Shown here: positions 1-64,000 of the stretch, one piece after another
Layout: every line of letters starts with the position of its first letter
Numbering within the stretch: the stretch's first letter is position 1
Assembly (NCBI RefSeq): GCF_037031225.1
Contig: NZ_JAYEZN010000001.1
Location: 372,001-436,000, forward strand
Origin: Halorientalis sp. LT38
GTDB lineage: Archaea > Halobacteriota > Halobacteria > Halobacteriales > Haloarculaceae
Direction of reading: 5' to 3'
DNA: 64,000 nucleotides
Notes under the pieces: generated by a model
What the model was told of the DNA's origin: nothing
Databases searched by the model: none
Seen by the model: only the letters and a program-made list of their open reading frames with translations
Position numbers and translations under genes: made by a program

Positions 1-237
1 CGAGTTCACGTCGAAGGTGTCGGGCGTCAGTTCGTACTCGTAGCGGTAGTAGTACGCGACGCCGTAGGCGACGCCGACGAGAAAGAGGAGGACGAACAGC
101 CCGACCATCAGCCCGAGAGAGTCGGTCAGGCCGGGCGCGACGAACCCGCCGATGGCGACGACGAAGAACGCGAACGAGGCGGCGACGAATCCCCGCTGGA
201 GGCTGCGGGTGACCGCGCTCAGCGGGTGGAGTTTCAT
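1..237 (-). CDS. PH-domain membrane protein, YdbT-like (3' end outside window)
   Basis: Only the N-terminal 79 codons are inside the window; the gene runs off the left edge. Two hydrophobic segments (about residues 18-35 and 41-62) are followed by the start of a beta-rich stretch (YRYEYELTPDTFDV). That is the layout of YdbT-type proteins, which are membrane anchored and carry bacterial PH (bPH2) domains. Its ATG overlaps the TGA of the upstream PH gene as ATGA, so the two are probably co-translated, as YdbS/YdbT pairs usually are. No enzymatic role is known for the family. Confidence 0.7.
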   Translation of the reverse strand, partial: MKLHPLSAVTRSLQRGFVAASFAFFVVAIGGFVAPGLTDSLGLMVGLFVLLFLVGVAYGVAYYYRYEYELTPDTFDVNS

Positions 238-695
238 ACGGCGTCCTCCGGTTCGCTCTCGACGGCCAGGTCCCGCAACCGGTTTCGCAGGTCACGCGCC
301 TGGTCGGGTTTCAGACCGGGGACGGTCACGTCCGCGCCCCGCGAGCCGGCGGTGTAGACCACGACGCGGCCGAGGCCGAGCAGCCGATCGAGGGGCCCGC
401 GCTGGGTGTCGACGTGCTGGATTCGGACGTAGGGGACCGCCGTGTCGACTTTCGTCAGGACGCCACGCCGGAGTTCGAGGGCGTCGTCGTCGAGGCGGTA
501 GCCCCAGCTCCGGTAGAGCGCCTGGACGTACGCGACGGCGACGAGCAGCAGGAGCGCGCCGACCCCCGGCCCGAGCAGCGGCGTGAGTTCGAAGACGAAG
601 CGCTCGATCGCTGTGACGACGCCGGCGACGACGGCCACGAGGACGAGCGCGACGATACCCCACCGCAGTCGGACGCGAGACTGGAGGGCGTTCAT
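234..695 (-). CDS. PH-domain membrane protein, YdbS-like
   Basis: 153-aa protein with two adjacent transmembrane segments near the N-terminus (WGIVALVLVAVVAGVV and LLGPGVGALLLLVAVAYV). A bPH2 domain follows (YRLDDDALELRRGVLTKVDTAVPYVRIQHVDTQ split over the middle third), with the usual P.vRIQ.vd signature. The ATG at 695 is chosen because an upstream in-frame extension is low in complexity and would run into the promoter region. It is first in a two-gene unit with the YdbT-like gene (4-nt overlap). Known: YdbS/YdbT proteins are paired in many prokaryotes. Their function is undefined. Confidence 0.8.
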   Translation of the reverse strand: MNALQSRVRLRWGIVALVLVAVVAGVVTAIERFVFELTPLLGPGVGALLLLVAVAYVQALYRSWGYRLDDDALELRRGVLTKVDTAVPYVRIQHVDTQRGPLDRLLGLGRVVVYTAGSRGADVTVPGLKPDQARDLRNRLRDLAVESEPEDAV

Positions 696-749
696 GCCCG
701 TGTTGTCAGACGCGAGTAGTGAAAGCGTTCCGGAGTCCCGGCGCAGAGT

Positions 750-763
750 TATCAGCTGTGATA
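750..763. promoter_or_regulatory. inverted repeat TATCA-4 nt-TGATA between divergent genes
   Basis: TATCA (750-754) and TGATA (759-763) are exact inverted arms separated by GCTG. They lie in the 142-nt gap between the PH operon (leftward) and the large sensor gene (rightward). The placement fits a regulator site or overlapping divergent promoter elements. The arms are short, so chance occurrence is possible. Confidence 0.3.
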
Positions 764-837
764 TCTGACCGAGTGGGTTTTTCCGGCGATGGCCTCGAGA
801 CGGAACAGGTACCGACTCCACGGTCGGGGTGCGTACG

Positions 838-3800
838 ATGACAGATCGGAGACCGAAACGGAGCAACGTGTTGTTCGTCGGCGATCAGTCGACGGGATCG
901 ACGGTGGCCGAGAGACTCGGGACTGAGATCGACCGGATCTCGGTGCTGACGGCGGCGGGTGCGATGGCCGGACTGGACGAGTTCGAGGCGACGACCGTAG
1001 ACTGCGTGATCAGCGAGTTCGATCTCCCGGACGGAGATGGGACGACGCTATTGCGCCGGATCCGGGAGCGAGCCGATGACTGCCCGTTCGTCCTGTACGC
1101 GGAGCCCGAAGCGATCGAACCCACCGTCGCGTTCGATGCCGGCGTGACAGAGTACGTCACCCAGTCGGAGGCCCACGCCCTCGACCGCCTCACTCACACT
1201 GTCGAGCGCGCCCTCGATCACCGTCGGACCGCCACACGACTGGCAGAAGAACGAGACCTCACGCGTCGGCTGCGCGAGTCGGGCCACGGCGGCGTCCTGA
1301 CGATCGACGCCGACGGCCGGATCACGACCGCAAGCGCCCGCGCAGCGGAGATTCTCGGGGAACGAGAGGCGGCGATCACCGGACGGACGGTCACCGACAG
1401 TCCGTGGAGGGTGTTCGATCGGGACGGGACGGCGCTCACCGGGTCGGAGTGCCCGGTCGTGGCCGCCGTCGAGGCCGACGAGCCGGTCCGTTCGGAGTGT
1501 ACTCTCGAACGACCGACGGGCGAACGTCGGCACGTCTCGATCAGCGCGTGGCCGGGCATCGATCACCCCGGTGCCGACGGAGCCGTCGTCTCGATCAGGG
1601 ACGTGACGGACCGGGTCGAGCACGAGACGGAACTGGACCGGAGCCGGTCGCGGCTCCGGGCGATGTTCGACGAGGCGGCCGATCCGATCTTCGTCGCCGA
1701 CCGGGCCGGTGCGATCGTCGACGCGAGCCGGCAGGCCGTCGAGGTGTTCGGCTACGACCGCGACGAACTGCTGGATATGCACGCCTGGGAACTCGCGGTC
1801 GGCACCGATCGGGCCCAGTTGATCGACCTCTACGAGGACCTGCCGGTCGCGGAGTCGGTGACGATCGACGGCCGCTATCGCCGGGCCGACGGGACCGAGT
1901 TGCCAGGCGAGATCAGCCTCCGACGGTTCTCGGCCGACGGCGAACAGCGGATCATCACGCAGTTTCGGGACGTCTCGGAACGACGGCGCGTGCGCGAACG
2001 GCTGCGAGCCAGCAGACAGTCGCTCCGGACGCTCTACGAGACGATATCCGACGGGGATCTGGACTTCGACGCGAAGGTGTCCGAGATCCTCCGGGTCGGG
2101 TGTGAGCGGCTGGATCTGCCGTACGGCTTCCTGACGCTCGTCGACGACGGCCGACAGAACGTCGTCGCCGCGAGGGGCGACCACGAACTGCTCCAGCCCG
2201 GCGAATCGGAACCCCTGGACCGTAGTTACTGCCGGAAGACGCTCGAGGGCGACGGCCTACTGGCGGTCGTCGACGCTCTCGACGAGGGATGGACGGACGA
2301 TCCGGCCTACGATCAGTACGAACTCGGCTGTTATCTCGGCGGTGCGATCGAGGTCGACGACGAACAGTACGGCACGCTCTGTTTCGCCGACTCCGAGGCG
2401 CGGACGATGCCGTTTTCGACCGCCGAACGGACGTTCGTGGAACTGCTCGTCCAGTGGATCACTCACGAACTCGAACGACGGGAACGAGCCGAGCGGCTCG
2501 AACGACACCGGACACGCTTCGATCGGACACAGAAGCTCGCGGACATCGGCGCCTGGGAGTACAACACGGCGACGGAGGCGGTGAACTGGACCGAGCAGAC
2601 CCGACGAATCCACGGCCTGCCGCCGGGACACGACCCGACACAGGAAGAGATTCTCGAGTTCTACCACCCCGACGACCGCGAGGACATCCGGTCGGCGTAC
2701 GAACGCGCCGTGTGCGGCGACGAAGCGTTCGATCTCGACGTGCGACTCGTCACGCCGAGTGACCGACAGCGATGGGTCCGAGTCCAAGGTGAGCCCAGAG
2801 ACGAGGACGGGACGATCATCCAGGGGACGGTACAGGACGTGACGGATCGCTACAGTCGGCGTCGGGAACTCCGGACGTACGCCGAGGCCGTCAACACGGC
2901 CGGCGATCCGATCTACCGGCTCGACCGCGAGGGCCGGTTCCGGATGGTCAACGACGCGTTGGTCGATCGACTGGGCTACGACCGCGAGGAGATACTGGGC
3001 GAACACGTCTCGGCCGTAATGGTCGACGACGCCGCCATCGCCGAGACCCGCGAGGCCATCGGCCGGGCCGTCGCCGAGGAATCCGCTGCGGTCATCACCG
3101 AGGAATTCGATCTGGAGTCGGCCGACGGGGAAATCGTGCCCATCGAAAGCCGCATCTCCGTCCTGTTCGAGGACGGTCAGTTCCACGGAACGATCGGCGT
3201 CTCCCGTGATATCTCGGATCGAAAACGCTACGAATCGTCCTTGCAGGCCCTCAACGGCGCGACACGGGAGCTTCTCGGTGCGACTGCCATCGACGACGTC
3301 GACCGCACGGTACTGGAGGCAGTCACGGATACGCTCGGACTCGGCGAGGCGATCGTGTTCCGGAAGGCGGGTGAGGTCGACGGGCTGGAACCGGTCGCGT
3401 GGTCCGACAGGATGGACCCCGTGATCGACGGCGGCCCGGACATCTGGGACGACTCGACGCCAGCGTGGGAGGCGCTACAGCGGGAAGTCGTCTTGACCTG
3501 TGACGACACGGGGAAACTCGACGAGGCGCTCGGGGAGCGTGCCGACAGCTGTTCGTTCGTTCCGCTCGGACAGCGAGGCGTGTTGCTGGTCACCGGCACG
3601 GGATCCAGGGACGGAGACGGTGGCGTGCTAGAGCTGGTCGAAACGCTGGCCGCGACGGCCGAAGCGGCGTTCGAACGGGTCGAGCACGAGCGAGAACTCC
3701 AGAGCGAGAAAGCCTTCGTCAACGGCCTGATCGACTCGCTCCCGGACCTGATGTACGCGATCGACACGGACGGCAACTACATCCGCTGGAACGATCGGCT

Positions 3801-5757
3801 GCTCGAAGTGACCGGCTACACGGAGGCGGAACTCGCGGATGTGGAACCGGTCGATCTCATCCACCCCGACGACCGCGAGGGCATCGCGGAGGCGATCGTC
3901 GACGTGACCGAGGGCGGGGTTCGCCGGATCGAAGCCAGAATCGAGACCGCCACCGGCGAGGCGATCCCCTACGAGTTCACCGGCGCACCGGTGAGAGAGG
4001 ACGGCGAGGTCGTCGCCGTCGCCGGCATCGGTCGCGACGTGACGGAGCGTCGGGAGTACGAGCGAACGCTGACGACGCTGCACGACACGACAGAGGACCT
4101 GCTCCGTGCCGGGAGCAACGAGGAGATCGCGACGGAGATCGTCGGGGCCGCCGAGGAGGTACTGGATTTCGACGGTGTCGCAATCTGGGAGTTCGAGGGG
4201 GCAGAGAACGTCCTCGAACCGATCGCCTACACCGACCGGGTCGTCGAACTCGTCGGCGAACCGCCGGCGTTCGGTCCCGGTGACGGTATCGCCTGGGAAG
4301 TCTTCGTGGACGGGACCGCGCGCGTGTACGACGACGTGAGGAAAGACGAGGACGTGTACGACGAGTCGACGCCGTTCAGGGCGGAGGTGTACATCCCGTT
4401 GGCCGATTCCGGCGTGCTCACCGCCGGCCAGACGACGATCGGCCCGGTCGACGATCGGACACTCGACCTGCTCGAGATCCTGGCGGCCAACTGCGAAGCG
4501 GCGATGCAACGGCAACGACGGGAGGGCCAGCTCCGGGAACGCGACCGGAAACTCACGGCGAACAACGAACGGCTCGAACGCGTTCGGGAGATCAACGAGG
4601 GGATCCGCCGCGTCGATCACTCGCTCGTGGGTGCGGACACGCGCCAGGAGATCGAACGGTCCGTCTGTGAACACGTCACCGAGACTGACCGGGTCGCCTT
4701 CGCCTGGATGGGGACAATCGACCACGTCGACGAGACGCTGGTCCCGAAGTCCTGGGCCGGCGCAGATCGGGGATATTTAGACGCCGTCGACACGGGACTC
4801 GACGGATCCGAACCTGCGGTGGTAGCGGCCCGGGAGCGACGACCGGTGGTCGTCGACGCGGTCGCCAACAACCTCAGAGACGCGACCTGGCGACAGGCGG
4901 CGCTCTCCCGCGATCTGCTGTCGGTGATGGCGGTCCCGCTCGAATACGACGGCGTCCTGTACGGTGTCCTCGCCGTCTACGGAACTAGTCCGTCGGCGTT
5001 CGACGAGATGGTCCAGGAAGTGATTCAGGAGTTCGGTGGCACCGTCGGGCACGCCCTCAACGCGGTCGAGCGCAAGCGCGCGCTGCTGGCCGAGAGCCAC
5101 GTGGAACTGGAGTTTGAACTCCCGACCGGCAGCACACCCCTCTTCGCGCTCGCCGAGGCGCTCGACAGTCGGCTCTCGCTCGACGGCGCGCTCCCGAAGT
5201 CCGACGACCACACGCTCCTATACGTGACCATCGCCGACGCCGACGAGGACGCCGTTCGAGGGACCGTCGCGGACCTGGTGACCGTCGAGAGCGTCCGGTC
5301 GGTCGACCGTTCCGAGGACGGTTCCCAGTTCGAACTCGAACTCTCGGGCTCGTCGCTCCCGGCGACGGTTGCCGAGCACGGCGGGTCCGTCGAGAGCCTG
5401 TCGCTGTCGGACGGCTCCGGCCAAGTGCGGATCACGCTCCCCGAGACGGCCACCGTTCGCTCGTTCGTCGACCTGTTCGTCGACCGCTACCCCGAGGCGG
5501 AGCTGATCGCTCGCCGACGGCGAACCGCCGACGCACCGATCGACGGTGCGGGCGACTCGCCCCTCGACGACCTGACGCCCCGCCAGACCGACGCACTCAC
5601 GGCCGCCTATTACAGCGGCTTCTTCGAGTGGCCACGGGAGAGCGCCGGGGAAGACGTGGCCGACTCGCTCGACGTGGCACCCCCGACGTTCCAGGAACAC
5701 CTCCGCCGTGCACAGGCGAAACTCCTCACAGACCTCCTCGGGGACGGTCTCCCGTGA
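838..5757 (+). CDS. giant PAS/GAF multi-sensor regulator with pseudo-receiver and Bat-type HTH
   Basis: About 1639 aa, counting from ATG at 838; an in-frame GTG at 829 would add three residues. In order: a receiver-like domain (about 8-125), then alternating PAS and GAF domains over most of the length (PAS near 150-260, 270-390, 560-680, 690-805, 940-1065; GAF near 405-540, 1070-1210, 1220-1370), a bacterio-opsin activator-type domain (about 1385-1545) and a C-terminal HTH_10 (LTPRQTDALTAAYYSGFFEW). No histidine kinase domain is visible, so it is a one-component sensor acting on transcription. In the receiver the phospho-acceptor Asp is Glu (ISEFDLP) and the usual Lys is Gln (EYVTQ), so phosphorylation is unlikely. 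The ligand is unknown. Confidence 0.9.
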   Translation: MTDRRPKRSNVLFVGDQSTGSTVAERLGTEIDRISVLTAAGAMAGLDEFEATTVDCVISEFDLPDGDGTTLLRRIRERADDCPFVLYAEPEAIEPTVAFDAGVTEYVTQSEAHALDRLTHTVERALDHRRTATRLAEERDLTRRLRESGHGGVLTIDADGRITTASARAAEILGEREAAITGRTVTDSPWRVFDRDGTALTGSECPVVAAVEADEPVRSECTLERPTGERRHVSISAWPGIDHPGADGAVVSIRDVTDRVEHETELDRSRSRLRAMFDEAADPIFVADRAGAIVDASRQAVEVFGYDRDELLDMHAWELAVGTDRAQLIDLYEDLPVAESVTIDGRYRRADGTELPGEISLRRFSADGEQRIITQFRDVSERRRVRERLRASRQSLRTLYETISDGDLDFDAKVSEILRVGCERLDLPYGFLTLVDDGRQNVVAARGDHELLQPGESEPLDRSYCRKTLEGDGLLAVVDALDEGWTDDPAYDQYELGCYLGGAIEVDDEQYGTLCFADSEARTMPFSTAERTFVELLVQWITHELERRERAERLERHRTRFDRTQKLADIGAWEYNTATEAVNWTEQTRRIHGLPPGHDPTQEEILEFYHPDDREDIRSAYERAVCGDEAFDLDVRLVTPSDRQRWVRVQGEPRDEDGTIIQGTVQDVTDRYSRRRELRTYAEAVNTAGDPIYRLDREGRFRMVNDALVDRLGYDREEILGEHVSAVMVDDAAIAETREAIGRAVAEESAAVITEEFDLESADGEIVPIESRISVLFEDGQFHGTIGVSRDISDRKRYESSLQALNGATRELLGATAIDDVDRTVLEAVTDTLGLGEAIVFRKAGEVDGLEPVAWSDRMDPVIDGGPDIWDDSTPAWEALQREVVLTCDDTGKLDEALGERADSCSFVPLGQRGVLLVTGTGSRDGDGGVLELVETLAATAEAAFERVEHERELQSEKAFVNGLIDSLPDLMYAIDTDGNYIRWNDRLLEVTGYTEAELADVEPVDLIHPDDREGIAEAIVDVTEGGVRRIEARIETATGEAIPYEFTGAPVREDGEVVAVAGIGRDVTERREYERTLTTLHDTTEDLLRAGSNEEIATEIVGAAEEVLDFDGVAIWEFEGAENVLEPIAYTDRVVELVGEPPAFGPGDGIAWEVFVDGTARVYDDVRKDEDVYDESTPFRAEVYIPLADSGVLTAGQTTIGPVDDRTLDLLEILAANCEAAMQRQRREGQLRERDRKLTANNERLERVREINEGIRRVDHSLVGADTRQEIERSVCEHVTETDRVAFAWMGTIDHVDETLVPKSWAGADRGYLDAVDTGLDGSEPAVVAARERRPVVVDAVANNLRDATWRQAALSRDLLSVMAVPLEYDGVLYGVLAVYGTSPSAFDEMVQEVIQEFGGTVGHALNAVERKRALLAESHVELEFELPTGSTPLFALAEALDSRLSLDGALPKSDDHTLLYVTIADADEDAVRGTVADLVTVESVRSVDRSEDGSQFELELSGSSLPATVAEHGGSVESLSLSDGSGQVRITLPETATVRSFVDLFVDRYPEAELIARRRRTADAPIDGAGDSPLDDLTPRQTDALTAAYYSGFFEWPRESAGEDVADSLDVAPPTFQEHLRRAQAKLLTDLLGDGLP

Positions 5758-5835
5758 ATCCGCCACGCGCTCGTCCCGACGCCGCTCACGGACGATCGTC
5801 GGTGATTTTCGAACGTGATACCGACGGACGAGACC

Positions 5836-5860
5836 GGCCCTATCTGTGTAGGGCCGTTTT
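5836..5860 (+). terminator. hairpin plus T-run after the multi-sensor gene
   Basis: A perfect 7-bp stem GGCCCTA (5836-5842) / TAGGGCC (5849-5855) with a 6-nt loop is followed by GTTTT. It sits about 80 nt after the stop of the sensor-regulator. It looks like an intrinsic terminator, although archaeal terminators usually need only the T-run. Confidence 0.5.
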
Positions 5861-5869
5861 CCACTGATA

Positions 5870-5885
5870 CCCTACGAATGTAGGG
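5870..5885. promoter_or_regulatory. CCCTAC-GAAT-GTAGGG palindrome upstream of the transducer gene
   Basis: Perfect 6-bp inverted repeat with 4-nt spacer, 49 nt before the transducer start codon. It shares the GTAGGG/CCCTA core with the preceding terminator-like hairpin, so the core occurs four times in 50 bp. It may be an operator for the transducer gene. Confidence 0.4.
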
Positions 5886-5934
5886 GACAGTGTGGAAGGG
5901 GTGGCGAAACATCGATCAGTAGAGACTGACAACC

Positions 5935-7584
5935 ATGTTCTCAATTCTGGCGGCGGCGACGGGACGGCAGACCGACGACGAAGCGCCCGCGGTCACCGGC
6001 GAGGGCGGTACCGACCGCGTGGACGAGACGAGCGCGGTCGTCAAGAGCATCCTGAAAGGGCTCCAGGAACCCACGACGGTCCTCGACGCGGACGCGAACA
6101 TTCAGTACGTCAACGACCAGGCCCTCGCGCTGTTCGACACGACCGAATCGGCGGCGGTCGGAGCGGCACCGTCGGCGTTGATCGACGACGACTGTGAGGC
6201 GACGCCGGTCGGACGGGAGGCCCTGGAGACGGGCACGGACGTGCAGGAACGCGAGGAGCGGATCGCGGTCGACGGCGACGTGACGCCGGTCACGCGGACG
6301 GTGACCCTGCTGTACGACGAGGACGGCGAAGTGACCGGCGCACTGGAGATCGACAGGGATCGGACCGAAAAACTGAGACAGCGCCGCCGGAAACGGGCGC
6401 TCGAAACCTACCAGACGAGCGTCCTCGACGATCTCGGTTCAAAACTCCGCAGGCTCTCGGAGGGTGATCTCACGATCGACCCGACGGTCCCACGGCCGGC
6501 GGACGTCGTCGAGGACGCCGAGGACTTCTCCGAGATGGAGACGGTCCACGAGGAGTTCACCGAGATGAACGAACACTTAGGGCGTGCCGTCGACAACATT
6601 TCGACCGTCGTCAGCCGACTCACCGACCAGTCCGACGATCTCAGTGGCAAGAGCGACACGCTGAGTGCGTCGAGCGAAGAGGTGACGAGTACGATCGAGG
6701 AGGTCGACGCGTCGACCACCGAGATCAGCGACGGGGCCGAGGACCTCGCGGCCAAGACCGAGCGGGCGGAGGCGACGGTCGACGACCTCTCGGCCTCGAT
6801 CGAGGAGATCACGGCGTCGGCCCAGGAGATCAGCGCCAACGCCGACGAGGCGGCCGGAATGGCAGAAGACGGCGTCGAAGACGGAAAAACTGCGGTCCAT
6901 CGAATCCGTGACGCGACCGACGCGACCGGGAGCGTGGCCGAACGGATCGACTCGCTGGAAGCGTCGATGGCGGAGGTCAGCGAGATCATCGATATGATCG
7001 CCGAGATCGCCGACCAGACGAACATCCTCGCGTTGAACGCCTCGATCGAGGCCGCACGCGCGGGCGAAGCCGGCGAAGGCTTCGCCGTCGTCGCCGACGA
7101 GGTCAAGGATCTGGCCGAGGAGTCACAGTCGTCGGCCGACGACATCGCGACGATCATCGAAGACGTCCAGTCCCAGACCGAAGACCTCGTCGACGCCATC
7201 CACGAGGCGAACTCGGACGTGGAATCGGGAGCCGACGCCGTCGAGGACGTTGTAGACAGCCTCGAAGGGATTCACGATCGGGTCGAACAGACGAACGCGG
7301 GCGTCGCCGAGATCACCACTGCGGTCGAAGAGCAGGCCGAGAACGCGGAGTCCGTCAGTGCGCTCGTCGAGGACACCTCGGCCATGACCCAGCAAGTCGT
7401 CGCCTCCATCCAGCAGATCTCGGCCGCGACGAACGAACAGGCCACCGCCACGGACGACGTGGCCAACACCGCCCAGGAACTGAGCGTCATGAGCGAGGAC
7501 GTGTTCGAACTGGTCGATACCTTCCGGCTCACCGACGACGAGAACGCGAACGTCGACGAACTGGACGACGCGATCGACGTCTGA
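5935..7584 (+). CDS. soluble halobacterial transducer (methyl-accepting taxis protein) with PAS domain
   Basis: 549 aa without any transmembrane segment, so it is a cytoplasmic Htr. A PAS domain (about residues 35-145, [21 protein letters not shown]) is followed by a short HAMP-like linker and a long coiled-coil MCP signalling domain (about 215-520). The signalling tip carries the hallmark [20 protein letters not shown] near residue 362, where CheA and CheW bind. Glu/Gln-rich heptads on both flanks provide possible methylation sites. It should feed an intracellular signal into flagellar motor control through CheA/CheY, whose genes are not in this window. It is separated from the upstream sensor-regulator by about 180 nt with two hairpins, so it is probably transcribed alone. 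Confidence 0.9.
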
Positions 7585-7605
7585 TCCGCCAGCGACGCTC
7601 GCCGA

Positions 7606-8220
7606 TCACGTTCCGTCCGACGAGTTTCTCGCGAAGGCCTCGCTGGCGTTCAGCGCGCGCTCCCACGCGCTGTCGTTCATCGACGGCGGTTTCGTCACCT
7701 CGCCGGTGGACCACCCGCCGCCGTCTCGGCCCCTGACGTACTCGACGTGTTTCAGGAATCCGTCGTGGGAGACCAGCACGGTGTAGTCCCGGGACCTCGG
7801 AATCGCGACCGTCACCTCGTACCGAACCTCCAGGTAGCAGTCCGTCGTTCGGTTGCCACCGGAGCCCCGAACGTCGATCCGGAACACGTCGCCGCCGAGG
7901 TCGTCGACGGTCGCGGTGACGGTGCCGTCGGCCGCGGCGACCGGGATCGTCTCGTTCACCGTGACGTACGTGGTATCGCCCGACGTCCGCGTGTTCCAGC
8001 CCGCGTACTGACGTTGATGCGTCCCGCAGGTGGCGTTGCTCGCGTCGAAGTTCGTCACTGCGGCTCCGTCGCCCTCGGATTCGCCCTCCGTGAATCCGAC
8101 CCCCGTCACGGCCAGTCCGAGCAGGAGGAGGAGGACGAGAGCTGCGACGAGGACGACGGCGACCCCGACGAGCCGTCCGGACCGGTCTGGCTCGTCGAGC
8201 AGGTTCGAATCGATTGGCAT
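7606..8220 (-). CDS. membrane-anchored extracellular protein of unknown function
   Basis: 204 aa: a cytoplasmic leader with Arg, one transmembrane helix (about residues 18-41, VGVAVVLVAALVLLLLLGLAV), then a predicted outside domain rich in Thr, Asp and N-glycosylation sequons (for example NAT, NET, NRT, NAS, NSS). Two cysteines in the outer domain could form a disulphide. I do not recognise a family. It is convergent with the taxis transducer (21 nt between stops) and followed upstream by the FEN-1 gene on the same strand, about 86 nt away. The start is chosen at the ATG just before the charged leader. Confidence 0.7.
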   Translation of the reverse strand: MPIDSNLLDEPDRSGRLVGVAVVLVAALVLLLLLGLAVTGVGFTEGESEGDGAAVTNFDASNATCGTHQRQYAGWNTRTSGDTTYVTVNETIPVAAADGTVTATVDDLGGDVFRIDVRGSGGNRTTDCYLEVRYEVTVAIPRSRDYTVLVSHDGFLKHVEYVRGRDGGGWSTGEVTKPPSMNDSAWERALNASEAFARNSSDGT

Positions 8221-8306
8221 CTACCGGTCCGGGGGACCCGGACACTAAATAGCTGGCTGAACGGGAGATCGGCGCGTCGAGCAGGGGGAAGTCGTCGGAC
8301 CCCGGC

Positions 8307-9287
8307 TCACGTCCACCGATCCAGGCCGGTCTGGACGGTCGCGTCCGCGATGCGGCCCAGGCCGCGCTCGACCTCGTCGGCGGCGACGCCCCACTCGTCG
8401 ACGACGAACGCGCGGGCGGCGTCGATGTCGGGGGTGATCTCCGGATCGAAGGACGCGTCCTCGGCCACGGGCGGGTCCAGAAAGAGGTCCCTGACGCGGT
8501 CGGCGTTCTCGACGTAGACGTCTCGCGCCTCGAAGACGCCCCAGAGGTCGCCGTGGTCACGGACCGCCTTCACGGCCGTCTTCGGGCCGATGCCCGAGAC
8601 GCCCTCGTTGAAGTCCGTCCCGCAGAGGATGCCGACGTCGACGAGTTGCTCCCAGGTGAGGTCGTGTTCGGCGAGCGTCGCGTCGAAGTCCATGCACTCG
8701 GGATCCCCCGAGGAGGTGAGCTGTCGGAGCGTCAGCGGCGAGCCAAAGAGGAGCGCGTCGTAGTCCTCCGTGCCGGCGTAGTCGACGGTCCCGGCGCGAG
8801 CCATCCGTGCGGCCTGGGCCTCGCCCTCCGCGGGCGCGTCGACGACGGGCACGTCCAGCAGGGCGAGCAGTTCACGGGTCGTGTCGACGATGGTATCGGT
8901 GAGCCGTTGCGTGCGGGAGTCGAGTTCGGCCACCTTCACGGAGTCGCCGGCCTCGCGGGCTTCCTCTAACTGGGCCTCGTACTTCTCGCGCTGTTCACGT
9001 CGCTTCTCGACTTCGTCTTCCTTGAGATCCGTGACGCCGCCGTCGAAGACGAACACGGGCGTCACGTCGTGTTCGAGGAACTTCGGGAGCCCCTGGAGCA
9101 CGCCGATGAGGTTCGCGACCTCCTCGCCGTCGGCGGTGGTGTAGGCCGAATCGCGGGTGAACTTCACCGTCGTCGTCAGGTAACGGTACAGCCAGTTGTG
9201 GGCGTCGACGGCGACGATCGACCCGGCCAGGTCGTCGTAGGCGACCTCCTCGATGACCGCGAGATCGCGCAGATCTGCGTTTCCCAT
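8307..9287 (-). CDS. fen: flap endonuclease FEN-1
   Basis: 326 aa, the usual length of archaeal FEN-1. It has the N-terminal XPG domain ([14 protein letters not shown], with catalytic Asp; VFVFDGG) and the internal XPG domain ([25 protein letters not shown]). It also has the helix-hairpin-helix segment ([20 protein letters not shown]). The C-terminus QTGLDRWT resembles a PCNA-interacting PIP box (Q..L..W-), although the final aromatic is Thr. FEN-1 removes 5' flaps during Okazaki fragment maturation and long-patch base excision repair. The gene stands alone, downstream of a convergently placed unknown gene. Confidence 0.97.
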
Positions 9288-9341
9288 TGGGACGCTGTTA
9301 CGGCGGCCACCGCTTGAATCTCCCGACCGGCGACACGCGGT

Positions 9342-9881
9342 TCAGTCGTCGTCGGGGCGGACCGACTCGAGAACGGCCGGCGGCTCTGCCCCCGCTCGCT
9401 CCCGCAGAAATTCCGCCTCCGTCTCCGAGAGGTCGCGCTCGCGGTACGCGTCGAGGCCGGCCTGGTAGGAGTCGCGGGTGCGCTCGCCGGGCCAGGCCAG
9501 CACCAGTTCGGCGATGCCGGTCTGCTCTCCCGTGTAGGCGAAGCCCGCCTTCGACAGCGCCTCGAAGGCGAAGGGGTTGTTGACGGCGATCCGAACCCGT
9601 TCGTACCCGCGGTCGCGGGCGCGTTCGGTGGCGAAGCGGCACACGCGCGGGCCGATCCCCTCGCCGCGGTGGTCCTCGCGGACGGTGACGTAGCGGAGCC
9701 AGAGGGCGTCGGGGTCGGTTCGGTCCTCGTTGAACGCGACGGCGGCGACGATCGCGTCGTCCTCGCGGGCCACGGCCTTCCCCGTGGCGGACATCACGAA
9801 CTTCCCGGCGTAGCTGAACCGCCGGTAGTCTAGCCGAAGCGTCGGCCCGTCCGGCGGCCACCCGAGCAGTTCGTACTCCAT
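9342..9881 (-). CDS. GNAT-family N-acetyltransferase
   Basis: 179 aa from the ATG at 9881. A much longer open frame exists upstream but it is antisense to the methyltransferase gene and not coding. The acetyl-CoA-binding motif is clear (VTVREDHRGEGIGPRVCRFA), followed by beta-5/alpha-4 (RVRIAVNNPFAFEALSKAGF). The N-terminal part (LRLDYRRFSYAGKFVMSATGKAV) precedes the GNAT core and seems lineage specific. Substrate unknown. It is 54 nt from FEN-1 on the same strand and could be co-transcribed with it. Confidence 0.85.
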   Translation of the reverse strand: MEYELLGWPPDGPTLRLDYRRFSYAGKFVMSATGKAVAREDDAIVAAVAFNEDRTDPDALWLRYVTVREDHRGEGIGPRVCRFATERARDRGYERVRIAVNNPFAFEALSKAGFAYTGEQTGIAELVLAWPGERTRDSYQAGLDAYRERDLSETEAEFLRERAGAEPPAVLESVRPDDD

Positions 9882-9954
9882 ACCGGCCCGAGGGTCGGCA
9901 GGCGTTTGTAGGCTTCCCCACAGCGCTGAAGGACGCGGGCCTGGTACAGTCCGT

Positions 9955-10560
9955 ATGAAATCAGACGGGGGTGACGCGAGCGCGGTGGACGGTCCGGGCC
10001 GCATCGGCGACGTCGGCATCTTCGACCGGGTCGCCCGGCTGTACGACCTGAAGCCGTCGACGCGGCGGCGCAAGATCGAACCGGCGCTCGACCTGGCCGA
10101 GCGGGAGATCGCTCGCGTCCTCGACGTCGGCGGGGGGACCGGCCAGGGAGTCCGGGCGCTAGACGTTCCCACTGGCGTCGTGGTCGACGCGGCGCCGGGG
10201 ATGCTCGCCAGGGCCAGAGACCGCGGCGTCGACGGAATTCGGGGTGACGCCGCACGTCTCCCCGTCGCCGACGATGCGGTCGACGCCGTGTTGATTCTGG
10301 ACGCGCTCCACCACATGGCTCGTCCCGCGGCGGTGCTGGAAGAGGCGGCTCGCGTCCTCCGACCCGGTGGCGTGCTGGTCTGTCTGGAGTTCGACCCGAC
10401 GACGGTCCGCGGGCGGGCGCTCGTGGCCGCCGAGCACCTGTTCGGGTTCGACTCTCGCTTCTTCGCGCCGGGCGACCTGGCCGCGATGGTTCGCGCGGCG
10501 GGGCTCTCGGCGTCGATCCCTCGCGGAGGCTTCGAGTACACCGTCGCTGGGGTCGCGTAG
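9955..10560 (+). CDS. class I SAM-dependent methyltransferase
   Basis: 201 aa with the Methyltransf_11 pattern: motif I VLDVGGGTGQG near residue 60, an acidic residue at the end of beta-2 (VVVDAAPGMLARARDR), DAARLPVADDAVDAVL, and ALHHMARPAAVLEEAARVLRPGG. The N-terminus (FDRVARLYDLKPS) is like UbiE/demethylmenaquinone methyltransferase relatives. The acceptor is not clear, and a lipoquinone or small molecule is possible. It is transcribed divergently from the GNAT gene, with a 73-nt gap, and is followed by the DUF3054 gene after 42 nt. Confidence 0.85.
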   Translation: MKSDGGDASAVDGPGRIGDVGIFDRVARLYDLKPSTRRRKIEPALDLAEREIARVLDVGGGTGQGVRALDVPTGVVVDAAPGMLARARDRGVDGIRGDAARLPVADDAVDAVLILDALHHMARPAAVLEEAARVLRPGGVLVCLEFDPTTVRGRALVAAEHLFGFDSRFFAPGDLAAMVRAAGLSASIPRGGFEYTVAGVA

Positions 10561-10602
10561 GAAGTCGGGACACACAAGTCCGCCCGCTCCGAAGGACGGG
10601 CA

Positions 10603-11040
10603 ATGAACGCGCTCGACTGGGCCCGGCGTCGCGTCGATCCCGCGGCCGCGACGGCGGTGTTTCTGGCCGGCGACCTGCTGGCAATCGCCGTGTTCGTGCT
10701 GATGGGCGAGTTGAGTCACGGCTACGGGCTCGCGGACGCGGCCCGGATCGCCGGCACCTACGCGCAGTTCCTGCTCGGCTGGCTCGCCGTCTCGGTGCTG
10801 GCCGGGGTCTACGCCGGCGACTACCGGCGCCGGTTGAGGCGGTCGACCGGACTGGTCCTCGGCGCGTGGCTCGGGGCGGTCCTCGTCGCGCAGGCGCTCC
10901 GGTCGACGGCGGCGTTCCCGGGCAACGCGGCGGTCTCCTTCGCCGCAGTGGCCTTCTTCGTCGGCGGCGTGTTGCTGGTGACCTGGCGGCTGACCCTGGC
11001 CCTCGTCACGTCGCGGTTGCGGTCGACGGCACCCGCGTGA
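10603..11040 (+). CDS. DUF3054 family membrane protein
   Basis: 145 aa with four predicted transmembrane helices (near residues 15-35, 48-68, 84-101, 107-133). The family motifs are ATAVFLAGDLLAIAVFVLMGELSHG and the WLAVSVLAGVY segment. DUF3054 is found in archaea and actinobacteria and has no established function. The last 35 nt overlap the 3' end of the MFS transporter gene on the other strand, so the two transcripts are complementary at their ends. Confidence 0.85.
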   Translation: MNALDWARRRVDPAAATAVFLAGDLLAIAVFVLMGELSHGYGLADAARIAGTYAQFLLGWLAVSVLAGVYAGDYRRRLRRSTGLVLGAWLGAVLVAQALRSTAAFPGNAAVSFAAVAFFVGGVLLVTWRLTLALVTSRLRSTAPA

Positions 11041-12283
11041 CGAGGTAGGCGCCCAGGCCCGCGGCGACCGTCGCCAGCCCCGCGAGGACCACGAACAGCG
11101 TCCCGGCCGAGAAGTACGTCAGGATCGCCCCGGCGATGGAGGCACCGAGGGCACCGATCCCGAACACGCCCAGGTAGGTGAACCCGTAGGAGAGCCCTCT
11201 CGCGCCCGGCGGCGTGTACTCCGCGACGCTGGCCTGGTAGAACGGCTGGACGAAAAAGAGGAAGAAGCCGAGTAGCGCGGCGATCCCGAGCAATCCGGCG
11301 AGGCCGAGGCCGGCGACCGGCAGGAAGAGGACGCCGATCACTGCCAGCGCGCCGAAGCCGGCGAGGATGCCGTACTCGGGGCGCCCGCGGTCGGTCAGCT
11401 TCCCGGCGACGAACTGGCCGAGGACCCCGACCATCAGCAGGCCGACGTAGACGTAGTCGCCGGGCTCGTAGGTCTCCGACCCGATCTGGATCGGGGCGAG
11501 CGAGGGCACGTCCCGCAGCAGTTCGGGCAGGAAGGTCAGGACGCCGCGGTAGTACAGCCCGGAGCAGAGCGTGACGACGAAGACGATGGCGAACGCGCCG
11601 GCGAACAGCACCTTCGACTGCGAGAGGAACTCACCGAGCGAGGAGACGCCGTCCGCGCGGCCGTCGCCGTCGTCGCCCCCGTCGGTGGCCGTGACGGCCG
11701 CCCGTTCGTCGATGTCCGCCCGGAAGGCGAAGAGGGCGGCCGCGGCGGCCGGAATCGCCAGCAAGGCGACGACGACGCGCCAGTCGAAGGCGATCAGGAG
11801 GAGGATCGTCACCAGCGGGCCGACGGCGATACCGACGTTGCCGGCCATGCCGTGGTAGGCGAAGGCGCTGCCGCGCTGTTCGACGCCGCGGCTGATCAGC
11901 GAGAGGCCGGTGGGGTGGTAGACGCTGGCGGCGACGCCCCACAGCGCCATGGCCAGGCCGATGACGACGGGCGTCGGGGAAACGGCCAGGACGAGGAAGG
12001 AACCGCCCATACCGAGGAGGCAGACGGTGATGAGCAGGCGGGCGTCGAGCCGGTCGACCAGGACGCCGCTGGGAATCGCGCCGAGGCCGAACAGGGCGAA
12101 GCCGACGGTGACGAGCGCGCCGAGCGTCGCGGCGTTGACCGGGAACTGCGTCACGCCGAGGTCGATGACCGAGAACTCGGCGAGCCAGATCGGGATCAAC
12201 ACCGGGATCGACAGCTCGTAGGTGTGGACCATCGCGTGCGCGACCGTCACGAGACCGACGATCGACCGATCGTTACTGTTCAC
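11006..12283 (-). CDS. MFS transporter
   Basis: 425 aa with about 12 transmembrane helices and a soluble central loop after helix 6 (about residues 190-215, ERAAVTATDGGDDGDG). The major-facilitator loop 2-3 signature is recognisable (GVLVDRLDARLL). Helix pairs such as AMALWGVAASVYHPTGLSLISR resemble the fosmidomycin-resistance/YfiS-type or sugar-type MFS branches, but the substrate cannot be told. The gene ends inside the DUF3054 gene (convergent overlap of 35 nt). The start is ATG at 12283. Confidence 0.9.
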   Translation of the reverse strand: MNSNDRSIVGLVTVAHAMVHTYELSIPVLIPIWLAEFSVIDLGVTQFPVNAATLGALVTVGFALFGLGAIPSGVLVDRLDARLLITVCLLGMGGSFLVLAVSPTPVVIGLAMALWGVAASVYHPTGLSLISRGVEQRGSAFAYHGMAGNVGIAVGPLVTILLLIAFDWRVVVALLAIPAAAAALFAFRADIDERAAVTATDGGDDGDGRADGVSSLGEFLSQSKVLFAGAFAIVFVVTLCSGLYYRGVLTFLPELLRDVPSLAPIQIGSETYEPGDYVYVGLLMVGVLGQFVAGKLTDRGRPEYGILAGFGALAVIGVLFLPVAGLGLAGLLGIAALLGFFLFFVQPFYQASVAEYTPPGARGLSYGFTYLGVFGIGALGASIAGAILTYFSAGTLFVVLAGLATVAAGLGAYLVTRVPSTATAT

Positions 12284-12398
12284 GGACGACGTGTTCGACG
12301 GTGCACCGCTTCAACGCGTCGGTCTCCGCAGTCCTGGCGTCACCGATCGAGTCACTACCGTGAAAAATCGCGTAGTCGGCCGCCCGAACGCCACAGCC

Positions 12399-12563
12399 TC
12401 AACACTTCTCGTCGACGGGGATCGACACTGTCGACTGGATCCACGCCTGGTGGTTCTCGCGGTCGTAGATGACGAACTCTTCCTCGCCGATGTCGAGTTC
12501 GGCGTACCGCCGGTGTCGACCCTCGCCTGCGTCGTCGTCGGTGTCCGTGTTGTGGATGCTCAT
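12399..12563 (-). CDS. small haloarchaeal protein, DUF7331-like
   Basis: 54 aa from the ATG at 12563. The core YAELDIGEEEFVIYDREN-HQAWIQST is a pattern I associate with a family of short conserved haloarchaeal proteins of unknown function. The composition is acidic, with one Cys as the last residue. An in-frame ATG at 12605 would add 14 basic, less conserved-looking residues. A TATA-like element on the minus strand (around 12622-12628) supports a transcript starting near 12597. It is 115 nt upstream of the MFS gene on the same strand. Confidence 0.7.
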   Translation of the reverse strand: MSIHNTDTDDDAGEGRHRRYAELDIGEEEFVIYDRENHQAWIQSTVSIPVDEKC

Positions 12564-12957
12564 GTGTGGAGTCGGCGGCCCTGCGGTCGTCCGCCTCGAT
12601 TCCATCTTTCCCGACAGCACACATAAGGACTTGCGTTAAATTATCACTCGATATAACGATAGATACCAGTCGTCACCGGATACTGGCCACAATTCTCAAC
12701 AGTTAGAACCAAATGGGTGTCGGCAGCGACCGATCGCGCTGGGAGTCGGTCCGCCGAATCCAGTCCGGGAGTCGACACGGCGTCGTTTTCGCATCCAGTG
12801 GCGTCCCGTCCGGCGATTTTGGCGCTATAAGTTATGAGTTGGATACGCTTGCGTCACGAAAGAACTTCGCAGTAAATATTCAGTGCCTACATCCGATGGG
12901 ATGGGGTGCATACTGGAAAACATTTATTACCCCACGCATCTTCTATTCGTTCAAGTT
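12564..12957. other. 394-nt intergenic region, A/T-richer than its surroundings
   Basis: No gene is supported here. The left part holds the minus-strand promoter of the DUF7331-like gene. The right part (from about 12830) holds the plus-strand promoter of the 76-aa membrane protein, with several A/T-rich blocks. An 82-codon open frame at 12713-12961 shows no recognisable features and ends inside the next gene, so it was not called. Confidence 0.6.
12923..12929 (+). promoter_or_regulatory. TATA box (TTTATTA) of the 76-aa membrane protein gene
   Basis: TTTATTA lies 29-35 nt before the ATG at 12958 in an A/T-rich stretch. That spacing puts transcription start within a few nt of the start codon, as for leaderless haloarchaeal mRNAs. 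Confidence 0.6.
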
Positions 12958-13188
12958 ATGACGGGATACTACGACTACGTGCTCGGGATCATTCCGGTGT
13001 CGGTGGCGGGAATCAGTGCGGCGCTCGTCGCCGCGGGACTCGGCCTGACCACCGCCGTACCCGTCGCGTCGCTGTTCGCCCTCGCGCTGGTCGGCCACGC
13101 GATGTTCGTCAACGCGCCGGTCGACGACGCGACCCCCGGCTCGCAGGGCTCCCACGCCCAGGATTCGCCGCAGTTCTCTGCCGACTGA
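12958..13188 (+). CDS. small two-helix membrane protein
   Basis: 76 aa: a short N-terminus (MTGYYDYVLG), two hydrophobic helices (about residues 11-31 and 33-53), the motif GHAMFVNAPVDD and an acidic polar tail. Small proteins with this ending occur in many haloarchaea, but I know of no assigned function. The start is the ATG just downstream of a strong TATA element, which supports a leaderless mRNA. A longer in-frame extension upstream would cover that promoter. Confidence 0.75.
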   Translation: MTGYYDYVLGIIPVSVAGISAALVAAGLGLTTAVPVASLFALALVGHAMFVNAPVDDATPGSQGSHAQDSPQFSAD

Positions 13189-13327
13189 TCTTTTCTCCGT
13201 CTCAGACTCTCTCCCGTCACTGCTCCGACGTCGTTCGATTCTCCCTCTGGCTTTCGTTCCGCTGTGCCCGTTCCCCTCGATGGCCGCTCCCAGCACACCT
13301 TTGAGTCGGTCGGTCGAAGGGAGTCTC

Positions 13328-14335
13328 ATGTCGACACACAAGGAAGCCCTGTTCCTCCGGAGCGACGAACTCGCCGACCTGGCCGCCCCGGCCGACTACG
13401 TGGACGCCGTCAGAGAGGGATACAGACAGCGCGGTGAGGGCGCGCCCGCAGAGCCGCGGACCTCGCTCCCCAGCGAGGACCCGCCGGGCTTTTTCACCGG
13501 CTACCTCGCCATCCTGCCCGACACGGGCGCGATGGGGACCTACACCTACGGCGCCGGGTTCGGCGCACAGGACGCCCACTTCATGCTCTCGCTGTTCGAC
13601 TCCGAGAGCGGCGAACCCCTCGCGCTGATGGACGGCGCGAGCATGAACCCCTTCAAGACCGGCGCGGCCGGTGCCGTGGGCATCGACGCTCTCGCGCGCG
13701 AGGACGCGACGACGCTCTCGGTCATCGGCAGCGGGTCGCAGGCGCGCGGGCAACTCCGCGCCGCCGTCGAGGTCCGTGACTTCGACCGGATCGACGTCTA
13801 CTCGCCCACGAAGGAGAGCCGCGAGTCGTTCGCCGCGGAGATGAACGAACTCCTGGACCCCACCGTCGCCGCCGTCGCCTCGAGCGCCGCCGCCGTCGAG
13901 GGCGCCGACGTGGTGATCACCGCCACTAGAGCCACCGAACCCGTCTTCGACGGCGACCTGCTGGAGGACGGGGCCCACGTCACCGCCATGGGCCAGTACG
14001 CGCCCGACGTGCGCGAGGTCGACGCCGAGACCGTCTCGCGTGCAAAGTACGTTCCCGACCTGCGCGCACGGACGAAGACCGACGCCGGCGCGTTCATGAT
14101 GGCCCTCGAGTCCGGCGCCATCTCCGAGGACCACGTCCACGCCGAACTCGGCGAGGTCGTCGCGGGCGTCGAACCCGGTCGCGAGAGCGACGAGGACGTC
14201 ACGCTGTTCGACAGCGGCGGGACGGCGATCGAGACCGTCGCTGCGGCGCACATGCTCTACGAACGCGCCGTCGAGAACGACCTCGGCGAGACCCTGGAGT
14301 TCGCCCCCGCCAGTCAGGCCCTGACCGGGAAGTGA
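13328..14335 (+). CDS. ornithine cyclodeaminase / mu-crystallin family enzyme (possibly alanine dehydrogenase)
   Basis: 335 aa from the ATG at 13328. The fold markers of the OCD/mu-crystallin family are present. These are an N-terminal substrate domain (YVDAVREGYRQRGEG, TYTYGAG, LMDGASMNPFKTGAAGAVG) and an NAD(P)-binding Rossmann core with SVIGSGSQARGQLRAAVEV near residue 135. ADVVITATRATEPVFDGDLL and HVTAMGQYAPDVREVD follow. The family covers ornithine cyclodeaminase, archaeal alanine dehydrogenase and imine reductases. The exact substrate cannot be chosen from sequence. The gene is flanked by small genes and is probably monocistronic. Confidence 0.9.
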   Translation: MSTHKEALFLRSDELADLAAPADYVDAVREGYRQRGEGAPAEPRTSLPSEDPPGFFTGYLAILPDTGAMGTYTYGAGFGAQDAHFMLSLFDSESGEPLALMDGASMNPFKTGAAGAVGIDALAREDATTLSVIGSGSQARGQLRAAVEVRDFDRIDVYSPTKESRESFAAEMNELLDPTVAAVASSAAAVEGADVVITATRATEPVFDGDLLEDGAHVTAMGQYAPDVREVDAETVSRAKYVPDLRARTKTDAGAFMMALESGAISEDHVHAELGEVVAGVEPGRESDEDVTLFDSGGTAIETVAAAHMLYERAVENDLGETLEFAPASQALTGK

Positions 14336-14464
14336 CTCAGCCGAACCGGCGGGCCAGTTCGTAGGCGACGCCCGCCGGGAGCGTCACCCACAGCACCACC
14401 ACTCGAAACCGAACTTGGTAGGCCAAGCAGTAGAGCGATACAGAGAGTTTTGGTAACTTGCACC

Positions 14465-14662
14465 ATGGATGGGGTGCTCAACGAGGTCACGAACACGGTG
14501 CACAAACACGAGACGGGGAAGTCGAAGTTCGACACGGAGTGTGGCGTCACGTACCACCTCTCGGCGGACGATCTCCGCGTGCTCGGGACGATCGAGTCCG
14601 AACTCGACGGGACGAACGCCAGCAGGTGCGGCCGGTGTTTCGACGACGGCGGTGGGTACTAG
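14465..14662 (+). CDS. small cysteine-motif protein, putative zinc-binding
   Basis: 65 aa from the ATG at 14465; a TTG at 14450 is a less likely start. Two conserved-looking clusters are visible: HKHETGKSKFDTECG and SRCGRCFDDGGGY. The Cys (ECG plus CGRC) and His residues could bind zinc. Short haloarchaeal proteins ending in CG.CF.D.GGY form a recognisable group of unknown function. Its last four nt overlap the end of the presenilin-type protease gene on the other strand. Confidence 0.75.
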   Translation: MDGVLNEVTNTVHKHETGKSKFDTECGVTYHLSADDLRVLGTIESELDGTNASRCGRCFDDGGGY

Positions 14663-15690
14663 AGGAAGCCGGCCAGTCCCAGCGCCTCCAGCAACGGGAT
14701 GCCGCTGGCGACGGCGGCGATCAGATACCCGCCGATCACCCCGCCGTTGAGCAGCGGGAGGCCGGCGTGCGCCCTGCCCTTCAGCACCATCCGCAACAGG
14801 ATCGCCAGGCCGACGAGCGTCCCGAGCATCGCGCCCAGGGCCGTGACGGGGATCGTCAGCCCGAGGCCGGCGACCGTGGACACTGAATCGGGGGCGAAGA
14901 AGGCCGCGCTCGCGACGAGGACCGTCGGGATCACGGCGTCACCGAGGCCGATGAACAGCGCGTCCCGATCCATCGGTTCCTCGGGGTCGGCCTCGTCGCT
15001 CTCGTCGTCCGCCGGCGCCGGGGCTTCCTCCCCGCCGTTGTCCGCGGCCTCTCCATCGGCCTCGCCCGTCGGATCCGGCATCTCGGCGTCGAGGAACGAG
15101 TACGACAGTGTCAGCGGAACCACGAGCACGACGGGCACCTTCAGCTCCATGACGCCCGACGCGAGCGTCAGCATGTGCTCGGTGCCGTAGACGCTGACGG
15201 CGTCGTAGATCGCGAGGACGGTCAACAGCAGGATGGCGGGCAAGAGGCCGAAGCTGATGCCGAACAGGCCCGCCGCGCCAGCGCCCATGACCACGCCGCT
15301 GGCGTCGATGACGTACCACTCGGGATGGAGGAGGAGGGCGGCGCCGAGCGCGAGCGCTGCGCCCACGGCGAGGACGTTGAACCCCTGGAAGCGCACGAGG
15401 TTCGGGATCACGACGCTGAACACGTACCAGGAGAGGTAGACCCCGGCGAAGACGACGAACCCGCGGATGAGCTGGTCGACCTCGTACTTGATCGCCAGCA
15501 GCATGAACGCCGTGGCGACGAGGATCGCTCCGAGGTAGAGGAGGCTGTTCGTCGGGTCCTGCGGGTCCTCGACGGCCTGGTAGCCGGCCGCCTCGAACGG
15601 CTGGACCAGCGCCAGCGCCCCCAGCTGCACGAGCAGAAAGATCAGTCCGATGAAAGCGCTCGCGACGAGCGCCCGCGTTCGCTGCTCCAT
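14659..15690 (-). CDS. presenilin-family intramembrane aspartyl protease (PSH)
   Basis: 343 aa with nine predicted transmembrane helices. Both catalytic motifs are present in order: YD (AIYDAVSVYGTEHM, about residue 170) and GLGD (LFIGLGDAVIP, about residue 255). The third is a GLP-type variant of the PAL motif (HAGLPLLNGG, about residue 315). A long acidic loop rich in Glu, Asp, Ala and Pro lies between YD and GLGD, as in eukaryotic presenilins. Archaeal PSH enzymes cleave peptides within the membrane, but natural haloarchaeal substrates are not established. The gene is monocistronic, convergent with the small Cys protein (4-nt overlap). Confidence 0.93.
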   Translation of the reverse strand: MEQRTRALVASAFIGLIFLLVQLGALALVQPFEAAGYQAVEDPQDPTNSLLYLGAILVATAFMLLAIKYEVDQLIRGFVVFAGVYLSWYVFSVVIPNLVRFQGFNVLAVGAALALGAALLLHPEWYVIDASGVVMGAGAAGLFGISFGLLPAILLLTVLAIYDAVSVYGTEHMLTLASGVMELKVPVVLVVPLTLSYSFLDAEMPDPTGEADGEAADNGGEEAPAPADDESDEADPEEPMDRDALFIGLGDAVIPTVLVASAAFFAPDSVSTVAGLGLTIPVTALGAMLGTLVGLAILLRMVLKGRAHAGLPLLNGGVIGGYLIAAVASGIPLLEALGLAGFL

Positions 15691-15812
15691 ACCGGCCCCT
15701 CGCCCGTCTCCGGTTTCAGGATTGCGAAGGCGGCCGATGCGACCCGAACGACGAGTCGTTTACAGGGCGAATATGGTTGCTGGATGTTTAGTGTGTCACT
15801 CGAACTGAACGA

Positions 15813-15823
15813 TTAAGTATAAA
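15813..15823 (+). promoter_or_regulatory. TATA box (TTAAGTATAAA) of the 49-aa protein gene
   Basis: TATAAA at 15818-15823, preceded by an A/T-rich BRE-like run, lies 24 nt before the ATG at 15847. It predicts a leaderless transcript and supports the reality of the short gene. Confidence 0.65.
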
Positions 15824-15846
15824 CAGGATTAGTGGGACGATTTCGC

Positions 15847-15996
15847 ATGGTCTGGGAGGTACTAATCGGGTTCGTCCTCATCGTGGCTGGTACCTATCTC
15901 GGTTGCACGATGGCCCTTCGGGGGTTTTTCGGCCGAGAGTACTACGATCCGAGAACCGGGGAATCGATAGAGGCTGATGGTGGCTCGAATGACTGA
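15847..15996 (+). CDS. 49-aa single-pass membrane protein
   Basis: Short gene with one N-terminal transmembrane helix (VLIGFVLIVAGTYLGCTMAL) followed by a polar tail (RGFFGREYYDPRTGESIE). It has a TATA element at the right distance. The Y-D-P-R-TGE tail looks constrained and not random. I do not recognise a family. It might be an accessory subunit or regulator of a membrane complex, but nothing in the surroundings indicates which. Confidence 0.6.
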   Translation: MVWEVLIGFVLIVAGTYLGCTMALRGFFGREYYDPRTGESIEADGGSND

Positions 15997-16212
15997 TTCT
16001 CGTTCGATCTTTGTCCAGGTTTGAGCGGTGGCCGAGAGGAGTCAGGCCACCCGACGAAAAACGTGGCTCACTCTGATGCGTCGGGTTCCAACGGTGTGCG
16101 GTCGAGGTGGCCTCCCGCTTCCGATTCCACCTCTCGGGATTCGTAGTACGGGAGAAAACAAAAACAGTCCCGTAATCGTGGCGTATTTCCCGTCCATCTG
16201 GCGCGACGGGAC

Positions 16213-16440
16213 TCACCGCGCGTACAGCGCCGATCCCAGAAGCGTCGGGAGCCGAACCCCATCCTCGGGCGAGACGGCGACGTAGGGGCGATCGACCGGG
16301 CCGAACACGTCCACGACGCGGCCGATCTCCGTCAGGTTCTCGTCCACGACGGTCGTCCCGAAGTCGGGGTGACCGTCGTCGGGCGAGCGGACCACCGCGA
16401 GTCCCTGGGCGGTGCGGACGACTTCGCCGACGCGCTGCAT
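16213..16440 (-). CDS. gar1: H/ACA ribonucleoprotein subunit Gar1
   Basis: 75 aa, the usual archaeal Gar1 core without the eukaryotic Gly/Arg tails. The beta-barrel motifs are GEVVRTAQGLAVVRS, TTVVDENLTEIGRVVDVFGPV and RPYVAVSP. Gar1 binds Cbf5 in the H/ACA complex that makes pseudouridine in rRNA. The start (ATG at 16440) is two nt from the stop of SRP19, so the pair is a translation-coupled srp19-gar1 unit. This arrangement is seen in other haloarchaea. Confidence 0.93.
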   Translation of the reverse strand: MQRVGEVVRTAQGLAVVRSPDDGHPDFGTTVVDENLTEIGRVVDVFGPVDRPYVAVSPEDGVRLPTLLGSALYAR

Positions 16441-16442
16441 CG

Positions 16443-16721
16443 TCACGACCGGATCACGTCGAGGTACGCCGCGACCGCGCCCAGCAGATCGCTCTTGGTC
16501 GCGTCGTCGGCGTCCTTCACGAGCACCCGGCCGCGAGGCTCGAACTCGCGGGGATACTGCTTGTCGCGTTCGATCACGGCGTCGTAGCCCACCTGCTGGA
16601 CCGCCTGTGCTATCTCGTCGACCGTCGGATCGGGAACGGCCTGCTCCCGGCTGACCCGACGGCCCTCGGCGCGTGAGCACTCCGCGTCGAGAGCGGCGGG
16701 CCAGATGACGTTCTCCACCAT
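16443..16721 (-). CDS. srp19: signal recognition particle 19-kDa subunit
   Basis: 92 aa. It has the N-terminal signature [20 protein letters not shown] followed by [20 protein letters not shown] and the RNA-contact segment [15 protein letters not shown]19 binds 7S RNA helices 6 and 8 and helps SRP54 load during membrane-protein targeting. It is the first gene of the srp19-gar1 pair. Confidence 0.95.
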
Positions 16722-16797
16722 GCCAGATTCTCACCGGGCCGCGGATAAGGACCTTTCCGTCCCGGTCGGGCGGTGCGGGCCCCGAGCGCCGGGGGCG

Positions 16798-17931
16798 TCA
16801 GTCCCGCCGACCGACGAGTGCGGTCGCCGCGAGGACGGCGAGCAGCGCAGCGACGACGCCGAAGCCGGGGCCGTCGGCTTCGGTCCCCTCGGTGGACTGC
16901 GTCGTCTCGTTCGTCGGTGCCACGTCGGACTCGTTCACCGTCGCGTTCGCCCGGGCCAGCCCCTCGGGGTGCCAGGTCTTCGCGAGTTTCGTCAGCGGCA
17001 CGGCGACCTTCGGGCCCGGCTGACTGACGAACGTGTAGTCGAGCGCGATCGTCTGATTTTCCCGTACGGCAGTCGTGCCGTTGTAGGGCGCTCGGTCGGG
17101 CACCGCCCAGTCGTCCGGGTAGACGATCCACTCGGGGTCTCGGTCGGCCACGATCTCGGGGTTGACCTGTCGATAGCCCTCGATACCGGCCTCGGCGGCG
17201 ACGTTCACGCCGCCGGCGGCCTCGATCATGTCGTGGATGTGGGTCCCCGAGCCGGTCGTGAAGTCGAAGAAGGCGTAGAGGGCCTGTGGCTTCCCGCTCG
17301 CGTTCTCGTGTGCCGTCTGGGCGCGTTCGACCGCGAGCCGGAACTCCGTGGCCTCCGCTCGGGCGCTCTCGCAGGACCCGACCAGTTCGCCGACGGTCTC
17401 GAGGTTCCCGGCGATCTCCTCGAGGCTCTCGGTCCGGCGGAAGTGATACACCGTCACTCCCGTCCGTCGCAACTGTGCGACGGTCTGGGCGTCGGTGGCG
17501 TTGGCGGCCAGCACGAGGTCGGGTTGCAGGCCGACGACGCGCTCGACAGTCCCGCCACCGCTGATGTTCCCCACGTCCTCACGGCCGTCGAGATAGGCGG
17601 TGTACTGGTTCTTCTGCATCCCGACGACCCGGTCCCGTGCACCGACCTCCCAGAGCAGTTGCGCGTCGCTGGGCTGGAGCGCGACGATCCGCTCGGGACG
17701 CTCCGCGAGCTCGACGGCGGTCCCCGTCCCGTCCGTCCGCGTCACCGGGAACGAACAGTCGTCCTGTGCCGCGTGGGCCGCGACGTCGTTCGGTTCGGCT
17801 GCCGGCTCAGCGTCCACCAGATCGCCGTTCGCCGCGTCGACGCTCGACGCGTCACCTGTCGCCGGACCGACGGCCACGGCACCGGCGACGGCCAGTACGG
17901 CGGCCGCGAGCAAGAGTACGCGTGCGTTCAT
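16798..17931 (-). CDS. btuF: ABC transporter substrate-binding protein (BtuF-like) with PGF-CTERM-type tail
   Basis: 377 aa from the ATG at 17931. It has a Sec-type signal ([16 protein letters not shown]), a periplasmic-binding-like fold of the cobalamin/iron-siderophore class ([54 protein letters not shown]), a Thr/Glu-rich linker, and a C-terminal GPGF followed by a hydrophobic helix and Arg. That tail is a PGF-CTERM signal used by archaeosortase for lipid anchoring to the cell surface. It is divergent from the permease and ATPase genes. Vitamin B12 or corrinoid is the likely ligand, though a siderophore or haem cannot be excluded. Confidence 0.88.
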
Positions 17932-17955
17932 CGTGGTCAGGCTGGGACCGTATCC

Positions 17956-17966
17956 AATAAGTATTT
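17956..17966 (+). promoter_or_regulatory. TATA-like element in the btuF/btuC divergent promoter
   Basis: AATAAGTATTT lies 27-37 nt upstream of the btuC ATG in a 61-nt gap between the divergent genes. The gap is too short for independent large regulatory regions, so both directions are probably controlled by shared sites. Confidence 0.5.
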
Positions 17967-17992
17967 GCCTACTGCAATCCAGGTTGGAAACT

Positions 17993-19093
17993 ATGCACAC
18001 GGGCGCGCGGACCGTCTACTGGTCGGCCTGCCTGTCCGTCCTCCTCGTGGCTGTCACCCTCGCGAGCGCCACGGTCGGCCCCGTCGACATCGCCGCCGTC
18101 ACCGTCGCGAAGGCGACGCTCAACGCCGTCGGGATCCCCGCCGGCCTCTCCGTCTCAATCGAGGCCGCCGGGATCTTCGGTGCGTCCGTTCCGGTGCCCG
18201 TCCCCGACGTGTCGTATTTCTACCCGTTCTCGCTGACGATTCCCGAGACCAGCGAGATCATCGTCCGCCAGGTGCGCCTCCCCCGGATCGCGCTGGCGGC
18301 CGTCGTCGGGTTCGCACTGGCCTCGGCGGGCGCCGTCATGCAGGGCTTCTTCCGGAACCCGATGGCCGATCCGTCGATCATCGGCGTCTCCTCTGGCGCG
18401 GCGGTCGGCGCCGTCGCGACCATCGCCTTCCCGCTCGCGATCCCGTTCGGCCTCCGGCCCGCCGCCTTCGTCGGCGCGATCGTGGCCGCCTTCGGCGTCT
18501 ACCTGATCGCCAGCGAGGGCGGTCGAACGCCGGTGGCGACGCTCCTGCTCGCCGGGGTCGCCGTCCAGACGCTGCTGGGCGCGATGGTCTCCTACATGCT
18601 CTTGCACTCCGGCCGCAGCCTCCGTGAGGCCGTCTACTGGCTGATGGGCCAGCTCTCGAACTCCACGTGGGCCGAAGTCGAGGTGACGCTCCCGCTCGCC
18701 GTCCTCTCCTTCCTCGTCCTCTACGCATACGCGGGTGACCTGAACGTCCTCCTGCTCGGCGAGACCGACGCGCAGACGCTCGGCATCGAAGTCGAGCGAA
18801 CCAAACGAATCCTGCTCGCCGTCGCCAGCGTCATCACCGCCGCCGCGGTGGCCGTCGCCGGCGTCATCGGTTTCGTCGGCCTGATCGTCCCCCACGTCAT
18901 GCGACTGCTCGTCGGCCCCGACCACCGCATCCTGCTCCCGACGAGCGCGCTCGCCGGCGGGGCCTTCCTCGTCGCGGCCGACACCGTCGCCAGGGCCGGC
19001 CCCGCCGAGGTGCCGGTCGGCATCGTCACCGCCGCGCTCGGGGCGCCCTTCTTCCTCTACCTGCTGCGCAGCCGGGAGGTGCACGCACTGTGA
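17993..19093 (+). CDS. btuC: ABC transporter permease, FecCD/BtuC family
   Basis: 366 aa from the ATG at 17993; an in-frame extension upstream overlaps the divergent btuF gene. It has about ten membrane helices and the family motifs [63 protein letters not shown] and the C-terminal [12 protein letters not shown] that contacts the ATPase. It should form the channel for the BtuF ligand. The stop TGA overlaps the GTG of the ATPase gene, giving a tight coupled pair. Confidence 0.95.
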
Positions 19094-20280
19094 TCGACGT
19101 CACCGACCTCACCGTCTCCCGCGGCGACGTCACGGTCTTCTCGGACGTCTCGCTCTCGGTCGCCGACGGCGAGTTCGTCGCGCTCGTCGGCCCCAACGGC
19201 GCGGGCAAGACGTCGCTCCTCCAGGCGATCAACGGCGTCCTCGACCCCGAGTCGGGGTCCGTCGCGGTCGACGGCCGCCCCGTCGCGGACTGCTCGGCGC
19301 GAGAACTCGGCCGGCTCGTCGCGACCGTCCCGCAGGACACCCACGTCGGCTTCGACTTCACGGTCGAGGACGTCGTCGCGATGGGCCGGACGCCCTACCA
19401 CACCCGACTCGGGCGGACGGACTACGAGGCGGACCGGCGCCACGTCCAGCGGGCGCTCGATCGGACCAATACCAGGCAGTTCGCCGATCGGTCCGTCGAC
19501 GGGGTCAGCGGCGGCGAGCGCCAGCGCGTCCTCCTCGCTCGCGCGCTGGCCCAGGACGCCCCCGCGCTCCTGCTCGACGAACCGACGGCCAGCCTCGACG
19601 TCAACCACCAGGTCGAGACCCTCTCGCTCGTCGCCGACCTGGCGAACTCGGGGACGGCCACCCTCGCGGCGATCCACGACCTCGACCTGGCCGCCCGCTT
19701 TTGCGACCGGATCGTCCTGCTCGCCGACGGCGGCGTCGTCGCGAGCGGCACCCCTGAGTCGGTCCTCGACGCCACGGCTCTGGGCGCCGCCTTCGACGCC
19801 GACGCGGCCGTGGCGACTCATCCCACGACGGGGACGCCGACCGTCACCGCACTCGCGGATCGACGCGCGAGCGACCTGACCGTCCACGTCGTCGGCAGCG
19901 GCCGAACCGGTGCCCGCGTGATCGCGCGACTCGACGACGCCGGCGTCACCGTCACCGCCGGGCCGCTCCCGGCGGGCGATCTCGCCGCCGAGACGGCGCG
20001 GGCCCGGGGGCTGGAGCGCGTGACGGCTCCCGCCTTCACCGCCATCGACACCGAAATCCGAGAGCGGACCTGCCGGCTCCGTGACGACGCCGACCTGACC
20101 GTGGCCGCCGATCCCCCGAGCGCCGACGGCGTCGCGGCACTCCTGGACGCGCCGACGCCGGTCGTCACCGTCGACGGTGAACCCGGCGCGAACGGGGCGA
20201 CGGGAGTCGCGAGCGTCGACGGCATCGTCGGCGCAGTCACGACGCTGGCGACCAGGCGGGAGCTCTCGGCGGACGACTAG
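19090..20280 (+). CDS. btuD: ABC transporter ATP-binding protein (BtuD-like) with extra C-terminal domain
   Basis: 396 aa starting at a GTG that overlaps the btuC stop (GTGA). The ATPase half has Walker [11 protein letters not shown]-loop [10 protein letters not shown], signature VSGGERQR, Walker [11 protein letters not shown] and the switch His (AIHDLDLA). After about residue 255 it carries some 140 further residues ([30 protein letters not shown]) that standard BtuD/FecE proteins lack. This part looks like a small alpha/beta regulatory or substrate-sensing domain. It works with BtuC and the BtuF-like binding protein. Confidence 0.93.
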
Positions 20281-20316
20281 TCGATCGCCGGCGGGTCAAG
20301 AGCGTCGACCGTCAGT

Positions 20317-20742
20317 TCAGGAAAGATCGACGGTCAGCACCGGCACCGACGCGTCGGCCACGACCTTCTCGGCGGTGCTCCCGAGGATGTTCTGGGTGTA
20401 GTCCTGGCCCTGCGTGCCCATCGTCACGACGTCGATGCCCTCCTCGTCCGCGTAGGCGACGATCTCCTCGGCCGGCGTCCCCCGTCGGATGGCGGTGACC
20501 GCCTCCAACCCCGCGGCTTCGAGTCGCTCGGCGACCGACTCGACCGCCTCGGTACCCTCCGCACGCAGGTCCTCCAGCACGTCCGCTTTCATCCCGTCGT
20601 CGAGCGTCAGGAACGCCCGGTCGTCCACGACGTAGAGGACGTGAACGGTCGCGCCCTCGGCCGGGGCGGTGTCGATCGCACGGTCGACGACGGCGTCGAA
20701 CCCCTCTCCGCCGTCGGTCGGGACCAGCATGTCGTCGTACAT
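20317..20742 (-). CDS. universal stress protein UspA family
   Basis: 141 aa from the ATG at 20742. It has the UspA fold: MYDDMLVPTDGGEGFDAVV at the start, DTAPAEGATVHVLYVVD, and the ATP-binding loop at the end (VTMGTQGQDYTQNILGSTAEKVV). The usual G-2x-G-9x-G(S/T) motif is present as a variant (TQGQDYTQNILGS). Such proteins are abundant in haloarchaea and respond to stress or bind nucleotide, but the specific role is unknown. It stands convergent to btuD. Confidence 0.92.
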   Translation of the reverse strand: MYDDMLVPTDGGEGFDAVVDRAIDTAPAEGATVHVLYVVDDRAFLTLDDGMKADVLEDLRAEGTEAVESVAERLEAAGLEAVTAIRRGTPAEEIVAYADEEGIDVVTMGTQGQDYTQNILGSTAEKVVADASVPVLTVDLS

Positions 20743-20862
20743 ACCCGGAAATTTTCGCCCGGGCGACACACGCCTTTCGGTCTCGCGCCGCCGCGCCACG
20801 GACAGTTTCAGGACGAGAAACTCCGCCCCGGCTTATACCACCCCCGAAGCGGTGGTTCCGGT

Positions 20863-21333
20863 ATGGGATTCGAAATCAACGGTCCGTCCAGCCCGCTCGG
20901 AATTGCCCTCTTGGTGCTGGGCGGCCTCGCGCTGGTCGGATACGGCGGGTACAGCTACGTCGAGCAGTCCTCGGCGCTCGACGCGGCGGTCGAGGTGAAC
21001 GCGACGGTCACGTCGACCGGCGTCGAGGAGGTCGACAAGCGCCGCGGTGTGGCTTACAAACCCCAGGCGACGTTCGAGTACACCTACGAGGGGCAATCCC
21101 ACACGGCCTCGAACGTCTACCCGGGTCCGCTCAGCCGGGATTTCGGAACCGAGGACGCCGCACGGGAACAGCTCGAAGGGTACGAACAGGAGGACGATGT
21201 GACGGCCTACGTGGCACCGGACGCGCCCGGCGAGGCCTTCCTCCTGCGCGAGCGCAGTAACAAGCCCTTCCTCGTTATCGGCATCGGCCTCCTGCTGACC
21301 CTGGGGGGGCTGTACTCGGGCCGGAACCGCTGA
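20863..21333 (+). CDS. DUF3592 domain membrane protein
   Basis: 156 aa. A transmembrane helix near residues 13-34 is followed by an extracytoplasmic beta-rich domain (VEVNATVTSTGVEEV, PQATFEYTYEGQSHTASNVYPG, VTAYVAPDAPGEAFL) and a second helix close to the C-terminus (FLVIGIGLLLTLGGLY). This is the DUF3592 layout. The function is not known. A TATA-like TTATACC at 20832-20838 lies about 25-30 nt upstream of the ATG. It is convergent with the acyl-CoA carboxylase gene. Confidence 0.85.
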   Translation: MGFEINGPSSPLGIALLVLGGLALVGYGGYSYVEQSSALDAAVEVNATVTSTGVEEVDKRRGVAYKPQATFEYTYEGQSHTASNVYPGPLSRDFGTEDAAREQLEGYEQEDDVTAYVAPDAPGEAFLLRERSNKPFLVIGIGLLLTLGGLYSGRNR

Positions 21334-21359
21334 GAAGCGGGTCAGAGGAGGGTACGTCT

Positions 21360-23099
21360 CTATATGACCGTCCCGTGTTTCTTGCTCGGGCGATCCTTCT
21401 CGACGTCCTCGTAGAAGGCAAAGCGGGCGGCCAGTTCCGTCCGGAGGTCGCTGGGCGGGATTATCTCGTCGATGACCACCTCGCTGGCCATCCGGTGGAC
21501 GTCGATGTCCTCGCGGAACTGCTCGCGGAGTTCCCGCTCGCGTTCGGCCCGCTCCTCGTCGTCCTCGATAGCCGCCAGCCGGTTCGCGTAGACCGCGTTG
21601 ATCGCCGCCTCGGGCCCCATGATCCCGATCTCCCCCGACGGGAGCGCGATGGTGGATTCGGGATCGTAGGCGGGGCCGGACATGGCGTAGATCCCCGCCC
21701 CGTAGGCCTTCCGGACGACGACGCACTGCTTGGGCACCGTGGCCGCCGAGGTGGCGTAGATCATTCTTTTGCCCTGTTCGAGGATGCCGTCCTTCTCGAC
21801 GTCCGACCCGGCCATGAACCCCGGCGTGTCACAGAGGTACATGAGGGGGACGTCGTAGGCGTCGCAGGTCCAGACGAACTGGGCGGCCTTCTCGGCGGCG
21901 TCGGGGAAGATGGCCCCGGCGCGGCGGGCTGGCTGGTTGGCGACGATGCCGACCGGCCGACCGTCGACCCGGGCGAAGCCGGTCAGGATCTCCGCGCCGT
22001 ACTGGGGCCGCAACTCGAAGAACGAGTCGGCGTCGACGACCCGCTCGATGACCCGGGTCATGTCGTAGCCCTTGTTCGGTTCCGCGGGAACGACCGAGTC
22101 GATTCCAGTCGGGGATTTCGCCGGCTCGGTCCCGGCCGTTTTCGGCGGTTTCTCGTCGCTGTTGTCCGGGAGGTAGGTGAGCAGTTGCGCGACCAGTTCG
22201 CGGGCGTGGGCCTCGTCCTCGGCGATCAGGTCCGCGCTGCCGGTGTGGCGGGCGTGCATCTCCGCGCCGCCCAGGTCCTGCAGGTCGATCTGTTCGCCGG
22301 TGACCATCTCGACCATCCGCGGGCTGGCGATGGCCATCGCGCTCACGTCCCGGACCATCACGGTGAAATCTGCGAAGATGGGGGTGTAGGCCGCGCCGGC
22401 GATGCAGGGGCCGTAGAGGACGCAGATCTGCGGCACGCGGCCCGAGAGCCGCGAGTGGTTGTAGTAGTATTTGCCGATCCCCTCGCGGTTGGCGAAGAAG
22501 CCCGACTGCTGGTCGATCCGGCCCCCCGAGGAGTCCATCAGGTAGAGGACGGGCTTGCCGGTCTTCAGCGCGCGCTGTTGCATCCGGAGGAACTTCTCGA
22601 CGCCTTTCTCGGCCATGCTTCCGGCTTTCACGGTGAAATCGTTGGCCATGAAGTGGAGGTCCCGGTCCTCGAACTCCGCGGCGCCGGTCAGCAGGCCGTC
22701 GGCGGGGAGGCGGTCGCCGTCTTCTTTGCCGTGGAATGCATCGAAGTTCGCGAACTTCCCGTCCTCGAAGGCCACCCCGTCATCCCCGAACCAGAGATCG
22801 AGCCGGTCGCGGACGAACAGCTTCCCCTGCTCCTCGAGGCGGTCGCGGTACTTCTCGGGGCCGCCCGCTTCGATGTCTTCGATCTCCTCGCGCAGGCGAC
22901 GCTCCCGGTCGGTCGGCCCGAGATCTTCGGCATCTCCGGGCTCGCCGCCGTCCGAACCGTCGCTCGCGGAGTGGGTGAGCGCGGGTTCGGAGGCGTCGCC
23001 GACGTAGAGTTCGACCGTGTCCTCGACGTGCTGGGCGAGCGCCTCGGCGATGGCAGCGATCTCGTCGTCGTCGGCGCCCCCCGGGATGCGGACCTTCAT
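21360..23099 (-). CDS. pccB: acyl-CoA carboxylase carboxyltransferase subunit with N-terminal extension
   Basis: 579 aa. The carboxyltransferase core begins at about residue 65 (ERRLREEIEDIEAGGPEKYR). Both halves are seen: acyl-CoA site (YLMDSSGGRIDQQSGFF, GPCIAGAAYTPIFADF) and carboxybiotin site (DTPGFMAGSDVEKDGIL, KAYGAGIYAMSG). It probably carboxylates propionyl-CoA (or acetyl-CoA) together with a biotin carboxylase not in the window. The first 40 residues (VRIPGGADDDEIAAIAEALA) look like an epsilon/PccX-type small subunit fused to the front, followed by an acidic linker. It is divergent from the MaoC gene (123 nt between starts). Confidence 0.92.
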   Translation of the reverse strand: MKVRIPGGADDDEIAAIAEALAQHVEDTVELYVGDASEPALTHSASDGSDGGEPGDAEDLGPTDRERRLREEIEDIEAGGPEKYRDRLEEQGKLFVRDRLDLWFGDDGVAFEDGKFANFDAFHGKEDGDRLPADGLLTGAAEFEDRDLHFMANDFTVKAGSMAEKGVEKFLRMQQRALKTGKPVLYLMDSSGGRIDQQSGFFANREGIGKYYYNHSRLSGRVPQICVLYGPCIAGAAYTPIFADFTVMVRDVSAMAIASPRMVEMVTGEQIDLQDLGGAEMHARHTGSADLIAEDEAHARELVAQLLTYLPDNSDEKPPKTAGTEPAKSPTGIDSVVPAEPNKGYDMTRVIERVVDADSFFELRPQYGAEILTGFARVDGRPVGIVANQPARRAGAIFPDAAEKAAQFVWTCDAYDVPLMYLCDTPGFMAGSDVEKDGILEQGKRMIYATSAATVPKQCVVVRKAYGAGIYAMSGPAYDPESTIALPSGEIGIMGPEAAINAVYANRLAAIEDDEERAERERELREQFREDIDVHRMASEVVIDEIIPPSDLRTELAARFAFYEDVEKDRPSKKHGTVI

Positions 23100-23222
23100 T
23101 GGCCACGACTGTGTCCAGCGGCGTGAAACCGTTTTCCCCCGTCACGTGACGCGACCGCAGCCCGATAGCGGCGCGGCTGCCGCCACCGGTACCGTCACAA
23201 CGCCGGCGCGAGACACGGAGAT

Positions 23223-23792
23223 ATGACCGAGGACGCGGACGACTCCGAACGGGACCGACGACTCGTCGCGGGCTGGCAGGGCCGTTTCTTCGAGGACTTC
23301 AGCGTCGGCGACGTCTACAAACACCCCTACGGCCGGACGGTGACCGAGACCGACAACGTCTGGTTCACCAACCTGACGATGAACGCCAACCCGATGCACT
23401 TCAACGAGGCCTACGCTGCCGAGACGGAGTTCGGCGAGCGCCTCGTCGACGGCACCTTCGTCATCGCCCTCGTCGTCGGGATGAGCGTGATCGACGTCTC
23501 CGCGAACGCGACGGCGAATCTCGGCTACGACGACGTGCGCCACCACGCCCCGGTGTTCCACGGCGATACCCTGTTCGCCGAGAGCGAAGTGCTCGACAAA
23601 CGGGAGTCCGAATCGAGGGAGCACGTCGGCCTCGTGACCACGGAACTCCGGGCGTTCAACCAGGACGACGAACTGGTGCTCTCCCTGGAGCGGACGCCGA
23701 TGGTACTCAAACGCGAGTTCGCCGAGCCCTCCGCGGCGGCGCCGACGGGGTGGCCAGATGGCATCGGCACCCAGCCGGAGGACCTGCAGTGA
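23223..23792 (+). CDS. MaoC-family (R)-specific enoyl-CoA hydratase
   Basis: 189 aa with a single hot-dog domain. The hydratase signature is visible (RTVTETDNVWFTNLTMN, NPMHFNEAYAAETEFGERLVDG), including the catalytic Asp/His-type pair (TETDN and MHFN). The tail (HAPVFHGDTLFAESEVLDKR) fits the MaoC fold. The substrate is not fixed: enoyl-CoA, mesaconyl-CoA and beta-methylmalyl-type substrates all occur in the family. The carboxylase next door and the following CoA-transferase suggest a short branched or propionate-linked pathway. Its TGA overlaps the GTG start of the CoA-transferase. Confidence 0.87.
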   Translation: MTEDADDSERDRRLVAGWQGRFFEDFSVGDVYKHPYGRTVTETDNVWFTNLTMNANPMHFNEAYAAETEFGERLVDGTFVIALVVGMSVIDVSANATANLGYDDVRHHAPVFHGDTLFAESEVLDKRESESREHVGLVTTELRAFNQDDELVLSLERTPMVLKREFAEPSAAAPTGWPDGIGTQPEDLQ

Positions 23793-25240
23793 CCCCGCCG
23801 TCACGGATCGAGGGCGACCTCCCGGTCGTCGACGCCGCGACGGCCGCTGCCGGGATCGACGCCGACGCGACCGTCCTGACCAGCGGGTTCGGCAGCGTCG
23901 GCTACCCCAAGGCGGTCCCCCTTGCGCTGGCCGAATCCGACCGGGACCTCTCGCTGACGGTCGTCAGCGGGGGGAGCGTCGGGAAGGAGATCGACGTGGC
24001 GCTCGTCGAGGCCGACGCCATCGAGCGACGGTTCCCCTACCAGGCCAGACCGCCGGCCCGCGAGGCCGTCAACGACGAGTCGATCGCCTTCGCCGACCGG
24101 CACATCGCGACGCTGGCCGACGAGGTTGCCTTCGGCGGGCTCGCCGACCCCGACGTGGCCGTGGTCGAGGCGGTCGCCGTCGGCGCGGACTGGCTGGTCC
24201 CCTCGACCTCGCTCGGGCACACCGCGGCGTGGGTCGAGCAGGCCGACGAGTTGATCGTCGAAGTCAATCGCGCGCAGCCGCGGGACCTCGCCGCGTTCCA
24301 CGACGTGTATCGGCCCGAAAATCCGCCGGACCGCGACCCCGTACCGCTCTCGGAGCCGGGCGAGCGCATCGGCGAGTCGCGGATCCGGTTCGACCCCGAA
24401 GACCTGACCGCCGTCGTCGAGACCGAGCGCCGCGACGAGCCCTACGAGTTCCGCGATCCGACCGACGCCGACGGGGCGATCGCGGCTCACCTCCGGGAGT
24501 TCCTCGAGGCGGAAGTCGAGCGGTCGCCCATCTGTACCGACTCGGTGCGCCTCCAGTTCGGCGTCGGTAGCCTCGGCAACGCCCTGATGGGTGCGCTGGG
24601 GGACGCGGACTTCGGCGACCGCGACCTCGTGTACTTCGGGGAGGTGATCCAGGACGGCCTGCTCGACCTGCTCGACGACGGACGCCTGCGGTCGGCCAGC
24701 GCAACCTCGCTGGCCCTCTCGGAAGCAGGGCAGGACCGCCTGTTCGCCGACGCCGACCGCTACGCCGAGGACGTGGTACTCAGACCCGCCGACGTCTCGA
24801 ACCGGGCCGCCCTGATCGACCGGATGGGAGTGATCGCGGTCAACAGCGCCCTCGAAGTCGACGTGTACGGGCACGTCAACTCCACGCACGTCGACGGGTC
24901 GCGGGTGCTCAACGGGATCGGTGGGAGCGCCGACTACACGCGCAACGCCGCGCTGTCGGTGATCGCGCTCCCGTCGACGGCCGCCGGCGGCGACCTCTCA
25001 CGGGTCGTCCCGATGGTCCCCCACGTCGATCACACCGAACACGACGTCGACGCCGTCGTCACCGAACACGGCGTGGCCGACCTCCGGGGAACCAGCCCGC
25101 GGGAACGCGCCCGCCTGCTGATCGAAAACTGCGCCGACCCGGACTACCGCGAGCGACTGGAGGCGTACCTCGACCGCGCGCTCGACGGTGGTGGCCACGA
25201 ACCGCACGACCTCGATGCGGCCTTCGACTGGACGGGGTGA
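23789..25240 (+). CDS. acetyl-CoA hydrolase/transferase family CoA-transferase
   Basis: 483 aa starting at a GTG coupled to the MaoC gene (GTGA overlap). N- and C-terminal CoA-transferase lobes are recognisable: VLTSGFGSVGYPKAVPLALAE and VTVVSGG-like strands in the N-lobe. The C-lobe has FGVGSLGNALMGAL, the segment YFGEVIQDGLLDLL with the likely catalytic Glu, GIGGSADYTRNA and VDAVVTEHGVADLRG. The family transfers CoA between acyl groups (acetyl-CoA, succinyl-CoA, 4-hydroxybutyrate) or hydrolyses acetyl-CoA. With MaoC it forms a two-gene operon. Confidence 0.9.
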   Translation: MTPPSRIEGDLPVVDAATAAAGIDADATVLTSGFGSVGYPKAVPLALAESDRDLSLTVVSGGSVGKEIDVALVEADAIERRFPYQARPPAREAVNDESIAFADRHIATLADEVAFGGLADPDVAVVEAVAVGADWLVPSTSLGHTAAWVEQADELIVEVNRAQPRDLAAFHDVYRPENPPDRDPVPLSEPGERIGESRIRFDPEDLTAVVETERRDEPYEFRDPTDADGAIAAHLREFLEAEVERSPICTDSVRLQFGVGSLGNALMGALGDADFGDRDLVYFGEVIQDGLLDLLDDGRLRSASATSLALSEAGQDRLFADADRYAEDVVLRPADVSNRAALIDRMGVIAVNSALEVDVYGHVNSTHVDGSRVLNGIGGSADYTRNAALSVIALPSTAAGGDLSRVVPMVPHVDHTEHDVDAVVTEHGVADLRGTSPRERARLLIENCADPDYRERLEAYLDRALDGGGHEPHDLDAAFDWTG

Positions 25241-25258
25241 GAAAAGCAGCGACGGACG

Positions 25259-26116
25259 CTACGCGAGCGCGGCTTCGAGCCGCTCGATCAGTTCCGTATT
25301 GCCGACGTGGACGGGGACGCGCTGGTGGAGTTCGTCGGGTTCGACCTCCAGCAGCGACTGCTCGCCGTCCGACGACCGCCCGCCTGCGCACTCGACGATG
25401 TGGGCGATCGGGTTGCCCTCGAACTGCAGGCGGAGTTTGCCGTTCTCGGCCGAGGTAAGTGAGGGATAGGCGAAGATGCCGCCGTACTCGATGACCTGGC
25501 TGACGTCGCCGATCATCGCGCCGCCGTAGCGAAGTTTCAGTTCGTCTTCGATTTCGCGGACGAACGCCTCGAAGTCCTCGTGCCAGTCCGGGACGCGGCC
25601 ACCGAAGCCGTAGACGACCGGATCATCCGGAATGGTCACGTCCTCGTCGACGACGCGCCGCTCGACGCCGTCGTCGGTCTCCTCGACGACGGACTCGGTC
25701 ACGGTGCCCTCGCGGGCCAGTACGAACGTCGTGATCGGGCCGTAGAGGACGTAGCCCGAGGCGACGAGCGCCGACCCGGGCGCGGGGATCGGCTCGTCGT
25801 ACACCGCGACGATGGTCCCCATGACGTTGTTGGACTTCAGGTTCGAGGAGCCGTCGAGCGGGTCGCAGGCGACGTGGAAGTCCCCCTGGCCGCTCTCGAC
25901 GACGTCCTCGCGCTCCTCGCTGGCGTAGCTGGCTACGCCGTCGATGGCGAGCAGGCGCTCTTCGAGTAACTGGTCGGCGTGGAGGTCGGCCGCCAGCATC
26001 TGCTCACCCGAGGGGTTCTCGTCGGTCTCGTACTCGCGTCTACCGGTCAGGCCGGCCCGGACCTCCGGGGCGGTCTCGGCGACGGCGTCGACGATCCGCG
26101 AGACTGCGTCGCGCAT
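25259..26116 (-). CDS. fbp: fructose-1,6-bisphosphatase class I
   Basis: 285 aa with the metal- and substrate-binding motif CDPLDGSSNLKSNN and the downstream YGGAMIGDVSQVIEYGG and GNPIAHIVECAGG. It removes phosphate from C1 of fructose-1,6-bisphosphate in gluconeogenesis. It begins at the ATG directly adjacent to the stop codon of the upstream aldolase (TAG then ATG, no gap), so aldolase and phosphatase form one coupled operon producing fructose-6-phosphate from triose phosphates. Confidence 0.94.
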   Translation of the reverse strand: MRDAVSRIVDAVAETAPEVRAGLTGRREYETDENPSGEQMLAADLHADQLLEERLLAIDGVASYASEEREDVVESGQGDFHVACDPLDGSSNLKSNNVMGTIVAVYDEPIPAPGSALVASGYVLYGPITTFVLAREGTVTESVVEETDDGVERRVVDEDVTIPDDPVVYGFGGRVPDWHEDFEAFVREIEDELKLRYGGAMIGDVSQVIEYGGIFAYPSLTSAENGKLRLQFEGNPIAHIVECAGGRSSDGEQSLLEVEPDELHQRVPVHVGNTELIERLEAALA

Positions 26117-26935
26117 CTATTCGGCTTCGGGGGCCGCGCCCTCCGCGGCCGCGAGGGCGGCCTCGACGGAGGACTCCTCGAAGATCACCTGCTCCAGGGC
26201 GTCGAGGATGCGCTCGGGGTTCTCGCGCTGGAAGACGTTCCGGCCGACCGCCAGTCCCGCGCCGCCGGCGTCGATGACGCTCTTGACGTTCGAGAGGAAC
26301 TCCTCGTCCGAGCGCTTCGAGCCGCCGGACATGACGACTTTCGTCTTGCCGGCCATTCTGACTGCTTCTTCCATCGCGTCCTGACTGCCGGGGTACTTGA
26401 CCTTCGCCACGTCCGCACCCAGTTCCAGGCCCAGGCGGGCGGAGTAGGCGATGCTCTCGGGGGTCTTGGCGTTCCGGAGGCCCTGGCCGCGCGGGTAGGA
26501 CCACATGACGACGGGCATGTCGTACTCGCGGTGGGCCCGCTCCTGGGCGTCGCGGAACTCCTCGACCATCTCGATCTCGTGGTTCGAGCCACCGTAGACG
26601 GTGAAGCCGATCGAGTCGGCGCCGACCTCGTGGGCGTAGTCGACCGTCCAGTTCACGGCGGAGTTGGGCTCGCCGCGCCAGAGGTTCGACGTGCCGTTTA
26701 GTTTCGCCAGCAGGTCCACGTCGTCCTCGTAGGAGGGGTAGTACGCTTCAGCGACGCCCTTCTGGACCGCGAGGGAGGTCACCGCGTCGTGGGTCGCCAC
26801 GTCGAAGACGCGCTGGGGGTCCGCGCTCTCCGGTACGTCCTCGAAGTCGACCGGGCCGTGCTCCAGGCCGTGGTCGTACGCCAGGATCAGCACCTTCCCG
26901 TCCCGGGTCAGGGGGCTGTCGTCGATAGGGATCAT
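26117..26935 (-). CDS. fba: class I fructose-bisphosphate aldolase (archaeal DhnA/FbaB type)
   Basis: 272 aa from the ATG at 26935, a longer open frame upstream being antisense to the HBD gene. Archaeal class I aldolase markers are seen: ILAYDHGLEHGP, NLWRGEPNSAVNWT, the presumed Schiff-base lysine in ADVAKVKYPGS and the phosphate loop VVMSGGSKRSDEEFL and GGAGLAVGRNVFQR. The same family includes 2-amino-3,7-dideoxy-heptulosonate synthase of aromatic synthesis. Coupling with fbp favours the gluconeogenic aldolase here. Confidence 0.88.
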   Translation of the reverse strand: MIPIDDSPLTRDGKVLILAYDHGLEHGPVDFEDVPESADPQRVFDVATHDAVTSLAVQKGVAEAYYPSYEDDVDLLAKLNGTSNLWRGEPNSAVNWTVDYAHEVGADSIGFTVYGGSNHEIEMVEEFRDAQERAHREYDMPVVMWSYPRGQGLRNAKTPESIAYSARLGLELGADVAKVKYPGSQDAMEEAVRMAGKTKVVMSGGSKRSDEEFLSNVKSVIDAGGAGLAVGRNVFQRENPERILDALEQVIFEESSVEAALAAAEGAAPEAE

Positions 26936-27097
26936 CTCACCTCTTTCTCCCCCACGTTCGCTAATAATTGTGTTGGAGACGCCCGCGCGGGAGTTCACTC
27001 TGCTCCGAGTGAACGACCGGGCTCGGGTCGGCGCGGGACTGGTCATCGAAGCGGCAGGTGACGCTACACTTACCCACGCCGCGGTCGGAGTGACCCC

Positions 27098-27961
27098 ATG
27101 CGCGAATTCGACGAGATCGAGACCTGGGGCGTCGTCGGCGCGGGAACCATGGGCCACGGCATCGCACAGGCGGCGGCCACAAGCGGCTACGACGTCGTCA
27201 TGCGCGACGTCGAGGACGACCTCGTCCAGCAGGGACTGGAAGGCATCGAGTCCAGCCTCTCCCGGTTCGAGGAGAAGGGCAAATTCTCCAGCGAGGAGGC
27301 CGAGGCCGCACGGAACCGCGTGACCGGCACCACCGACCTCGCGGACCTCGCGGAGTGTGATTTCGTCGTCGAGGCCATCGTCGAGAACATGGACATCAAA
27401 CGGGACGTGTTCGCGGACCTGGACGACACAGTTCCGGAGGACGTGGTGCTGGCCACCAACACCAGCACCCTCTCGATCACCTCCATCGCGAGCGCGACCG
27501 AGCGCGCGGACCTGATCGTCGGTCTGCACTTCATGAACCCCGTCCCGCTGATGGAGGGCGTCGAGGTCGTCGTCGGCGAGCGGACCAGCGAGGAGACGGT
27601 CCAGCTGGCCCACGACCTGGCCGAAGACGTGGGCAAGACCACCTGGGAGTCAGACGATAAGCCCGGGTTCGTCACGAACCGCGTCCTGATGCCCTGGATC
27701 GCAGAGGGCATCCGGGCCTTCGACGAGGGCGTCGCCGACAAGGCCGACATGGACCGCGGGATGAAACTCGGCACGAACGTCCCGATGGGCCCGCTCGAAC
27801 TCGCCGACCACATCGGCCTGGACATCTGTCTGGACGCGATGGAGACGCTCCACGTGGAACTCGGCGACCGCTACCAGCCCCCCTACCTCCTCAAGCGGAA
27901 GGTCGAGGCCGGCGACCTCGGCAAGAAATCGGGGAAGGGATTCTACGACTACGAGGAATAG
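27098..27961 (+). CDS. hbd: 3-hydroxyacyl-CoA dehydrogenase
   Basis: 287 aa, single-function size. It has the NAD-binding GVVGAGTMGHGIAQAAA motif near residue 11, the catalytic-dyad His in IVGLHFMNPVP (about residue 140) and the C-terminal helical domain (GPLELADHIGLDICLDAMETL). It oxidises 3-hydroxyacyl-CoA to 3-ketoacyl-CoA with NAD and fits fatty-acid or 3-hydroxybutyryl-CoA metabolism. It is divergent from the aldolase operon, with a 162-nt gap. Confidence 0.94.
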   Translation: MREFDEIETWGVVGAGTMGHGIAQAAATSGYDVVMRDVEDDLVQQGLEGIESSLSRFEEKGKFSSEEAEAARNRVTGTTDLADLAECDFVVEAIVENMDIKRDVFADLDDTVPEDVVLATNTSTLSITSIASATERADLIVGLHFMNPVPLMEGVEVVVGERTSEETVQLAHDLAEDVGKTTWESDDKPGFVTNRVLMPWIAEGIRAFDEGVADKADMDRGMKLGTNVPMGPLELADHIGLDICLDAMETLHVELGDRYQPPYLLKRKVEAGDLGKKSGKGFYDYEE

Positions 27962-27988
27962 GACGCGCCGAAACTTTTTGTTTCCGAG

Positions 27989-28006
27989 TACACGTACATA
28001 CACGTA
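27989..28006 (+). promoter_or_regulatory. direct repeat TACACGTA x2 overlapping the vapB start
   Basis: TACACGTA at 27989-27996 and again at 27999-28006, ten nt apart (one helical turn). The second copy ends in the first base of the vapB ATG. Repeats this close to the start suggest that VapB or the VapBC complex binds here for autoregulation. The central ACGT is itself palindromic. Confidence 0.5.
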
Positions 28007-28254
28007 TGGGGACGAAGACGATCTCGCTCGCCGACGACGCGTACGAGCGCCTGAAGGCGGAAAAACGAGAGGACGAGAGCTTTAGCGACGTAGTCCGGCG
28101 GCTGACCGAAGGCGTCGAACTGGCCGAGTACTACGGTGTACTCGACGGGGAGACGGGTGAAGAACTCGCGGACGTCGTCGAATCGAGGCGAACGGAGCGC
28201 TCGGCGGAACACGACGACCGGGTCCGCGACGTCGCCGAGCAGTTCGACGGATGA
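28006..28254 (+). CDS. vapB: antitoxin VapB (ribbon-helix-helix type)
   Basis: 82 aa. The N-terminus (MGTKTISLADDAYERLKAEKREDESFSDVV) matches VapB antitoxins of the archaeal DUF217/CopG-like class, with a DNA-binding ribbon-helix-helix fold. The acidic C-terminus is where VapC is neutralised. It overlaps the toxin gene by ATGA, the usual order antitoxin then toxin. Confidence 0.88.
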   Translation: MGTKTISLADDAYERLKAEKREDESFSDVVRRLTEGVELAEYYGVLDGETGEELADVVESRRTERSAEHDDRVRDVAEQFDG

Positions 28255-28640
28255 TTCTCGATACGTCGTTTCTCGTCGACGTGTTGCGGGGGGAGGAGGG
28301 AATCGACGAACTGCTGCAAACCGTCGACCGGAGTGGGCCGGCTCAGGTCAGTTCAGTCACGATCATGGAACTCTGGGAGGGGATTCACCTCGCTGATTCG
28401 TCAGGTGAGGAAAAACAGGTCGTCAGAGAGCTCCTGGAAGGGGTACACGAACTCCCGTTCGATCGCGAGTGTGCGATGGAGGCGGGTGCTATCAGCGCGG
28501 GTCTCCGACAGTCCGGACAGCAAATCGAAACCGCCGACGTGCAGATCGGTGCGGCCGCCCGTGTTTACGACGTCCCGGTCGTTACGAACAACGCCGATCA
28601 CTTCGAGCGCATCGACGGCATCGAAGTGGTTCCTTACTGA
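28251..28640 (+). CDS. vapC: toxin VapC (PIN-domain ribonuclease)
   Basis: 129 aa. The PIN acidic residues are present: Asp in MILDTSFLVDVL, Glu in VTIMELWEGI, Asp in IETADVQIGA and Asp in NNADHFERI. Such toxins cleave RNA (often tRNA) when not bound by VapB. All catalytic positions are intact, so the toxin looks functional. It ends eight nt before the stop of the convergent regulator gene. Confidence 0.92.
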   Translation: MILDTSFLVDVLRGEEGIDELLQTVDRSGPAQVSSVTIMELWEGIHLADSSGEEKQVVRELLEGVHELPFDRECAMEAGAISAGLRQSGQQIETADVQIGAAARVYDVPVVTNNADHFERIDGIEVVPY

Positions 28641-28648
28641 CGGAGAAA

Positions 28649-29131
28649 TTACCCCTCGTCCAGCGCCCGTTCCAGCGATTTCACGTCCGCCAGCAGGGAC
28701 TCGAACTCCTCGCTCACGTCCGCGCGGTCGCCGAACTGCAGTTCTGCGCGTTCCCTGAGTTCCACGGCGTCGCGCTCCAGGTCCTCGACCTGTGCCTGCA
28801 ACTCGTCACGGCGTTCCAACAACTCCGCGACCTGCGCCGCCAGTTCGTCGAGATCCGCCTCCCCCACGAGATCGTACTCGTCGTAGAGGCCGGAGCCGAT
28901 GGCGCCGTGGCCGGAGCCGGTCACTTCGTAGACGGTCCCTCCGTCGACTTCCGTCTCGGTGACGAGTCCGAGCGTCGAGAGCTGCTGACACCGGTTCGCG
29001 ACGCGCTCGCGGTCCAGTCCGGTCGCGTCGACGAGCGCGTCCAGCCCGGCCCCGTCGCGTTCGTCGATCGCGCGCAACGCCGTGACGGCGGCCCAGTCCA
29101 GCACGTCCGAGAGCTCCGAGATCGTCGGCAT
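28649..29131 (-). CDS. winged-helix transcriptional regulator with coiled-coil tail
   Basis: 160 aa. The N-terminal half forms a winged helix (VLDWAAVTALRAIDERDGAGLDALVDATGLDRERVANRC, split over helices 1-3, wing TVYEVTGSG). The C-terminal half is a long amphipathic coiled coil (LAAQVAELLERRDELQAQVEDL), expected to dimerise. No ligand-binding domain is visible. It is close to the ModE-like gene (32 nt) on the same strand, so the two may be co-transcribed. Target unknown. Confidence 0.75.
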   Translation of the reverse strand: MPTISELSDVLDWAAVTALRAIDERDGAGLDALVDATGLDRERVANRCQQLSTLGLVTETEVDGGTVYEVTGSGHGAIGSGLYDEYDLVGEADLDELAAQVAELLERRDELQAQVEDLERDAVELRERAELQFGDRADVSEEFESLLADVKSLERALDEG

Positions 29132-29163
29132 ACCTCCGGGGAGTCGGCCCGGCGGGGTAAGCG

Positions 29164-29862
29164 TTAATATCGCCCGTCTCGCGCCACGGCGCGGGTGGCG
29201 GTCGCCTTGAACGTCGAGACGACAGCGGTTCCGGGCGCCAGAGCCAGGCGCTCTACGCTCTCCGCGGTCACGAGCGCGGTGAGGGAGACGTCCGGATCGA
29301 CGGCGATCGCGACGCGTGCGAGCGTCTCCCCGCGGTCGACCGATTCGACAGTTCCGTCGAACCGGTTGCGAGCGCTCGTGCCGCCCGGTTCGGGAGCCTC
29401 GGTTGGTCGGTTCAGCGTCACCGCGTCCGCCCGGATCGTGACGGCGACGTCGGTGCAGTCGGGGGGCGTCACAGCCCGGATTCTCCCGGCAGGGGTCTCG
29501 ACGGTGGCGAGTTCCCCGTCGCGTTCGACGACCGTCCCGGAGACGACCGTGCGCTCGGCCTCGGCCACGCCGGCGAACTCGGCCCGGAGGCGGTCGAACG
29601 TCGCCAGCAACTCCCGCGCCCGGTCGGTGAGTTCGCTCCCGCCCCCGCCACCACCGCCGCGACTGCGTTCGACCAGCGGGCCGAACGCCTCCTCCAGTTC
29701 GACGACGCGGCGCTGGGCGTGCGCGTAGGAGCGGTCCAGCCGATCGGCGGCGGCGTTCAGCGATCCGTGCTCGGCGATAGCCGCCAGCAACTCCCGGTCC
29801 CGGCGCCCCAGTGCGACCCCCTCGCGACCGAGTTGCACGTCGAAGTCCGGGGAGACGTCCAT
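29164..29862 (-). CDS. ModE-like molybdate/tungstate-responsive regulator with TOBE domains
   Basis: 232 aa. An N-terminal LysR-like HTH (LLAAIAEHGSLNAAADRLDRSYAHAQRRV) of the ModE type is followed by a glycine-rich segment and by a predicted pair of TOBE/Mop-like oxyanion-binding motifs (SGTVVERDGELATVETPAG and FDGTVESVDRGETLARVAIA). It is divergent from the molybdate/tungstate transporter operon with a 67-nt intergenic region, which argues that it controls that operon. Confidence 0.85.
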   Translation of the reverse strand: MDVSPDFDVQLGREGVALGRRDRELLAAIAEHGSLNAAADRLDRSYAHAQRRVVELEEAFGPLVERSRGGGGGGGSELTDRARELLATFDRLRAEFAGVAEAERTVVSGTVVERDGELATVETPAGRIRAVTPPDCTDVAVTIRADAVTLNRPTEAPEPGGTSARNRFDGTVESVDRGETLARVAIAVDPDVSLTALVTAESVERLALAPGTAVVSTFKATATRAVARDGRY

Positions 29863-29892
29863 ACTCCGTGATTACCGAGCGCTGACAAAACT

Positions 29893-29925
29893 GTTATGTC
29901 AAGGGCCACACAACGGCGTTATATC
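29893..29925. promoter_or_regulatory. repeated GTTATRTC motif between the ModE-like gene and wtpA
   Basis: GTTATGTC (29893-29900) and GTTATATC (29918-29925) are near-identical octamers 25 nt apart in the 67-nt divergent gap. The second one ends four nt before the wtpA ATG. They are candidates for binding by the ModE-like protein, or for promoter elements of the two genes. Confidence 0.4.
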
Positions 29926-29929
29926 GACT

Positions 29930-30979
29930 ATGGCACAACGAAGCGGAACGCCCGACGGGGCGGGGTCGACGGAGCGGACACGTCGGGGATTCCTCGCGTC
30001 GGCGGGGGCGACTGGGGCGGCCGCCCTGGCCGGGTGCATCGGCGGCGGGAGCGGCAGCAGCGACTCGCCCGGGTCGCTGCTGGCCTTCCACGCGGGCAGC
30101 CTCGCACCGCCGTTCGGCACGGTCGAGTCGCAGTTCGAATCGGAGACGGGCATCGACGTGACCAGAGAGGCGAAGGGGTCGGTCGCCTCGACCAAGAAGA
30201 TCACCGAACAGGGACGGCGGGCCGACGTACTGGGGGTGTCCGACTTCCGGCTCATCCGCGACAGCGTTCTGGGTGAGTACGGCGAGTGGCTCATCGTGTT
30301 CACCACCAACGCCATGTCGATCCAGTACCGGCCGGACTCGCCCGGAGCTGACGAGATCGGCGAGGACAACTGGTGGGACGTCCTCTCCCGCGACGACGTG
30401 ACCATCGGGCACAGCGATCCGGCCGTCGACCCGGGTGGCTACCGGGCCGTGATGGCACAGCAACTCGGGGCCGAGGAGTTCGAGGGGAGCCGGCTCTACG
30501 ACGACGCGACCTACCGAGAGCTACGCGAGAACTCCACGGTGCCCACGGGGACGGAGACGAATCTGGAGGGGCAACTGAAAAGCGGCGAACTCGACTACGT
30601 GTTCTACTACCAGTCGATCAGTTCCTCCTCGGACCTGCCGTACGTCGACCTCCAGCCACAGGTCGACCTCTCGAAGGCGACCACGAAGTACGCCGAACAC
30701 TACGCGAAGGCGGAAGTCGAGACGGGAGACGCGACGTACGTCGGCGCCCCGATCGCCTACGGGATGACGGTTCCAGGTGTCGCCCGGAATCCCGAGAACG
30801 GCGCGCGGTGGGTCGAGTACATGATCACCGAACCCGGCAAGCAGGTCCTGCGGGATCAGGGGCTTCAGCCGGTCGAGACGCCCACGGTCAACGCCGGTGG
30901 AGAGAGCAGCGTACCGGAGCGAGTGATGCGACACGCCGAGGCCAGAGAGAACCTCGGCCCGCTCCGCCTGGACGAGTGA
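29930..30979 (+). CDS. wtpA: molybdate/tungstate ABC transporter substrate-binding lipoprotein
   Basis: 349 aa. A Tat signal with twin arginines (TRRGFLASAGATGAAALAGC) ends in a lipobox Cys, so the protein is a surface lipoprotein. The mature part has the WtpA/ModA pattern: SLLAFHAGSLAPPF, REAKGSVASTKKI, IGHSDPAVDPGGYRAVMA, LKSGELDYVFYYQS, GAPIAYGMTV. WtpA binds tungstate or molybdate by six oxygen ligands. It is first in the wtpABC-like operon (44 nt to the permease). Confidence 0.93.
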   Translation: MAQRSGTPDGAGSTERTRRGFLASAGATGAAALAGCIGGGSGSSDSPGSLLAFHAGSLAPPFGTVESQFESETGIDVTREAKGSVASTKKITEQGRRADVLGVSDFRLIRDSVLGEYGEWLIVFTTNAMSIQYRPDSPGADEIGEDNWWDVLSRDDVTIGHSDPAVDPGGYRAVMAQQLGAEEFEGSRLYDDATYRELRENSTVPTGTETNLEGQLKSGELDYVFYYQSISSSSDLPYVDLQPQVDLSKATTKYAEHYAKAEVETGDATYVGAPIAYGMTVPGVARNPENGARWVEYMITEPGKQVLRDQGLQPVETPTVNAGGESSVPERVMRHAEARENLGPLRLDE

Positions 30980-31023
30980 CCGAGCGGAAGGCTCAGTAGG
31001 CTCCCACCGGGACCCCCATCAAG

Positions 31024-32001
31024 ATGGCCACACGAACGACACCGCTCCCGCTCGACGCGCTCGGCCGGGGGTCTGTCGCCATGGCGGTCGTCGCCGTCCA
31101 GGCGGTCGCGTTCGCCGCCGCCTACTCGATGGGCCGCCCCACCCTCTACGCCGGCTTCATCGTCGTGAGCGCCGCGGCCCTCGGGTTCGCGTCCCGCCGC
31201 GGACTCTTCGGCGTCGCGATGGCCACGCTCGGGAGCGTCCTGCTGGTCGCGCTCGGCCTCCCGATCCTCCTATTTGCGGCCCGGCAGTCGCCGTCGCTGA
31301 TCGCCGAGAAAGCCACGGACCCGGGCGTCCACCGGGTGCTGTATCTCGGCGTCTACGCGCCGCTTTTGGCCGCCCTCGCGAGCCTCGCGTTCGGCGTGCC
31401 GCTGGCCTATCACCTCTCGCGGGGCTTCGCCGGACAACCGCTGGTCGAGAGTCTGGTCGACCTCCCGCTGGTCGTCCCGCACAGCGTCGCCGGCATCATC
31501 ATCCTCTTCGGCTTCGGTCGCGGCGGCGCGTTCCCGTCGCTGTCGGTGCTGGGAACTATCCCGGGGATGGTGCTGGCGCTCACGTTCGTCAGCGCGCCCT
31601 ACGCGGTCAACGCCGCTCGGGAGGCCTTCGAGTCGGTCGACGACCGCCTGGAGTACGCCGCCCGGATCCACGGTGCGAGTCCCTGGCAGGCCTTCAGACG
31701 TGTGACCGGCCCACTCGCGGTTCGGGGCATGGTAACCGGCGGCGTCCTCGCGTGGGCCCGTGCAGTCTCCGAGTTCGGGGCCGTCGCCGTCGTCGCCTAC
31801 AGCGTCGAGTTCTTCTATCCGCCGGCGGGCGAGCCGGTGATCGCCCAGCACGCTCCGGTGTTCGTCTACAACACCTATCTGCAGGGCGGCCTCGACGAGG
31901 CCGGGGCCGTCGCTGCGATCTTGCTGGCCGTCTCCGCGGGCATCTTCCTCCTGGTGCGCTGGCTGACTGCCGACGCGACGACGACACAGGGGGTGGCATG
32001 A
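31024..32001 (+). CDS. wtpB: molybdate/tungstate ABC transporter permease
   Basis: 325 aa. It has an extra N-terminal part with about three helices (residues 15-85) before the ModB/WtpB core. The core motifs are LAYHLSRGFAGQPLVESLVDLPLVVPHSVAG and the EAA loop AARIHGASPWQAFRRVTGPLAVRGM. It forms the membrane channel with the ATPase. Its TGA overlaps the ATG of the ATPase gene (ATGA). Confidence 0.93.
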   Translation: MATRTTPLPLDALGRGSVAMAVVAVQAVAFAAAYSMGRPTLYAGFIVVSAAALGFASRRGLFGVAMATLGSVLLVALGLPILLFAARQSPSLIAEKATDPGVHRVLYLGVYAPLLAALASLAFGVPLAYHLSRGFAGQPLVESLVDLPLVVPHSVAGIIILFGFGRGGAFPSLSVLGTIPGMVLALTFVSAPYAVNAAREAFESVDDRLEYAARIHGASPWQAFRRVTGPLAVRGMVTGGVLAWARAVSEFGAVAVVAYSVEFFYPPAGEPVIAQHAPVFVYNTYLQGGLDEAGAVAAILLAVSAGIFLLVRWLTADATTTQGVA

Positions 32002-32981
32002 CGCTCGAAGTCGACGTCGAGGCGACGTTCTCGGCCGACGGAGCCGACGCCTTCCACGTCGCCGCGGACTTCGCCGTCAGGGAGGGCGAGACAGTCGTGA
32101 TCCTCGGCCCGAGCGGCAGTGGGAAAACGCTCCTGCTGGAGACGATCGCGGGCTTTCACGACCACGAGGGGACCGTCAGTCAGGGCGAGACCGCACTCTC
32201 CGACCGCCCGCCCGAGGACAGAGACTTCGGGTTCGTGTTCCAGGATTACGCGCTCTTCCCGCACGTTACCGTCCTCGACAACGTCGCCTTCGGCCAGCGA
32301 TACCGGGACGTGGCGGTGGGTGCCGGAACCCTCCTCTCGGACCTCGGCGTGGCCGACCTGGCCGACCGCTATCCGCCGACCCTCTCAGGCGGCGAGGCCC
32401 AGCGCGTGGCGCTCGCGCGGGCGCTCGCGGTCGACCCCTCGGTCCTCCTGCTGGACGAACCGCTCTCGTCGCTGGACGTCCCCACCCGTCAGTCGCTCCG
32501 GGACGATCTGCAGGACCTGCTCGCCGACGTGACGTCGATCTACGTGACCCACGACCGCACGACGGCGCGGGCGCTGGCCGACCGGATCGTCGTGATGAAC
32601 GACGGCGCGGTAGTCCAGACCGGCACCCCCGAGGAGGTCTTCGAGCGCCCCGCCTCGCCACTCGTGGCGCGCTTCACGGGAAGCAACTGCATCCCCCTCG
32701 CCGCGCTCGGGGATCGAGCCGACCGATTCCGGTCGGGTGAGGGAGCTTCCGGGGCGACCCACCTGACGATCCGGCCGGAGAGCGTCGTGCTCGGATCGAC
32801 GGATCCGGACCTCTCCGGGACCGTCGAGCGCGTCACGCGCGAGGAGGCCAGCAACCGCGTGTCCGTCGCGGTCGACGGCCTGAACGAACCGGTCACCGTC
32901 TACAGCGACGATCCGCCGGCCCCCGGGACCGCCGTCGCGCTCGCGTTCCCCCGCGACCGCGTGTCGACCTGTCGGGCGTGA
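31998..32981 (+). CDS. wtpC: molybdate/tungstate ABC transporter ATP-binding protein
   Basis: 327 aa. Walker A is LGPSGSGKTLLLE, the Q-loop is VFQDYALFPH, the signature is LSGGEAQR and Walker B is VLLLDEPLSSLD; the switch is YVTHDRTTA. A C-terminal TOBE/Mop-like segment follows (about residues 250-325), where oxyanion may inhibit transport in ModC/WtpC relatives. It is the last gene of the operon and couples to wtpB through ATGA. Confidence 0.94.
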   Translation: MTLEVDVEATFSADGADAFHVAADFAVREGETVVILGPSGSGKTLLLETIAGFHDHEGTVSQGETALSDRPPEDRDFGFVFQDYALFPHVTVLDNVAFGQRYRDVAVGAGTLLSDLGVADLADRYPPTLSGGEAQRVALARALAVDPSVLLLDEPLSSLDVPTRQSLRDDLQDLLADVTSIYVTHDRTTARALADRIVVMNDGAVVQTGTPEEVFERPASPLVARFTGSNCIPLAALGDRADRFRSGEGASGATHLTIRPESVVLGSTDPDLSGTVERVTREEASNRVSVAVDGLNEPVTVYSDDPPAPGTAVALAFPRDRVSTCRA

Positions 32982-33098
32982 CAGGCGGTCGGTCGAAGCA
33001 GTCGTCGTATTGGACGGAAGCGGACGCGAGGGACGGCAATAAAAAACACCGCCCCAAGGAGGCCGTATCACCTTCGGGCAGCGGTGAGTCGACATCGT

Positions 33099-34034
33099 AT
33101 GGACTACGAGCGACGAGACGCCGACTTCGAGAGCAACGACACGCGGTGTGCAGCGTGGCTGTACGAACCGACGGACGTCGAAGACCCGCCGGTGATCGTG
33201 ATGGCCCACGGGTTCGGCGGGGAACGCGAGGCGCGCCTCCCGGCCTTCGCCGAGCGGTTCGCCGAGGCCGGTATGGCGGCCCTCCTCTTCGACTACCGCG
33301 GGTTCGGCGACAGCGACGGCGATCCGGCGCACGTCGTCTCGGGGCGGCGCCACGTGGCGGATTACCAGGCTGCCCTCGACCACGTCCGCTCGCTGGACGC
33401 CGTGGACGGCGAGCGCGTGGGCCTGTGGGGCACCTCCTTCAGCGGCGGCCACGTGATCCGGACGGCCGCGCGCGACGGGGACGTCGACGCCGTCGTCGCG
33501 CAGGTGCCGTTCACCGACGGCCTTCGCACGGCCGTCCATCTCGTCAGGCAAGGGGGCCTCGACTACCTTCTCGGAGCCGCGACGGGCATCGCCCGCGAGG
33601 CGGTTCGTACGCTGACGCTGCGGGACCCGCACTACGTGCCCATCGTCGCCGAACCCGACGAGTTCGGCGTGCTGAACACGCCCGATTCGAAATCGGGCTA
33701 CTACTCCCTGATCCCCGACGGTCGGGCCGAGGAGTTCGACAACGAGTGTGCCGCCCGCATCCTCGCGACCGTCGGGCTGTACCGCCCCGTCACCAGTGCG
33801 CCGGACGTGGACTGCCCGGTCTTCGTGGCCGAGGCGACCGAGGACAGCATCATCCCCTCGTCGACGGTCGAGGCGCTGGTCCAGCGACTCGACCGCGTCG
33901 AGTGGGAGCGGTTCCCGGCCGGTCATTTCGATCCCTACACCGGCGATCTCTTCGAGACGGTCGTCACGAGCGAGCGGGACTTCTTCGAGCGTGAGCTGGG
34001 GCGGGCGAAATCGATAAGAAAAGTAAAGGACTGA
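33099..34034 (+). CDS. alpha/beta hydrolase
   Basis: 311 aa from the ATG at 33099; a GTG 15 nt upstream is an alternative. Alpha/beta hydrolase features are VIVMAHGFGGERE (oxyanion), FDYRGFGDSDG, the nucleophile elbow GLWGTSFSGGH (Ser), an acidic residue in AEATEDSIIPSS and the catalytic His in FPAGHFDPYTG. A complete Ser-Asp-His triad is thus visible. It resembles the dienelactone-hydrolase / acetyl-xylan-esterase-type branch, but the substrate is unknown. It precedes the acyl-CoA dehydrogenase by 18 nt and may be co-transcribed with it. Confidence 0.87.
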   Translation: MDYERRDADFESNDTRCAAWLYEPTDVEDPPVIVMAHGFGGEREARLPAFAERFAEAGMAALLFDYRGFGDSDGDPAHVVSGRRHVADYQAALDHVRSLDAVDGERVGLWGTSFSGGHVIRTAARDGDVDAVVAQVPFTDGLRTAVHLVRQGGLDYLLGAATGIAREAVRTLTLRDPHYVPIVAEPDEFGVLNTPDSKSGYYSLIPDGRAEEFDNECAARILATVGLYRPVTSAPDVDCPVFVAEATEDSIIPSSTVEALVQRLDRVEWERFPAGHFDPYTGDLFETVVTSERDFFERELGRAKSIRKVKD

Positions 34035-34052
34035 CTGACCGAACGACGGGGT

Positions 34053-35195
34053 ATGGACTTCAGTCTCTCACAGGAACAGCGCCAGATCAAGGAGATGGTC
34101 TCGGAGTTCGTGGACGAGGAGGTCGTCCCGCGGGCCGCCGAGATCGACAAGGAAGACGAGTTCCCCTGGGACCTGGTCGACGAACTCGCCGACCTCGGAC
34201 TCATGGGCATGCCCTTCCCCGAGGAGTACGGCGGCGCCGGCCTCGACTACCACGCCTACCCGATGGCCCTCGAGGAGATCGCCCGGGGGTCCGGCGGCCT
34301 GGGAACCATCGTCGCCGCCCACATCTCGCTGGCCGGCAACATGATCTACGCGTTCGGGAACGAGGCCCAGAAAGAGGAGTACCTCACGCCGCTGGCCGAG
34401 GGGACGGACATCGGTGCGTTCGCGCTCTCGGAGCCCGGCGCCGGCTCGGACGTGCCCGCGATGGAGACCACCGCGGAGAAAGAGGGCGACGAGTACGTCG
34501 TCAACGGGAACAAGCTCTGGATCTCCAACGGCTCGGTCGCAGACACCGTGACGCTGTTCGCGAAGACCGACCCCGACGCGGGGAACAAGGGCATCTCCTC
34601 CTTCATCGTCCGTCCCGAGGAGGACGACGGCTTCATCGTCGAGGGCACGGAGGACAAACTCGGCGACAAGGGCTGTCCCACCGCCGAGTTGCGCTTCGAC
34701 GAGATGCACATTCCGGAGGACCGGCTGCTCGAAGAGGAGGGCGCCGGCTTCGTCCACGCGCTGAAGACGCTCAACGGCGGCCGCATCACCATCGCGGCCC
34801 GTTCGATCGGGATCGCACAGGCCGCGCTCGACGAGGCGACGGACTACGCCGGCGAGCGCGAGCAGTTCGGCCAGCGCATCGGGGACTTCCAGGCCATCCA
34901 GCACAAGCTCGCGGACATGGACACCAAGACCCGCGCGGCGCGTCTGCTGATGCACGACGCCGCCGACAAGAAGATCCGCGGCGAGAACTTCATCAAGGAG
35001 GCCGCACAGGCCAAGCTCTACGCCTCCGAGGTCAGCCGCGAGGTCGCGAACGAGGGCATCCAGATCCACGGCGGCTACGGCTACACGAAGGACTTCCCGA
35101 TGGAGCGGTTCTACCGCGACGCCAAGCTCAACGAGATCTACGAGGGCACCAGCGAGGTCCTCCGGAACACCATCGGCCAGCAGCTCCTCGACTGA
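34053..35195 (+). CDS. acyl-CoA dehydrogenase
   Basis: 380 aa, full length. ACAD hallmarks are GAFALSEPGAGSDVPAM (FAD-binding), WISNGSVADT, the RSIGIAQAALDEATDYA region, QIHGGYGYTKDFPMERFYRDAK and the likely catalytic Glu in LNEIYEGTSEVLRN. It oxidises acyl-CoA to 2-enoyl-CoA with FAD and electron-transfer flavoprotein. Short-chain or butyryl-type specificity is likely but unproven. Confidence 0.95.
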   Translation: MDFSLSQEQRQIKEMVSEFVDEEVVPRAAEIDKEDEFPWDLVDELADLGLMGMPFPEEYGGAGLDYHAYPMALEEIARGSGGLGTIVAAHISLAGNMIYAFGNEAQKEEYLTPLAEGTDIGAFALSEPGAGSDVPAMETTAEKEGDEYVVNGNKLWISNGSVADTVTLFAKTDPDAGNKGISSFIVRPEEDDGFIVEGTEDKLGDKGCPTAELRFDEMHIPEDRLLEEEGAGFVHALKTLNGGRITIAARSIGIAQAALDEATDYAGEREQFGQRIGDFQAIQHKLADMDTKTRAARLLMHDAADKKIRGENFIKEAAQAKLYASEVSREVANEGIQIHGGYGYTKDFPMERFYRDAKLNEIYEGTSEVLRNTIGQQLLD

Positions 35196-35397
35196 CGAAC
35201 GGACCGCTTGTTTTCGACCCGTTCGGCGCGTAAAAACGCCTTCAGATGCGCACCCAAACCCATTTCTTCGGTCGATCGAACCTGTAACCAACGCCGACAC
35301 ACCCGGGTGGGATCGCGGGTCGAGAGACGCGTCCGAGGAGCGAAAACGCGGGAAGGCCCCGACGGTCACCGCGCGGTGGGGCGTGTCAGGGGGTACG

Positions 35398-36450
35398 ATG
35401 TCGGACCAGCGACAGGACAACGAACGTCGAACTGACGGTATCGAACGGGCGACCGACCACCTCGAACTCTCGCGGCGATCGGTGATGGCCGGCGCGGCGG
35501 GAGTGGCAGGCCTCTCCGTGCCGACGACGGGCTTCGCCGCGGCTGCCGTGAACGCCGACGGCCACACGCTGGCGACCTACCGGGCGCTGGTCGAGGGGAT
35601 CGTCCCGGAGACCCCCGAGCTCGGCGGCGTCCACGAACCGGGCGCGGTCGAAATCGGGCTGGAGGAGTTCCTCATCTACAACGTGAACTACGGGACCGAC
35701 CTCCCGTCGATCGAGGAGATCAGGGGCGATCTGGCCGACGCGCTGGCGGTCGATCTGCCGGCGGCCGAGGACGCCCTCGAATCGCTCGTCGCGCGCCTGG
35801 AGTCGCTGCTTGGCTTCTCGGTCGCCGACCTGCTCGGGGTCGCTCGCGACGAGGTCTTCGGATCGCTCGAAGGCATCTCGCTCGAAATCCGGGAGGAAAC
35901 GTCGCTATTGACGGTCGAGGAGGACGCCGACGGTGACGGCTCGGTCGAGCGAACGGAGGAAGAGTCCGCGACGCTGTCGATCGCGTCGATCTACGCCGCG
36001 GTGCTCGACCTCTTCGCGGTGGTCTTCGTCTACCGCGGGAAGAACGAGGACGTCCCGCGACCCCGCGAGGAGTACCCGAGCGGCGGAACCTTCACCACAC
36101 TCTCGGGGACCGACCGGGCGAGGTGTCTCGAGTACGTCATCGACGTCTCGGACCCGCTGGGGGGGCTGGAAGACGAGATCCTCCCGATCCCGGACCTGCT
36201 CGAGACCATCGCGCTCAACCTGTTCACGCTCACCTACTTCGGCTACTACAACGAGTGGGCCGGCTACGGCGAGTCGAAGACCGACCCGCCGACCGAGCGG
36301 ACACTGGAGACGCCGCCGGGCGAGGTGCAGGGCCACAGACAGATCGGATATCCCGGGCCGGCCGAGGGGTACGCGGCGCTCAGGGGGTACCCGATCGACT
36401 CGTTCCGTGACAACGACTGGGACACGGGGGGTGACGACGGATGGTTCTGA
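35398..36450 (+). CDS. Tat-exported partner subunit of GMC oxidoreductase
   Basis: 350 aa from the ATG at 35398. A Tat signal (SRRSVMAGAAGVAGL) is followed by a mainly helical, acidic domain. A Thr- and Glu-rich segment near residue 175 separates two halves. Position and Tat signal parallel the small subunit (GluC/gluconate 2-dehydrogenase subunit 3-type) of three-component dehydrogenases. Its 3' end overlaps the start of the GMC gene by 10 nt. The GMC protein has no signal of its own, so this protein probably carries it across the membrane. Confidence 0.7.
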   Translation: MSDQRQDNERRTDGIERATDHLELSRRSVMAGAAGVAGLSVPTTGFAAAAVNADGHTLATYRALVEGIVPETPELGGVHEPGAVEIGLEEFLIYNVNYGTDLPSIEEIRGDLADALAVDLPAAEDALESLVARLESLLGFSVADLLGVARDEVFGSLEGISLEIREETSLLTVEEDADGDGSVERTEEESATLSIASIYAAVLDLFAVVFVYRGKNEDVPRPREEYPSGGTFTTLSGTDRARCLEYVIDVSDPLGGLEDEILPIPDLLETIALNLFTLTYFGYYNEWAGYGESKTDPPTERTLETPPGEVQGHRQIGYPGPAEGYAALRGYPIDSFRDNDWDTGGDDGWF

Positions 36451-38147
36451 GCCCCGACGTGGTGGTCGTCGGCGCGGGCGGCGACGGCCCCGCGCTGGCC
36501 TGGCGTCTCGGCAGCCTCGGGCACGAAGTACTGCTCCTCGAAGCCGGGCCGTGGCACGGCAACGAGCAGTGGCCCGACCCTCACGAGGCTCCCGGCGGGA
36601 CGCGGAGTTCCGACCCCGAGGACCTCTCGGGCGAGTTGCTCGACGAACAGCTCCCCGGCCTGGAGAACGACGCGAACAACACCGCCACGGGGCGGCTCCG
36701 GTTCGGGCCCGCCGATCGCTCGCAGGGATCGTGGGGGCGCCAGAGCGAGGGCGAACTGAAGATTACGCAGGTCGCCGGCGTCGGCGGGTCGACGCTCCAC
36801 TACTACGGCAATCACCCGCGCGCCACAGTGCCGTCGGTGAACGACTCGGAGCACTGGCCCATCGACTACGGCGACCTGGTGGACTACTACCGGCTGATCG
36901 AGGAGAAGTTCGCCTTCGGCCCCGGCGCCACGTCGACGAAGGAAGCGGCCTTCTACCGGGCCGCCGAGGCGGCCGGCTACGAACTGAACGACCAGTTGAA
37001 CGTCACGGCGGAGCAGTTGCCGAGCTACCGGCCGACGCCGAGCCTGATCGACCCGCCGGACGAGAAGTTGGGTGGAGCGTACGACGGCCCCTTCCGCTAC
37101 CCGGAGATCGAGGGCGACACGCTCGCGAACGACGACTTCCAGGGCGGGTACGCCCCGCGCGGCGCACCGGTCCGGGAGCGGGCCCGGAAGTCCGCGAACG
37201 TCAGCTGGGTGCCCGAGGCGCTGGACACCGGAAACGTGACGATCCAGCCCAACACCTTCGTGACGAACGTCCGCACCAGCGGCGGCGAGGCGACCGGCGT
37301 GGACTTCCGGAACACCTGGTCCGGCGAGACGGGTCGCGTCGACGCTGAGGTAGTCGTCCTCGCGGCGGGCGCTATCGAAACGCCGCGGCTGTGGCTGAAC
37401 TCGGGCCTCCCGGAGCGGGAGTGGCTCGGGAAGGGGCTGACCCATCACTGGTTCGACGCCGTCCACGGCGTGTTCGATCCCGACGCCATCGAAGCCCTCG
37501 CCGGCGAGGACGAACTGAAGCCCCACGTGGGACAGACCTGGGCCGGGCGAGTCGAGGCCGAGGAGGGGATCATCGGACTGGTCGGCAACACGCCCGGCCT
37601 CCACGGCGTCCTCACTGGATCGAGCCGGGCCGGACTGGCCGCGGACAACGACACCTGGGGCCGGCCGTGGGACTCGGTCGGGCGACTCACCGGCTCGGAC
37701 CTCAAGGAGTTCATGGGCGATTACCGCCGGACGATGACCCTGTTGCTCAGCGTCGACGACGAGCCCCGGAAGGAAAACGGGGTCGAACTCGACCCGCTCA
37801 TGTCGGACGCGAACGGCCAGCAGGCGAAGGTGACCTGGGAACCGAGCCTCTCGGACCGCTACAAGCGCGACTCGCTCGCGTGGACGGCGGCGGAACTCCT
37901 GGACGAAGCCGGCGCGGACCACATCCACCGCAGCGACCTGGAGCCGAATCTCATCCACATCCACGGGACGATGGCGATGGGGAAGGTCGTCGATTCCGGC
38001 TGTGAGTCCAGGGACGTCGACCGGCTGTTCGTCGGCGACCACAGCGTGATCCCGAACGCGCTCGGCGGGCAGAACCCCACCCACACCGGCCAGGCGCTGG
38101 CGATCCGGACCGCGGACCGGATCGTCGACCGGTACCTCTCGACCTGA
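36441..38147 (+). CDS. GMC-family FAD-dependent oxidoreductase
   Basis: 568 aa. An N-terminal FAD-binding DVVVVGAGGDGPALAW motif is followed by ITQVAGVGGSTLHYYGNHPRA, VVLAAGAIETPRLWLNSG and the C-terminal catalytic His region HIHGTMAMGKVVDSGC, HSVIPNALGGQNPTHTGQALA. It oxidises an alcohol or sugar; the exact substrate (gluconate, glucose, sorbitol or other) is not determinable. It pairs with the preceding Tat-signal protein. No cytochrome c third subunit is seen, so the electron acceptor is open. Confidence 0.93.
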   Translation: MVLSPDVVVVGAGGDGPALAWRLGSLGHEVLLLEAGPWHGNEQWPDPHEAPGGTRSSDPEDLSGELLDEQLPGLENDANNTATGRLRFGPADRSQGSWGRQSEGELKITQVAGVGGSTLHYYGNHPRATVPSVNDSEHWPIDYGDLVDYYRLIEEKFAFGPGATSTKEAAFYRAAEAAGYELNDQLNVTAEQLPSYRPTPSLIDPPDEKLGGAYDGPFRYPEIEGDTLANDDFQGGYAPRGAPVRERARKSANVSWVPEALDTGNVTIQPNTFVTNVRTSGGEATGVDFRNTWSGETGRVDAEVVVLAAGAIETPRLWLNSGLPEREWLGKGLTHHWFDAVHGVFDPDAIEALAGEDELKPHVGQTWAGRVEAEEGIIGLVGNTPGLHGVLTGSSRAGLAADNDTWGRPWDSVGRLTGSDLKEFMGDYRRTMTLLLSVDDEPRKENGVELDPLMSDANGQQAKVTWEPSLSDRYKRDSLAWTAAELLDEAGADHIHRSDLEPNLIHIHGTMAMGKVVDSGCESRDVDRLFVGDHSVIPNALGGQNPTHTGQALAIRTADRIVDRYLST

Positions 38148-38228
38148 CGCCGACACACACCCCCACTTGAAAGGCGGATAATCGAAGGCGCAGGCTTTGT
38201 GCTATCGAGTCTCTTGTGATGGACACAC

Positions 38229-38555
38229 ATGACGGCAGCAGCCGACAAGGTCGCCGACGGGCGGGAGCAGGTGGCGTCGGACGGTGAACCGACAGTGCGC
38301 GACGTGGTCGCCGGGGCAGTGGACACCGCGCCGGAATCGATCGCCTACCGCGAGAACGTCGGGACGCTCGACGCGCCCGAGGAGCGCTGGCACCGCTTCG
38401 AGACGGTGGCGGAACTACCCGACCGCACGTTCGACGGGTGGGACGAACTGTTCGTCTACACCGAGACGCACGTCTACCACTGGGTAGCCGGCGGGTTCGC
38501 ACAGGGACCCGATCGACTCCCCCGCGATCCGGCGAGCCTCCCGGACGAGAACTGA
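38229..38555 (+). CDS. small conserved haloarchaeal protein (paralogue of the protein at 39321)
   Basis: 108 aa. The second half matches the protein at 39321-39656: R(W/Y)..-V-A-LP...FD...EL.V..ET.VY.W.AGG...LPR.P. I do not recognise the family. It has no signal peptide or membrane helix, so it acts in the cytoplasm. It stands directly before a Bat-type HTH regulator gene. Duplicated copies on both sides of that regulator suggest that they work with it. Confidence 0.7.
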   Translation: MTAAADKVADGREQVASDGEPTVRDVVAGAVDTAPESIAYRENVGTLDAPEERWHRFETVAELPDRTFDGWDELFVYTETHVYHWVAGGFAQGPDRLPRDPASLPDEN

Positions 38556-38600
38556 TCCGCGGCCGGAACGGTCAAGCGGTCCGAGCGGCTAGAGCGCGTC

Positions 38601-39266
38601 GTGCTCGTCATCGCCGAACTCGCGCTCTCCTCCCCCACCCTCTTGCTGACGCCGACCATCGAGGCCAACCCCGAGGCCCGCGTCAGCATCGAGTTCCAGC
38701 CCGCCATGGACCCCGAGCGGCGCCAGTTCTTCGTGCTGGTCGACGGCGCGGACTTCGCCGCGTTCGACGACGCGCTGGCCGACGACTACACGGTCGCCGC
38801 CCCGACGGTCGTCGCCGAACGGGACGGCGTCCGGATGTACCGCCTCGAACTCACCGAGGACGTCGTCGCGGTCACGCCGCGCGTCTCTGAACTCGGCGGG
38901 ATGGTGCTCGAAATGCACAGTACAGGCGGCGTCTGGTTCGTCAAGTTGCAGGTCCCGGAACGGGACGCGCTGGCCGCCTTCCGCGAGTTCTGCGCCGACA
39001 GCGGGATCGAGTACCGTCTCGAACGGCTCTACAGGACCCAGCCGACCCGCACCGCCACCCACGGCCTGACCGAGCAACAGCGCCACACGCTCCTGACGGC
39101 CGCCCGCGAGGGCTACTTCGAGGTCCCCCGGGAGATAAGCCAGGCCGACCTGGCCGCGAAACTCGGCGTCTCGGACTCGGCAGTCTCACAGCGGGTCCGC
39201 CGGGCCGTCGCGGCCCTCATCGAGCGCACGCTCGCGGCCGACCCCGAGCCTGTCGACCCCTCATAA
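38601..39266 (+). CDS. Bat-type HTH_10 transcriptional regulator
   Basis: 221 aa beginning at a GTG (MLVIAELALSSPTLLLTPTI). The N-terminal two-thirds form the bacterio-opsin-activator-type sensor domain (TIEANPEARVSIEFQP, LELTEDVVAVTPRVSELGGMVLEM). The HTH_10 DNA-binding domain is at the C-terminus (HGLTEQQRHTLLTAAREGYFEVPREISQADLAAKLGVS, read as two helices plus turn). It is a one-domain-sensor regulator of the haloarchaeal Bat/DmsR class. The ligand is not known. The gene lies 45 nt after the first paralogous small protein. Confidence 0.85.
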   Translation: MLVIAELALSSPTLLLTPTIEANPEARVSIEFQPAMDPERRQFFVLVDGADFAAFDDALADDYTVAAPTVVAERDGVRMYRLELTEDVVAVTPRVSELGGMVLEMHSTGGVWFVKLQVPERDALAAFREFCADSGIEYRLERLYRTQPTRTATHGLTEQQRHTLLTAAREGYFEVPREISQADLAAKLGVSDSAVSQRVRRAVAALIERTLAADPEPVDPS

Positions 39267-39320
39267 AGCGTGGCATATCGAACCCGGTCGCTTCCGTCGC
39301 TCGACCGACAATGGGAGACG

Positions 39321-39656
39321 ATGTCGGGAATCAGAGACGAGTTCGACGCCGCGGTGGAAGCGGGACTGGACGACGATTCCGAGACGATCAGGAGCCGGGT
39401 GACTGCGGCCTTCGAGGACGAGCGGTTCGTGGCCGCCCGACTCCGCCGGACCGACGGGATCCCCTCCGACCCGGAGACCAGCGAGCGCCGGTACGATAGC
39501 GTGGCCGCCCTGCCCGAGACGGACTTCGACCAGTCGGCCATCCGGACGGAACTGATCGTCTTCTCGGAAACGCGTGTCTACCAGTGGACGGCCGCCGGTG
39601 GCTCCGTCTCCTGGACGGTCCTCCCACGGTCGCCGGACGCGTGCGGCGACGACTGA
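39321..39656 (+). CDS. small conserved haloarchaeal protein (paralogue of the protein at 38229)
   Basis: 111 aa from the ATG at 39321, the GTG at 39270 being a weaker start. It shares with the protein at 38229 the pattern VAALPETDFDQ..ELIVFSETRVYQW.A.GG...LPRSP. The first 60 residues are more different (TIRSRVTAAFEDERFVAARLRR, coil-like). No catalytic motif is seen. It follows the Bat-type regulator by 54 nt. Confidence 0.7.
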   Translation: MSGIRDEFDAAVEAGLDDDSETIRSRVTAAFEDERFVAARLRRTDGIPSDPETSERRYDSVAALPETDFDQSAIRTELIVFSETRVYQWTAAGGSVSWTVLPRSPDACGDD

Positions 39657-39710
39657 CGTGGGGTTCGCGGGTCGTCTGTTGGTCGTCCGACACACGTAAG
39701 CCCTGCCCGG

Positions 39711-40172
39711 GTGAACCGCCGGCCACCTGTGACCGCAGCCAACTGGAACGCCCCTGCGGCTTACGAACTCGGATTCGACGTCCTCGCCGCGCTGGGCGAA
39801 CCACTCCACGGGGACTACCCCTGCGACGGCGCCGCCTACGAACCGCTCACGGCGCTGTCGCGGTCGGACTCGATCGCGTACGCGGACGTCGACGCTGAGC
39901 TCCCGCTGGACGGGCTCGTGCTCGGCCTCGGGCTCGACGCAGTCACCTACGAACCGGAGACGTTCCCGTTCCTCGTATTCGACTCGGACGAGACCAGCGC
40001 CCCCGTGATCGCGACCCGGTCCGGACTGCTCGTCGTCCCCTGGGTCGTCGACGAGGCCGTCGCGGTCGACCACCTGGCGCCCGTCCACGACCTGCTGACG
40101 GAACTCGGCCGAACGTGGTCGGGCGAGCTCGACGTTCGGATCCGGACCGTCGACGAGATTCTGAGCGGGTAG
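39711..40172 (+). CDS. protein with one TATA-binding-protein repeat
   Basis: 153 aa from the GTG at 39711 (a GTG at 39729 is an equally plausible start). Residues about 57-145 align by eye with a complete TBP repeat: ADVDAELPLDGLVLGLGLDAVTYEPETFPFLVF, where YEPETFP is the TBP signature Y.P..FP.LV(Y/F), then VIATRSGLLVVPW and AVDHLAPVHDLLTELG for the helix. The usual ITGG turn of TBP is VPWV here. The first 55 residues have no TBP features. Normal TBP has two repeats in about 185 aa, so this is a half-sized relative. DNA binding would need dimerisation. Confidence 0.75.
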   Translation: MNRRPPVTAANWNAPAAYELGFDVLAALGEPLHGDYPCDGAAYEPLTALSRSDSIAYADVDAELPLDGLVLGLGLDAVTYEPETFPFLVFDSDETSAPVIATRSGLLVVPWVVDEAVAVDHLAPVHDLLTELGRTWSGELDVRIRTVDEILSG

Positions 40173-40179
40173 GAGACGG

Positions 40180-40458
40180 TCACTCGAGCTGGTCGCGAAG
40201 CCACTCGTAGTGCTCCTGGAGCCGCCGCTCGCCGGCGTCGGTCAGCGAGTACACGTCGCTCAGCCCCTCGGTTCGGGACTCGACGAAGCCTTTCCGCTCG
40301 AGGTCCTCGATCGCACCGTAGAACTGCCGAGGCTCGATCCGGTCGTCGTAGTGGCGTTCGAGCCGCGTCTTGAGCGTCTGGGCGGGTAACTCGCCGTCCT
40401 CGGCCCCGCCGAGGAGGACGCAGACGTCCCGGCGGGTGCCGCTCTGGAGCCAGCGCAT
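40180..40458 (-). CDS. PadR-like winged-helix regulator
   Basis: 92 aa. It has the PadR winged-helix core: DVCVLLGGAEDGELPAQTLKTRL, then RIEPRQFYGAIEDLERKGFVESR and the wing YSLTDAGERRLQEHYEW. The C-terminal dimerisation helix typical of larger PadR proteins is short. It is convergent with the TBP-like gene (7-nt gap), and its ligand is unknown. Confidence 0.85.
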   Translation of the reverse strand: MRWLQSGTRRDVCVLLGGAEDGELPAQTLKTRLERHYDDRIEPRQFYGAIEDLERKGFVESRTEGLSDVYSLTDAGERRLQEHYEWLRDQLE

Positions 40459-40525
40459 ATCACGACGCCGACGGCCACCGGGTTACGGTTTTCGAGACCC
40501 GCGCGGCCAGTCGACGGTGGCGCCG

Positions 40526-41206
40526 TCAGTACTCCCAGCGGCGGTCGATGCGCTCGGCGATCTCCGGGTACTCCTCCCGCAGGGTCTCGACGCCCGTCTC
40601 GCCGTCGACGTTGATCACGTGGACCTCACCGCGGTCGCCCCCGTAGACGTCCTGGAAGTCGTAGACGACGCCGACGACGTCGACGGCGTCGGGGACGTCC
40701 TCGCTCTCGCGGAGGAACTCGACCTGGCGGTCGACGTTGTACTCGACGAGGTGGTTGACGGCGTCGGTCCGCGGGAGGTCGTCGGGCAGTCGCTCGACGC
40801 CGGGTTCGAGGTGGGGTTCCAGCAGGCCGATGCAGTGCTCGATGCCGGCGGGTTCGTCTACTCCTTCGGTCAGCGCGTCGTAGGTCGCCGTCACCGCGCC
40901 GCAGCCGGTGTGGCCGACGACGACGGCCAGTTCCGTCCCGGTGTGTGCGATCGGGTAGAGGACGTCGCCCGAGACGGCCTCGCCCTCGGCGGTCCGCTGG
41001 ACGACTCTGTTGCCGATATTTCCGCAACTGAAGATCTTGCCGGGCGTCTCGTTGTTCCAGACGTGATCCTGGAGGACCCGCGAGTCCGAACAGCAGACCG
41101 TCACCGCCTCGGGATGCTGGGCGTCCTGTACCTCGTCGAACCGGGAGTCGAAGGTCTCGGCGTGGGCCGCGTTGTCGGCGAGCAGGTCGACGAATACCTG
41201 ATTCAT
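40526..41206 (-). CDS. can: beta-class carbonic anhydrase
   Basis: 226 aa. The zinc ligands Cys39 (CCSDSRV), His99 and Cys102 (GHTGCGAV) are all present, as is the Asp41-Arg43 dyad of beta carbonic anhydrases. It interconverts CO2 and bicarbonate and could supply bicarbonate to carboxylases such as the acyl-CoA carboxylase elsewhere in this window. It is on the minus strand, 68 nt upstream of the PadR-like gene. Confidence 0.95.
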   Translation of the reverse strand: MNQVFVDLLADNAAHAETFDSRFDEVQDAQHPEAVTVCCSDSRVLQDHVWNNETPGKIFSCGNIGNRVVQRTAEGEAVSGDVLYPIAHTGTELAVVVGHTGCGAVTATYDALTEGVDEPAGIEHCIGLLEPHLEPGVERLPDDLPRTDAVNHLVEYNVDRQVEFLRESEDVPDAVDVVGVVYDFQDVYGGDRGEVHVINVDGETGVETLREEYPEIAERIDRRWEY

Positions 41207-41274
41207 CGTCGCGAACTGACCGCGCCCGGGAGTAAAAGACCTCGTTTCGGCGCGAGTTTCCGGCGCGGTGCCGC

Positions 41275-41520
41275 TCAGAGCGTGTAGTCGTCCTCGCCGG
41301 GGTCGTCGCGCATGGCTGGGTCCTGCTGGTCGGCGACGGACTGCTGGAACATGTCGCCGCCGAGTTCGTCCGTCTGCTCCTCTGCCGGGCCGTAGGCCGA
41401 CAGTCCCTGTGTGAGTAGCTTCTCGACCGCCTCGTCCCAGTTGACGAACTCGCCCTGGGAGACCATGCGTTCGATGTCGTTCTCCACGCGGTCTGACAGC
41501 TCCATCTCGATCTTGGCCAT
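41275..41520 (-). CDS. small ribbon-helix-helix-like protein, DUF7120-like
   Basis: 81 aa. The N-terminus (MAKIEMELSDRVENDIERMVSQGEFVNWDEAVEKLL) has the alternating beta-strand and two-helix pattern of a CopG-type ribbon-helix-helix domain. The rest is acidic and disordered (QQDPAMRDDPGEDDYTL). Haloarchaeal proteins of this kind are conserved and poorly characterised, perhaps DNA-binding. The carbonic anhydrase gene (start 41206) lies 68 nt downstream on the same strand. Confidence 0.75.
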   Translation of the reverse strand: MAKIEMELSDRVENDIERMVSQGEFVNWDEAVEKLLTQGLSAYGPAEEQTDELGGDMFQQSVADQQDPAMRDDPGEDDYTL

Positions 41521-41781
41521 ATCCTCGCTCAGGGAAACAGGCAGGTAAGGTTTGGGTCTGCTATGTGGGGGTGAACCACGAGTCGGCCGCCGCCGGCCGC
41601 GAGCGTCGCTCGGGTCGATCGGGCGACCGCGATTAGGTGTCGGGTACCAGCGAGCGGTCGAACGAGCACGTCTCGAGGGCGAACCCCCGCCTCGAAAGGT
41701 CCGCGTACGGGACCGCTGGGATCTGCGATCCGGCAGGAGAGCGGCGATAAGGCAGCCTTTCCGTCCGAACGATGTCCCGCG

Positions 41782-41787
41782 TTTATT
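41782..41787 (+). promoter_or_regulatory. TATA box (TTTATT) of the PRC-barrel protein gene
   Basis: TTTATT lies 28-33 nt before the ATG at 41815. The rest of the 294-nt gap (41521-41814) holds no gene I can support. Confidence 0.5.
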
Positions 41788-41814
41788 CGCCTGGCCGTGG
41801 CAGATCGGGGCGCT

Positions 41815-43221
41815 ATGTCTGAGGATACGCGGACAGACCGTGAGCGTCGAATGTCGACCGACCGAGAGACGATCCAGGAGTGGGCACAGGACCACGACGT
41901 GGTCCCCGTACGGGTCCCGGGTGACCGCGGAGAGAGCGAGCAGTTCAGGATGGTCCCCGAGTCCGAGATGACAGCGGACCAGGAACGCCTCGAGTGGGAG
42001 GAGTTCGGCGACCAGGTCGGCGAAGGGGACCACGTCGTCGTCTATCACGGGGCGGAAGGGGAGCGGCCGATGGAAGTCATGGACCGGGAGACGGCGATGA
42101 CACGAGCGGACGCCAGCGACGCGGAGTTCGAAGAGCGCCTGCTGGAAGGGGAGACGATCACGACGCAGATCGAGGAGACCTCGGTGGTCGAGACCGTCGT
42201 CCACGAGGAGGCGACCGTCGAGAGCGAACTGATCGACCGGACCGTCACGGACTCCGAGGTCGTCGACGTCCGACTGGTCGACCGGGAGTGTTCCCACTGC
42301 GACCTGACAGCGGACGAGGGCGTCTCGGACGCCGACGGCTTCGACCACGACCGATACATGTCGATGGCCGAGCAGCACGAGCCCGGCGCTCGCGGCGAGA
42401 GCGAGCGATCGGTGGGCGAGGGTCGTAGCGAGGTCGGTGAGGAAGCCGAGACGACGACTCGCGGGGACGAGTCCCTCACGACCGGCGAGGGCGAGTCCCT
42501 GGACGCCGACCACCTGCCCTACAGCGCGGAGCTGGACGTCAGGGAGACCTGGAACGTCACACGTGCCCTGACCGACCAGTACACCGTCGAGAGCCGGGTG
42601 ACCGGCGTCGAGGTGAGCGGTGACGACACCATCGAGGACCACGACATCGACGTGGAGGGACTCCACCGCTCGATCGTCGAGGGCGGCCTCTTCGACACAG
42701 AGCAAACGACCGAGGACGTCCTCGCCCAGAGCGAGATCCGGAGCGAGTTCCACGAGGACGACCGCATCCGGACGCACTTCGAGCGCGGGCGCACCGTCGA
42801 GGACGAGATCGTCGACCGCAAACGCGTGGTCGCCGACCCGACAAGCGGCGAACGCCTGGGGCTGGAGATCATCGACTCCCGCGAGATCGTCGAGGAATCG
42901 GAGGCGCGACACGACACCGCCGCGGCGGCCGAGACGGAGGCCGACGCGGAGTCCGCCGAGCACGCGACCGGTTTCAGCGACGACGAGATCGGCAAGAAAG
43001 TCGTCGACGCGAGCGGCGACGACGTGGGAGAGGTCACCAAAGTCGAGGGGTCGACCATGTACGTCGATCCCCACCACGGGATCACCGAGCGGATCATGGC
43101 CTCGCTCGGCTGGGGCGAGCGCGACGACGACACCTACCCGATCCGGCGCGCCAACGTCGAGCGCGTCACCGACGACCGGATCGAACTGAAGGAGGAAAAG
43201 CAGATCGAGGAGACCGAGTGA
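41815..43221 (+). CDS. large acidic protein with C-terminal PRC-barrel domain
   Basis: 468 aa from the ATG at 41815. The C-terminal 75 residues form a PRC-barrel (IGKKVVDASGDDVGEVTKVEG, then YPIRRANVERVTDDRIELK). The N-terminal 380 residues are very rich in Glu and Asp. They contain loosely repeated blocks such as ESELIDRTVTDSEVVDVRLVD and VEDEIVDRKRVVADP...GLEIIDSREIVEE. Several Cys (ECSHCDL) might bind metal. PRC-barrel proteins often act in RNA processing (RimM) or as partners of cell-division or photosynthetic proteins. The role here is unknown. The gene is divergent from the DUF7120-like gene. Confidence 0.8.
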   Translation: MSEDTRTDRERRMSTDRETIQEWAQDHDVVPVRVPGDRGESEQFRMVPESEMTADQERLEWEEFGDQVGEGDHVVVYHGAEGERPMEVMDRETAMTRADASDAEFEERLLEGETITTQIEETSVVETVVHEEATVESELIDRTVTDSEVVDVRLVDRECSHCDLTADEGVSDADGFDHDRYMSMAEQHEPGARGESERSVGEGRSEVGEEAETTTRGDESLTTGEGESLDADHLPYSAELDVRETWNVTRALTDQYTVESRVTGVEVSGDDTIEDHDIDVEGLHRSIVEGGLFDTEQTTEDVLAQSEIRSEFHEDDRIRTHFERGRTVEDEIVDRKRVVADPTSGERLGLEIIDSREIVEESEARHDTAAAAETEADAESAEHATGFSDDEIGKKVVDASGDDVGEVTKVEGSTMYVDPHHGITERIMASLGWGERDDDTYPIRRANVERVTDDRIELKEEKQIEETE

Positions 43222-43233
43222 TCGGGTCGGTCC

Positions 43234-44037
43234 TCAATCGAGTGCGTTCGGGAACGCCTCGACGAGTCCGTCGAGCACATCGTGGTGTTCGGTCGTGTGC
43301 GGGGCCGTCAGCGGCGAGACGCTGACCTTCCCGTCCACGACGGCGCGTCGGTCCGTCCCCTCGGGGTCGGGAATCTCGCCCTGGGCCATCTGCTCCCAGA
43401 TGCGGTCGTGGAGCGTGATCTCGCCGCCGTCGCGCTCCGCGTCCATCATGTAGGTCCGGGACGGTTCGGTGACGACCATCTCGGCGGGACCGTCGCGGTC
43501 CGGATCGGGGACCGGCGCGTTGACGTTGAGGTAGTCCGCTCGCTCGAACACCCCGGCCTCGACAGCGTGCTCGGCGAGATAGCTGGCGGCGTGGGCGGCG
43601 TTCTCGTACGCCGACTGCTCCACCTCCACGTCCGAGTAGCTGGTGTCTTCGCCGACGGGAACGTACAGCGAGACGGCGATCGCGGGAACGTCGAAGAAGG
43701 TGGCCTCGACGGCCGCGCTGACCGTTCCGGACCGGCCCAGGACGTAGGCGCCGAGGTTCGCGCCCTGGTTGCAGCCGGCGACCACGAGGTCGGCGTCCGG
43801 GACCAGCGTCCCCAGGCCGGCGACCACGCAGTCGGCGGGCGTCCCTTCGATGGCGTAGCCGAGTTCGTGGTCGCGGATCTCGACGGCGTGGGAGAGCGCC
43901 CGTCCGACGGCACTTTTGTCGACCGCCGGCGCGACGGCCGTCACGTTCCCGACGGCCGAGAGTTCGTCGTAGAGGGCGCGAAACCCAGCGCTCTCGATGC
44001 CGTCGTCGTTCGTCAGCAGTATCTCCGGCGCGGCCAT
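43234..44037 (-). CDS. surE: 5'-nucleotidase SurE
   Basis: 267 aa from the ATG at 44037. SurE motifs are EILLTNDDGIESAGFRAL (metal Asp pair), VVAGCNQGANLGAYVLGRSGTVSAA and the loop with VAPAVDKSAVGRALSH. The metal-dependent enzyme removes phosphate from nucleoside 5'- and 3'-monophosphates and polyphosphate in archaea. It is convergent with the PRC-barrel gene (12 nt between stops). Confidence 0.94.
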   Translation of the reverse strand: MAAPEILLTNDDGIESAGFRALYDELSAVGNVTAVAPAVDKSAVGRALSHAVEIRDHELGYAIEGTPADCVVAGLGTLVPDADLVVAGCNQGANLGAYVLGRSGTVSAAVEATFFDVPAIAVSLYVPVGEDTSYSDVEVEQSAYENAAHAASYLAEHAVEAGVFERADYLNVNAPVPDPDRDGPAEMVVTEPSRTYMMDAERDGGEITLHDRIWEQMAQGEIPDPEGTDRRAVVDGKVSVSPLTAPHTTEHHDVLDGLVEAFPNALD

Positions 44038-44110
44038 GGCCCTCAATCCGGACGGCCGTCGCAAAAGCCCACCGTTCAGCGGCCACTCGAACGTCGAAGC
44101 GGTGCCAGCG

Positions 44111-44116
44111 TTTATG
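44111..44116 (+). promoter_or_regulatory. TATA-like TTTATG before the 101-aa membrane protein
   Basis: TTTATG is 25-30 nt before the ATG at 44141, fitting a leaderless mRNA and making that ATG the best start, not the one at 44114. Confidence 0.45.
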
Positions 44117-44140
44117 AGATGTGTGTCGAAAGGACGTCAC

Positions 44141-44446
44141 ATGACGGAGAAGACGCCGCCGGAGGATCTGTCGCTGCTGGGTAGCTGTCGGTGGCTCCTG
44201 TTCGATCAGTTCGACGACACGCGCGCCGACCGGCTCCGGAACGCGTTCGTGCTCGTGGGACTGGCGACGAGTTTCCTCGCGTTCGTCGCGGCCACGACCG
44301 CCATCCTCCAGAGCACGTCGCTGTGGTGGGTCGCGCTGATCCTCGGCGTACTCGGGACGGGCACGCTCACGTTCGTCTGGTTGCTCGCCCTCGGCTCGTT
44401 CGCCGAGTGGTTCGAGACCGGCGCCGTGACCGCCGAGGCGGAGTGA
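44141..44446 (+). CDS. small two-helix membrane protein
   Basis: 101 aa. A cytoplasmic N-terminus (SLLGSCRWLLFDQFDDTRADRL) is followed by two transmembrane helices (about residues 36-57 and 62-85) with a short turn (QSTSLWW). The acidic tail is AVTAEAE. No family is recognised. It lies divergent from surE and ends two nt before the stop of the convergent Rsm22-like gene. Confidence 0.75.
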   Translation: MTEKTPPEDLSLLGSCRWLLFDQFDDTRADRLRNAFVLVGLATSFLAFVAATTAILQSTSLWWVALILGVLGTGTLTFVWLLALGSFAEWFETGAVTAEAE

Positions 44447-44447
44447 C

Positions 44448-45863
44448 TCACTCCCCCGCCGGCACGCGATCCACGGCGGTCTCGCCGTCGACCACCAGGT
44501 TGTACGCCTCCTCGTCGTCGTTCCAGAGGGCGAGGACGTTCTCACAGACGAGCAAGTCCCCGTAGCTCGCGGTTACGAGATCCCGGTTGAGGGAGGATTC
44601 TCTCGTGAGCACCGCGTAGTGGGCGACCCGCTCGCTCCCGTCGCCGATCTTGAACAGGGGATTGGCGTCCTCGCCGGCCAGGTCGTGGCTCAGCTTGATC
44701 GCCGCGACGTCGATCCGGTTAGAGACGTGGTCGTCCATGTCGGCCATCCGCGCGAACTCGCTGACCGACGGGGTGAAGTCGATCCGGCGACGCCCGTCCG
44801 GGCGGAGGATCGCGTAGGCGTACTGGACGTCGACGTTGACGAATTCGCCGGGGTCGTGGTCCGGATCCGAAGCCGCCTCGTCCAGCCGTCGCTGGAAGGC
44901 GGGCACGTCGAGGTCCGGCGCGACGTCGAAGGACCAGCCCTCGTCTTCGGGCGTCGCCGACGGCCAGAGCCGAACGGTCGGCGCGTAGACGGTCAGCCCG
45001 TCCTCGACGGCGCGTTCGACCTCGCGGAGGCCGATCGCCGTCTCCCGGTCCGCGGGTGCGAGTCCGACGAGCGATCCGTCCTCGGCCACGGCCTCCCGGT
45101 ACCGTTCCACGACCGCAACCGGATCGACGAGTTCGCTCAGGACGTTCGCGAACAGCACGAGGTCGTACTCCCCATCGGGCTCGAAGGCCTCCGCGGTCGT
45201 CTCGTGGACCGTCGCGTGGAAGTTGCGCCCGGTCTCGTCGAGCAGGTGGGTGAGGACGTCGGTCGCCGCGCTGGGCTCGACGGCGTGGTAGTCGACCAGC
45301 GCGTCGTCGGGCAGGAGGTCGGCCAGGCCGAGCGCGGGGCCGCCGACGCCAGCGCCCACGTCGAGCACGCGGAGACGCTTCGGGAGCAGGCCGTCCGCGA
45401 TCAGGTCCGCGAGGACGTACTGGACGACCGCGTAGTAGTCGGGGAGGTGATAGAGCGCGTAGGAAAGCGCCGTCTCCGCGTCGTAGTCGACGTCGTTGCC
45501 CCAGAGGTAGTCGGTCTTGAAGTCGCGGATCCGCTCGCGGATGGCGTCGCCCGACTCCCCGTCCGGCCACCCCGGCCCGTACTGTTCGACGAACAGGTCC
45601 TCGAGCGCCGTGGAGTAGGCCGACGGGAGCGCCTCGACGCCGTGGAACTGCACGGAGACGGGGCCTTCCTCGACCGGTTCGAAGGTGCCATCGTCGTTTT
45701 CGAGCAGGCCGAGGTCGAAGGCCTCCTCCCGCAGCACCTGCGCGATCGCGGCGGGGTGTGGCTGGTCCTCGACGTACTCCTGGATCTCCTCGGGATCGAT
45801 GGGGCGGACCTCCCGGAGGTACCGCGCGTTGTCTCGGACTCCCTCCCGCTGGTCGGCGTTCAT
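44448..45863 (-). CDS. Rsm22-like class I methyltransferase
   Basis: 471 aa. The N-terminal helical part (YLREVRPIDPEEIQEYVEDQPHP) is typical of the haloarchaeal 'small ribosomal subunit Rsm22 family' group. SAM motif I is LRVLDVGAGVGGPALGLADLL (about residue 165), followed by YHAVEPSAA and DLVLFANVLSEL. The C-terminal part adds a beta-rich region (RIDFTPSVSEFARM). Relatives act on the small ribosomal subunit or in mitochondrial assembly (Rsm22/METTL17), so a ribosome-linked role is inferred. The start codon overlaps the tyrA stop by ATGA. Confidence 0.8.
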   Translation of the reverse strand: MNADQREGVRDNARYLREVRPIDPEEIQEYVEDQPHPAAIAQVLREEAFDLGLLENDDGTFEPVEEGPVSVQFHGVEALPSAYSTALEDLFVEQYGPGWPDGESGDAIRERIRDFKTDYLWGNDVDYDAETALSYALYHLPDYYAVVQYVLADLIADGLLPKRLRVLDVGAGVGGPALGLADLLPDDALVDYHAVEPSAATDVLTHLLDETGRNFHATVHETTAEAFEPDGEYDLVLFANVLSELVDPVAVVERYREAVAEDGSLVGLAPADRETAIGLREVERAVEDGLTVYAPTVRLWPSATPEDEGWSFDVAPDLDVPAFQRRLDEAASDPDHDPGEFVNVDVQYAYAILRPDGRRRIDFTPSVSEFARMADMDDHVSNRIDVAAIKLSHDLAGEDANPLFKIGDGSERVAHYAVLTRESSLNRDLVTASYGDLLVCENVLALWNDDEEAYNLVVDGETAVDRVPAGE

Positions 45864-46606
45864 CGCCGGTCGCGCACCTCCCGGTACAGCGACTCGAACT
45901 CTTCGTCGTCGGCCGCCCCGAGCTCGGCCGCGGCGTCGGCGACGTCCCCCGCGCCGTCGAAGGCCGCCTGGATGTCGGCGTAGACGCGCGGGTCGCCGCC
46001 GGAGACCTGGTCGAGCAGGTCGAACAGCACGTCCGAAACCGGCGTCTGGAACTCCTCGGGGACCGGATCGGCGACCAGGCCGAAAGCGAGGATCGCCGCG
46101 TGGGCCTTCGCCTGGACGGTCTCCATCGCCCGATCGTGTTCCGCCGCCGTCGTCTCGAAGACGGTGTTGCCCCGCGCAGTGAGGGCGTCCCGGACGGCCT
46201 CGGTCGTCGGTCCGGCGGCGTCGACGACGGCGGCGACGTTCCCGGGTTCGTTCTCCGGCGCGAACAGCGGGTGGAGGCTCAGTCGTTCGCGGTCGGGGGC
46301 GTGTTCGGCCATCGCGGCGACCGGCTCGGCGGCGACGCCCGTGACGTCGATCACGGCCCGCTCGGCCCGCTCGGCGTGCTCGGCGATCGCCTCGACGGCG
46401 ACCGGGATGGGGACCGCGATGCAGACCGCCGTGAACTGCTCGGCCGTGTCGAGCGGGACCGTCCGTCCGTCGACCGCGTCCGCGGCGGCCTCGGCCGCTG
46501 CCTCGTCCGGATCGGCGAAGGCGACCGTCACGTCCTCGGCGCCCGCCCGGACCGCGTCGGCGAACCACCGGCCCATCGCGCCGGCACCGACCACGAGTAC
46601 GTTCAT
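45860..46606 (-). CDS. tyrA: prephenate dehydrogenase
   Basis: 248 aa from the ATG at 46606. An NAD(P)-binding fold starts with VLVVGAGAMGRWFADAV, followed by VIDVTGVAAEPVAAMAEHAP and the prephenate-type loop LSLHPLFAP (His). Compared with bacterial TyrA the C-terminal dimer domain is short, as in other archaeal versions. It converts prephenate to 4-hydroxyphenylpyruvate for tyrosine. aroA and aroC lie 2-4 kb to the right on the other strand. It is coupled with the Rsm22-like gene downstream. Confidence 0.85.
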   Translation of the reverse strand: MNVLVVGAGAMGRWFADAVRAGAEDVTVAFADPDEAAAEAAADAVDGRTVPLDTAEQFTAVCIAVPIPVAVEAIAEHAERAERAVIDVTGVAAEPVAAMAEHAPDRERLSLHPLFAPENEPGNVAAVVDAAGPTTEAVRDALTARGNTVFETTAAEHDRAMETVQAKAHAAILAFGLVADPVPEEFQTPVSDVLFDLLDQVSGGDPRVYADIQAAFDGAGDVADAAAELGAADDEEFESLYREVRDRR

Positions 46607-46695
46607 TGCGCCTCGATAACCCCGGCCCGTGCAAAAGGGGTTCGGGTCCGCGACAAGGACGGCACCCTTTTGCCGTCGCGTTGACGCTATCCGGT

Positions 46696-47490
46696 ATGGA
46701 CAGGCGGGTGCTGCTGGCGGTCGCGCTGGCCGCGGTGACGCTGCTGGCGGGGTGTTCGTGGGTGGCCGAAGATCCGACCACGCCGTCCTCCCCATCGAAT
46801 TCCTCCGATGGACCACAGGACACCGGAATCCCCTACGAACGGCTGGACGATCACTCGGCCGCGCTGGCGAACGAGAGCTACGATCTGGGGATCGACCTCG
46901 AGATCCGGACCCCCGATCGGCGTCGCAACGCCACCGTCAATGTATCGAGCGATCCGGTCGGCGAACGACAGCTGATCCGGACCGAATCGCCCAACGGTAG
47001 CCTCGACAGGTACCTCGCGGGCCAGGAGCTGTACACTCGCGTGAACGTCAACGGCACCACCGAGTACAACATCACCGACCTCGGCGCGCGAAACGTGAGC
47101 TTCGCAGCGGTCCACGGGAGCGGGATCCGGGTCCGGCGGCTCGCCACTATCTACGAGTTCGGGACCTTCGAGCGGGCCGGCAACGTCACTCGCGACGGCG
47201 AGCGCTACGCCGCCTTCGACCTGACCGAACCCGCGACCGGGCCCAACGCCACGGTGACGCTGAACGATTCGTCGGGCCGAATCCTGATCGATCAGAACGG
47301 GATCATCCGGCGGGCGACGATCGATCTGCGCGGCACCCAATCCGGCGAACCGTTCGTCTACGCCGTCGACTACCGGATCGAACGAGTGGGGAACGTGACG
47401 ATCGACGAGCCAGCGTGGTTCGACGAGGCGCGCAGCGGAGCGATCTCGACCTCCCGGTCGGAAAATCAGACCACGAGCCGTTCGGGATAG
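46696..47490 (+). CDS. surface lipoprotein of unknown function
   Basis: 264 aa from the ATG at 46696. A signal peptide (MDRRVLLAVALAAVTLLAGC) ends in a lipobox Cys, followed by a Ser/Thr/Pro-rich linker. The mature domain is beta-rich with many N-glycosylation sequons (NSS, NES, NAT, NVS, NGT, NVT). It shows a LolA/LppX-like style of repeated strands (LIRTESPNGSLDRYLAGQELYTRVNVNG), although the assignment is weak. Its 3' end overlaps the M24 peptidase gene by 25 nt on the opposite strand. Confidence 0.75.
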   Translation: MDRRVLLAVALAAVTLLAGCSWVAEDPTTPSSPSNSSDGPQDTGIPYERLDDHSAALANESYDLGIDLEIRTPDRRRNATVNVSSDPVGERQLIRTESPNGSLDRYLAGQELYTRVNVNGTTEYNITDLGARNVSFAAVHGSGIRVRRLATIYEFGTFERAGNVTRDGERYAAFDLTEPATGPNATVTLNDSSGRILIDQNGIIRRATIDLRGTQSGEPFVYAVDYRIERVGNVTIDEPAWFDEARSGAISTSRSENQTTSRSG

Positions 47491-48659
47491 TCGGTGAGGT
47501 TCTCGTAGCCGCCCTCGGTGACGACGACGATGTCCTCGATCCGGACGCCGCCGACCGCCGGGTCGTAGAGCCCGGGTTCGATCGTGATCACGTGGCCCGG
47601 TTCCAGTTCCTCGCCACCGGGGCCGACGAGGGGCTGTTCGTGGACGTCGAGTCCGACGCCGTGGCCCGTGTTGTGGATGAACCCCGTCTCCGTGGTCTCG
47701 TCGCTCCGGAGCGTCGGTTCTCCGGCGTCCTCGTAGACGTCACAGACCGCGTCGTGAACGGCAGCGCCAGTCGCGCCCGGTTCGACCGCGTCGAGAGCCG
47801 CCCGTTTGGCCTCGGCGGTCAGGTCGTACCAGCGACGGATATCGTCGGACGGCTCGCCCTTCAGGAACGTCCGCGTCATGTCGGCGTGGTACTTCGTGGC
47901 CTTGTCGCGCGGGAAGATGTCGACGATGATCGGTTCGTCGGCCGCGAGGGGGCCGCTCCCGCGGTCGTGAGGATCCGCGGCGTCGGCCCCGCAGGCAACG
48001 ATGGTCTCGTCGAGGGCACAGCCGTGCCGGAGCAGGGTCACTTCGATCTCCTCTTGCACGCGCTCGCTCGTGAGGGGGCCGCCCTCGTGGCGGAGGACGC
48101 CGTCGTCGACCGTGGCGGCGCGCAGGAGGTCCTCGGCGGCTTTCATCGCGGCTTCGTTGGCCTTCTGGGCGGCCCTGACGTGGCCGATCTCTGCGTCGGT
48201 CTTGCTCGCGCGAATCTCGCCGATCACGTTGGTCCCGCCGCGACCGATCGGCGGTGCCTCGGGCGTCCGGACCTCGATTCCCTGTTCGCGCAGGCCGTCG
48301 GCCGTCGCGAGGGGGAAGCGCGCGGGGACGGCGATCGACTCGACGTCGCGGTCGTCGAGAAAGGCGGCGAGGACGCGTCGACCGCCTTCGAGGCGACCGT
48401 GTTCTTCCACCAGCGCGGGCATGTCGTAGTCGACGTGACGATCGACCGTGACCGCCCGGCTCTCTGACTTCGCGCGGCCGTACTCCAGACTGGAGACGAG
48501 CAAGTGAACGTCCCCGTCGTAGAGCGTGTGGAACGGGTCGGGCGCGTCGAAGCCCGAGAGGTAGAACTGGTCCGAGTCGTCGCCGGCGGCGTCGATCAGG
48601 AAGCCGTCGACGCCGGCCTCCGCGAGGAAGGCGTCGAGCGGCGAGAGATCGGGTTCCAT
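47466..48659 (-). CDS. M24 family metallopeptidase (Xaa-Pro aminopeptidase type)
   Basis: 397 aa. An N-terminal creatinase-like domain (about 1-150) precedes the M24 catalytic domain. The five metal ligands are recognisable: Asp in [11 protein letters not shown], Asp in YHADMTRTF, His in [12 protein letters not shown], Glu in [10 protein letters not shown] and Glu in [11 protein letters not shown]. It would cleave Xaa-Pro dipeptides or N-terminal residues before proline. It is divergent from aroA, with a 93-nt gap. Confidence 0.92.
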
Positions 48660-48752
48660 ACGCCGGAGTCCGAGGGCGAGGGACTAAACCTCGGGGGTCC
48701 GCCGACGCTCGGGTCCGGTACCCTCATGGCGGGCGGCCGCGACGACTCCCGC

Positions 48753-50045
48753 ATGAACGTCGAAATCTCGCCGTCTCGGGTCCGCGGGACGGCCCAGGCG
48801 CCGCCGTCGAAGAGCTATACGCACCGCGCGATCCTCGCGGCCGGGTACGCGAGTGGTGCGACCGTCACCGACCCGCTGGTGAGCGCGGACACGCGCGCCA
48901 CGATGCGCGCGGTGGAGGCGTATGGCGGGTCCGTCGATCGGAGCGACGACGACGCCGAACTGGCGATCGAGGGGTTCGACGGCCGGCCCGACGTCCCGGC
49001 CGACGTGATCGATTGCGCCAACAGCGGGACGACGATGCGGCTGGTGACCGCGACGGGGGCACTCGCCGACGGGATCACGGTCCTCACCGGTGACGACTCG
49101 CTCCGGTCGCGGCCGCAGGGGCCGCTACTGGACGCGATCGACCAGCTCGGCGGTCGGGCCGAGAGCACGCGCGCGAACGGGCAGGCACCACTCGTCGTGA
49201 AAGGGCCGGTGGACGGGGGGACCGTCTCGATACCGGGCGACGTGTCCTCGCAGTACATCACCGCGCTGTTGCTGGCCGGCGCAGTGACCGAGTCGGGGAT
49301 CGAGATCGATCTGGAGACCGAGCTGAAGTCGGCGCCGTACGTCCAGATCACCGTCGAGGTGCTGGAGGCCTTCGGCGTCGAGGCGGTCGAGACCGACGCC
49401 GGGTTCCGCGTCGACGGCGGCCAGACCTACGAACCGGCCGGCGGTGAGTACGCCGTCCCGGGCGACTTCTCGTCGATGTCCTACCTGCTGGCGGCCGGCG
49501 CGCTGGCGGCCGACGACGAACTACGGGTTCGCGGTGCCCAGCCCAGCGCGCAGGGCGACGCGGCGATCGTGGAGATCCTGGAGCGGATGGGCGCCGACGT
49601 CGAGTGGAACCGGGACGCGGGCGTCATCACGACCCGGCAGTCGTCGCTCTCCGGAATCGAAGTCGGCGTCGAGGATACCCCCGACCTCCTGCCGACGATC
49701 GCGGTGTTGGGCGCGGCGGCCGACGGGACGACGACTATCACGGACTGCGAGCACGTCCGCTACAAGGAGACCGACCGCGTGAGTGCGATGGCCGAGGAGT
49801 TGACCGCGATGGGGGCGTCCGTCGAGGAGGAGCAGGACACCCTCACGATCCACGGCGACGAGACCGACCTCCGGGGCGCCGAGGTCGACGGCCGGGCCGA
49901 TCACCGGATCGTGATGTCGCTGGCGATCGCGGGACTGGTGGCCGACGGGACGACGACGATCGCCGGCGGCGAACACGTCGACGTATCCTTCCCGGACTTC
50001 TTCGACGTGCTGGCCGGGATCGGTGCGACCGTCGAGAGAGAGTGA
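48753..50045 (+). CDS. aroA: 3-phosphoshikimate 1-carboxyvinyltransferase (EPSP synthase)
   Basis: 430 aa from the ATG at 48753, because the usual haloarchaeal N-terminus [23 protein letters not shown] starts there. Key motifs are [33 protein letters not shown] and the Arg-containing [19 protein letters not shown] region. It makes EPSP from shikimate-3-phosphate and phosphoenolpyruvate. It is followed by aroC after 198 nt containing two strong hairpins. Confidence 0.95.
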
Positions 50046-50066
50046 AGACTGGCCGAGTGGGGCGAA

Positions 50067-50159
50067 CAGACGGCAGGATGCGGGCACGAAGCCGTCTGCC
50101 GCACTCCCGCGAACGGCTCCGCGGCGACTCGTCAGGGCATGGCCGGGGCTGGTCCCGGC
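50067..50159. other. two hairpins in the aroA-aroC gap
   Basis: Stem 1 is CAGACGGC (50067-50074) / GCCGTCTG (50091-50098), a perfect 8 bp with a 16-nt loop. Stem 2 is GCCGGG (50142-50147) / CCCGGC (50154-50159) with a 6-nt loop. They may end or attenuate the aroA transcript, or belong to an unannotated small RNA. No T-run follows the first stem. Confidence 0.4.
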
Positions 50160-50243
50160 TTCGCTGATAAGTATTCGTGGGGGCGAACGCGGCGTTCGAC
50201 GCTTTCTCAAGCTTCAAATGGCAGGCCGACCCAGCACACAGTA

Positions 50244-51476
50244 ATGAACGGGAACAGTTTCGGGCGGCTCTTCCAGGTGACCACCTACGGGGAGAGCCAC
50301 GGGGAGGCGATGGGCTGTACGGTCTCGGGCGTCCCCGCCGGCGTGGAACTCGACGAGGAAGAGATCCAGCGGCAACTCGACCGGCGGAAGCCGGGCCAGT
50401 CGATGATCACGACCTCGCGCGGCGAACCGGACGAGGTGACCATCAACAGCGGGCTCCAGGACGGCTACACCACTGGGACGCCCCTCGGAATGGTCATCCA
50501 GAACAAGGACGCCCGCTCGGGCAAGTACGAACCGTTCGTCACCGCACCGCGGCCCTCCCACGGTGACTACACCTACTCGGCCAAGTTCGGGACGCGCAAC
50601 TGGGGCGGCGGCGGACGCTCGTCGGCCCGGGAGACGGTCAACTGGGTCGCGGCCGGGGCCGTCGCCCAGCAGGTGCTCGACGCTTCGGAGTACGACGTGC
50701 AGATCAAGGCCCACGTCAACCAGATCGGCGACGTCGAGGCGCCCGAGGTGACCTTCGAGGAGATGCTCGAACACACCGAGGAGAACGAGGTTCGGTGTGC
50801 CCACCCGGAGACGGCAGAAGAGATGCGCGAGGTGGCGGATCAGTACCAGCAGGAGGGCGACTCCATCGGCGGGTCGATCTACTTCGAGTGTCGCGGCGTG
50901 CCACGCGGCCTCGGCGCGCCGCGGTTCGACTCGGTGCCGGCGCGACTGGGGAAGGCGATGTTCGCCATCCCGGCGGTGACGGCGTTCGAGTACGGTCTCG
51001 GGCGAGAGGCCCGGGACGTGGCCGGGATCGACCGCAACGAGGACTGGGAGTTCGACGACGGCGAGTCCCACCCCGAGACGGTGAGCGAGGAAGGCGATCC
51101 CGTCCCGGTCGGCAACGACCACGCCGGGCTCCAGGGCGGCATCACGACCGGCGAACCCATCTACGGAGAGGTCTCCTGGCACGCGCCCACGTCGATCCCG
51201 AAGACCCAGACCACGGTGGACTGGGAGGACGGCGAGCGCAAGGAGATCCAGGTCGTCGGCCGCCACGATCCGGTCCTGCCGCCGCGTGCGGTGCCCGTCG
51301 TCGAGTCGATGCTCGCCTGCACGGTGTTAGACTTCATGCTCCTGTCGGGCCGGATCAACCCCGACCGGATCGACGGCCGTCCCGGCGAGTACGACACCGA
51401 CTACCACCCGTCGAGCCCGCAGGAGGACCCCGACGACGCCGAGACGCGCGCCGAACCCACCGAGGACGACGACTAA
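50244..51476 (+). CDS. aroC: chorismate synthase
   Basis: 410 aa from the ATG at 50244. It has the conserved TTYGESHGEAMGCTVSGVPAG, DRRKPGQSMITTSRGE, RSSARETVNWVAAGAVA and GNDHAGLQGGITTGEPI and ends with an acidic tail (RAEPTEDDD). It converts EPSP to chorismate using reduced FMN. It completes the final two steps with aroA. The four last nt overlap a small convergent gene. Confidence 0.95.
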   Translation: MNGNSFGRLFQVTTYGESHGEAMGCTVSGVPAGVELDEEEIQRQLDRRKPGQSMITTSRGEPDEVTINSGLQDGYTTGTPLGMVIQNKDARSGKYEPFVTAPRPSHGDYTYSAKFGTRNWGGGGRSSARETVNWVAAGAVAQQVLDASEYDVQIKAHVNQIGDVEAPEVTFEEMLEHTEENEVRCAHPETAEEMREVADQYQQEGDSIGGSIYFECRGVPRGLGAPRFDSVPARLGKAMFAIPAVTAFEYGLGREARDVAGIDRNEDWEFDDGESHPETVSEEGDPVPVGNDHAGLQGGITTGEPIYGEVSWHAPTSIPKTQTTVDWEDGERKEIQVVGRHDPVLPPRAVPVVESMLACTVLDFMLLSGRINPDRIDGRPGEYDTDYHPSSPQEDPDDAETRAEPTEDDD

Positions 51477-51682
51477 CTCGGCGACTCCTCGGCCGTTCCG
51501 TTCCCGCGTAGCCGTCGCCACTGACAGCGCGCACACCGGACCGAGTCGACCAGTATCGCCAGCACGACGAGCGCGCCGAGCCACAGGAGAACCGGGTACT
51601 GATCGAAAACGGTCGTCGTTATCTCGATCAGGCCGAAGGCGATCAGGAAGGTCAGTTCGGCCAGCCGTCTGAGATGTCCCAT
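51473..51682 (-). CDS. small membrane protein
   Basis: 69 aa. Two hydrophobic stretches (about residues 8-22 and 29-46) precede a positively charged tail with two Cys (VRCARCQWRRLRGNG), which might bind metal. No family is recognised. It is convergent with aroC (4-nt overlap). The arrangement and continuous hydrophobicity make it more likely to be real than most small frames here. Confidence 0.5.
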   Translation of the reverse strand: MGHLRRLAELTFLIAFGLIEITTTVFDQYPVLLWLGALVVLAILVDSVRCARCQWRRLRGNGTAEESPS

Positions 51683-51792
51683 CGGTCGGAGTCAGGACCG
51701 CGTTCATGTCAGCCTGACCCATGCTTTCGTGGTCGCACCGATCGAATCCATTCGGGCCGGGGGCTTATCAGCGGCCCGGCCCTGGCACGGCT

Positions 51793-52422
51793 ATGGACGT
51801 GAACCAGGAGACGGTCGCCAACCCGTTCGGGATGGACGAGGACTGCCGGCAGTGTCCGGCACTCTGTGACACCCGAACGCAGATCGTCCACGGCTACGGT
51901 GACGTGAGCGCCGAGTTCCTCGTCCTGGGCGACGCGCCGGGACCGGGGGCGGACCGGACCGGCGTGCCCTTCACCGGCGATGCGGACGGGCGCGCAGTGC
52001 TGGACCTGCTAGCCGACCTGGGATTCGTCGAGTCGCCGGAACGCGACGAGCCGACGGTCGACAACGTCTTCCTGACGTCGCTGACGCGCTGTCGGCATCC
52101 CGAGCGACCGCCGACCGACGACGAGGTGCGCAACTGCGAGGACTTCCTGACCGCCGAAGTGCGGATGATCAACCCGGAGATCATCCTGCCGATCGGGCAG
52201 CGAGCGCTCTCGGCGCTGGCCTACGAGTACACGACCAAGCCGCCTGCCGAACTCGACGTCGAAGACGCGCACGCGACGACGATCCGGGGTCGCGGGTTCG
52301 AACTGGTCCCGGCGACGTCGCCGGACGAGTGGACCGACGAGCGACGGGCGGCGCTGTTCGAACACCTCCGGTCGCTGCTGGATCGGGACTACCGGCAGAC
52401 GAAGGGGCGGCGGAGCCGCTGA
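51793..52422 (+). CDS. uracil-DNA glycosylase family protein (Fe-S type, family 4-like)
   Basis: 209 aa from the ATG at 51793. The 4Fe-4S cysteines are visible: C18 and C21 (CRQCPALC), and later C in TRCRHP and RNCEDFL. Motif A is variant (VLGDAPGPGADRTGVPFTG instead of GEAPG), and the C-terminal motif B is ATSPDEWTD where canonical family 4 has HPS. So it belongs to the superfamily but may act on other substrates. It is followed by the convergent small membrane protein gene. Confidence 0.8.
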   Translation: MDVNQETVANPFGMDEDCRQCPALCDTRTQIVHGYGDVSAEFLVLGDAPGPGADRTGVPFTGDADGRAVLDLLADLGFVESPERDEPTVDNVFLTSLTRCRHPERPPTDDEVRNCEDFLTAEVRMINPEIILPIGQRALSALAYEYTTKPPAELDVEDAHATTIRGRGFELVPATSPDEWTDERRAALFEHLRSLLDRDYRQTKGRRSR

Positions 52423-52423
52423 C

Positions 52424-52642
52424 TCACCAGTAGGGGTTCGAGACGCCGCCGCTGCCGAGCGTGCCGGCGGCCGAGAGCCCGCCGACGAAGAGAACGACGA
52501 GCGCGAGCGTTGCGCTGACCGCGGCGATGGTGGTGACCGAAGGGACGGCGAGAACGAGGGTGGCGATTCCGGCGACGCTGCCGAGCAGCATCGCGCCGAT
52601 CAGGATCGACCCGACGAAGCCGCTCAACTGTTCTACGAGCAT
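52424..52642 (-). CDS. small two-helix membrane protein
   Basis: 72 aa from the ATG at 52642; an ATG at 52669 would add nine residues. The two helices are GSILIGAMLLGSVAGIATLVL and SVTTIAAVSATLALVVLFVG. The C-terminus is TLGSGGVSNPYW, which looks conserved. No known family. It starts 103 nt from the next gene, on the opposite strand, and ends next to the UDG-family gene. Confidence 0.6.
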   Translation of the reverse strand: MLVEQLSGFVGSILIGAMLLGSVAGIATLVLAVPSVTTIAAVSATLALVVLFVGGLSAAGTLGSGGVSNPYW

Positions 52643-52745
52643 ACCCGGAAGATGGACGACCGACGACATAAACGGGGGTGGTTCGGTCGACGACGCGGCC
52701 GACCGAAGCGGCGCGTTCAAGGGTCGCGCGGACGCACTGTCGGCT

Positions 52746-53501
52746 ATGACTACCGTCGCCGTACTCGCGGACCCGCCGCGCGAGGGGCTCGTCCTGCCTG
52801 ACATCGTCGACCAGACGCCGCTGTCGGCCGCCGAAGCAACCGAGCTATACGTCGCGATGTACCGGGACGTCTGCCGCGCCGTCGAGGCCAGCGGGGGCGA
52901 CCTGCTCGTCAACTACCGCGACGACGAGGACCTGCCCGAGGAACACGCGGGGGAGGAGTCGGCCGAGGCACAACTCCGCGCGGCGCTCACGCCCGCGCTG
53001 TCGGATCCCGACGCCGCGCGGTACGAGGTCCAGGTCGGCTCGTCGTTCTCGGCGCGGGCGGGGAACACCGTCACCCACCTGCTCGACCGGGAGGACGTCA
53101 CCTCGGCCGCCGTCGTGGAGCCGACCGCGCCGTTTCTCGCCCGGGGCATCGTCGACAGCGCGGCGATGAAGCTCCGGCGACACGAGGTCGTCCTCGGGCC
53201 GGCGGGCGACGGCCGGGTGTACTACGCCGGATTCGGGGACTCGATCGACTTCGCGGACGCCTACGAGCCGCCGGCGGTCGAAACCCTCACGGATCGGGGC
53301 GTCGCCGCGGACCACGGCGTGGACTTCCTGCAGATGACGCCGGTGGTCGAGACGCGTGATGATCTGGTGACGGCGCTCTCGCTTTTGTCGGCGCGGGTCG
53401 CAGCCGGGCGGAATCACCCCGAGTACACGGCGGCGTGTCTGGCCGATCTGGGACTGGACCTAAAGGCAGGTGCGGACGGTGCGGAACTGGTGAAGGAGTG
53501 A
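52746..53501 (+). CDS. DUF2064-like glycosyltransferase-fold protein
   Basis: 251 aa. It starts TTVAVLADPPREGLVLPDI. A YVAMYRDVCRAVEASGGDLLVNY segment follows, with VQVGSSFSARAGNTVTHLL and VTSAAVVEPTAPFLARGIVDSAAMKL. The order of these blocks is like DUF2064 (GT-A-fold, CofC/glycosyltransferase-like) proteins. The catalytic DxD is not clear in this copy (EPTAPF). The substrate is unknown. Confidence 0.6.
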   Translation: MTTVAVLADPPREGLVLPDIVDQTPLSAAEATELYVAMYRDVCRAVEASGGDLLVNYRDDEDLPEEHAGEESAEAQLRAALTPALSDPDAARYEVQVGSSFSARAGNTVTHLLDREDVTSAAVVEPTAPFLARGIVDSAAMKLRRHEVVLGPAGDGRVYYAGFGDSIDFADAYEPPAVETLTDRGVAADHGVDFLQMTPVVETRDDLVTALSLLSARVAAGRNHPEYTAACLADLGLDLKAGADGAELVKE

Positions 53502-53647
53502 CGGCGGTGGCGTGACCGACAGGTCGTCGATCCCTCAGAAGAGTCTGGGTCTCGCTACTGACGATGGAGCCGATTTCGACACACGCGACCGACGCTCTCG
53601 CGGCATCCACCGAGGGTTTCGCGATTTGGTCCCGGAAAACAGACCGT

Positions 53648-53656
53648 AAGTATTTG
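53648..53656 (+). promoter_or_regulatory. TATA-like AAGTATTTG before the lipoprotein gene
   Basis: Located 24-32 nt upstream of the ATG at 53680. It fits a leaderless transcript and supports that start. Confidence 0.5.
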
Positions 53657-53679
53657 ATTCCCGGGTAATCACGCTCGCT

Positions 53680-54753
53680 ATGGATTTGTCTAGGCGGAAG
53701 GTCGTGACTGTCGGTAGCACACTCGTAGCGTCGGCAGGGCTGGCCGGCTGTTCGGGTGGCGAATCAGATGGAGATCCCGGAGAGAACGATACCGGCGACT
53801 CGGGGCCGCAAACCGAGTCACAACGGGACGCCTCGACGGCGACCGGTGAACCGGACTTCGAACTGAGGGGGTTCGAGGTCCAGCCGAGAATGCTCGCGGT
53901 CGGAGACGAGATGGCTATCGACACGAAGGTCGAAAACGTCGGGAGCGGACCGGGAATCGCCCGGTTCGAGTTCACGCTCGGGTCGGCGGAGTTCTCGTGG
54001 GAGAGTGACGAGATCGGCGCCGGTGAGACGTCAGCGGACCTGCGGATAACGGCCGAGGTCCCGGACGTCGAGTCGAACCGTCACGATTTCGGCGCCGACC
54101 TGAACGGCGACCGAGTCGCAACCGTCCCAGTCGATGTACTGCGTGAAGGCGAACCCTCGAGACCGGGGCTGTACGGATCCTTCGTTTCAGCCACGCGGGC
54201 GGACGTGTCACGTGGCACCGCGCGCCTGCTTGCCTTCAGCCGGAACGACGATACCAGTGGAGAAGATGTCGAAATCGGCGAGATCGGACAGTTCGGTTCA
54301 GAACCCCTCCTCGACGGAGAGTACACCGTTCGCGTCACGTACCTCTCGGGGACCGTCTCGGAATTCGACGGCGTTCCGGATATCTACGCGGCCGAACGGG
54401 GGCGCGAAATTCGGGAGGACGCGGTCGTGCTCGGACAATACACGCTTCCCGAAGCGTATCGGACAGACGTTCGGCTGGTCGACGAGTCCGGCGACCCAGT
54501 CAGAGGTTTCACGCCGTCCGTTCGAGACGCGAATGGGAACGGGACCCGGACGTTCACGACGAACGAGGACGGCTATCTCGTCTCTGAAGCGCGCTCGGAG
54601 TCAGGGCTCACTCTCCCGCCAGAGGACGGATCGAACATCGTCGTCGACGCGACCCCCTCCTCGGGCGGACCGCCCGAACGGTTCGGAAAGATATACGGAT
54701 CACCCGAGAGAGACGAATTCGAACTGACCGTCTCCGATCCGGATCGGTTCTGA
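53680..54753 (+). CDS. surface lipoprotein with CARDB-like domain
   Basis: 357 aa. A Tat-like signal (SRRKVVTVGSTLVASAGLAGC) leads to a lipobox Cys, followed by an acidic Gly-rich linker. A beta-sandwich near residues 60-150 resembles CARDB (DTKVENVGSGPGIARFEFTLG). The remaining 200 residues have no family I recognise. The gene stands alone in a region of more A/T-rich DNA before tRNA-Ser and may be accessory. Confidence 0.7.
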   Translation: MDLSRRKVVTVGSTLVASAGLAGCSGGESDGDPGENDTGDSGPQTESQRDASTATGEPDFELRGFEVQPRMLAVGDEMAIDTKVENVGSGPGIARFEFTLGSAEFSWESDEIGAGETSADLRITAEVPDVESNRHDFGADLNGDRVATVPVDVLREGEPSRPGLYGSFVSATRADVSRGTARLLAFSRNDDTSGEDVEIGEIGQFGSEPLLDGEYTVRVTYLSGTVSEFDGVPDIYAAERGREIREDAVVLGQYTLPEAYRTDVRLVDESGDPVRGFTPSVRDANGNGTRTFTTNEDGYLVSEARSESGLTLPPEDGSNIVVDATPSSGGPPERFGKIYGSPERDEFELTVSDPDRF

Positions 54754-55011
54754 CTCGACAGTTGGTCCGTCCAGCCGCCGGTGTTCGCGTCTGTTGTCGC
54801 TCCCGCCTCCGATCGGGCCCCACCGTCCTCGGAGCCTGAGACAATACCTTCAAGTTCGTCCCCTTCGGATCTATTCACACGCCCCGCGACGAGCGAAATC
54901 GGTCGTTTCGAGCCTATTCAACGTAGGTGCGTTAGGGTAGCGAATCACCATCGTTGTCCTGACAAGACCGAGATGATCGCATGGCTGCGGCGGGGTTGGA
55001 AGTGTCAGTTC
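54754..55011. other. 258-nt intergenic stretch before tRNA-Ser
   Basis: Lies between the CARDB-like lipoprotein gene and tRNA-Ser. No gene is supported; a 112-codon frame through this stretch continues into the tRNA and is spurious. The promoter of the tRNA should lie near its right end. Confidence 0.5.
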
Positions 55012-55095
55012 GGTGGGATAGCGAAGTGGCCTAACGCGACTGCCTTGAGAGCAGTTGTCCTCACGGACTCTGGGGTTCGAATCCCCATCCCACCG
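55012..55095 (+). tRNA. tRNA-Ser(UGA)
   Basis: Acceptor GGTGGGA (55012-55018) pairs with TCCCACC (55088-55094), discriminator G at 55095. The anticodon loop CTTGAGA gives anticodon TGA. The long variable arm and a T-arm (TGGGG-TTCGAAT-CCCCA, 55071-55087) are typical of class II tRNA-Ser. CCA is not encoded. No intron is seen. Confidence 0.95.
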
Positions 55096-55268
55096 TCGGT
55101 TGTCACGAACAGTCCGTGAGTGACAACCAAGGAGATGGGATTCGAGCCCTGCCAGTCCCGCGAGCAACGCGATCGGGACGCTGTCAGAGCATCGCTCTGA
55201 CAGAAGTCGCAGCGGCCGAGTGGAGTGAGGCCGACCGTCTCCACTCGGTTCGAATCCCCATCCCCCCG
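55096..55268 (+). repeat. tRNA-Ser tail element: hairpins bounded by inverted and direct T-arm copies
   Basis: Immediately downstream of tRNA-Ser. The parts are, in order: a 9-bp stem at 55098-55128; an inverted T-arm copy TGGGATTCGAGCCC (55136-55149); stems GTCCCG/CGGGAC (55155-55179), CTGTCAGAGC/GCTCTGACAG (55181-55203, 10 bp) and CCGAGTGGAG/CTCCACTCGG (55216-55248, 10 bp); then a direct copy of the tRNA 3' end. All these stems are perfect. No protein is encoded. The same plan follows tRNA-Thr at 60033. Confidence 0.75.
55247..55264 (+). repeat. 18-nt direct copy of tRNA-Ser 3' end
   Basis: GGTTCGAATCCCCATCCC is identical to 55074-55091 inside tRNA-Ser (T-arm and acceptor start). It is 173 nt downstream of the original and resembles an attachment-site duplication. 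No cloverleaf can be built around it. Confidence 0.85.
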
Positions 55269-55316
55269 TATTCGTCCCGCAGAACCCATATCAGGCTCGA
55301 ACGCGTAGTAGCAGTA

Positions 55317-56087
55317 ATGGAAGATACAGTGTCGGCAAGGTCGGAGACCCGCATCTTCACGGCGCCGCGGACGGACGTCACGCGGGACCAGGGCAAGTTC
55401 AGGACCAATTTCGACTTCCCGGGGCGGGCGGTGCCGGGGCACGACGACCACGGGTACGGGCCGCTGGCGACCGTCGTCGAGTCGTTCATGGATCCCGGGA
55501 CGCTGATCCGGATGCACCAGCACCGGAACGAGGAGATCGTCTCCTGGGTCCCCGACGGGGTCATGCGACACGACGATCGACTGGGGAACGAACTCGTGAC
55601 GGACGCCGAGCATCTCATGGTGATGAACGCGGGGAGCGGCTTCTGGCACGCCGAGGAGACGCTGGCCGAGGACCCACCGTTGCGGATGCTGCAGATCTTC
55701 GTCCGCCCGCACAGCCTCGATCTCGAACCCGGGATTCAGCACGAGCCGATCCCCGAGGCGACCGCTGGCGAGTGGCGGCACCTTTTCGGGCCGGAAGAAG
55801 AGGGCGGAGACGCGCCGCTTTTCGTCCGGAACGCCGTCGATTTCTACGACTGCCGGCTGGCGGAAGGCGCGACGGTCTCGCTCCCCTCGCGCCAGGGATG
55901 GGATACGTATCTCTACGTCTTCGATGGGGCGGTGACTGTCGGTGACGCGTCGGTGGGCTACACCGAAAGTGCGCTGGTGACCGGCGACGGCGAGGTCCCC
56001 GTCACGGCCACGGAGGACTCCCTGCTCGTCGCGTTCAGTCTCGATCCGGACGCACCGATCACCCGACAGGGGACGATCGGCCGATAA
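55317..56087 (+). CDS. pirin family protein
   Basis: 256 aa from the ATG at 55317. It has the two cupin barrels of pirin. The metal-binding N-cupin has RMHQHRNEEIVSWV (His pairs) and a GSGFWHAEE block. The C-terminal cupin runs over GWDTYLYVFDGAVTVGD. Pirins bind iron and include YhhW-like quercetinases; the haloarchaeal role is unknown. It follows the tRNA-Ser tail element by 48 nt. Confidence 0.87.
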   Translation: MEDTVSARSETRIFTAPRTDVTRDQGKFRTNFDFPGRAVPGHDDHGYGPLATVVESFMDPGTLIRMHQHRNEEIVSWVPDGVMRHDDRLGNELVTDAEHLMVMNAGSGFWHAEETLAEDPPLRMLQIFVRPHSLDLEPGIQHEPIPEATAGEWRHLFGPEEEGGDAPLFVRNAVDFYDCRLAEGATVSLPSRQGWDTYLYVFDGAVTVGDASVGYTESALVTGDGEVPVTATEDSLLVAFSLDPDAPITRQGTIGR

Positions 56088-56147
56088 TCGGGCGTCGCTT
56101 GCAGGTGCCGGCACCACACGGAACGGGTAGCGCAGTGACAGCTACGT

Positions 56148-56291
56148 ATGACCTATCGGACGACGATCGGGTACTCCCTTATCTCCTCGGGGATCGTGAC
56201 GCTGTTGCTCAAGGTCCTGCCGGGAGATTCGCTCTACTGGGGTATCGCACTGCTGGTGGTGGGGATCGCCGTGTTCGTGATCCGCCGGTAG
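56148..56291 (+). CDS. 47-aa membrane protein
   Basis: Short gene with two hydrophobic stretches (YSLISSGIVTLLLKVLPGD and WGIALLVVGIAVFVIRR). It sits 60 nt after the pirin stop and 85 nt before the DUF5785-like gene. The hydrophobic-core plus charged-end pattern and close fit between genes argue that it is expressed. No homologue family recalled. Confidence 0.5.
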   Translation: MTYRTTIGYSLISSGIVTLLLKVLPGDSLYWGIALLVVGIAVFVIRR

Positions 56292-56376
56292 CCGGCGCTG
56301 GCGACGAGCCTGATCCCGATTTCGGCGACGGCCGCGGAGAGTAACGCTTTTGCGTGGTTCGGCCCGACACGGACGT

Positions 56377-56673
56377 ATGAGCGACTGGCCGCAGGACCCC
56401 GACGGCGACGCAGGGAGCGAGGGGCGGCGCAAATACGGACAGGCGATCCTGGCGAAGAAGATCGACGAGGACGAGGACTTCCCGCTGGTCCAGTCGGAGT
56501 TCGTCGAGGAGTTCGGCGACGAACCGATCCGGATCGACCACTCGACGGTCGTCAGCGTCGCGGACATCTTCGACAACGTCGACCAGGAGGAGTTCGAGGA
56601 CTTCCCCGACTTCCACAAGGCCGTCGGGAAGGCGATGCGCGAGGCGGGCTACTGGCCGTACGAACTCGCCTGA
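56377..56673 (+). CDS. DUF5785 family protein
   Basis: 98 aa, acidic. It has the motif RRKYGQAILAKKIDEDEDFPL, then FVEEFGDEPIRIDHSTVVSVADIFD and VGKAMREAGYWPYEL, a pattern I associate with the DUF5785 group of conserved haloarchaeal proteins. Function unknown. The next gene begins 81 nt later. Confidence 0.8.
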   Translation: MSDWPQDPDGDAGSEGRRKYGQAILAKKIDEDEDFPLVQSEFVEEFGDEPIRIDHSTVVSVADIFDNVDQEEFEDFPDFHKAVGKAMREAGYWPYELA

Positions 56674-56754
56674 ACGCCCGACTGGACGGGGACGGACCGG
56701 GAGCCGCCCGGGAACCAAAGACAGATATCGTCAGGCGGCGAACCCGTCGTCACT

Positions 56755-57516
56755 GTGACGAACACGCAGGTGACGCACGTCCAGATCGACAACTACGGGC
56801 CCTGGACGGTCACCCCGGAGCCGCGGCGCGAGGTGGACCTGCAGACGCTGCAGTCGGAACTATATGCCGACCTCTCGCAACTGTTCGGCAACCGCAACGG
56901 CTACGTCTTCTTCGCTCGGTTCGACAACATGATCGCGGTGACCAACGGCCTCACCGTGGACGACCACGCGATGATCCAGGAGTCGGTCGGCAACCGCTAC
57001 CCGGTGACGATGAGCATGGCGGTGGCGACCGGGACGACGCCGGTGCAGGCGCTGGGCGACGCGACGAGCGAACTGCAGGCCGCCGGGAGCGCCCAGGACG
57101 AGGCCCGCACGGAGATTCTCAGGGGCCGGACCATCGACGAGGAGTTCCGCACGGACGGTGACGTCCAGATTGCCCACTTCGACGTCAACGACGTCACCGG
57201 CGAGTACACCGACGAAATCAACGAGTTCGACACTTTCATCCACATCGAGCAGGCCTACGCCGAACTCATGCGCTACATGCGAAAGGCCCACGAGTCGCTC
57301 TCCTTCTTCGTCGGCGGTGACAACGTCATCGCCGTCTGCCCCGCGCTCGACGCCGAGGACTACCGGGACGCCATCGACCACGTCCGCGAGGCGGTCGACG
57401 TGGACCTCAAGGTCGGCGTCGGTCGAGGGCGGACCGCCCAGCCAGCAGGCATGGCGGCCAAACACGCGCTCGAACGGTGTCGCACGACTGGCGCCACCGT
57501 GGAACTGGCGTTCTGA
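56755..57516 (+). CDS. gch3: GTP cyclohydrolase IIa
   Basis: 253 aa, starting at a GTG. The archaeal GCH III fold is visible in two similar halves: VQIDNYGPWTVTPEPRREVDLQ, GYVFFARFDNMIAVTNGL, and the repeated halves' FVGGDNVIAVCPAL with GVGRGRTAQPAGMAAKHALE. The enzyme hydrolyses GTP to a formamidopyrimidine intermediate of riboflavin and coenzyme F420 synthesis. It is specific to archaea and some bacteria. Confidence 0.94.
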   Translation: MTNTQVTHVQIDNYGPWTVTPEPRREVDLQTLQSELYADLSQLFGNRNGYVFFARFDNMIAVTNGLTVDDHAMIQESVGNRYPVTMSMAVATGTTPVQALGDATSELQAAGSAQDEARTEILRGRTIDEEFRTDGDVQIAHFDVNDVTGEYTDEINEFDTFIHIEQAYAELMRYMRKAHESLSFFVGGDNVIAVCPALDAEDYRDAIDHVREAVDVDLKVGVGRGRTAQPAGMAAKHALERCRTTGATVELAF

Positions 57517-57617
57517 GACCCCTCCCGCGAGAATACCCGAGGACACGAAACTACGGCGCCGTCGGCCTTAAGCGTGGTGCAGATAGCTTTTAGACGACGT
57601 GTGTGAAACTGTGGCAC

Positions 57618-58190
57618 ATGAACGGCAACGTCACGGTCGGACAGGTGATGCGGCGGGACTTCGTCGGCGCGAACGAGGGCGACGGCCTGCGCGAGACGGC
57701 CGCGCTGATGCTCGAGGAGAACGTGGACACGGTCGTGGTGTTGCGGGGAGCAGAACCGATCGGGATGGTGACCCAGCGTGACGTGCTGGAGACCGCCGTC
57801 GAGCGCGCGGACCTGGACGGAGTGACCGTCGCCGACGTGATGCGGAGCAACCCGCCCACGGTGGCGCCGGGCGAGTCCCTGACGACGGCGACCGATCAGA
57901 TGTCGGGGACGGACTCCAGACACCTGCTCGTGACCGAGGACGAGGAACTGGCCGGCGTGATCACCGAGCACGACGTCGTGACGGCCTCGACCCTGGATCC
58001 GGGCGTCGACCGCGAGCACGTCGAGGCCGACGAGCGGGCGACGATCGAAGCGGCGACCGCCACCGCCGAGGGAACCGGGACGGGCGAGGAGTACTCGAAT
58101 CAGGGGATCTGCGAGCTGTGCGGGACGCTCAGCCACGACCTCTCGTCGTTTAACGGACAGCTGGTCTGTACGGACTGCAAGAACGTCTGA
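57618..58190 (+). CDS. CBS-domain pair protein with C-terminal zinc ribbon
   Basis: 190 aa from the ATG at 57618. A CBS pair occupies residues about 5-130 (VGQVMRRDFVGANEGDGLRETAALM and VADVMRSNPPTVAPGESLTTA). The end is a rubredoxin-like zinc ribbon (GICELCGTLSHDL...LVCTDCKNV, four Cys in CxxC pairs). CBS pairs bind adenosine nucleotides; the ribbon may bind a partner or nucleic acid. It is followed by pgk after 57 nt. Confidence 0.88.
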   Translation: MNGNVTVGQVMRRDFVGANEGDGLRETAALMLEENVDTVVVLRGAEPIGMVTQRDVLETAVERADLDGVTVADVMRSNPPTVAPGESLTTATDQMSGTDSRHLLVTEDEELAGVITEHDVVTASTLDPGVDREHVEADERATIEAATATAEGTGTGEEYSNQGICELCGTLSHDLSSFNGQLVCTDCKNV

Positions 58191-58247
58191 GCGACGGCGT
58201 CGCCCCACAACAAAACACATATCCACCACCGAGCGGGAGAGGGGAGC

Positions 58248-59438
58248 ATGGGGATACCGACGCTCTCGGACCTCGCCGTCGACGGACGGACGGTGGGGGT
58301 GCGCGTTGACATCAACAGCCCGTTGGACGAGGACGGCCGCCTCGCCGACGACGCCCGGCTGCACGCGCACGTCGGCACGCTGCAGGAACTGCTCGAACGC
58401 GGCGGCAAACTCGCCGTCCTGGCGCACCAGGGACGACCCGGCGGCGACGAGTTCGCCACGCTCGAAGACCACGCCGCCCGCCTCGACGAACTGCTGGACT
58501 ACCCGATCTCGTACTGCGACGGCACCTTCTCGTCCGACGCGAGAGCCGCCGTCGCGGCGCTCGACCCGGGCGAGGCCGTCCTCCTCGAGAACACCCGCTT
58601 CTACAGCGAGGAGTACATGGAGTTCCCGCCCGATGAGTGCGCCCAGACCCACCTCGTCGAACGGCTCTCGCCCGTCTTCGACGCCTTCGTCAACGACGCG
58701 TTCGCCGCCGCCCACCGCTCGCAACCCTCCATCGTCGGCTTCCCGGGCCGGGTCGACAGCTACGCCGGGCGCGTGATGGAGCGCGAGCTCGAAGTGCTCA
58801 ACCGGATCGAGGAGACGCCCAGGCCCCGCGTCTACGCGCTCGGCGGCGCGAAGATCGCCGACGCCCTCGAGGTCGCGGAGAGCGTCTTGAAACGAGGACT
58901 GGCCGATCAGGTCCTCACGAGTGGTATGACCGGTAACGCCTTCCTGGCGGCCAGCGGCGTCGATATCGGCGAGCCGTCGCTCGAAGCCATCACCGACCGC
59001 GACGCGACGGCCGTCGACCAGGCCGCCGCGCTGCTGGAGGAATACGGCGACCGGATCCGCGTCCCCGAGGACGTGGCCGTCGAGCGCGACGGCGAGCGCG
59101 TGGAACTCACCGTCGACGAGTTACCGGCCGACGCGCCGGCGCTGGACGTCGGCGCCAACACGCAGGCCGCCTACGCGGACGTGTTCGAGACGGCCGGGAC
59201 GGCCATCCTGAACGGGCCGCCCGGCGTCTTCGAGGACGAGCAGTTCGCCCAGGGCACGCGCGAGATCTTCGGTGCGGCGACCCGCGCGGAGTACAGCATC
59301 GTCGGCGGCGGCGACACGGCCGCCTCGCTCCGGCGACTGGGAATCGAGGGGTTCGATCACGTCAGCACCGGCGGCGGTGCGGCCCTCCGGTTGCTCACCG
59401 GCGGGACGCTGCCGGCGGTCGAAGTCCTCCGCGAGTAG
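58248..59438 (+). CDS. pgk: phosphoglycerate kinase
   Basis: 396 aa. Signatures are GVRVDINSPLDEDGRLADDARLHA, LAVLAHQGRPGG, LLENTRFYSEE and NDAFAAAHRSQPSIVGFPG. The nucleotide-site loop is STGGGAALRLLTG near the end. It interconverts 1,3-bisphosphoglycerate and 3-phosphoglycerate in glycolysis and gluconeogenesis. Its stop shares one base with the GTG of the next gene. Confidence 0.96.
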   Translation: MGIPTLSDLAVDGRTVGVRVDINSPLDEDGRLADDARLHAHVGTLQELLERGGKLAVLAHQGRPGGDEFATLEDHAARLDELLDYPISYCDGTFSSDARAAVAALDPGEAVLLENTRFYSEEYMEFPPDECAQTHLVERLSPVFDAFVNDAFAAAHRSQPSIVGFPGRVDSYAGRVMERELEVLNRIEETPRPRVYALGGAKIADALEVAESVLKRGLADQVLTSGMTGNAFLAASGVDIGEPSLEAITDRDATAVDQAAALLEEYGDRIRVPEDVAVERDGERVELTVDELPADAPALDVGANTQAAYADVFETAGTAILNGPPGVFEDEQFAQGTREIFGAATRAEYSIVGGGDTAASLRRLGIEGFDHVSTGGGAALRLLTGGTLPAVEVLRE

Positions 59439-59941
59439 TGCGCATCGAACGCCCGGACGTGGATGCGGCCGACGCCCTCGCAGACCTCTGGGTCGACCTG
59501 GCCGCGGAACAGCGGGCCGTCGGCTCGCACCTCCGGGCGGACGCGAACCGCGATTCCATCGGCGAGAACGTTCGCCGGGCCATCGTCTCCGACGGCCTCT
59601 ACGTCGCGGTCGCAGCGGAAGACGACGACTACGAGGCCGAGGCCGGCGATGTCCTCGGGTTCGTCATGTTCAGCGCGAGCGAGGAGTTGCTCGCCACCAC
59701 GGCGACCCGGGGGACCGTCGAGAACCTCTACGTGCGGCCACCGTACCGCGGTTCGGGGATCGGCAGCGAGTTGCTGGCGGCCGCCGAGGCGGACCTGGCC
59801 GAGCGCGGCGTGGACGCGGTGAAACTCGAGGTGCTGGCGGACAACGAGGCCGCACGGCGGTTCTATCGGCGCCACGGGTACGATCCCCACCGGCTGCAAC
59901 TGGAGAAGCCGGTGGAAAGCGACAATCACTCAAAGGACTAG
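59438..59941 (+). CDS. GNAT-family N-acetyltransferase
   Basis: 167 aa starting at a GTG that overlaps the pgk stop by one base. The acetyl-CoA motif is LYVRPPYRGSGIGSELLAAAE, and the C-terminal core is VLADNEAARRFYRRHGYDPH. Such genes often encode modification of amines or antibiotics, but substrate is unknown. It ends 17 nt before tRNA-Thr. Confidence 0.85.
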   Translation: MRIERPDVDAADALADLWVDLAAEQRAVGSHLRADANRDSIGENVRRAIVSDGLYVAVAAEDDDYEAEAGDVLGFVMFSASEELLATTATRGTVENLYVRPPYRGSGIGSELLAAAEADLAERGVDAVKLEVLADNEAARRFYRRHGYDPHRLQLEKPVESDNHSKD

Positions 59942-59958
59942 GCGCAATCGGAGGCTGT

Positions 59959-60032
59959 GCCAGGGGAGCTTGGGCGGTCCAAGCACCCGACTTGTAATCG
60001 GGAGTTCGTGGGTTCAAATCCCACCCCTGGCT
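59959..60032 (+). tRNA. tRNA-Thr(UGU)
   Basis: Acceptor GCCAGGG (59959-59965) pairs with CCCTGGC (60025-60031), discriminator T at 60032. The anticodon loop CTTGTAA gives anticodon TGT. D-stem GCTTGG/CCAAGC and T-arm GTGGG-TTCAAAT-CCCAC are all well formed. CCA is not encoded. The gene lies close downstream of a GNAT gene on the same strand. Confidence 0.95.
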
Positions 60033-60206
60033 TCGACGCGCTCACACTTCGTGAGCGCGGCGAGCCGTCTGGGATTCGAAGGAGAGAAGTCGTGGTTCGA
60101 AAATCGCCGAGGCGATTTTCGTCATCACGAAAGAGCGCGAGCGCTCTTTCGAACGACAGTGCGACCGACGGGAGTGACCGTCTTCGCGTTGTTCGAATCC
60201 CACCCC
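60033..60206 (+). repeat. tRNA-Thr tail element: hairpins bounded by inverted and direct T-arm copies
   Basis: Follows tRNA-Thr directly. The parts are, in order: stem CGCGCTCAC/GTGAGCGCG (60037-60059, 9 bp); an inverted T-arm copy TGGGATTCGAA (60070-60080); palindromes GAAAATCGCC/GGCGATTTTC (60099-60120, 10 bp) and GAAAGAGCGC/GCGCTCTTTC (60129-60150, 10 bp), each with a two-nt loop; stem GACGG/CCGTC (60167-60182); and a direct T-arm copy. No protein is coded. The plan matches the tRNA-Ser tail at 55096. Confidence 0.75.
60191..60206 (+). repeat. 16-nt direct copy of the tRNA-Thr T-arm end
   Basis: GTTCGAATCCCACCCC differs from the tRNA-Thr sequence GTTCAAATCCCACCCC by one base, and lies 179 nt downstream of it. 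It is not part of a complete tRNA. Confidence 0.85.
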
Positions 60207-60264
60207 GAGCCGAACGTGCTGTACTTGGCATACATTTTCACTAACACGTTCGGTAGCTGTCGCT

Positions 60265-60834
60265 ATGCAGCGACGCACCCTTAAAGTGGTCGCGACCGTA
60301 GCGCTGGTGCTACTCGCCGGGTGTACGGGATCCAGCCCCAAAACCGAGACGGGACCGACTGCCGACGGTCAATCACCACAGACCGAAGGCACGGCTGCCG
60401 ACGACGAAGACCAGAGTCCGATCGTGACCTATCGCAACGAAACTGAAAGTGGTACGCTCTCAATCAGGGCCAATACCACGGCACAGACCTATTCGCTGTC
60501 CTATAACGTAACTCAAGCAGTCGATCCGGCGACCGACTCGGCTTCCAAGGTCAGGTTCGCGACGAATTACTCGCTCGGCTTCATGTGCGAGTTCTTGAAC
60601 GAGATCGCGTACAACAACAGTCGGCAGCCAGACCGGGACGAGGGTGACCCCAGTGGCCCGGCAGTAACCAAAGCCGACTGGGAGTTCGAGGGGACCGAGT
60701 TACCGCCAAACCTGTTCGAGACCTACGCTGCTCAGTCGGTGACGGTGCGCGTGTACGACACCAATACCGAATTGCTGGGCCGGTGTTCGATCCCTGAGAA
60801 GAACGAAATCCAGCATGAAATCCTGATAGAGTGA
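60265..60834 (+). CDS. surface lipoprotein of unknown function
   Basis: 189 aa. The signal (MQRRTLKVVATVALVLLAGC) ends in a lipobox Cys and is followed by an acidic/Thr-rich linker and a beta-rich domain with sequons (NET, NTT, NVT, NYS, NNS). Two Cys (FMCEFL and LGRCSIP) may pair. It is more A/T-rich than neighbouring genes and starts 58 nt after the tRNA-Thr tail element, so it may have been acquired along with it. No family recognised. Confidence 0.7.
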   Translation: MQRRTLKVVATVALVLLAGCTGSSPKTETGPTADGQSPQTEGTAADDEDQSPIVTYRNETESGTLSIRANTTAQTYSLSYNVTQAVDPATDSASKVRFATNYSLGFMCEFLNEIAYNNSRQPDRDEGDPSGPAVTKADWEFEGTELPPNLFETYAAQSVTVRVYDTNTELLGRCSIPEKNEIQHEILIE

Positions 60835-61087
60835 AGCGGTCAGATCGCATCTTTATCTCTTCGATCTCTGCGGAGTTCTCGGTGCTATCGGCTACCATTC
60901 CTTCGGCCCTCTCAAACATGTTCATTATGTCGTTAGTCGTCTCCAAGCCGCCGCGTGGCGACACCCCGCTCGGGATCGAACAGAACTCTATACTTTTGTG
61001 TTGATCGTTGCAGTTAGGGACAACCCACTCGTGCCCTCGGTCCGAAGTCGCGAATTATGACTGACCGGTTCCTGGGTTTCCGAACCT
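60835..61087. other. 253-nt intergenic, A/T-richer region
   Basis: Between the lipoprotein gene and the convergent membrane-protein gene. A minus-strand open frame runs through this stretch and into the lipoprotein gene. It may be a relic, but I would not call it. No RNA gene is recognised. Confidence 0.4.
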
Positions 61088-61900
61088 TCAGGACCGCTGT
61101 TTCGTTCGGTTTCCGGCCACCGACTGGCGGGTAAGTTCGGTCTCGTCGGCGTAGCTGCGGCCGTTGTACTCCCAGGAGTACGAGTCGGTGAGCAGGACGG
61201 AGTCGTCGTCCGCGGGGGCCTCGTAGAGCCGGGTGCGGTTCGTGTCACCGTCCTCGTCGACGACGAAGGTGACGCTGGCGGCCTTGTCGGGCGTGAACTC
61301 CTCGATGCTGAGAGCGCCGTAGCAGGTGGCGTTGGCGGAGCGGTTGGCGAACTCGCCGATCCGGACCTCGTCGGTCTCGTTCGAGACGACGGCGGTCCCG
61401 AAGTTGGTGGTCCCGAGGTCGCTGTCCTGGACGCAGCCGGGGAAGCGGACGTTGAGGTCGAAGTCGTGGAGGGTCCGCTGTTCGGGGTTGTGGACGGACA
61501 GCTGGTAGACGGAGTAGTTACCCTCGGAGCTGACGTTGAACCGCTCTTCGAGTTCGGCGTCGGAGACCTCGTTCAGCCGTTCGACGTCGACGGTCGGCTG
61601 GGGGTCCTCGACGATGCCGCTCTGGACGTGGAGGTCGTACATCGCGGGCGTGACGGCGGGGCTGAGGCTGGCGAAGACGACGCCGCCGATGAGCCCGCCG
61701 ATGATCGCCGTCTCGACCTTGTCCGCCAGCTCGAAGGGAAAGCCGTCGCTCCCGAACTGCTCGCAGACCCGGGTCACTGCGCCGCCGCCGAGGGTCCGAC
61801 GGAACGCACGCGCGAGCGCGACGGTCAGGGGGAGCGCCACCAGGACCGCGAGCACGCTGATACCGACACCCAGTGCCAACCGCAGGATGGCTTCGAACAT
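61088..61900 (-). CDS. membrane-anchored protein with extracytoplasmic beta domain
   Basis: 270 aa from the ATG at 61900. Two transmembrane helices are predicted: about residues 8-32 (LALGVGISVLAVLVALPLTVA) and 65-87 (AIIGGLIGGVVFASLSP). The latter half is likely outside, with strands rich in sequons (NVS, NYS, NET, NRS, NAT, NRT). The gene is followed by a divergent-run winged-helix gene upstream (72 nt). Function not recognised. Confidence 0.7.
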   Translation of the reverse strand: MFEAILRLALGVGISVLAVLVALPLTVALARAFRRTLGGGAVTRVCEQFGSDGFPFELADKVETAIIGGLIGGVVFASLSPAVTPAMYDLHVQSGIVEDPQPTVDVERLNEVSDAELEERFNVSSEGNYSVYQLSVHNPEQRTLHDFDLNVRFPGCVQDSDLGTTNFGTAVVSNETDEVRIGEFANRSANATCYGALSIEEFTPDKAASVTFVVDEDGDTNRTRLYEAPADDDSVLLTDSYSWEYNGRSYADETELTRQSVAGNRTKQRS

Positions 61901-61971
61901 CTGTCGGATGGCGGTACTCCGGTGGGTGTTATGAACTCCTTTCTTTCGAAAGCTGGCGAGGTTGTTGCGGG

Positions 61972-62250
61972 TCAGTCGTCGGCTTCGAGCGCCTCGACTG
62001 CGAGATCCCCGCGCAGGTACCGGTGGCCGCGACCGGAGAGCCGATAGAGGGCGCGGGACTCGTCCTGATACTCGACCAGGCCGGCTTCCGAGAGGCGGAG
62101 CAGGTGCTCGCGAACGGTCTGGCGCTTCCAGTCCGTGTTGACCGCGATGACGCCCGGAGTGAGGACGAGTTCTCGTTCGTCCCCGTTGCGGAGCAGGGCC
62201 AGCACGTCGCGGTCGACCTGTGTCATCCACGAGGCCAGGGGCGGCTCCAT
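61972..62250 (-). CDS. winged-helix regulator, PhiH1 repressor-like
   Basis: 92 aa. The pattern SWMTQVDRDVLALLRNGDERELVLTPGVIAVNTDWKRQTVREHL (recognised in pieces) and the wing YRLSGRGHRYLRGDL matches the PhiH1/ArsR-like repressors found in haloarchaea and their viruses. A minus-strand TATA (TTATAAC, 62274-62280) lies 24-30 nt upstream of the ATG at 62250, giving a leaderless start. Confidence 0.8.
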   Translation of the reverse strand: MEPPLASWMTQVDRDVLALLRNGDERELVLTPGVIAVNTDWKRQTVREHLLRLSEAGLVEYQDESRALYRLSGRGHRYLRGDLAVEALEADD

Positions 62251-62273
62251 GGACCAACCGTTATGATTGGGGA

Positions 62274-62280
62274 GTTATAA
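62274..62280 (-). promoter_or_regulatory. TATA box (TTATAAC) of the PhiH1-like regulator
   Basis: Minus-strand TTATAAC at the distance expected for a leaderless mRNA beginning at the ATG at 62250. Confidence 0.5.
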
Positions 62281-62508
62281 TTCATTCTCATCCTACAGTC
62301 TTTGCGTCCGATACGACTGGGACGATGCCGTGGTGGCAACAATTAAGTGTGTTACCAACAGGGCTGTTGATACAGAGGGATCCGTCGCCGGATGCCGATT
62401 CCGGGCGGACCGCGAGCGGGCTCGATGGGCCAGCGGTGAAGTGGTGGGCAGGACGGATGCGTTCGGCCGGTCCGTCGACGCGCTGCGGGATGTGCCGAGT
62501 GAGATCAC

Positions 62509-62838
62509 ATGACTGAAACAGAACCGACGAACACGGCCGACGTAACGTACGCGGACCTGAGTGCGTTCCAGCGCGACGTGCTGTTCGTCCTGCGACAACT
62601 GGAGCGAAGCGAGGAGGACAGCTACGGACTGGCGATCAAACGCCGACTCGAAGCCAGATACGGCGAGGAGGTGAACCACGGTCGACTCTACCCGAACCTC
62701 GACGACCTCGTGGAACTGGGACTGGTCGAACGCGGAGAGATCGACAAGCGAACCAATCGGTACACGCTGACCGACGACGGCGAGTCGCTCCTGCGTTCGC
62801 ACGCGGACACGCTCGACGAATTGCTCGATCGGAAGTAA
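62509..62838 (+). CDS. PadR family winged-helix regulator
   Basis: 109 aa. It has the PadR pattern: LSAFQRDVLFVLRQLERSEEDSYGLAIKRRLEA, then VNHGRLYPNLDDLVELGLVER and the wing NRYTLTDDGESLLRSHADTL. Such proteins control drug efflux or stress genes in a ligand-dependent way. The target is not evident. The gap 62251-62508 holds the promoters of this and the PhiH1-like gene. Confidence 0.87.
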   Translation: MTETEPTNTADVTYADLSAFQRDVLFVLRQLERSEEDSYGLAIKRRLEARYGEEVNHGRLYPNLDDLVELGLVERGEIDKRTNRYTLTDDGESLLRSHADTLDELLDRK

Positions 62839-62889
62839 CGCCTCGCGTTCGATCGGTTACGACTCGTTCTCCACCGACGTCCGCTCCCG

Positions 62890-63216
62890 TCAGTCGTCAG
62901 CCGTCCGGCCCCCCGACGGGCAGTCGCGGTCGGGCACCGGTGAATCCGTGTACAGCGAGTAGGTCAGGATTGCGAATCCGATAGCGGTGAACACGCTCTG
63001 GAAGCTGGCACCGGTCCGGAGCGGGAGTCCGAACAACTGGTGGAGGACGCCGCCCAGAATCGCGCCGATCGTGACGAGGCCGATCCCGACGGTCAGGGCC
63101 CGCAGGGCGGGCGACCCCGTGCGCCGATACGCCCGCAGTGACAACAGCGTGAGGATGCCACCGAACAGCAGCGTCGCTGTCTTCGCGACGGTCAGGAGCG
63201 CCGCGTTCGCGTACAT
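62890..63216 (-). CDS. three-helix membrane protein, DUF7521-like
   Basis: 108 aa from the ATG at 63216. Helices near residues 5-23, 40-60 and 68-88 (GGILTLLSLRAYRRTGSPALRALTVGIGL) are as in a small group of haloarchaeal proteins often found beside wHTH regulators. A minus-strand TATA (63243-63248) is about 28-30 nt before this ATG, so I prefer it to one 51 nt upstream. It is next to the convergent PadR gene, 51 nt away. Confidence 0.7.
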   Translation of the reverse strand: MYANAALLTVAKTATLLFGGILTLLSLRAYRRTGSPALRALTVGIGLVTIGAILGGVLHQLFGLPLRTGASFQSVFTAIGFAILTYSLYTDSPVPDRDCPSGGRTADD

Positions 63217-63242
63217 GTGCCCCAGTGCGCCGCGAAGTCGCG

Positions 63243-63248
63243 TATAAT
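63243..63248 (-). promoter_or_regulatory. TATA box of the DUF7521-like gene
   Basis: The minus-strand sequence here reads ATTATA within CAATTATACG. The distance to the ATG at 63216 supports a leaderless start. Confidence 0.45.
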
Positions 63249-63383
63249 TGCTGGGGCGTTTCCACACTTCGAGAACGGGGCTCCGCGAACGAATTCGGGG
63301 GTAGAGTTATGACGGGCGAAACCGAATTCGGGAACGAACGCGGATCGAAGTTATCGAAAGCGGTTACGAGGCCAGAAACAGTG

Positions 63384-64000
63384 ATGGATGCGCTGACACG
63401 TCGGAGTGTGCTCACGGGAATCGGTGGGACCGCTGTCGTCGGCGGACTCGGAGCGGCGGTCTACGGTGGCTCGACAGCCGGCGGTGAGGAGCGCCCGTCG
63501 GCGCTCGTGGCTGGCAGCCTGCTGCGCGTCGCGAAGCAGGTCCCGGGTGCGAGCGTCGAGGCACACGGGAGCGTGGCGGTCCGCCAGCTGATTCGCGACG
63601 GGCTCCGGGAACCGGACGCCGTCGCACTGGCGGATCCGCGGCTGTTCGCGGGCCTCGCCCCGGACGTCACCGCCTTCGCGACGAACGCGCTGGTGCTCGC
63701 CTACAACCCAGACTCGCCGCACGCGGCCGCGCTACGCGACGACTGGGCGGGGACCGTCCAGCAGTCGGGCGTCGAGATCGGGCGGACCGATCCGGCCGTC
63801 GACCCGCTCGGCTACCGGACGGTGATGGCCCTCGTATTGGCGGCCGAGGATGGGTTGCTCTCGGCCGACCGGGCGCTCGCGAACGCGCGGCAGTTCCCGG
63901 AGACCGAACTGGGCAACGTCCTCGAACGTGGCGATCTGGACGCCGCCTTCGTCTACCGGAACATGGCGGTCGAACGCGACCTCCCGACCGTCGGGCTCCC
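63384..64000 (+). CDS. second molybdate/tungstate-type substrate-binding protein (cut by window edge)
   Basis: The gene starts at the ATG at 63384 (GTG at 63381 is an alternative) and runs past the window end; 205 codons are visible. A Tat-like signal (TRRSVLTGIGGTAVVGGLG) lacks a lipobox Cys. The mature part aligns by eye with the WtpA-like protein at 29930: AGSLLRVAKQ, EAHGSVAVRQLI, GRTDPAVDPLGYRTVM and LERGDLDAAFVYRNM. It is thus a paralogous oxyanion-binding protein, shorter in the front third. The permease and ATPase would lie beyond the edge, if present. Confidence 0.85.
   Translation, partial: MDALTRRSVLTGIGGTAVVGGLGAAVYGGSTAGGEERPSALVAGSLLRVAKQVPGASVEAHGSVAVRQLIRDGLREPDAVALADPRLFAGLAPDVTAFATNALVLAYNPDSPHAAALRDDWAGTVQQSGVEIGRTDPAVDPLGYRTVMALVLAAEDGLLSADRALANARQFPETELGNVLERGDLDAAFVYRNMAVERDLPTVGL

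Follow-up and report, generated by a model that had tools for sequence, protein, structure and literature searches.

Structure of the tail behind tRNA-Ser(TGA)

The window, i.e., the whole analysed stretch of 64,000 nucleotides of the Halorientalis sp. LT38 genome (contig NZ_JAYEZN010000001.1, positions 372,001 to 436,000), harbors a tRNA-Ser(TGA) gene that is directly followed by a tail arranged in the order tRNA, h1, R', X with several hairpins, and R. The features of this locus, and of the second tailed tRNA of the window, are as follows.

55012-55095, plus strand: tRNA-Ser(TGA) gene, nt 1-73, CCA not encoded (Infernal, RF00005, 57.8 bits; ARAGORN gives 55011-55097)
55075-55095, plus strand: copied segment, tRNA-Ser(TGA) nt 53-73 (from T-loop start to discriminator), the source of R (by boundary alignment; edges identical in 143 copies from other genomes)
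55096-55268, plus strand: whole tail unit, from the first base past tRNA-Ser(TGA) to the end of R
55098-55128, plus strand: h1, trailer hairpin with tandem G.A (CACGAAC...GTGAGTG), a 9-bp inverted repeat
55136-55149, plus strand: R', inverted T-arm TGGGATTCGAGCCC, complementary to R across nt 53-63/64
55150-55247, plus strand: X, variable hairpin part with the core AGTCGCAG...GACCGTCT
55158-55208, plus strand: 51-nt double-hairpin insertion within X, with AGTC flanks
55248-55268, plus strand: R, direct copy of tRNA-Ser(TGA) nt 53-73 (20/21)
59959-60032, plus strand: tRNA-Thr(TGT), the second tailed tRNA (ARAGORN, Infernal)
60033-60211, plus strand: tail of tRNA-Thr(TGT), weaker; R' at 60071-60081, R at 60191-60211 (17/21, decayed)

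A tRNA-Leu(CAG) called by ARAGORN on the minus strand (54044-54136) lies within a long ORF, does not appear on the Infernal genome list and is probably false.

All four perfect stems that the initial annotation had placed behind tRNA-Ser are confirmed: one of 9 bp (55098-55106/55120-55128), one of 6 bp (GTCCCG/CGGGAC, at about 55155/55174 as read from the sequence) and two of 10 bp (55181-55190/55194-55203 and 55216-55225/55239-55248). The inverted partial T-arm reported there corresponds to R', and the exact 18-nt direct copy of the tRNA 3' end lies at 55247-55264, being part of a longer match of 22/23 nucleotides (55247-55269 against 55074-55096). The 125-bp unit proposed earlier (55136-55260) was delimited wrongly: the natural unit begins right after the tRNA and runs to the last base of the copy (55096-55268), since the comparison of empty and occupied tRNA-Leu(CAG) sites, described below, shows such limits. 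The folding energy of the Ser tail was -89.8 kcal/mol, as compared with -58.7 +/- 4.1 kcal/mol for shuffled sequences (z = -7.6, 0/200). In an Rfam scan of this tail the gathering score was reached by the tRNA alone, other matches up to E = 1 falling far short of their own gathering scores.

The X part of the Ser tail looks mosaic, because its left and right halves belong to different subtypes. Its 51-nt insertion is present in the tail of tRNA-Thr(GGT) as well (93% identity over 80 nt) and, as partial matches, forms a dispersed repeat in relatives, while the tail of tRNA-Arg(CCT) is devoid of it. The position and the motif of h1 recur in many other tails.

Tails across the genome and their match to the host tRNA

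A similarity search of the genome had led to other tRNA genes, and all 43 tRNA loci were compared. Copies of the tRNA's own nt 53-73 (at least 16/21, within 500 nt downstream) were found at 19 of the 43 tRNAs, 22 copies in total. At the stricter threshold of at least 18/21 within 400 nt, 15 of the 43 tRNAs had a copy downstream and none upstream, the own tRNA being the best match in those cases; the keys of other tRNAs reached at least 18/21 in 0.7% of control trials. These results at the stricter threshold show that the copies are not due to chance. The number of units per tRNA varies (0-4). In this genome Glu(CTC), Ser(CGA) and Gly(GCC) are followed by several units in tandem, the X parts of neighbouring units being unlike each other.

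The edges of R are sharp both in this genome and in 143 copies from other genomes: the copy runs from nt 53 through the discriminator, nt 73 (as the copies were selected on nt 53-73, only the drop in similarity outside this segment is informative). The cut site of RNase Z is expected to coincide with this end of R. R' pairs with nt 53 to about 64, leaving the acceptor part unpaired by R', and it follows the unusual T-arms of Lys(TTT), Gly(CCC) and Thr(GGT). On average R' fits the T-arm key of its own tRNA better than those of others (9.0/11 vs 7.9, p = 4e-11); the own key is unbeaten by any other in just 35 of 77 units, because T-loops are alike.

In this genome the tails of Lys(CTT), Gly(TCC) and Asp(GTC) share a near-identical GTTCAAATTCCGACCGACGGAGTCGGTCG...CGCGCACTCCC, fused to roughly the final 10 bases of the three different tRNAs, i.e., a variant end with a shorter tRNA copy. 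A sequence of another type, TCCACCTTTTTC...GAAAAACGTGGGCGAAAAA...GCGGATGC with hairpins in between, lies behind Arg(CCG) and Ala(CGC) of this genome and behind Arg(TCT) and Arg(CCT) of another genome (G006). A one-base T-loop insertion in the copy (GTTCACAATCC), which would spoil a real T-loop, recurs in tails of different tRNAs and species (loci L087, L085, L018 and L030).

Distribution among Halobacteria and other organisms

The R'..R pattern, searched for with no internal sequence, was found in 372 of 391 Halobacteria genomes representing 83 of 86 genera, where the reversed-pattern control gave no match. In a phylum-wide sample it was present in 76 of 81 Halobacteria vs about 10 of 312 genomes of other classes, and one inspected match outside Halobacteria looks like a piece of a tRNA-Leu gene. 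The X-core pattern was found in at least 120 stretches among 84,980 species genomes, all of them haloarchaeal among the matches listed. Of 83 X-core matches (80 loci listed), 75 have a same-strand tRNA no more than 700 nt upstream; among the remaining eight, several are close to the edge of the fetched stretch, so that the tRNA may be cut off. In 72 of these 75 cases, which involve 29 tRNA species, R matches the upstream tRNA at 18/21 or better (57 perfectly).

As for tRNA-Ser(TGA) itself, it carries from 0 to 2 units in many genera. The refuting condition set by the initial annotation, which concerned the tail in related genomes, gave a mixed outcome: a tail, be it intact, partial or decayed, is present at this tRNA in each of the seven same-genus genomes, but the X parts differ, the number of units is one or two, and other tRNAs vary in the presence of a tail even within the genus. 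The observation made behind tRNA-Ser(TGA) is real, and it is much larger than first noted. A word search of the open-access literature found no report of such tails.

Presence, absence and decay of units

tRNA-Leu(CAG), which stands just before a gene read as encoding ribosomal protein L18e, allowed occupied and empty sites to be compared. Among 30 genomes, 21 are empty (tRNA, short spacer, start codon), five are occupied and four are decayed or hold a remnant. In the occupied loci the spacer follows directly after R, one of them having an additional h1 remnant; the remaining four comprise two decayed units and two loci with an h1 remnant only. In L115 and L117 the R copy has lost its tRNA identity, the pairing with R' being still possible. 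When 42 tRNAs of two same-genus species were compared, 10 had a tail in both, and a further 10 and 9, respectively, had it in just one of the two. Judging from these comparisons, the units are gained or lost precisely as wholes; gain and precise loss would leave the same pattern.

Copies of a foreign tRNA are scarce. Only two candidates (L092 and L260) were found at 262 tRNAs; the former belongs to the neighbouring tRNA, and the latter remains a candidate. This scarcity means that either the target serves as the template of the copy when a unit inserts, or the lineages of units stay with their own tRNA.

Integrated elements in contact with tails

One genome contains, at tRNA-Glu, an element of about 4.9 kb whose two ends each carry the 3' half of the tRNA together with the entire tail. 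At tRNA-Tyr of Halopiger djelfimassiliensis, two identical units are separated by 1.75 kb, in which an integrase-like fragment lies. In Halomicrobium katesii, a complete tail stands behind a partial copy, TCCCGGCGAGTCCA, which itself comes after an intact reading frame of 335 aa; from its own sequence and its similarity to two fragments this frame is read as a putative tyrosine integrase. Gene-sized inserts between copies are confined to rare arrays: in Halorientalis marina, the copies at tRNA-Gly are 1.5 kb apart, with two genes between them that look PIN-like and HTH-like on inspection, and tRNA-Arg(CCG) of the genome studied here has a 0.9-kb insert bounded by a copy of the tRNA-Arg 3' end, with a 168-aa ORF (L023:1828-2334) for which a Pfam search gave no significant match. 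In this genome no tail has an integrase match next to it. Since the elements use the same sites as the tails, their integrases could move the tails as passengers.

A 4-kb region of a same-genus genome (G003:C1:2240734-2244630) contains about 20 or more tRNA-like matches on one strand, as some viruses and plasmids do.

Fold and strand

The length-limited selection of units comprised 217 units of 69-271 nt (median 123 nt). For one X subtype, represented by 64 units, two of the stem pairs are Watson-Crick in all 64 and in 63 units, respectively, by several pair types; over three stem pairs of this subtype the Watson-Crick fraction was 0.84 vs 0.41 with shuffled arms. G.T pairs in the covarying X stem are very few. 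The 217 units contain 309 GA/GA tandem loops on the tRNA strand, as compared with 2-10 of the mirror-image TC/TC, and the sense strand folds better in 156 units vs 59 in which the antisense strand does. The covariation in X and the position of the tandem GA loops on the tRNA strand provide us grounds to conclude that the folded tRNA-sense strand is under selection.

The strand-specific fold speaks for an RNA; a folded single DNA strand could, however, leave the same mark, as the excess of G.U over A.C is weak (95:70, and 19:17 in the R':R arms outside nt 53-54). When R' was scrambled in silico, to see if it shields the fold of the tRNA, the 5' acceptor strand paired with R in most constructs, scrambled or intact, which is probably due to the energy model rewarding extra multiloop branches.

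Comparison with known systems

The closest parallel in plan is the E. coli tyrT-tyrV/RttR system (RtT, RF00391). Like the haloarchaeal tails, which lie on the same strand 3' of the tRNA, RttR lies directly behind tRNA genes and terminates with a tRNA 3'-end copy (AATCCTTCCCCCACCACCA), the counterpart of R; its inverted arm GGGGAAGGAT pairs with the copy as R' does with R; it is also similar in its inner hairpins with two tandem GA loops and its tandem repeats. The annotated E. coli RttR ends exactly at the CCA of its copy. The tandem-GA helix in RttR RNA has been noted before (PMC8250186). The differences are that RttR is found in one operon in E. coli, whereas many tRNA species are tailed in each haloarchaeal genome, and that its copy begins near nt 58 and has CCA encoded, whereas the haloarchaeal copy begins at nt 53. 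The RF00391 covariance model, run up to E = 1, gave four matches in E. coli and none in either the tail of the window or the five haloarchaeal loci tested, so that the likeness is one of plan and not of detectable homology. The tails are best read as an archaeal analogue of RttR. The role of RttR is poorly understood.

The small mobile repeats and MITEs of Haloquadratum (PMC3119063) are likewise short, lack a transposase and combine inverted ends with a strong target preference. Their inverted ends are constant, whereas the arms of the tails follow the host tRNA and a 21-nt target copy is present; a simple MITE is ruled out by this tracking of the target tRNA.

Possible nature of the tails

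We consider it rather probable that the Ser tail is a member of a family, spread across the whole class Halobacteria, of mobile tRNA-anchored cassettes, whose structured tail RNA would form the 3' trailer of the pre-tRNA. The original proposal of a very small tRNA-targeting element or a structured tRNA-linked RNA was largely right and is now well supported by the class-wide occurrence, the strict association with tRNAs, the precise presence or absence of units and the conserved fold on the tRNA strand. We suppose that the T-arm/acceptor sequence is where recombination adds and removes units. The likely helpers would be the tyrosine integrases of tRNA-targeting elements, because these elements are found integrated next to tails and, in two cases, with a tail in duplicate. 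The tail would be transcribed as the 3' trailer of the pre-tRNA, and a cut by RNase Z after nt 73 would release an RNA with a tRNA-like 3' end at R, comparable to the annotated RttR. As to benefit, the unit may be mainly a selfish or near-neutral passenger. The hairpin might persist because tRNA maturation would suffer from a second, open T-arm or from a trailer left unfolded. These last two suggestions, passenger status and hairpin retention, are the weakest steps of the scheme.

The tails could instead be functional cis-acting RNAs, i.e., ancestral tRNA trailers serving 3' processing, termination or a small-RNA role, with a turnover reflecting ordinary loss and rearrangement and no mobility at all. 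Their near-universal occurrence in the class, the covariation and strand-specific fold, the R':R pairing that outlives the tRNA identity of R at Leu(CAG) in L115 and L117, and the annotation of E. coli RttR as an RNA all speak for this view. Yet tRNA-Leu(CAG) has no tail in most genomes, species of one genus have about half of their tailed tRNAs in common, adjacent units of one tRNA have unlike X parts, and decayed remnants occur, which makes this explanation unlikely.

Less likely again is that the units are integron-like cassettes, a structure-reading tyrosine recombinase recognising the R'-X-R hairpin in the form of single-stranded DNA, with the T-arm as the primary site and the unit as a minimal cassette. 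The tails do share with integron attC arrays folded palindromic sites with paired arms, an unpaired inner mismatch zone, a variable end, and unlike units arranged behind one anchor; the strand-specific conservation, the very few G.T pairs in the covarying stem and the rare arrays with gene-sized inserts between copies fit as well. However, the arms of the tails match the host tRNA, the copies doing so through the acceptor stem (of the two candidate foreign copies at 262 tRNAs one is explained), and there is usually no gene in the unit. The R-box consensus of attC is GTTRRRY / RYYYAAC, and the tail arm, GTTCRAA, departs from it by a C at the fourth place. Comparison of the integrase matches of this genome with its tRNA list revealed no integron integrase beside the tail arrays.

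We find it comparably doubtful that insertion at tRNA 3' ends involves a folded single strand, be it of RNA or of DNA, with nt 53-73 and the inverted T-arm copied from the target; such target-templated mobility would have no known relative.

Still less credible is the view that the tails are attachment-site scars, left behind when a virus or plasmid that had integrated lost its genes by deletion, with the copy as the distal att site. This possibility, also raised by the initial annotation, fits the sharp nt 53-73 copy, a tRNA 3'-end copy being the usual mark of integration, and elements do stand beside tails at tRNA-Ala, -Glu and -Tyr. In haloarchaeal tyrosine-integrase elements, which have tRNA attachment sites (review PMC8371274), the 3'-end copy similarly lies at the far side of the insert and the tRNA stays intact. 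The tails, on the other hand, have no integrase or cargo (in the 217 length-limited units), and the inverted arm and the structured X, both conserved, belong to the unit. Scars alone thus leave unexplained an inverted arm matched to the tRNA, a conserved variable hairpin and cargo-free units of a single architecture (69-271 nt in the size-limited set) behind at least 29 tRNA species; two core-motif patterns, moreover, had no match in 2.9 million viral contigs.

Finally, chance palindromes or replication slippage, in which the near-self-complementary T-arm (GGTTCGAATCC nearly equals its own reverse complement) would yield the inverted and direct copies, R' and R being both T-arm-derived, through template switching, hardly deserve consideration, since T-arms are universal and the signature is nearly confined to Halobacteria, and the X motifs and h1 are common to tails of different genera.

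The plan of one E. coli operon, seemingly a curiosity, has a counterpart behind many tRNA genes throughout a whole archaeal class, and one subject to precise gain and loss. The tails make their function, their movement and the choice between an RNA gene and a parasite of tRNA genes amenable to testing, and they bear on how tRNA ends, integration sites and small RNAs are annotated in haloarchaea.
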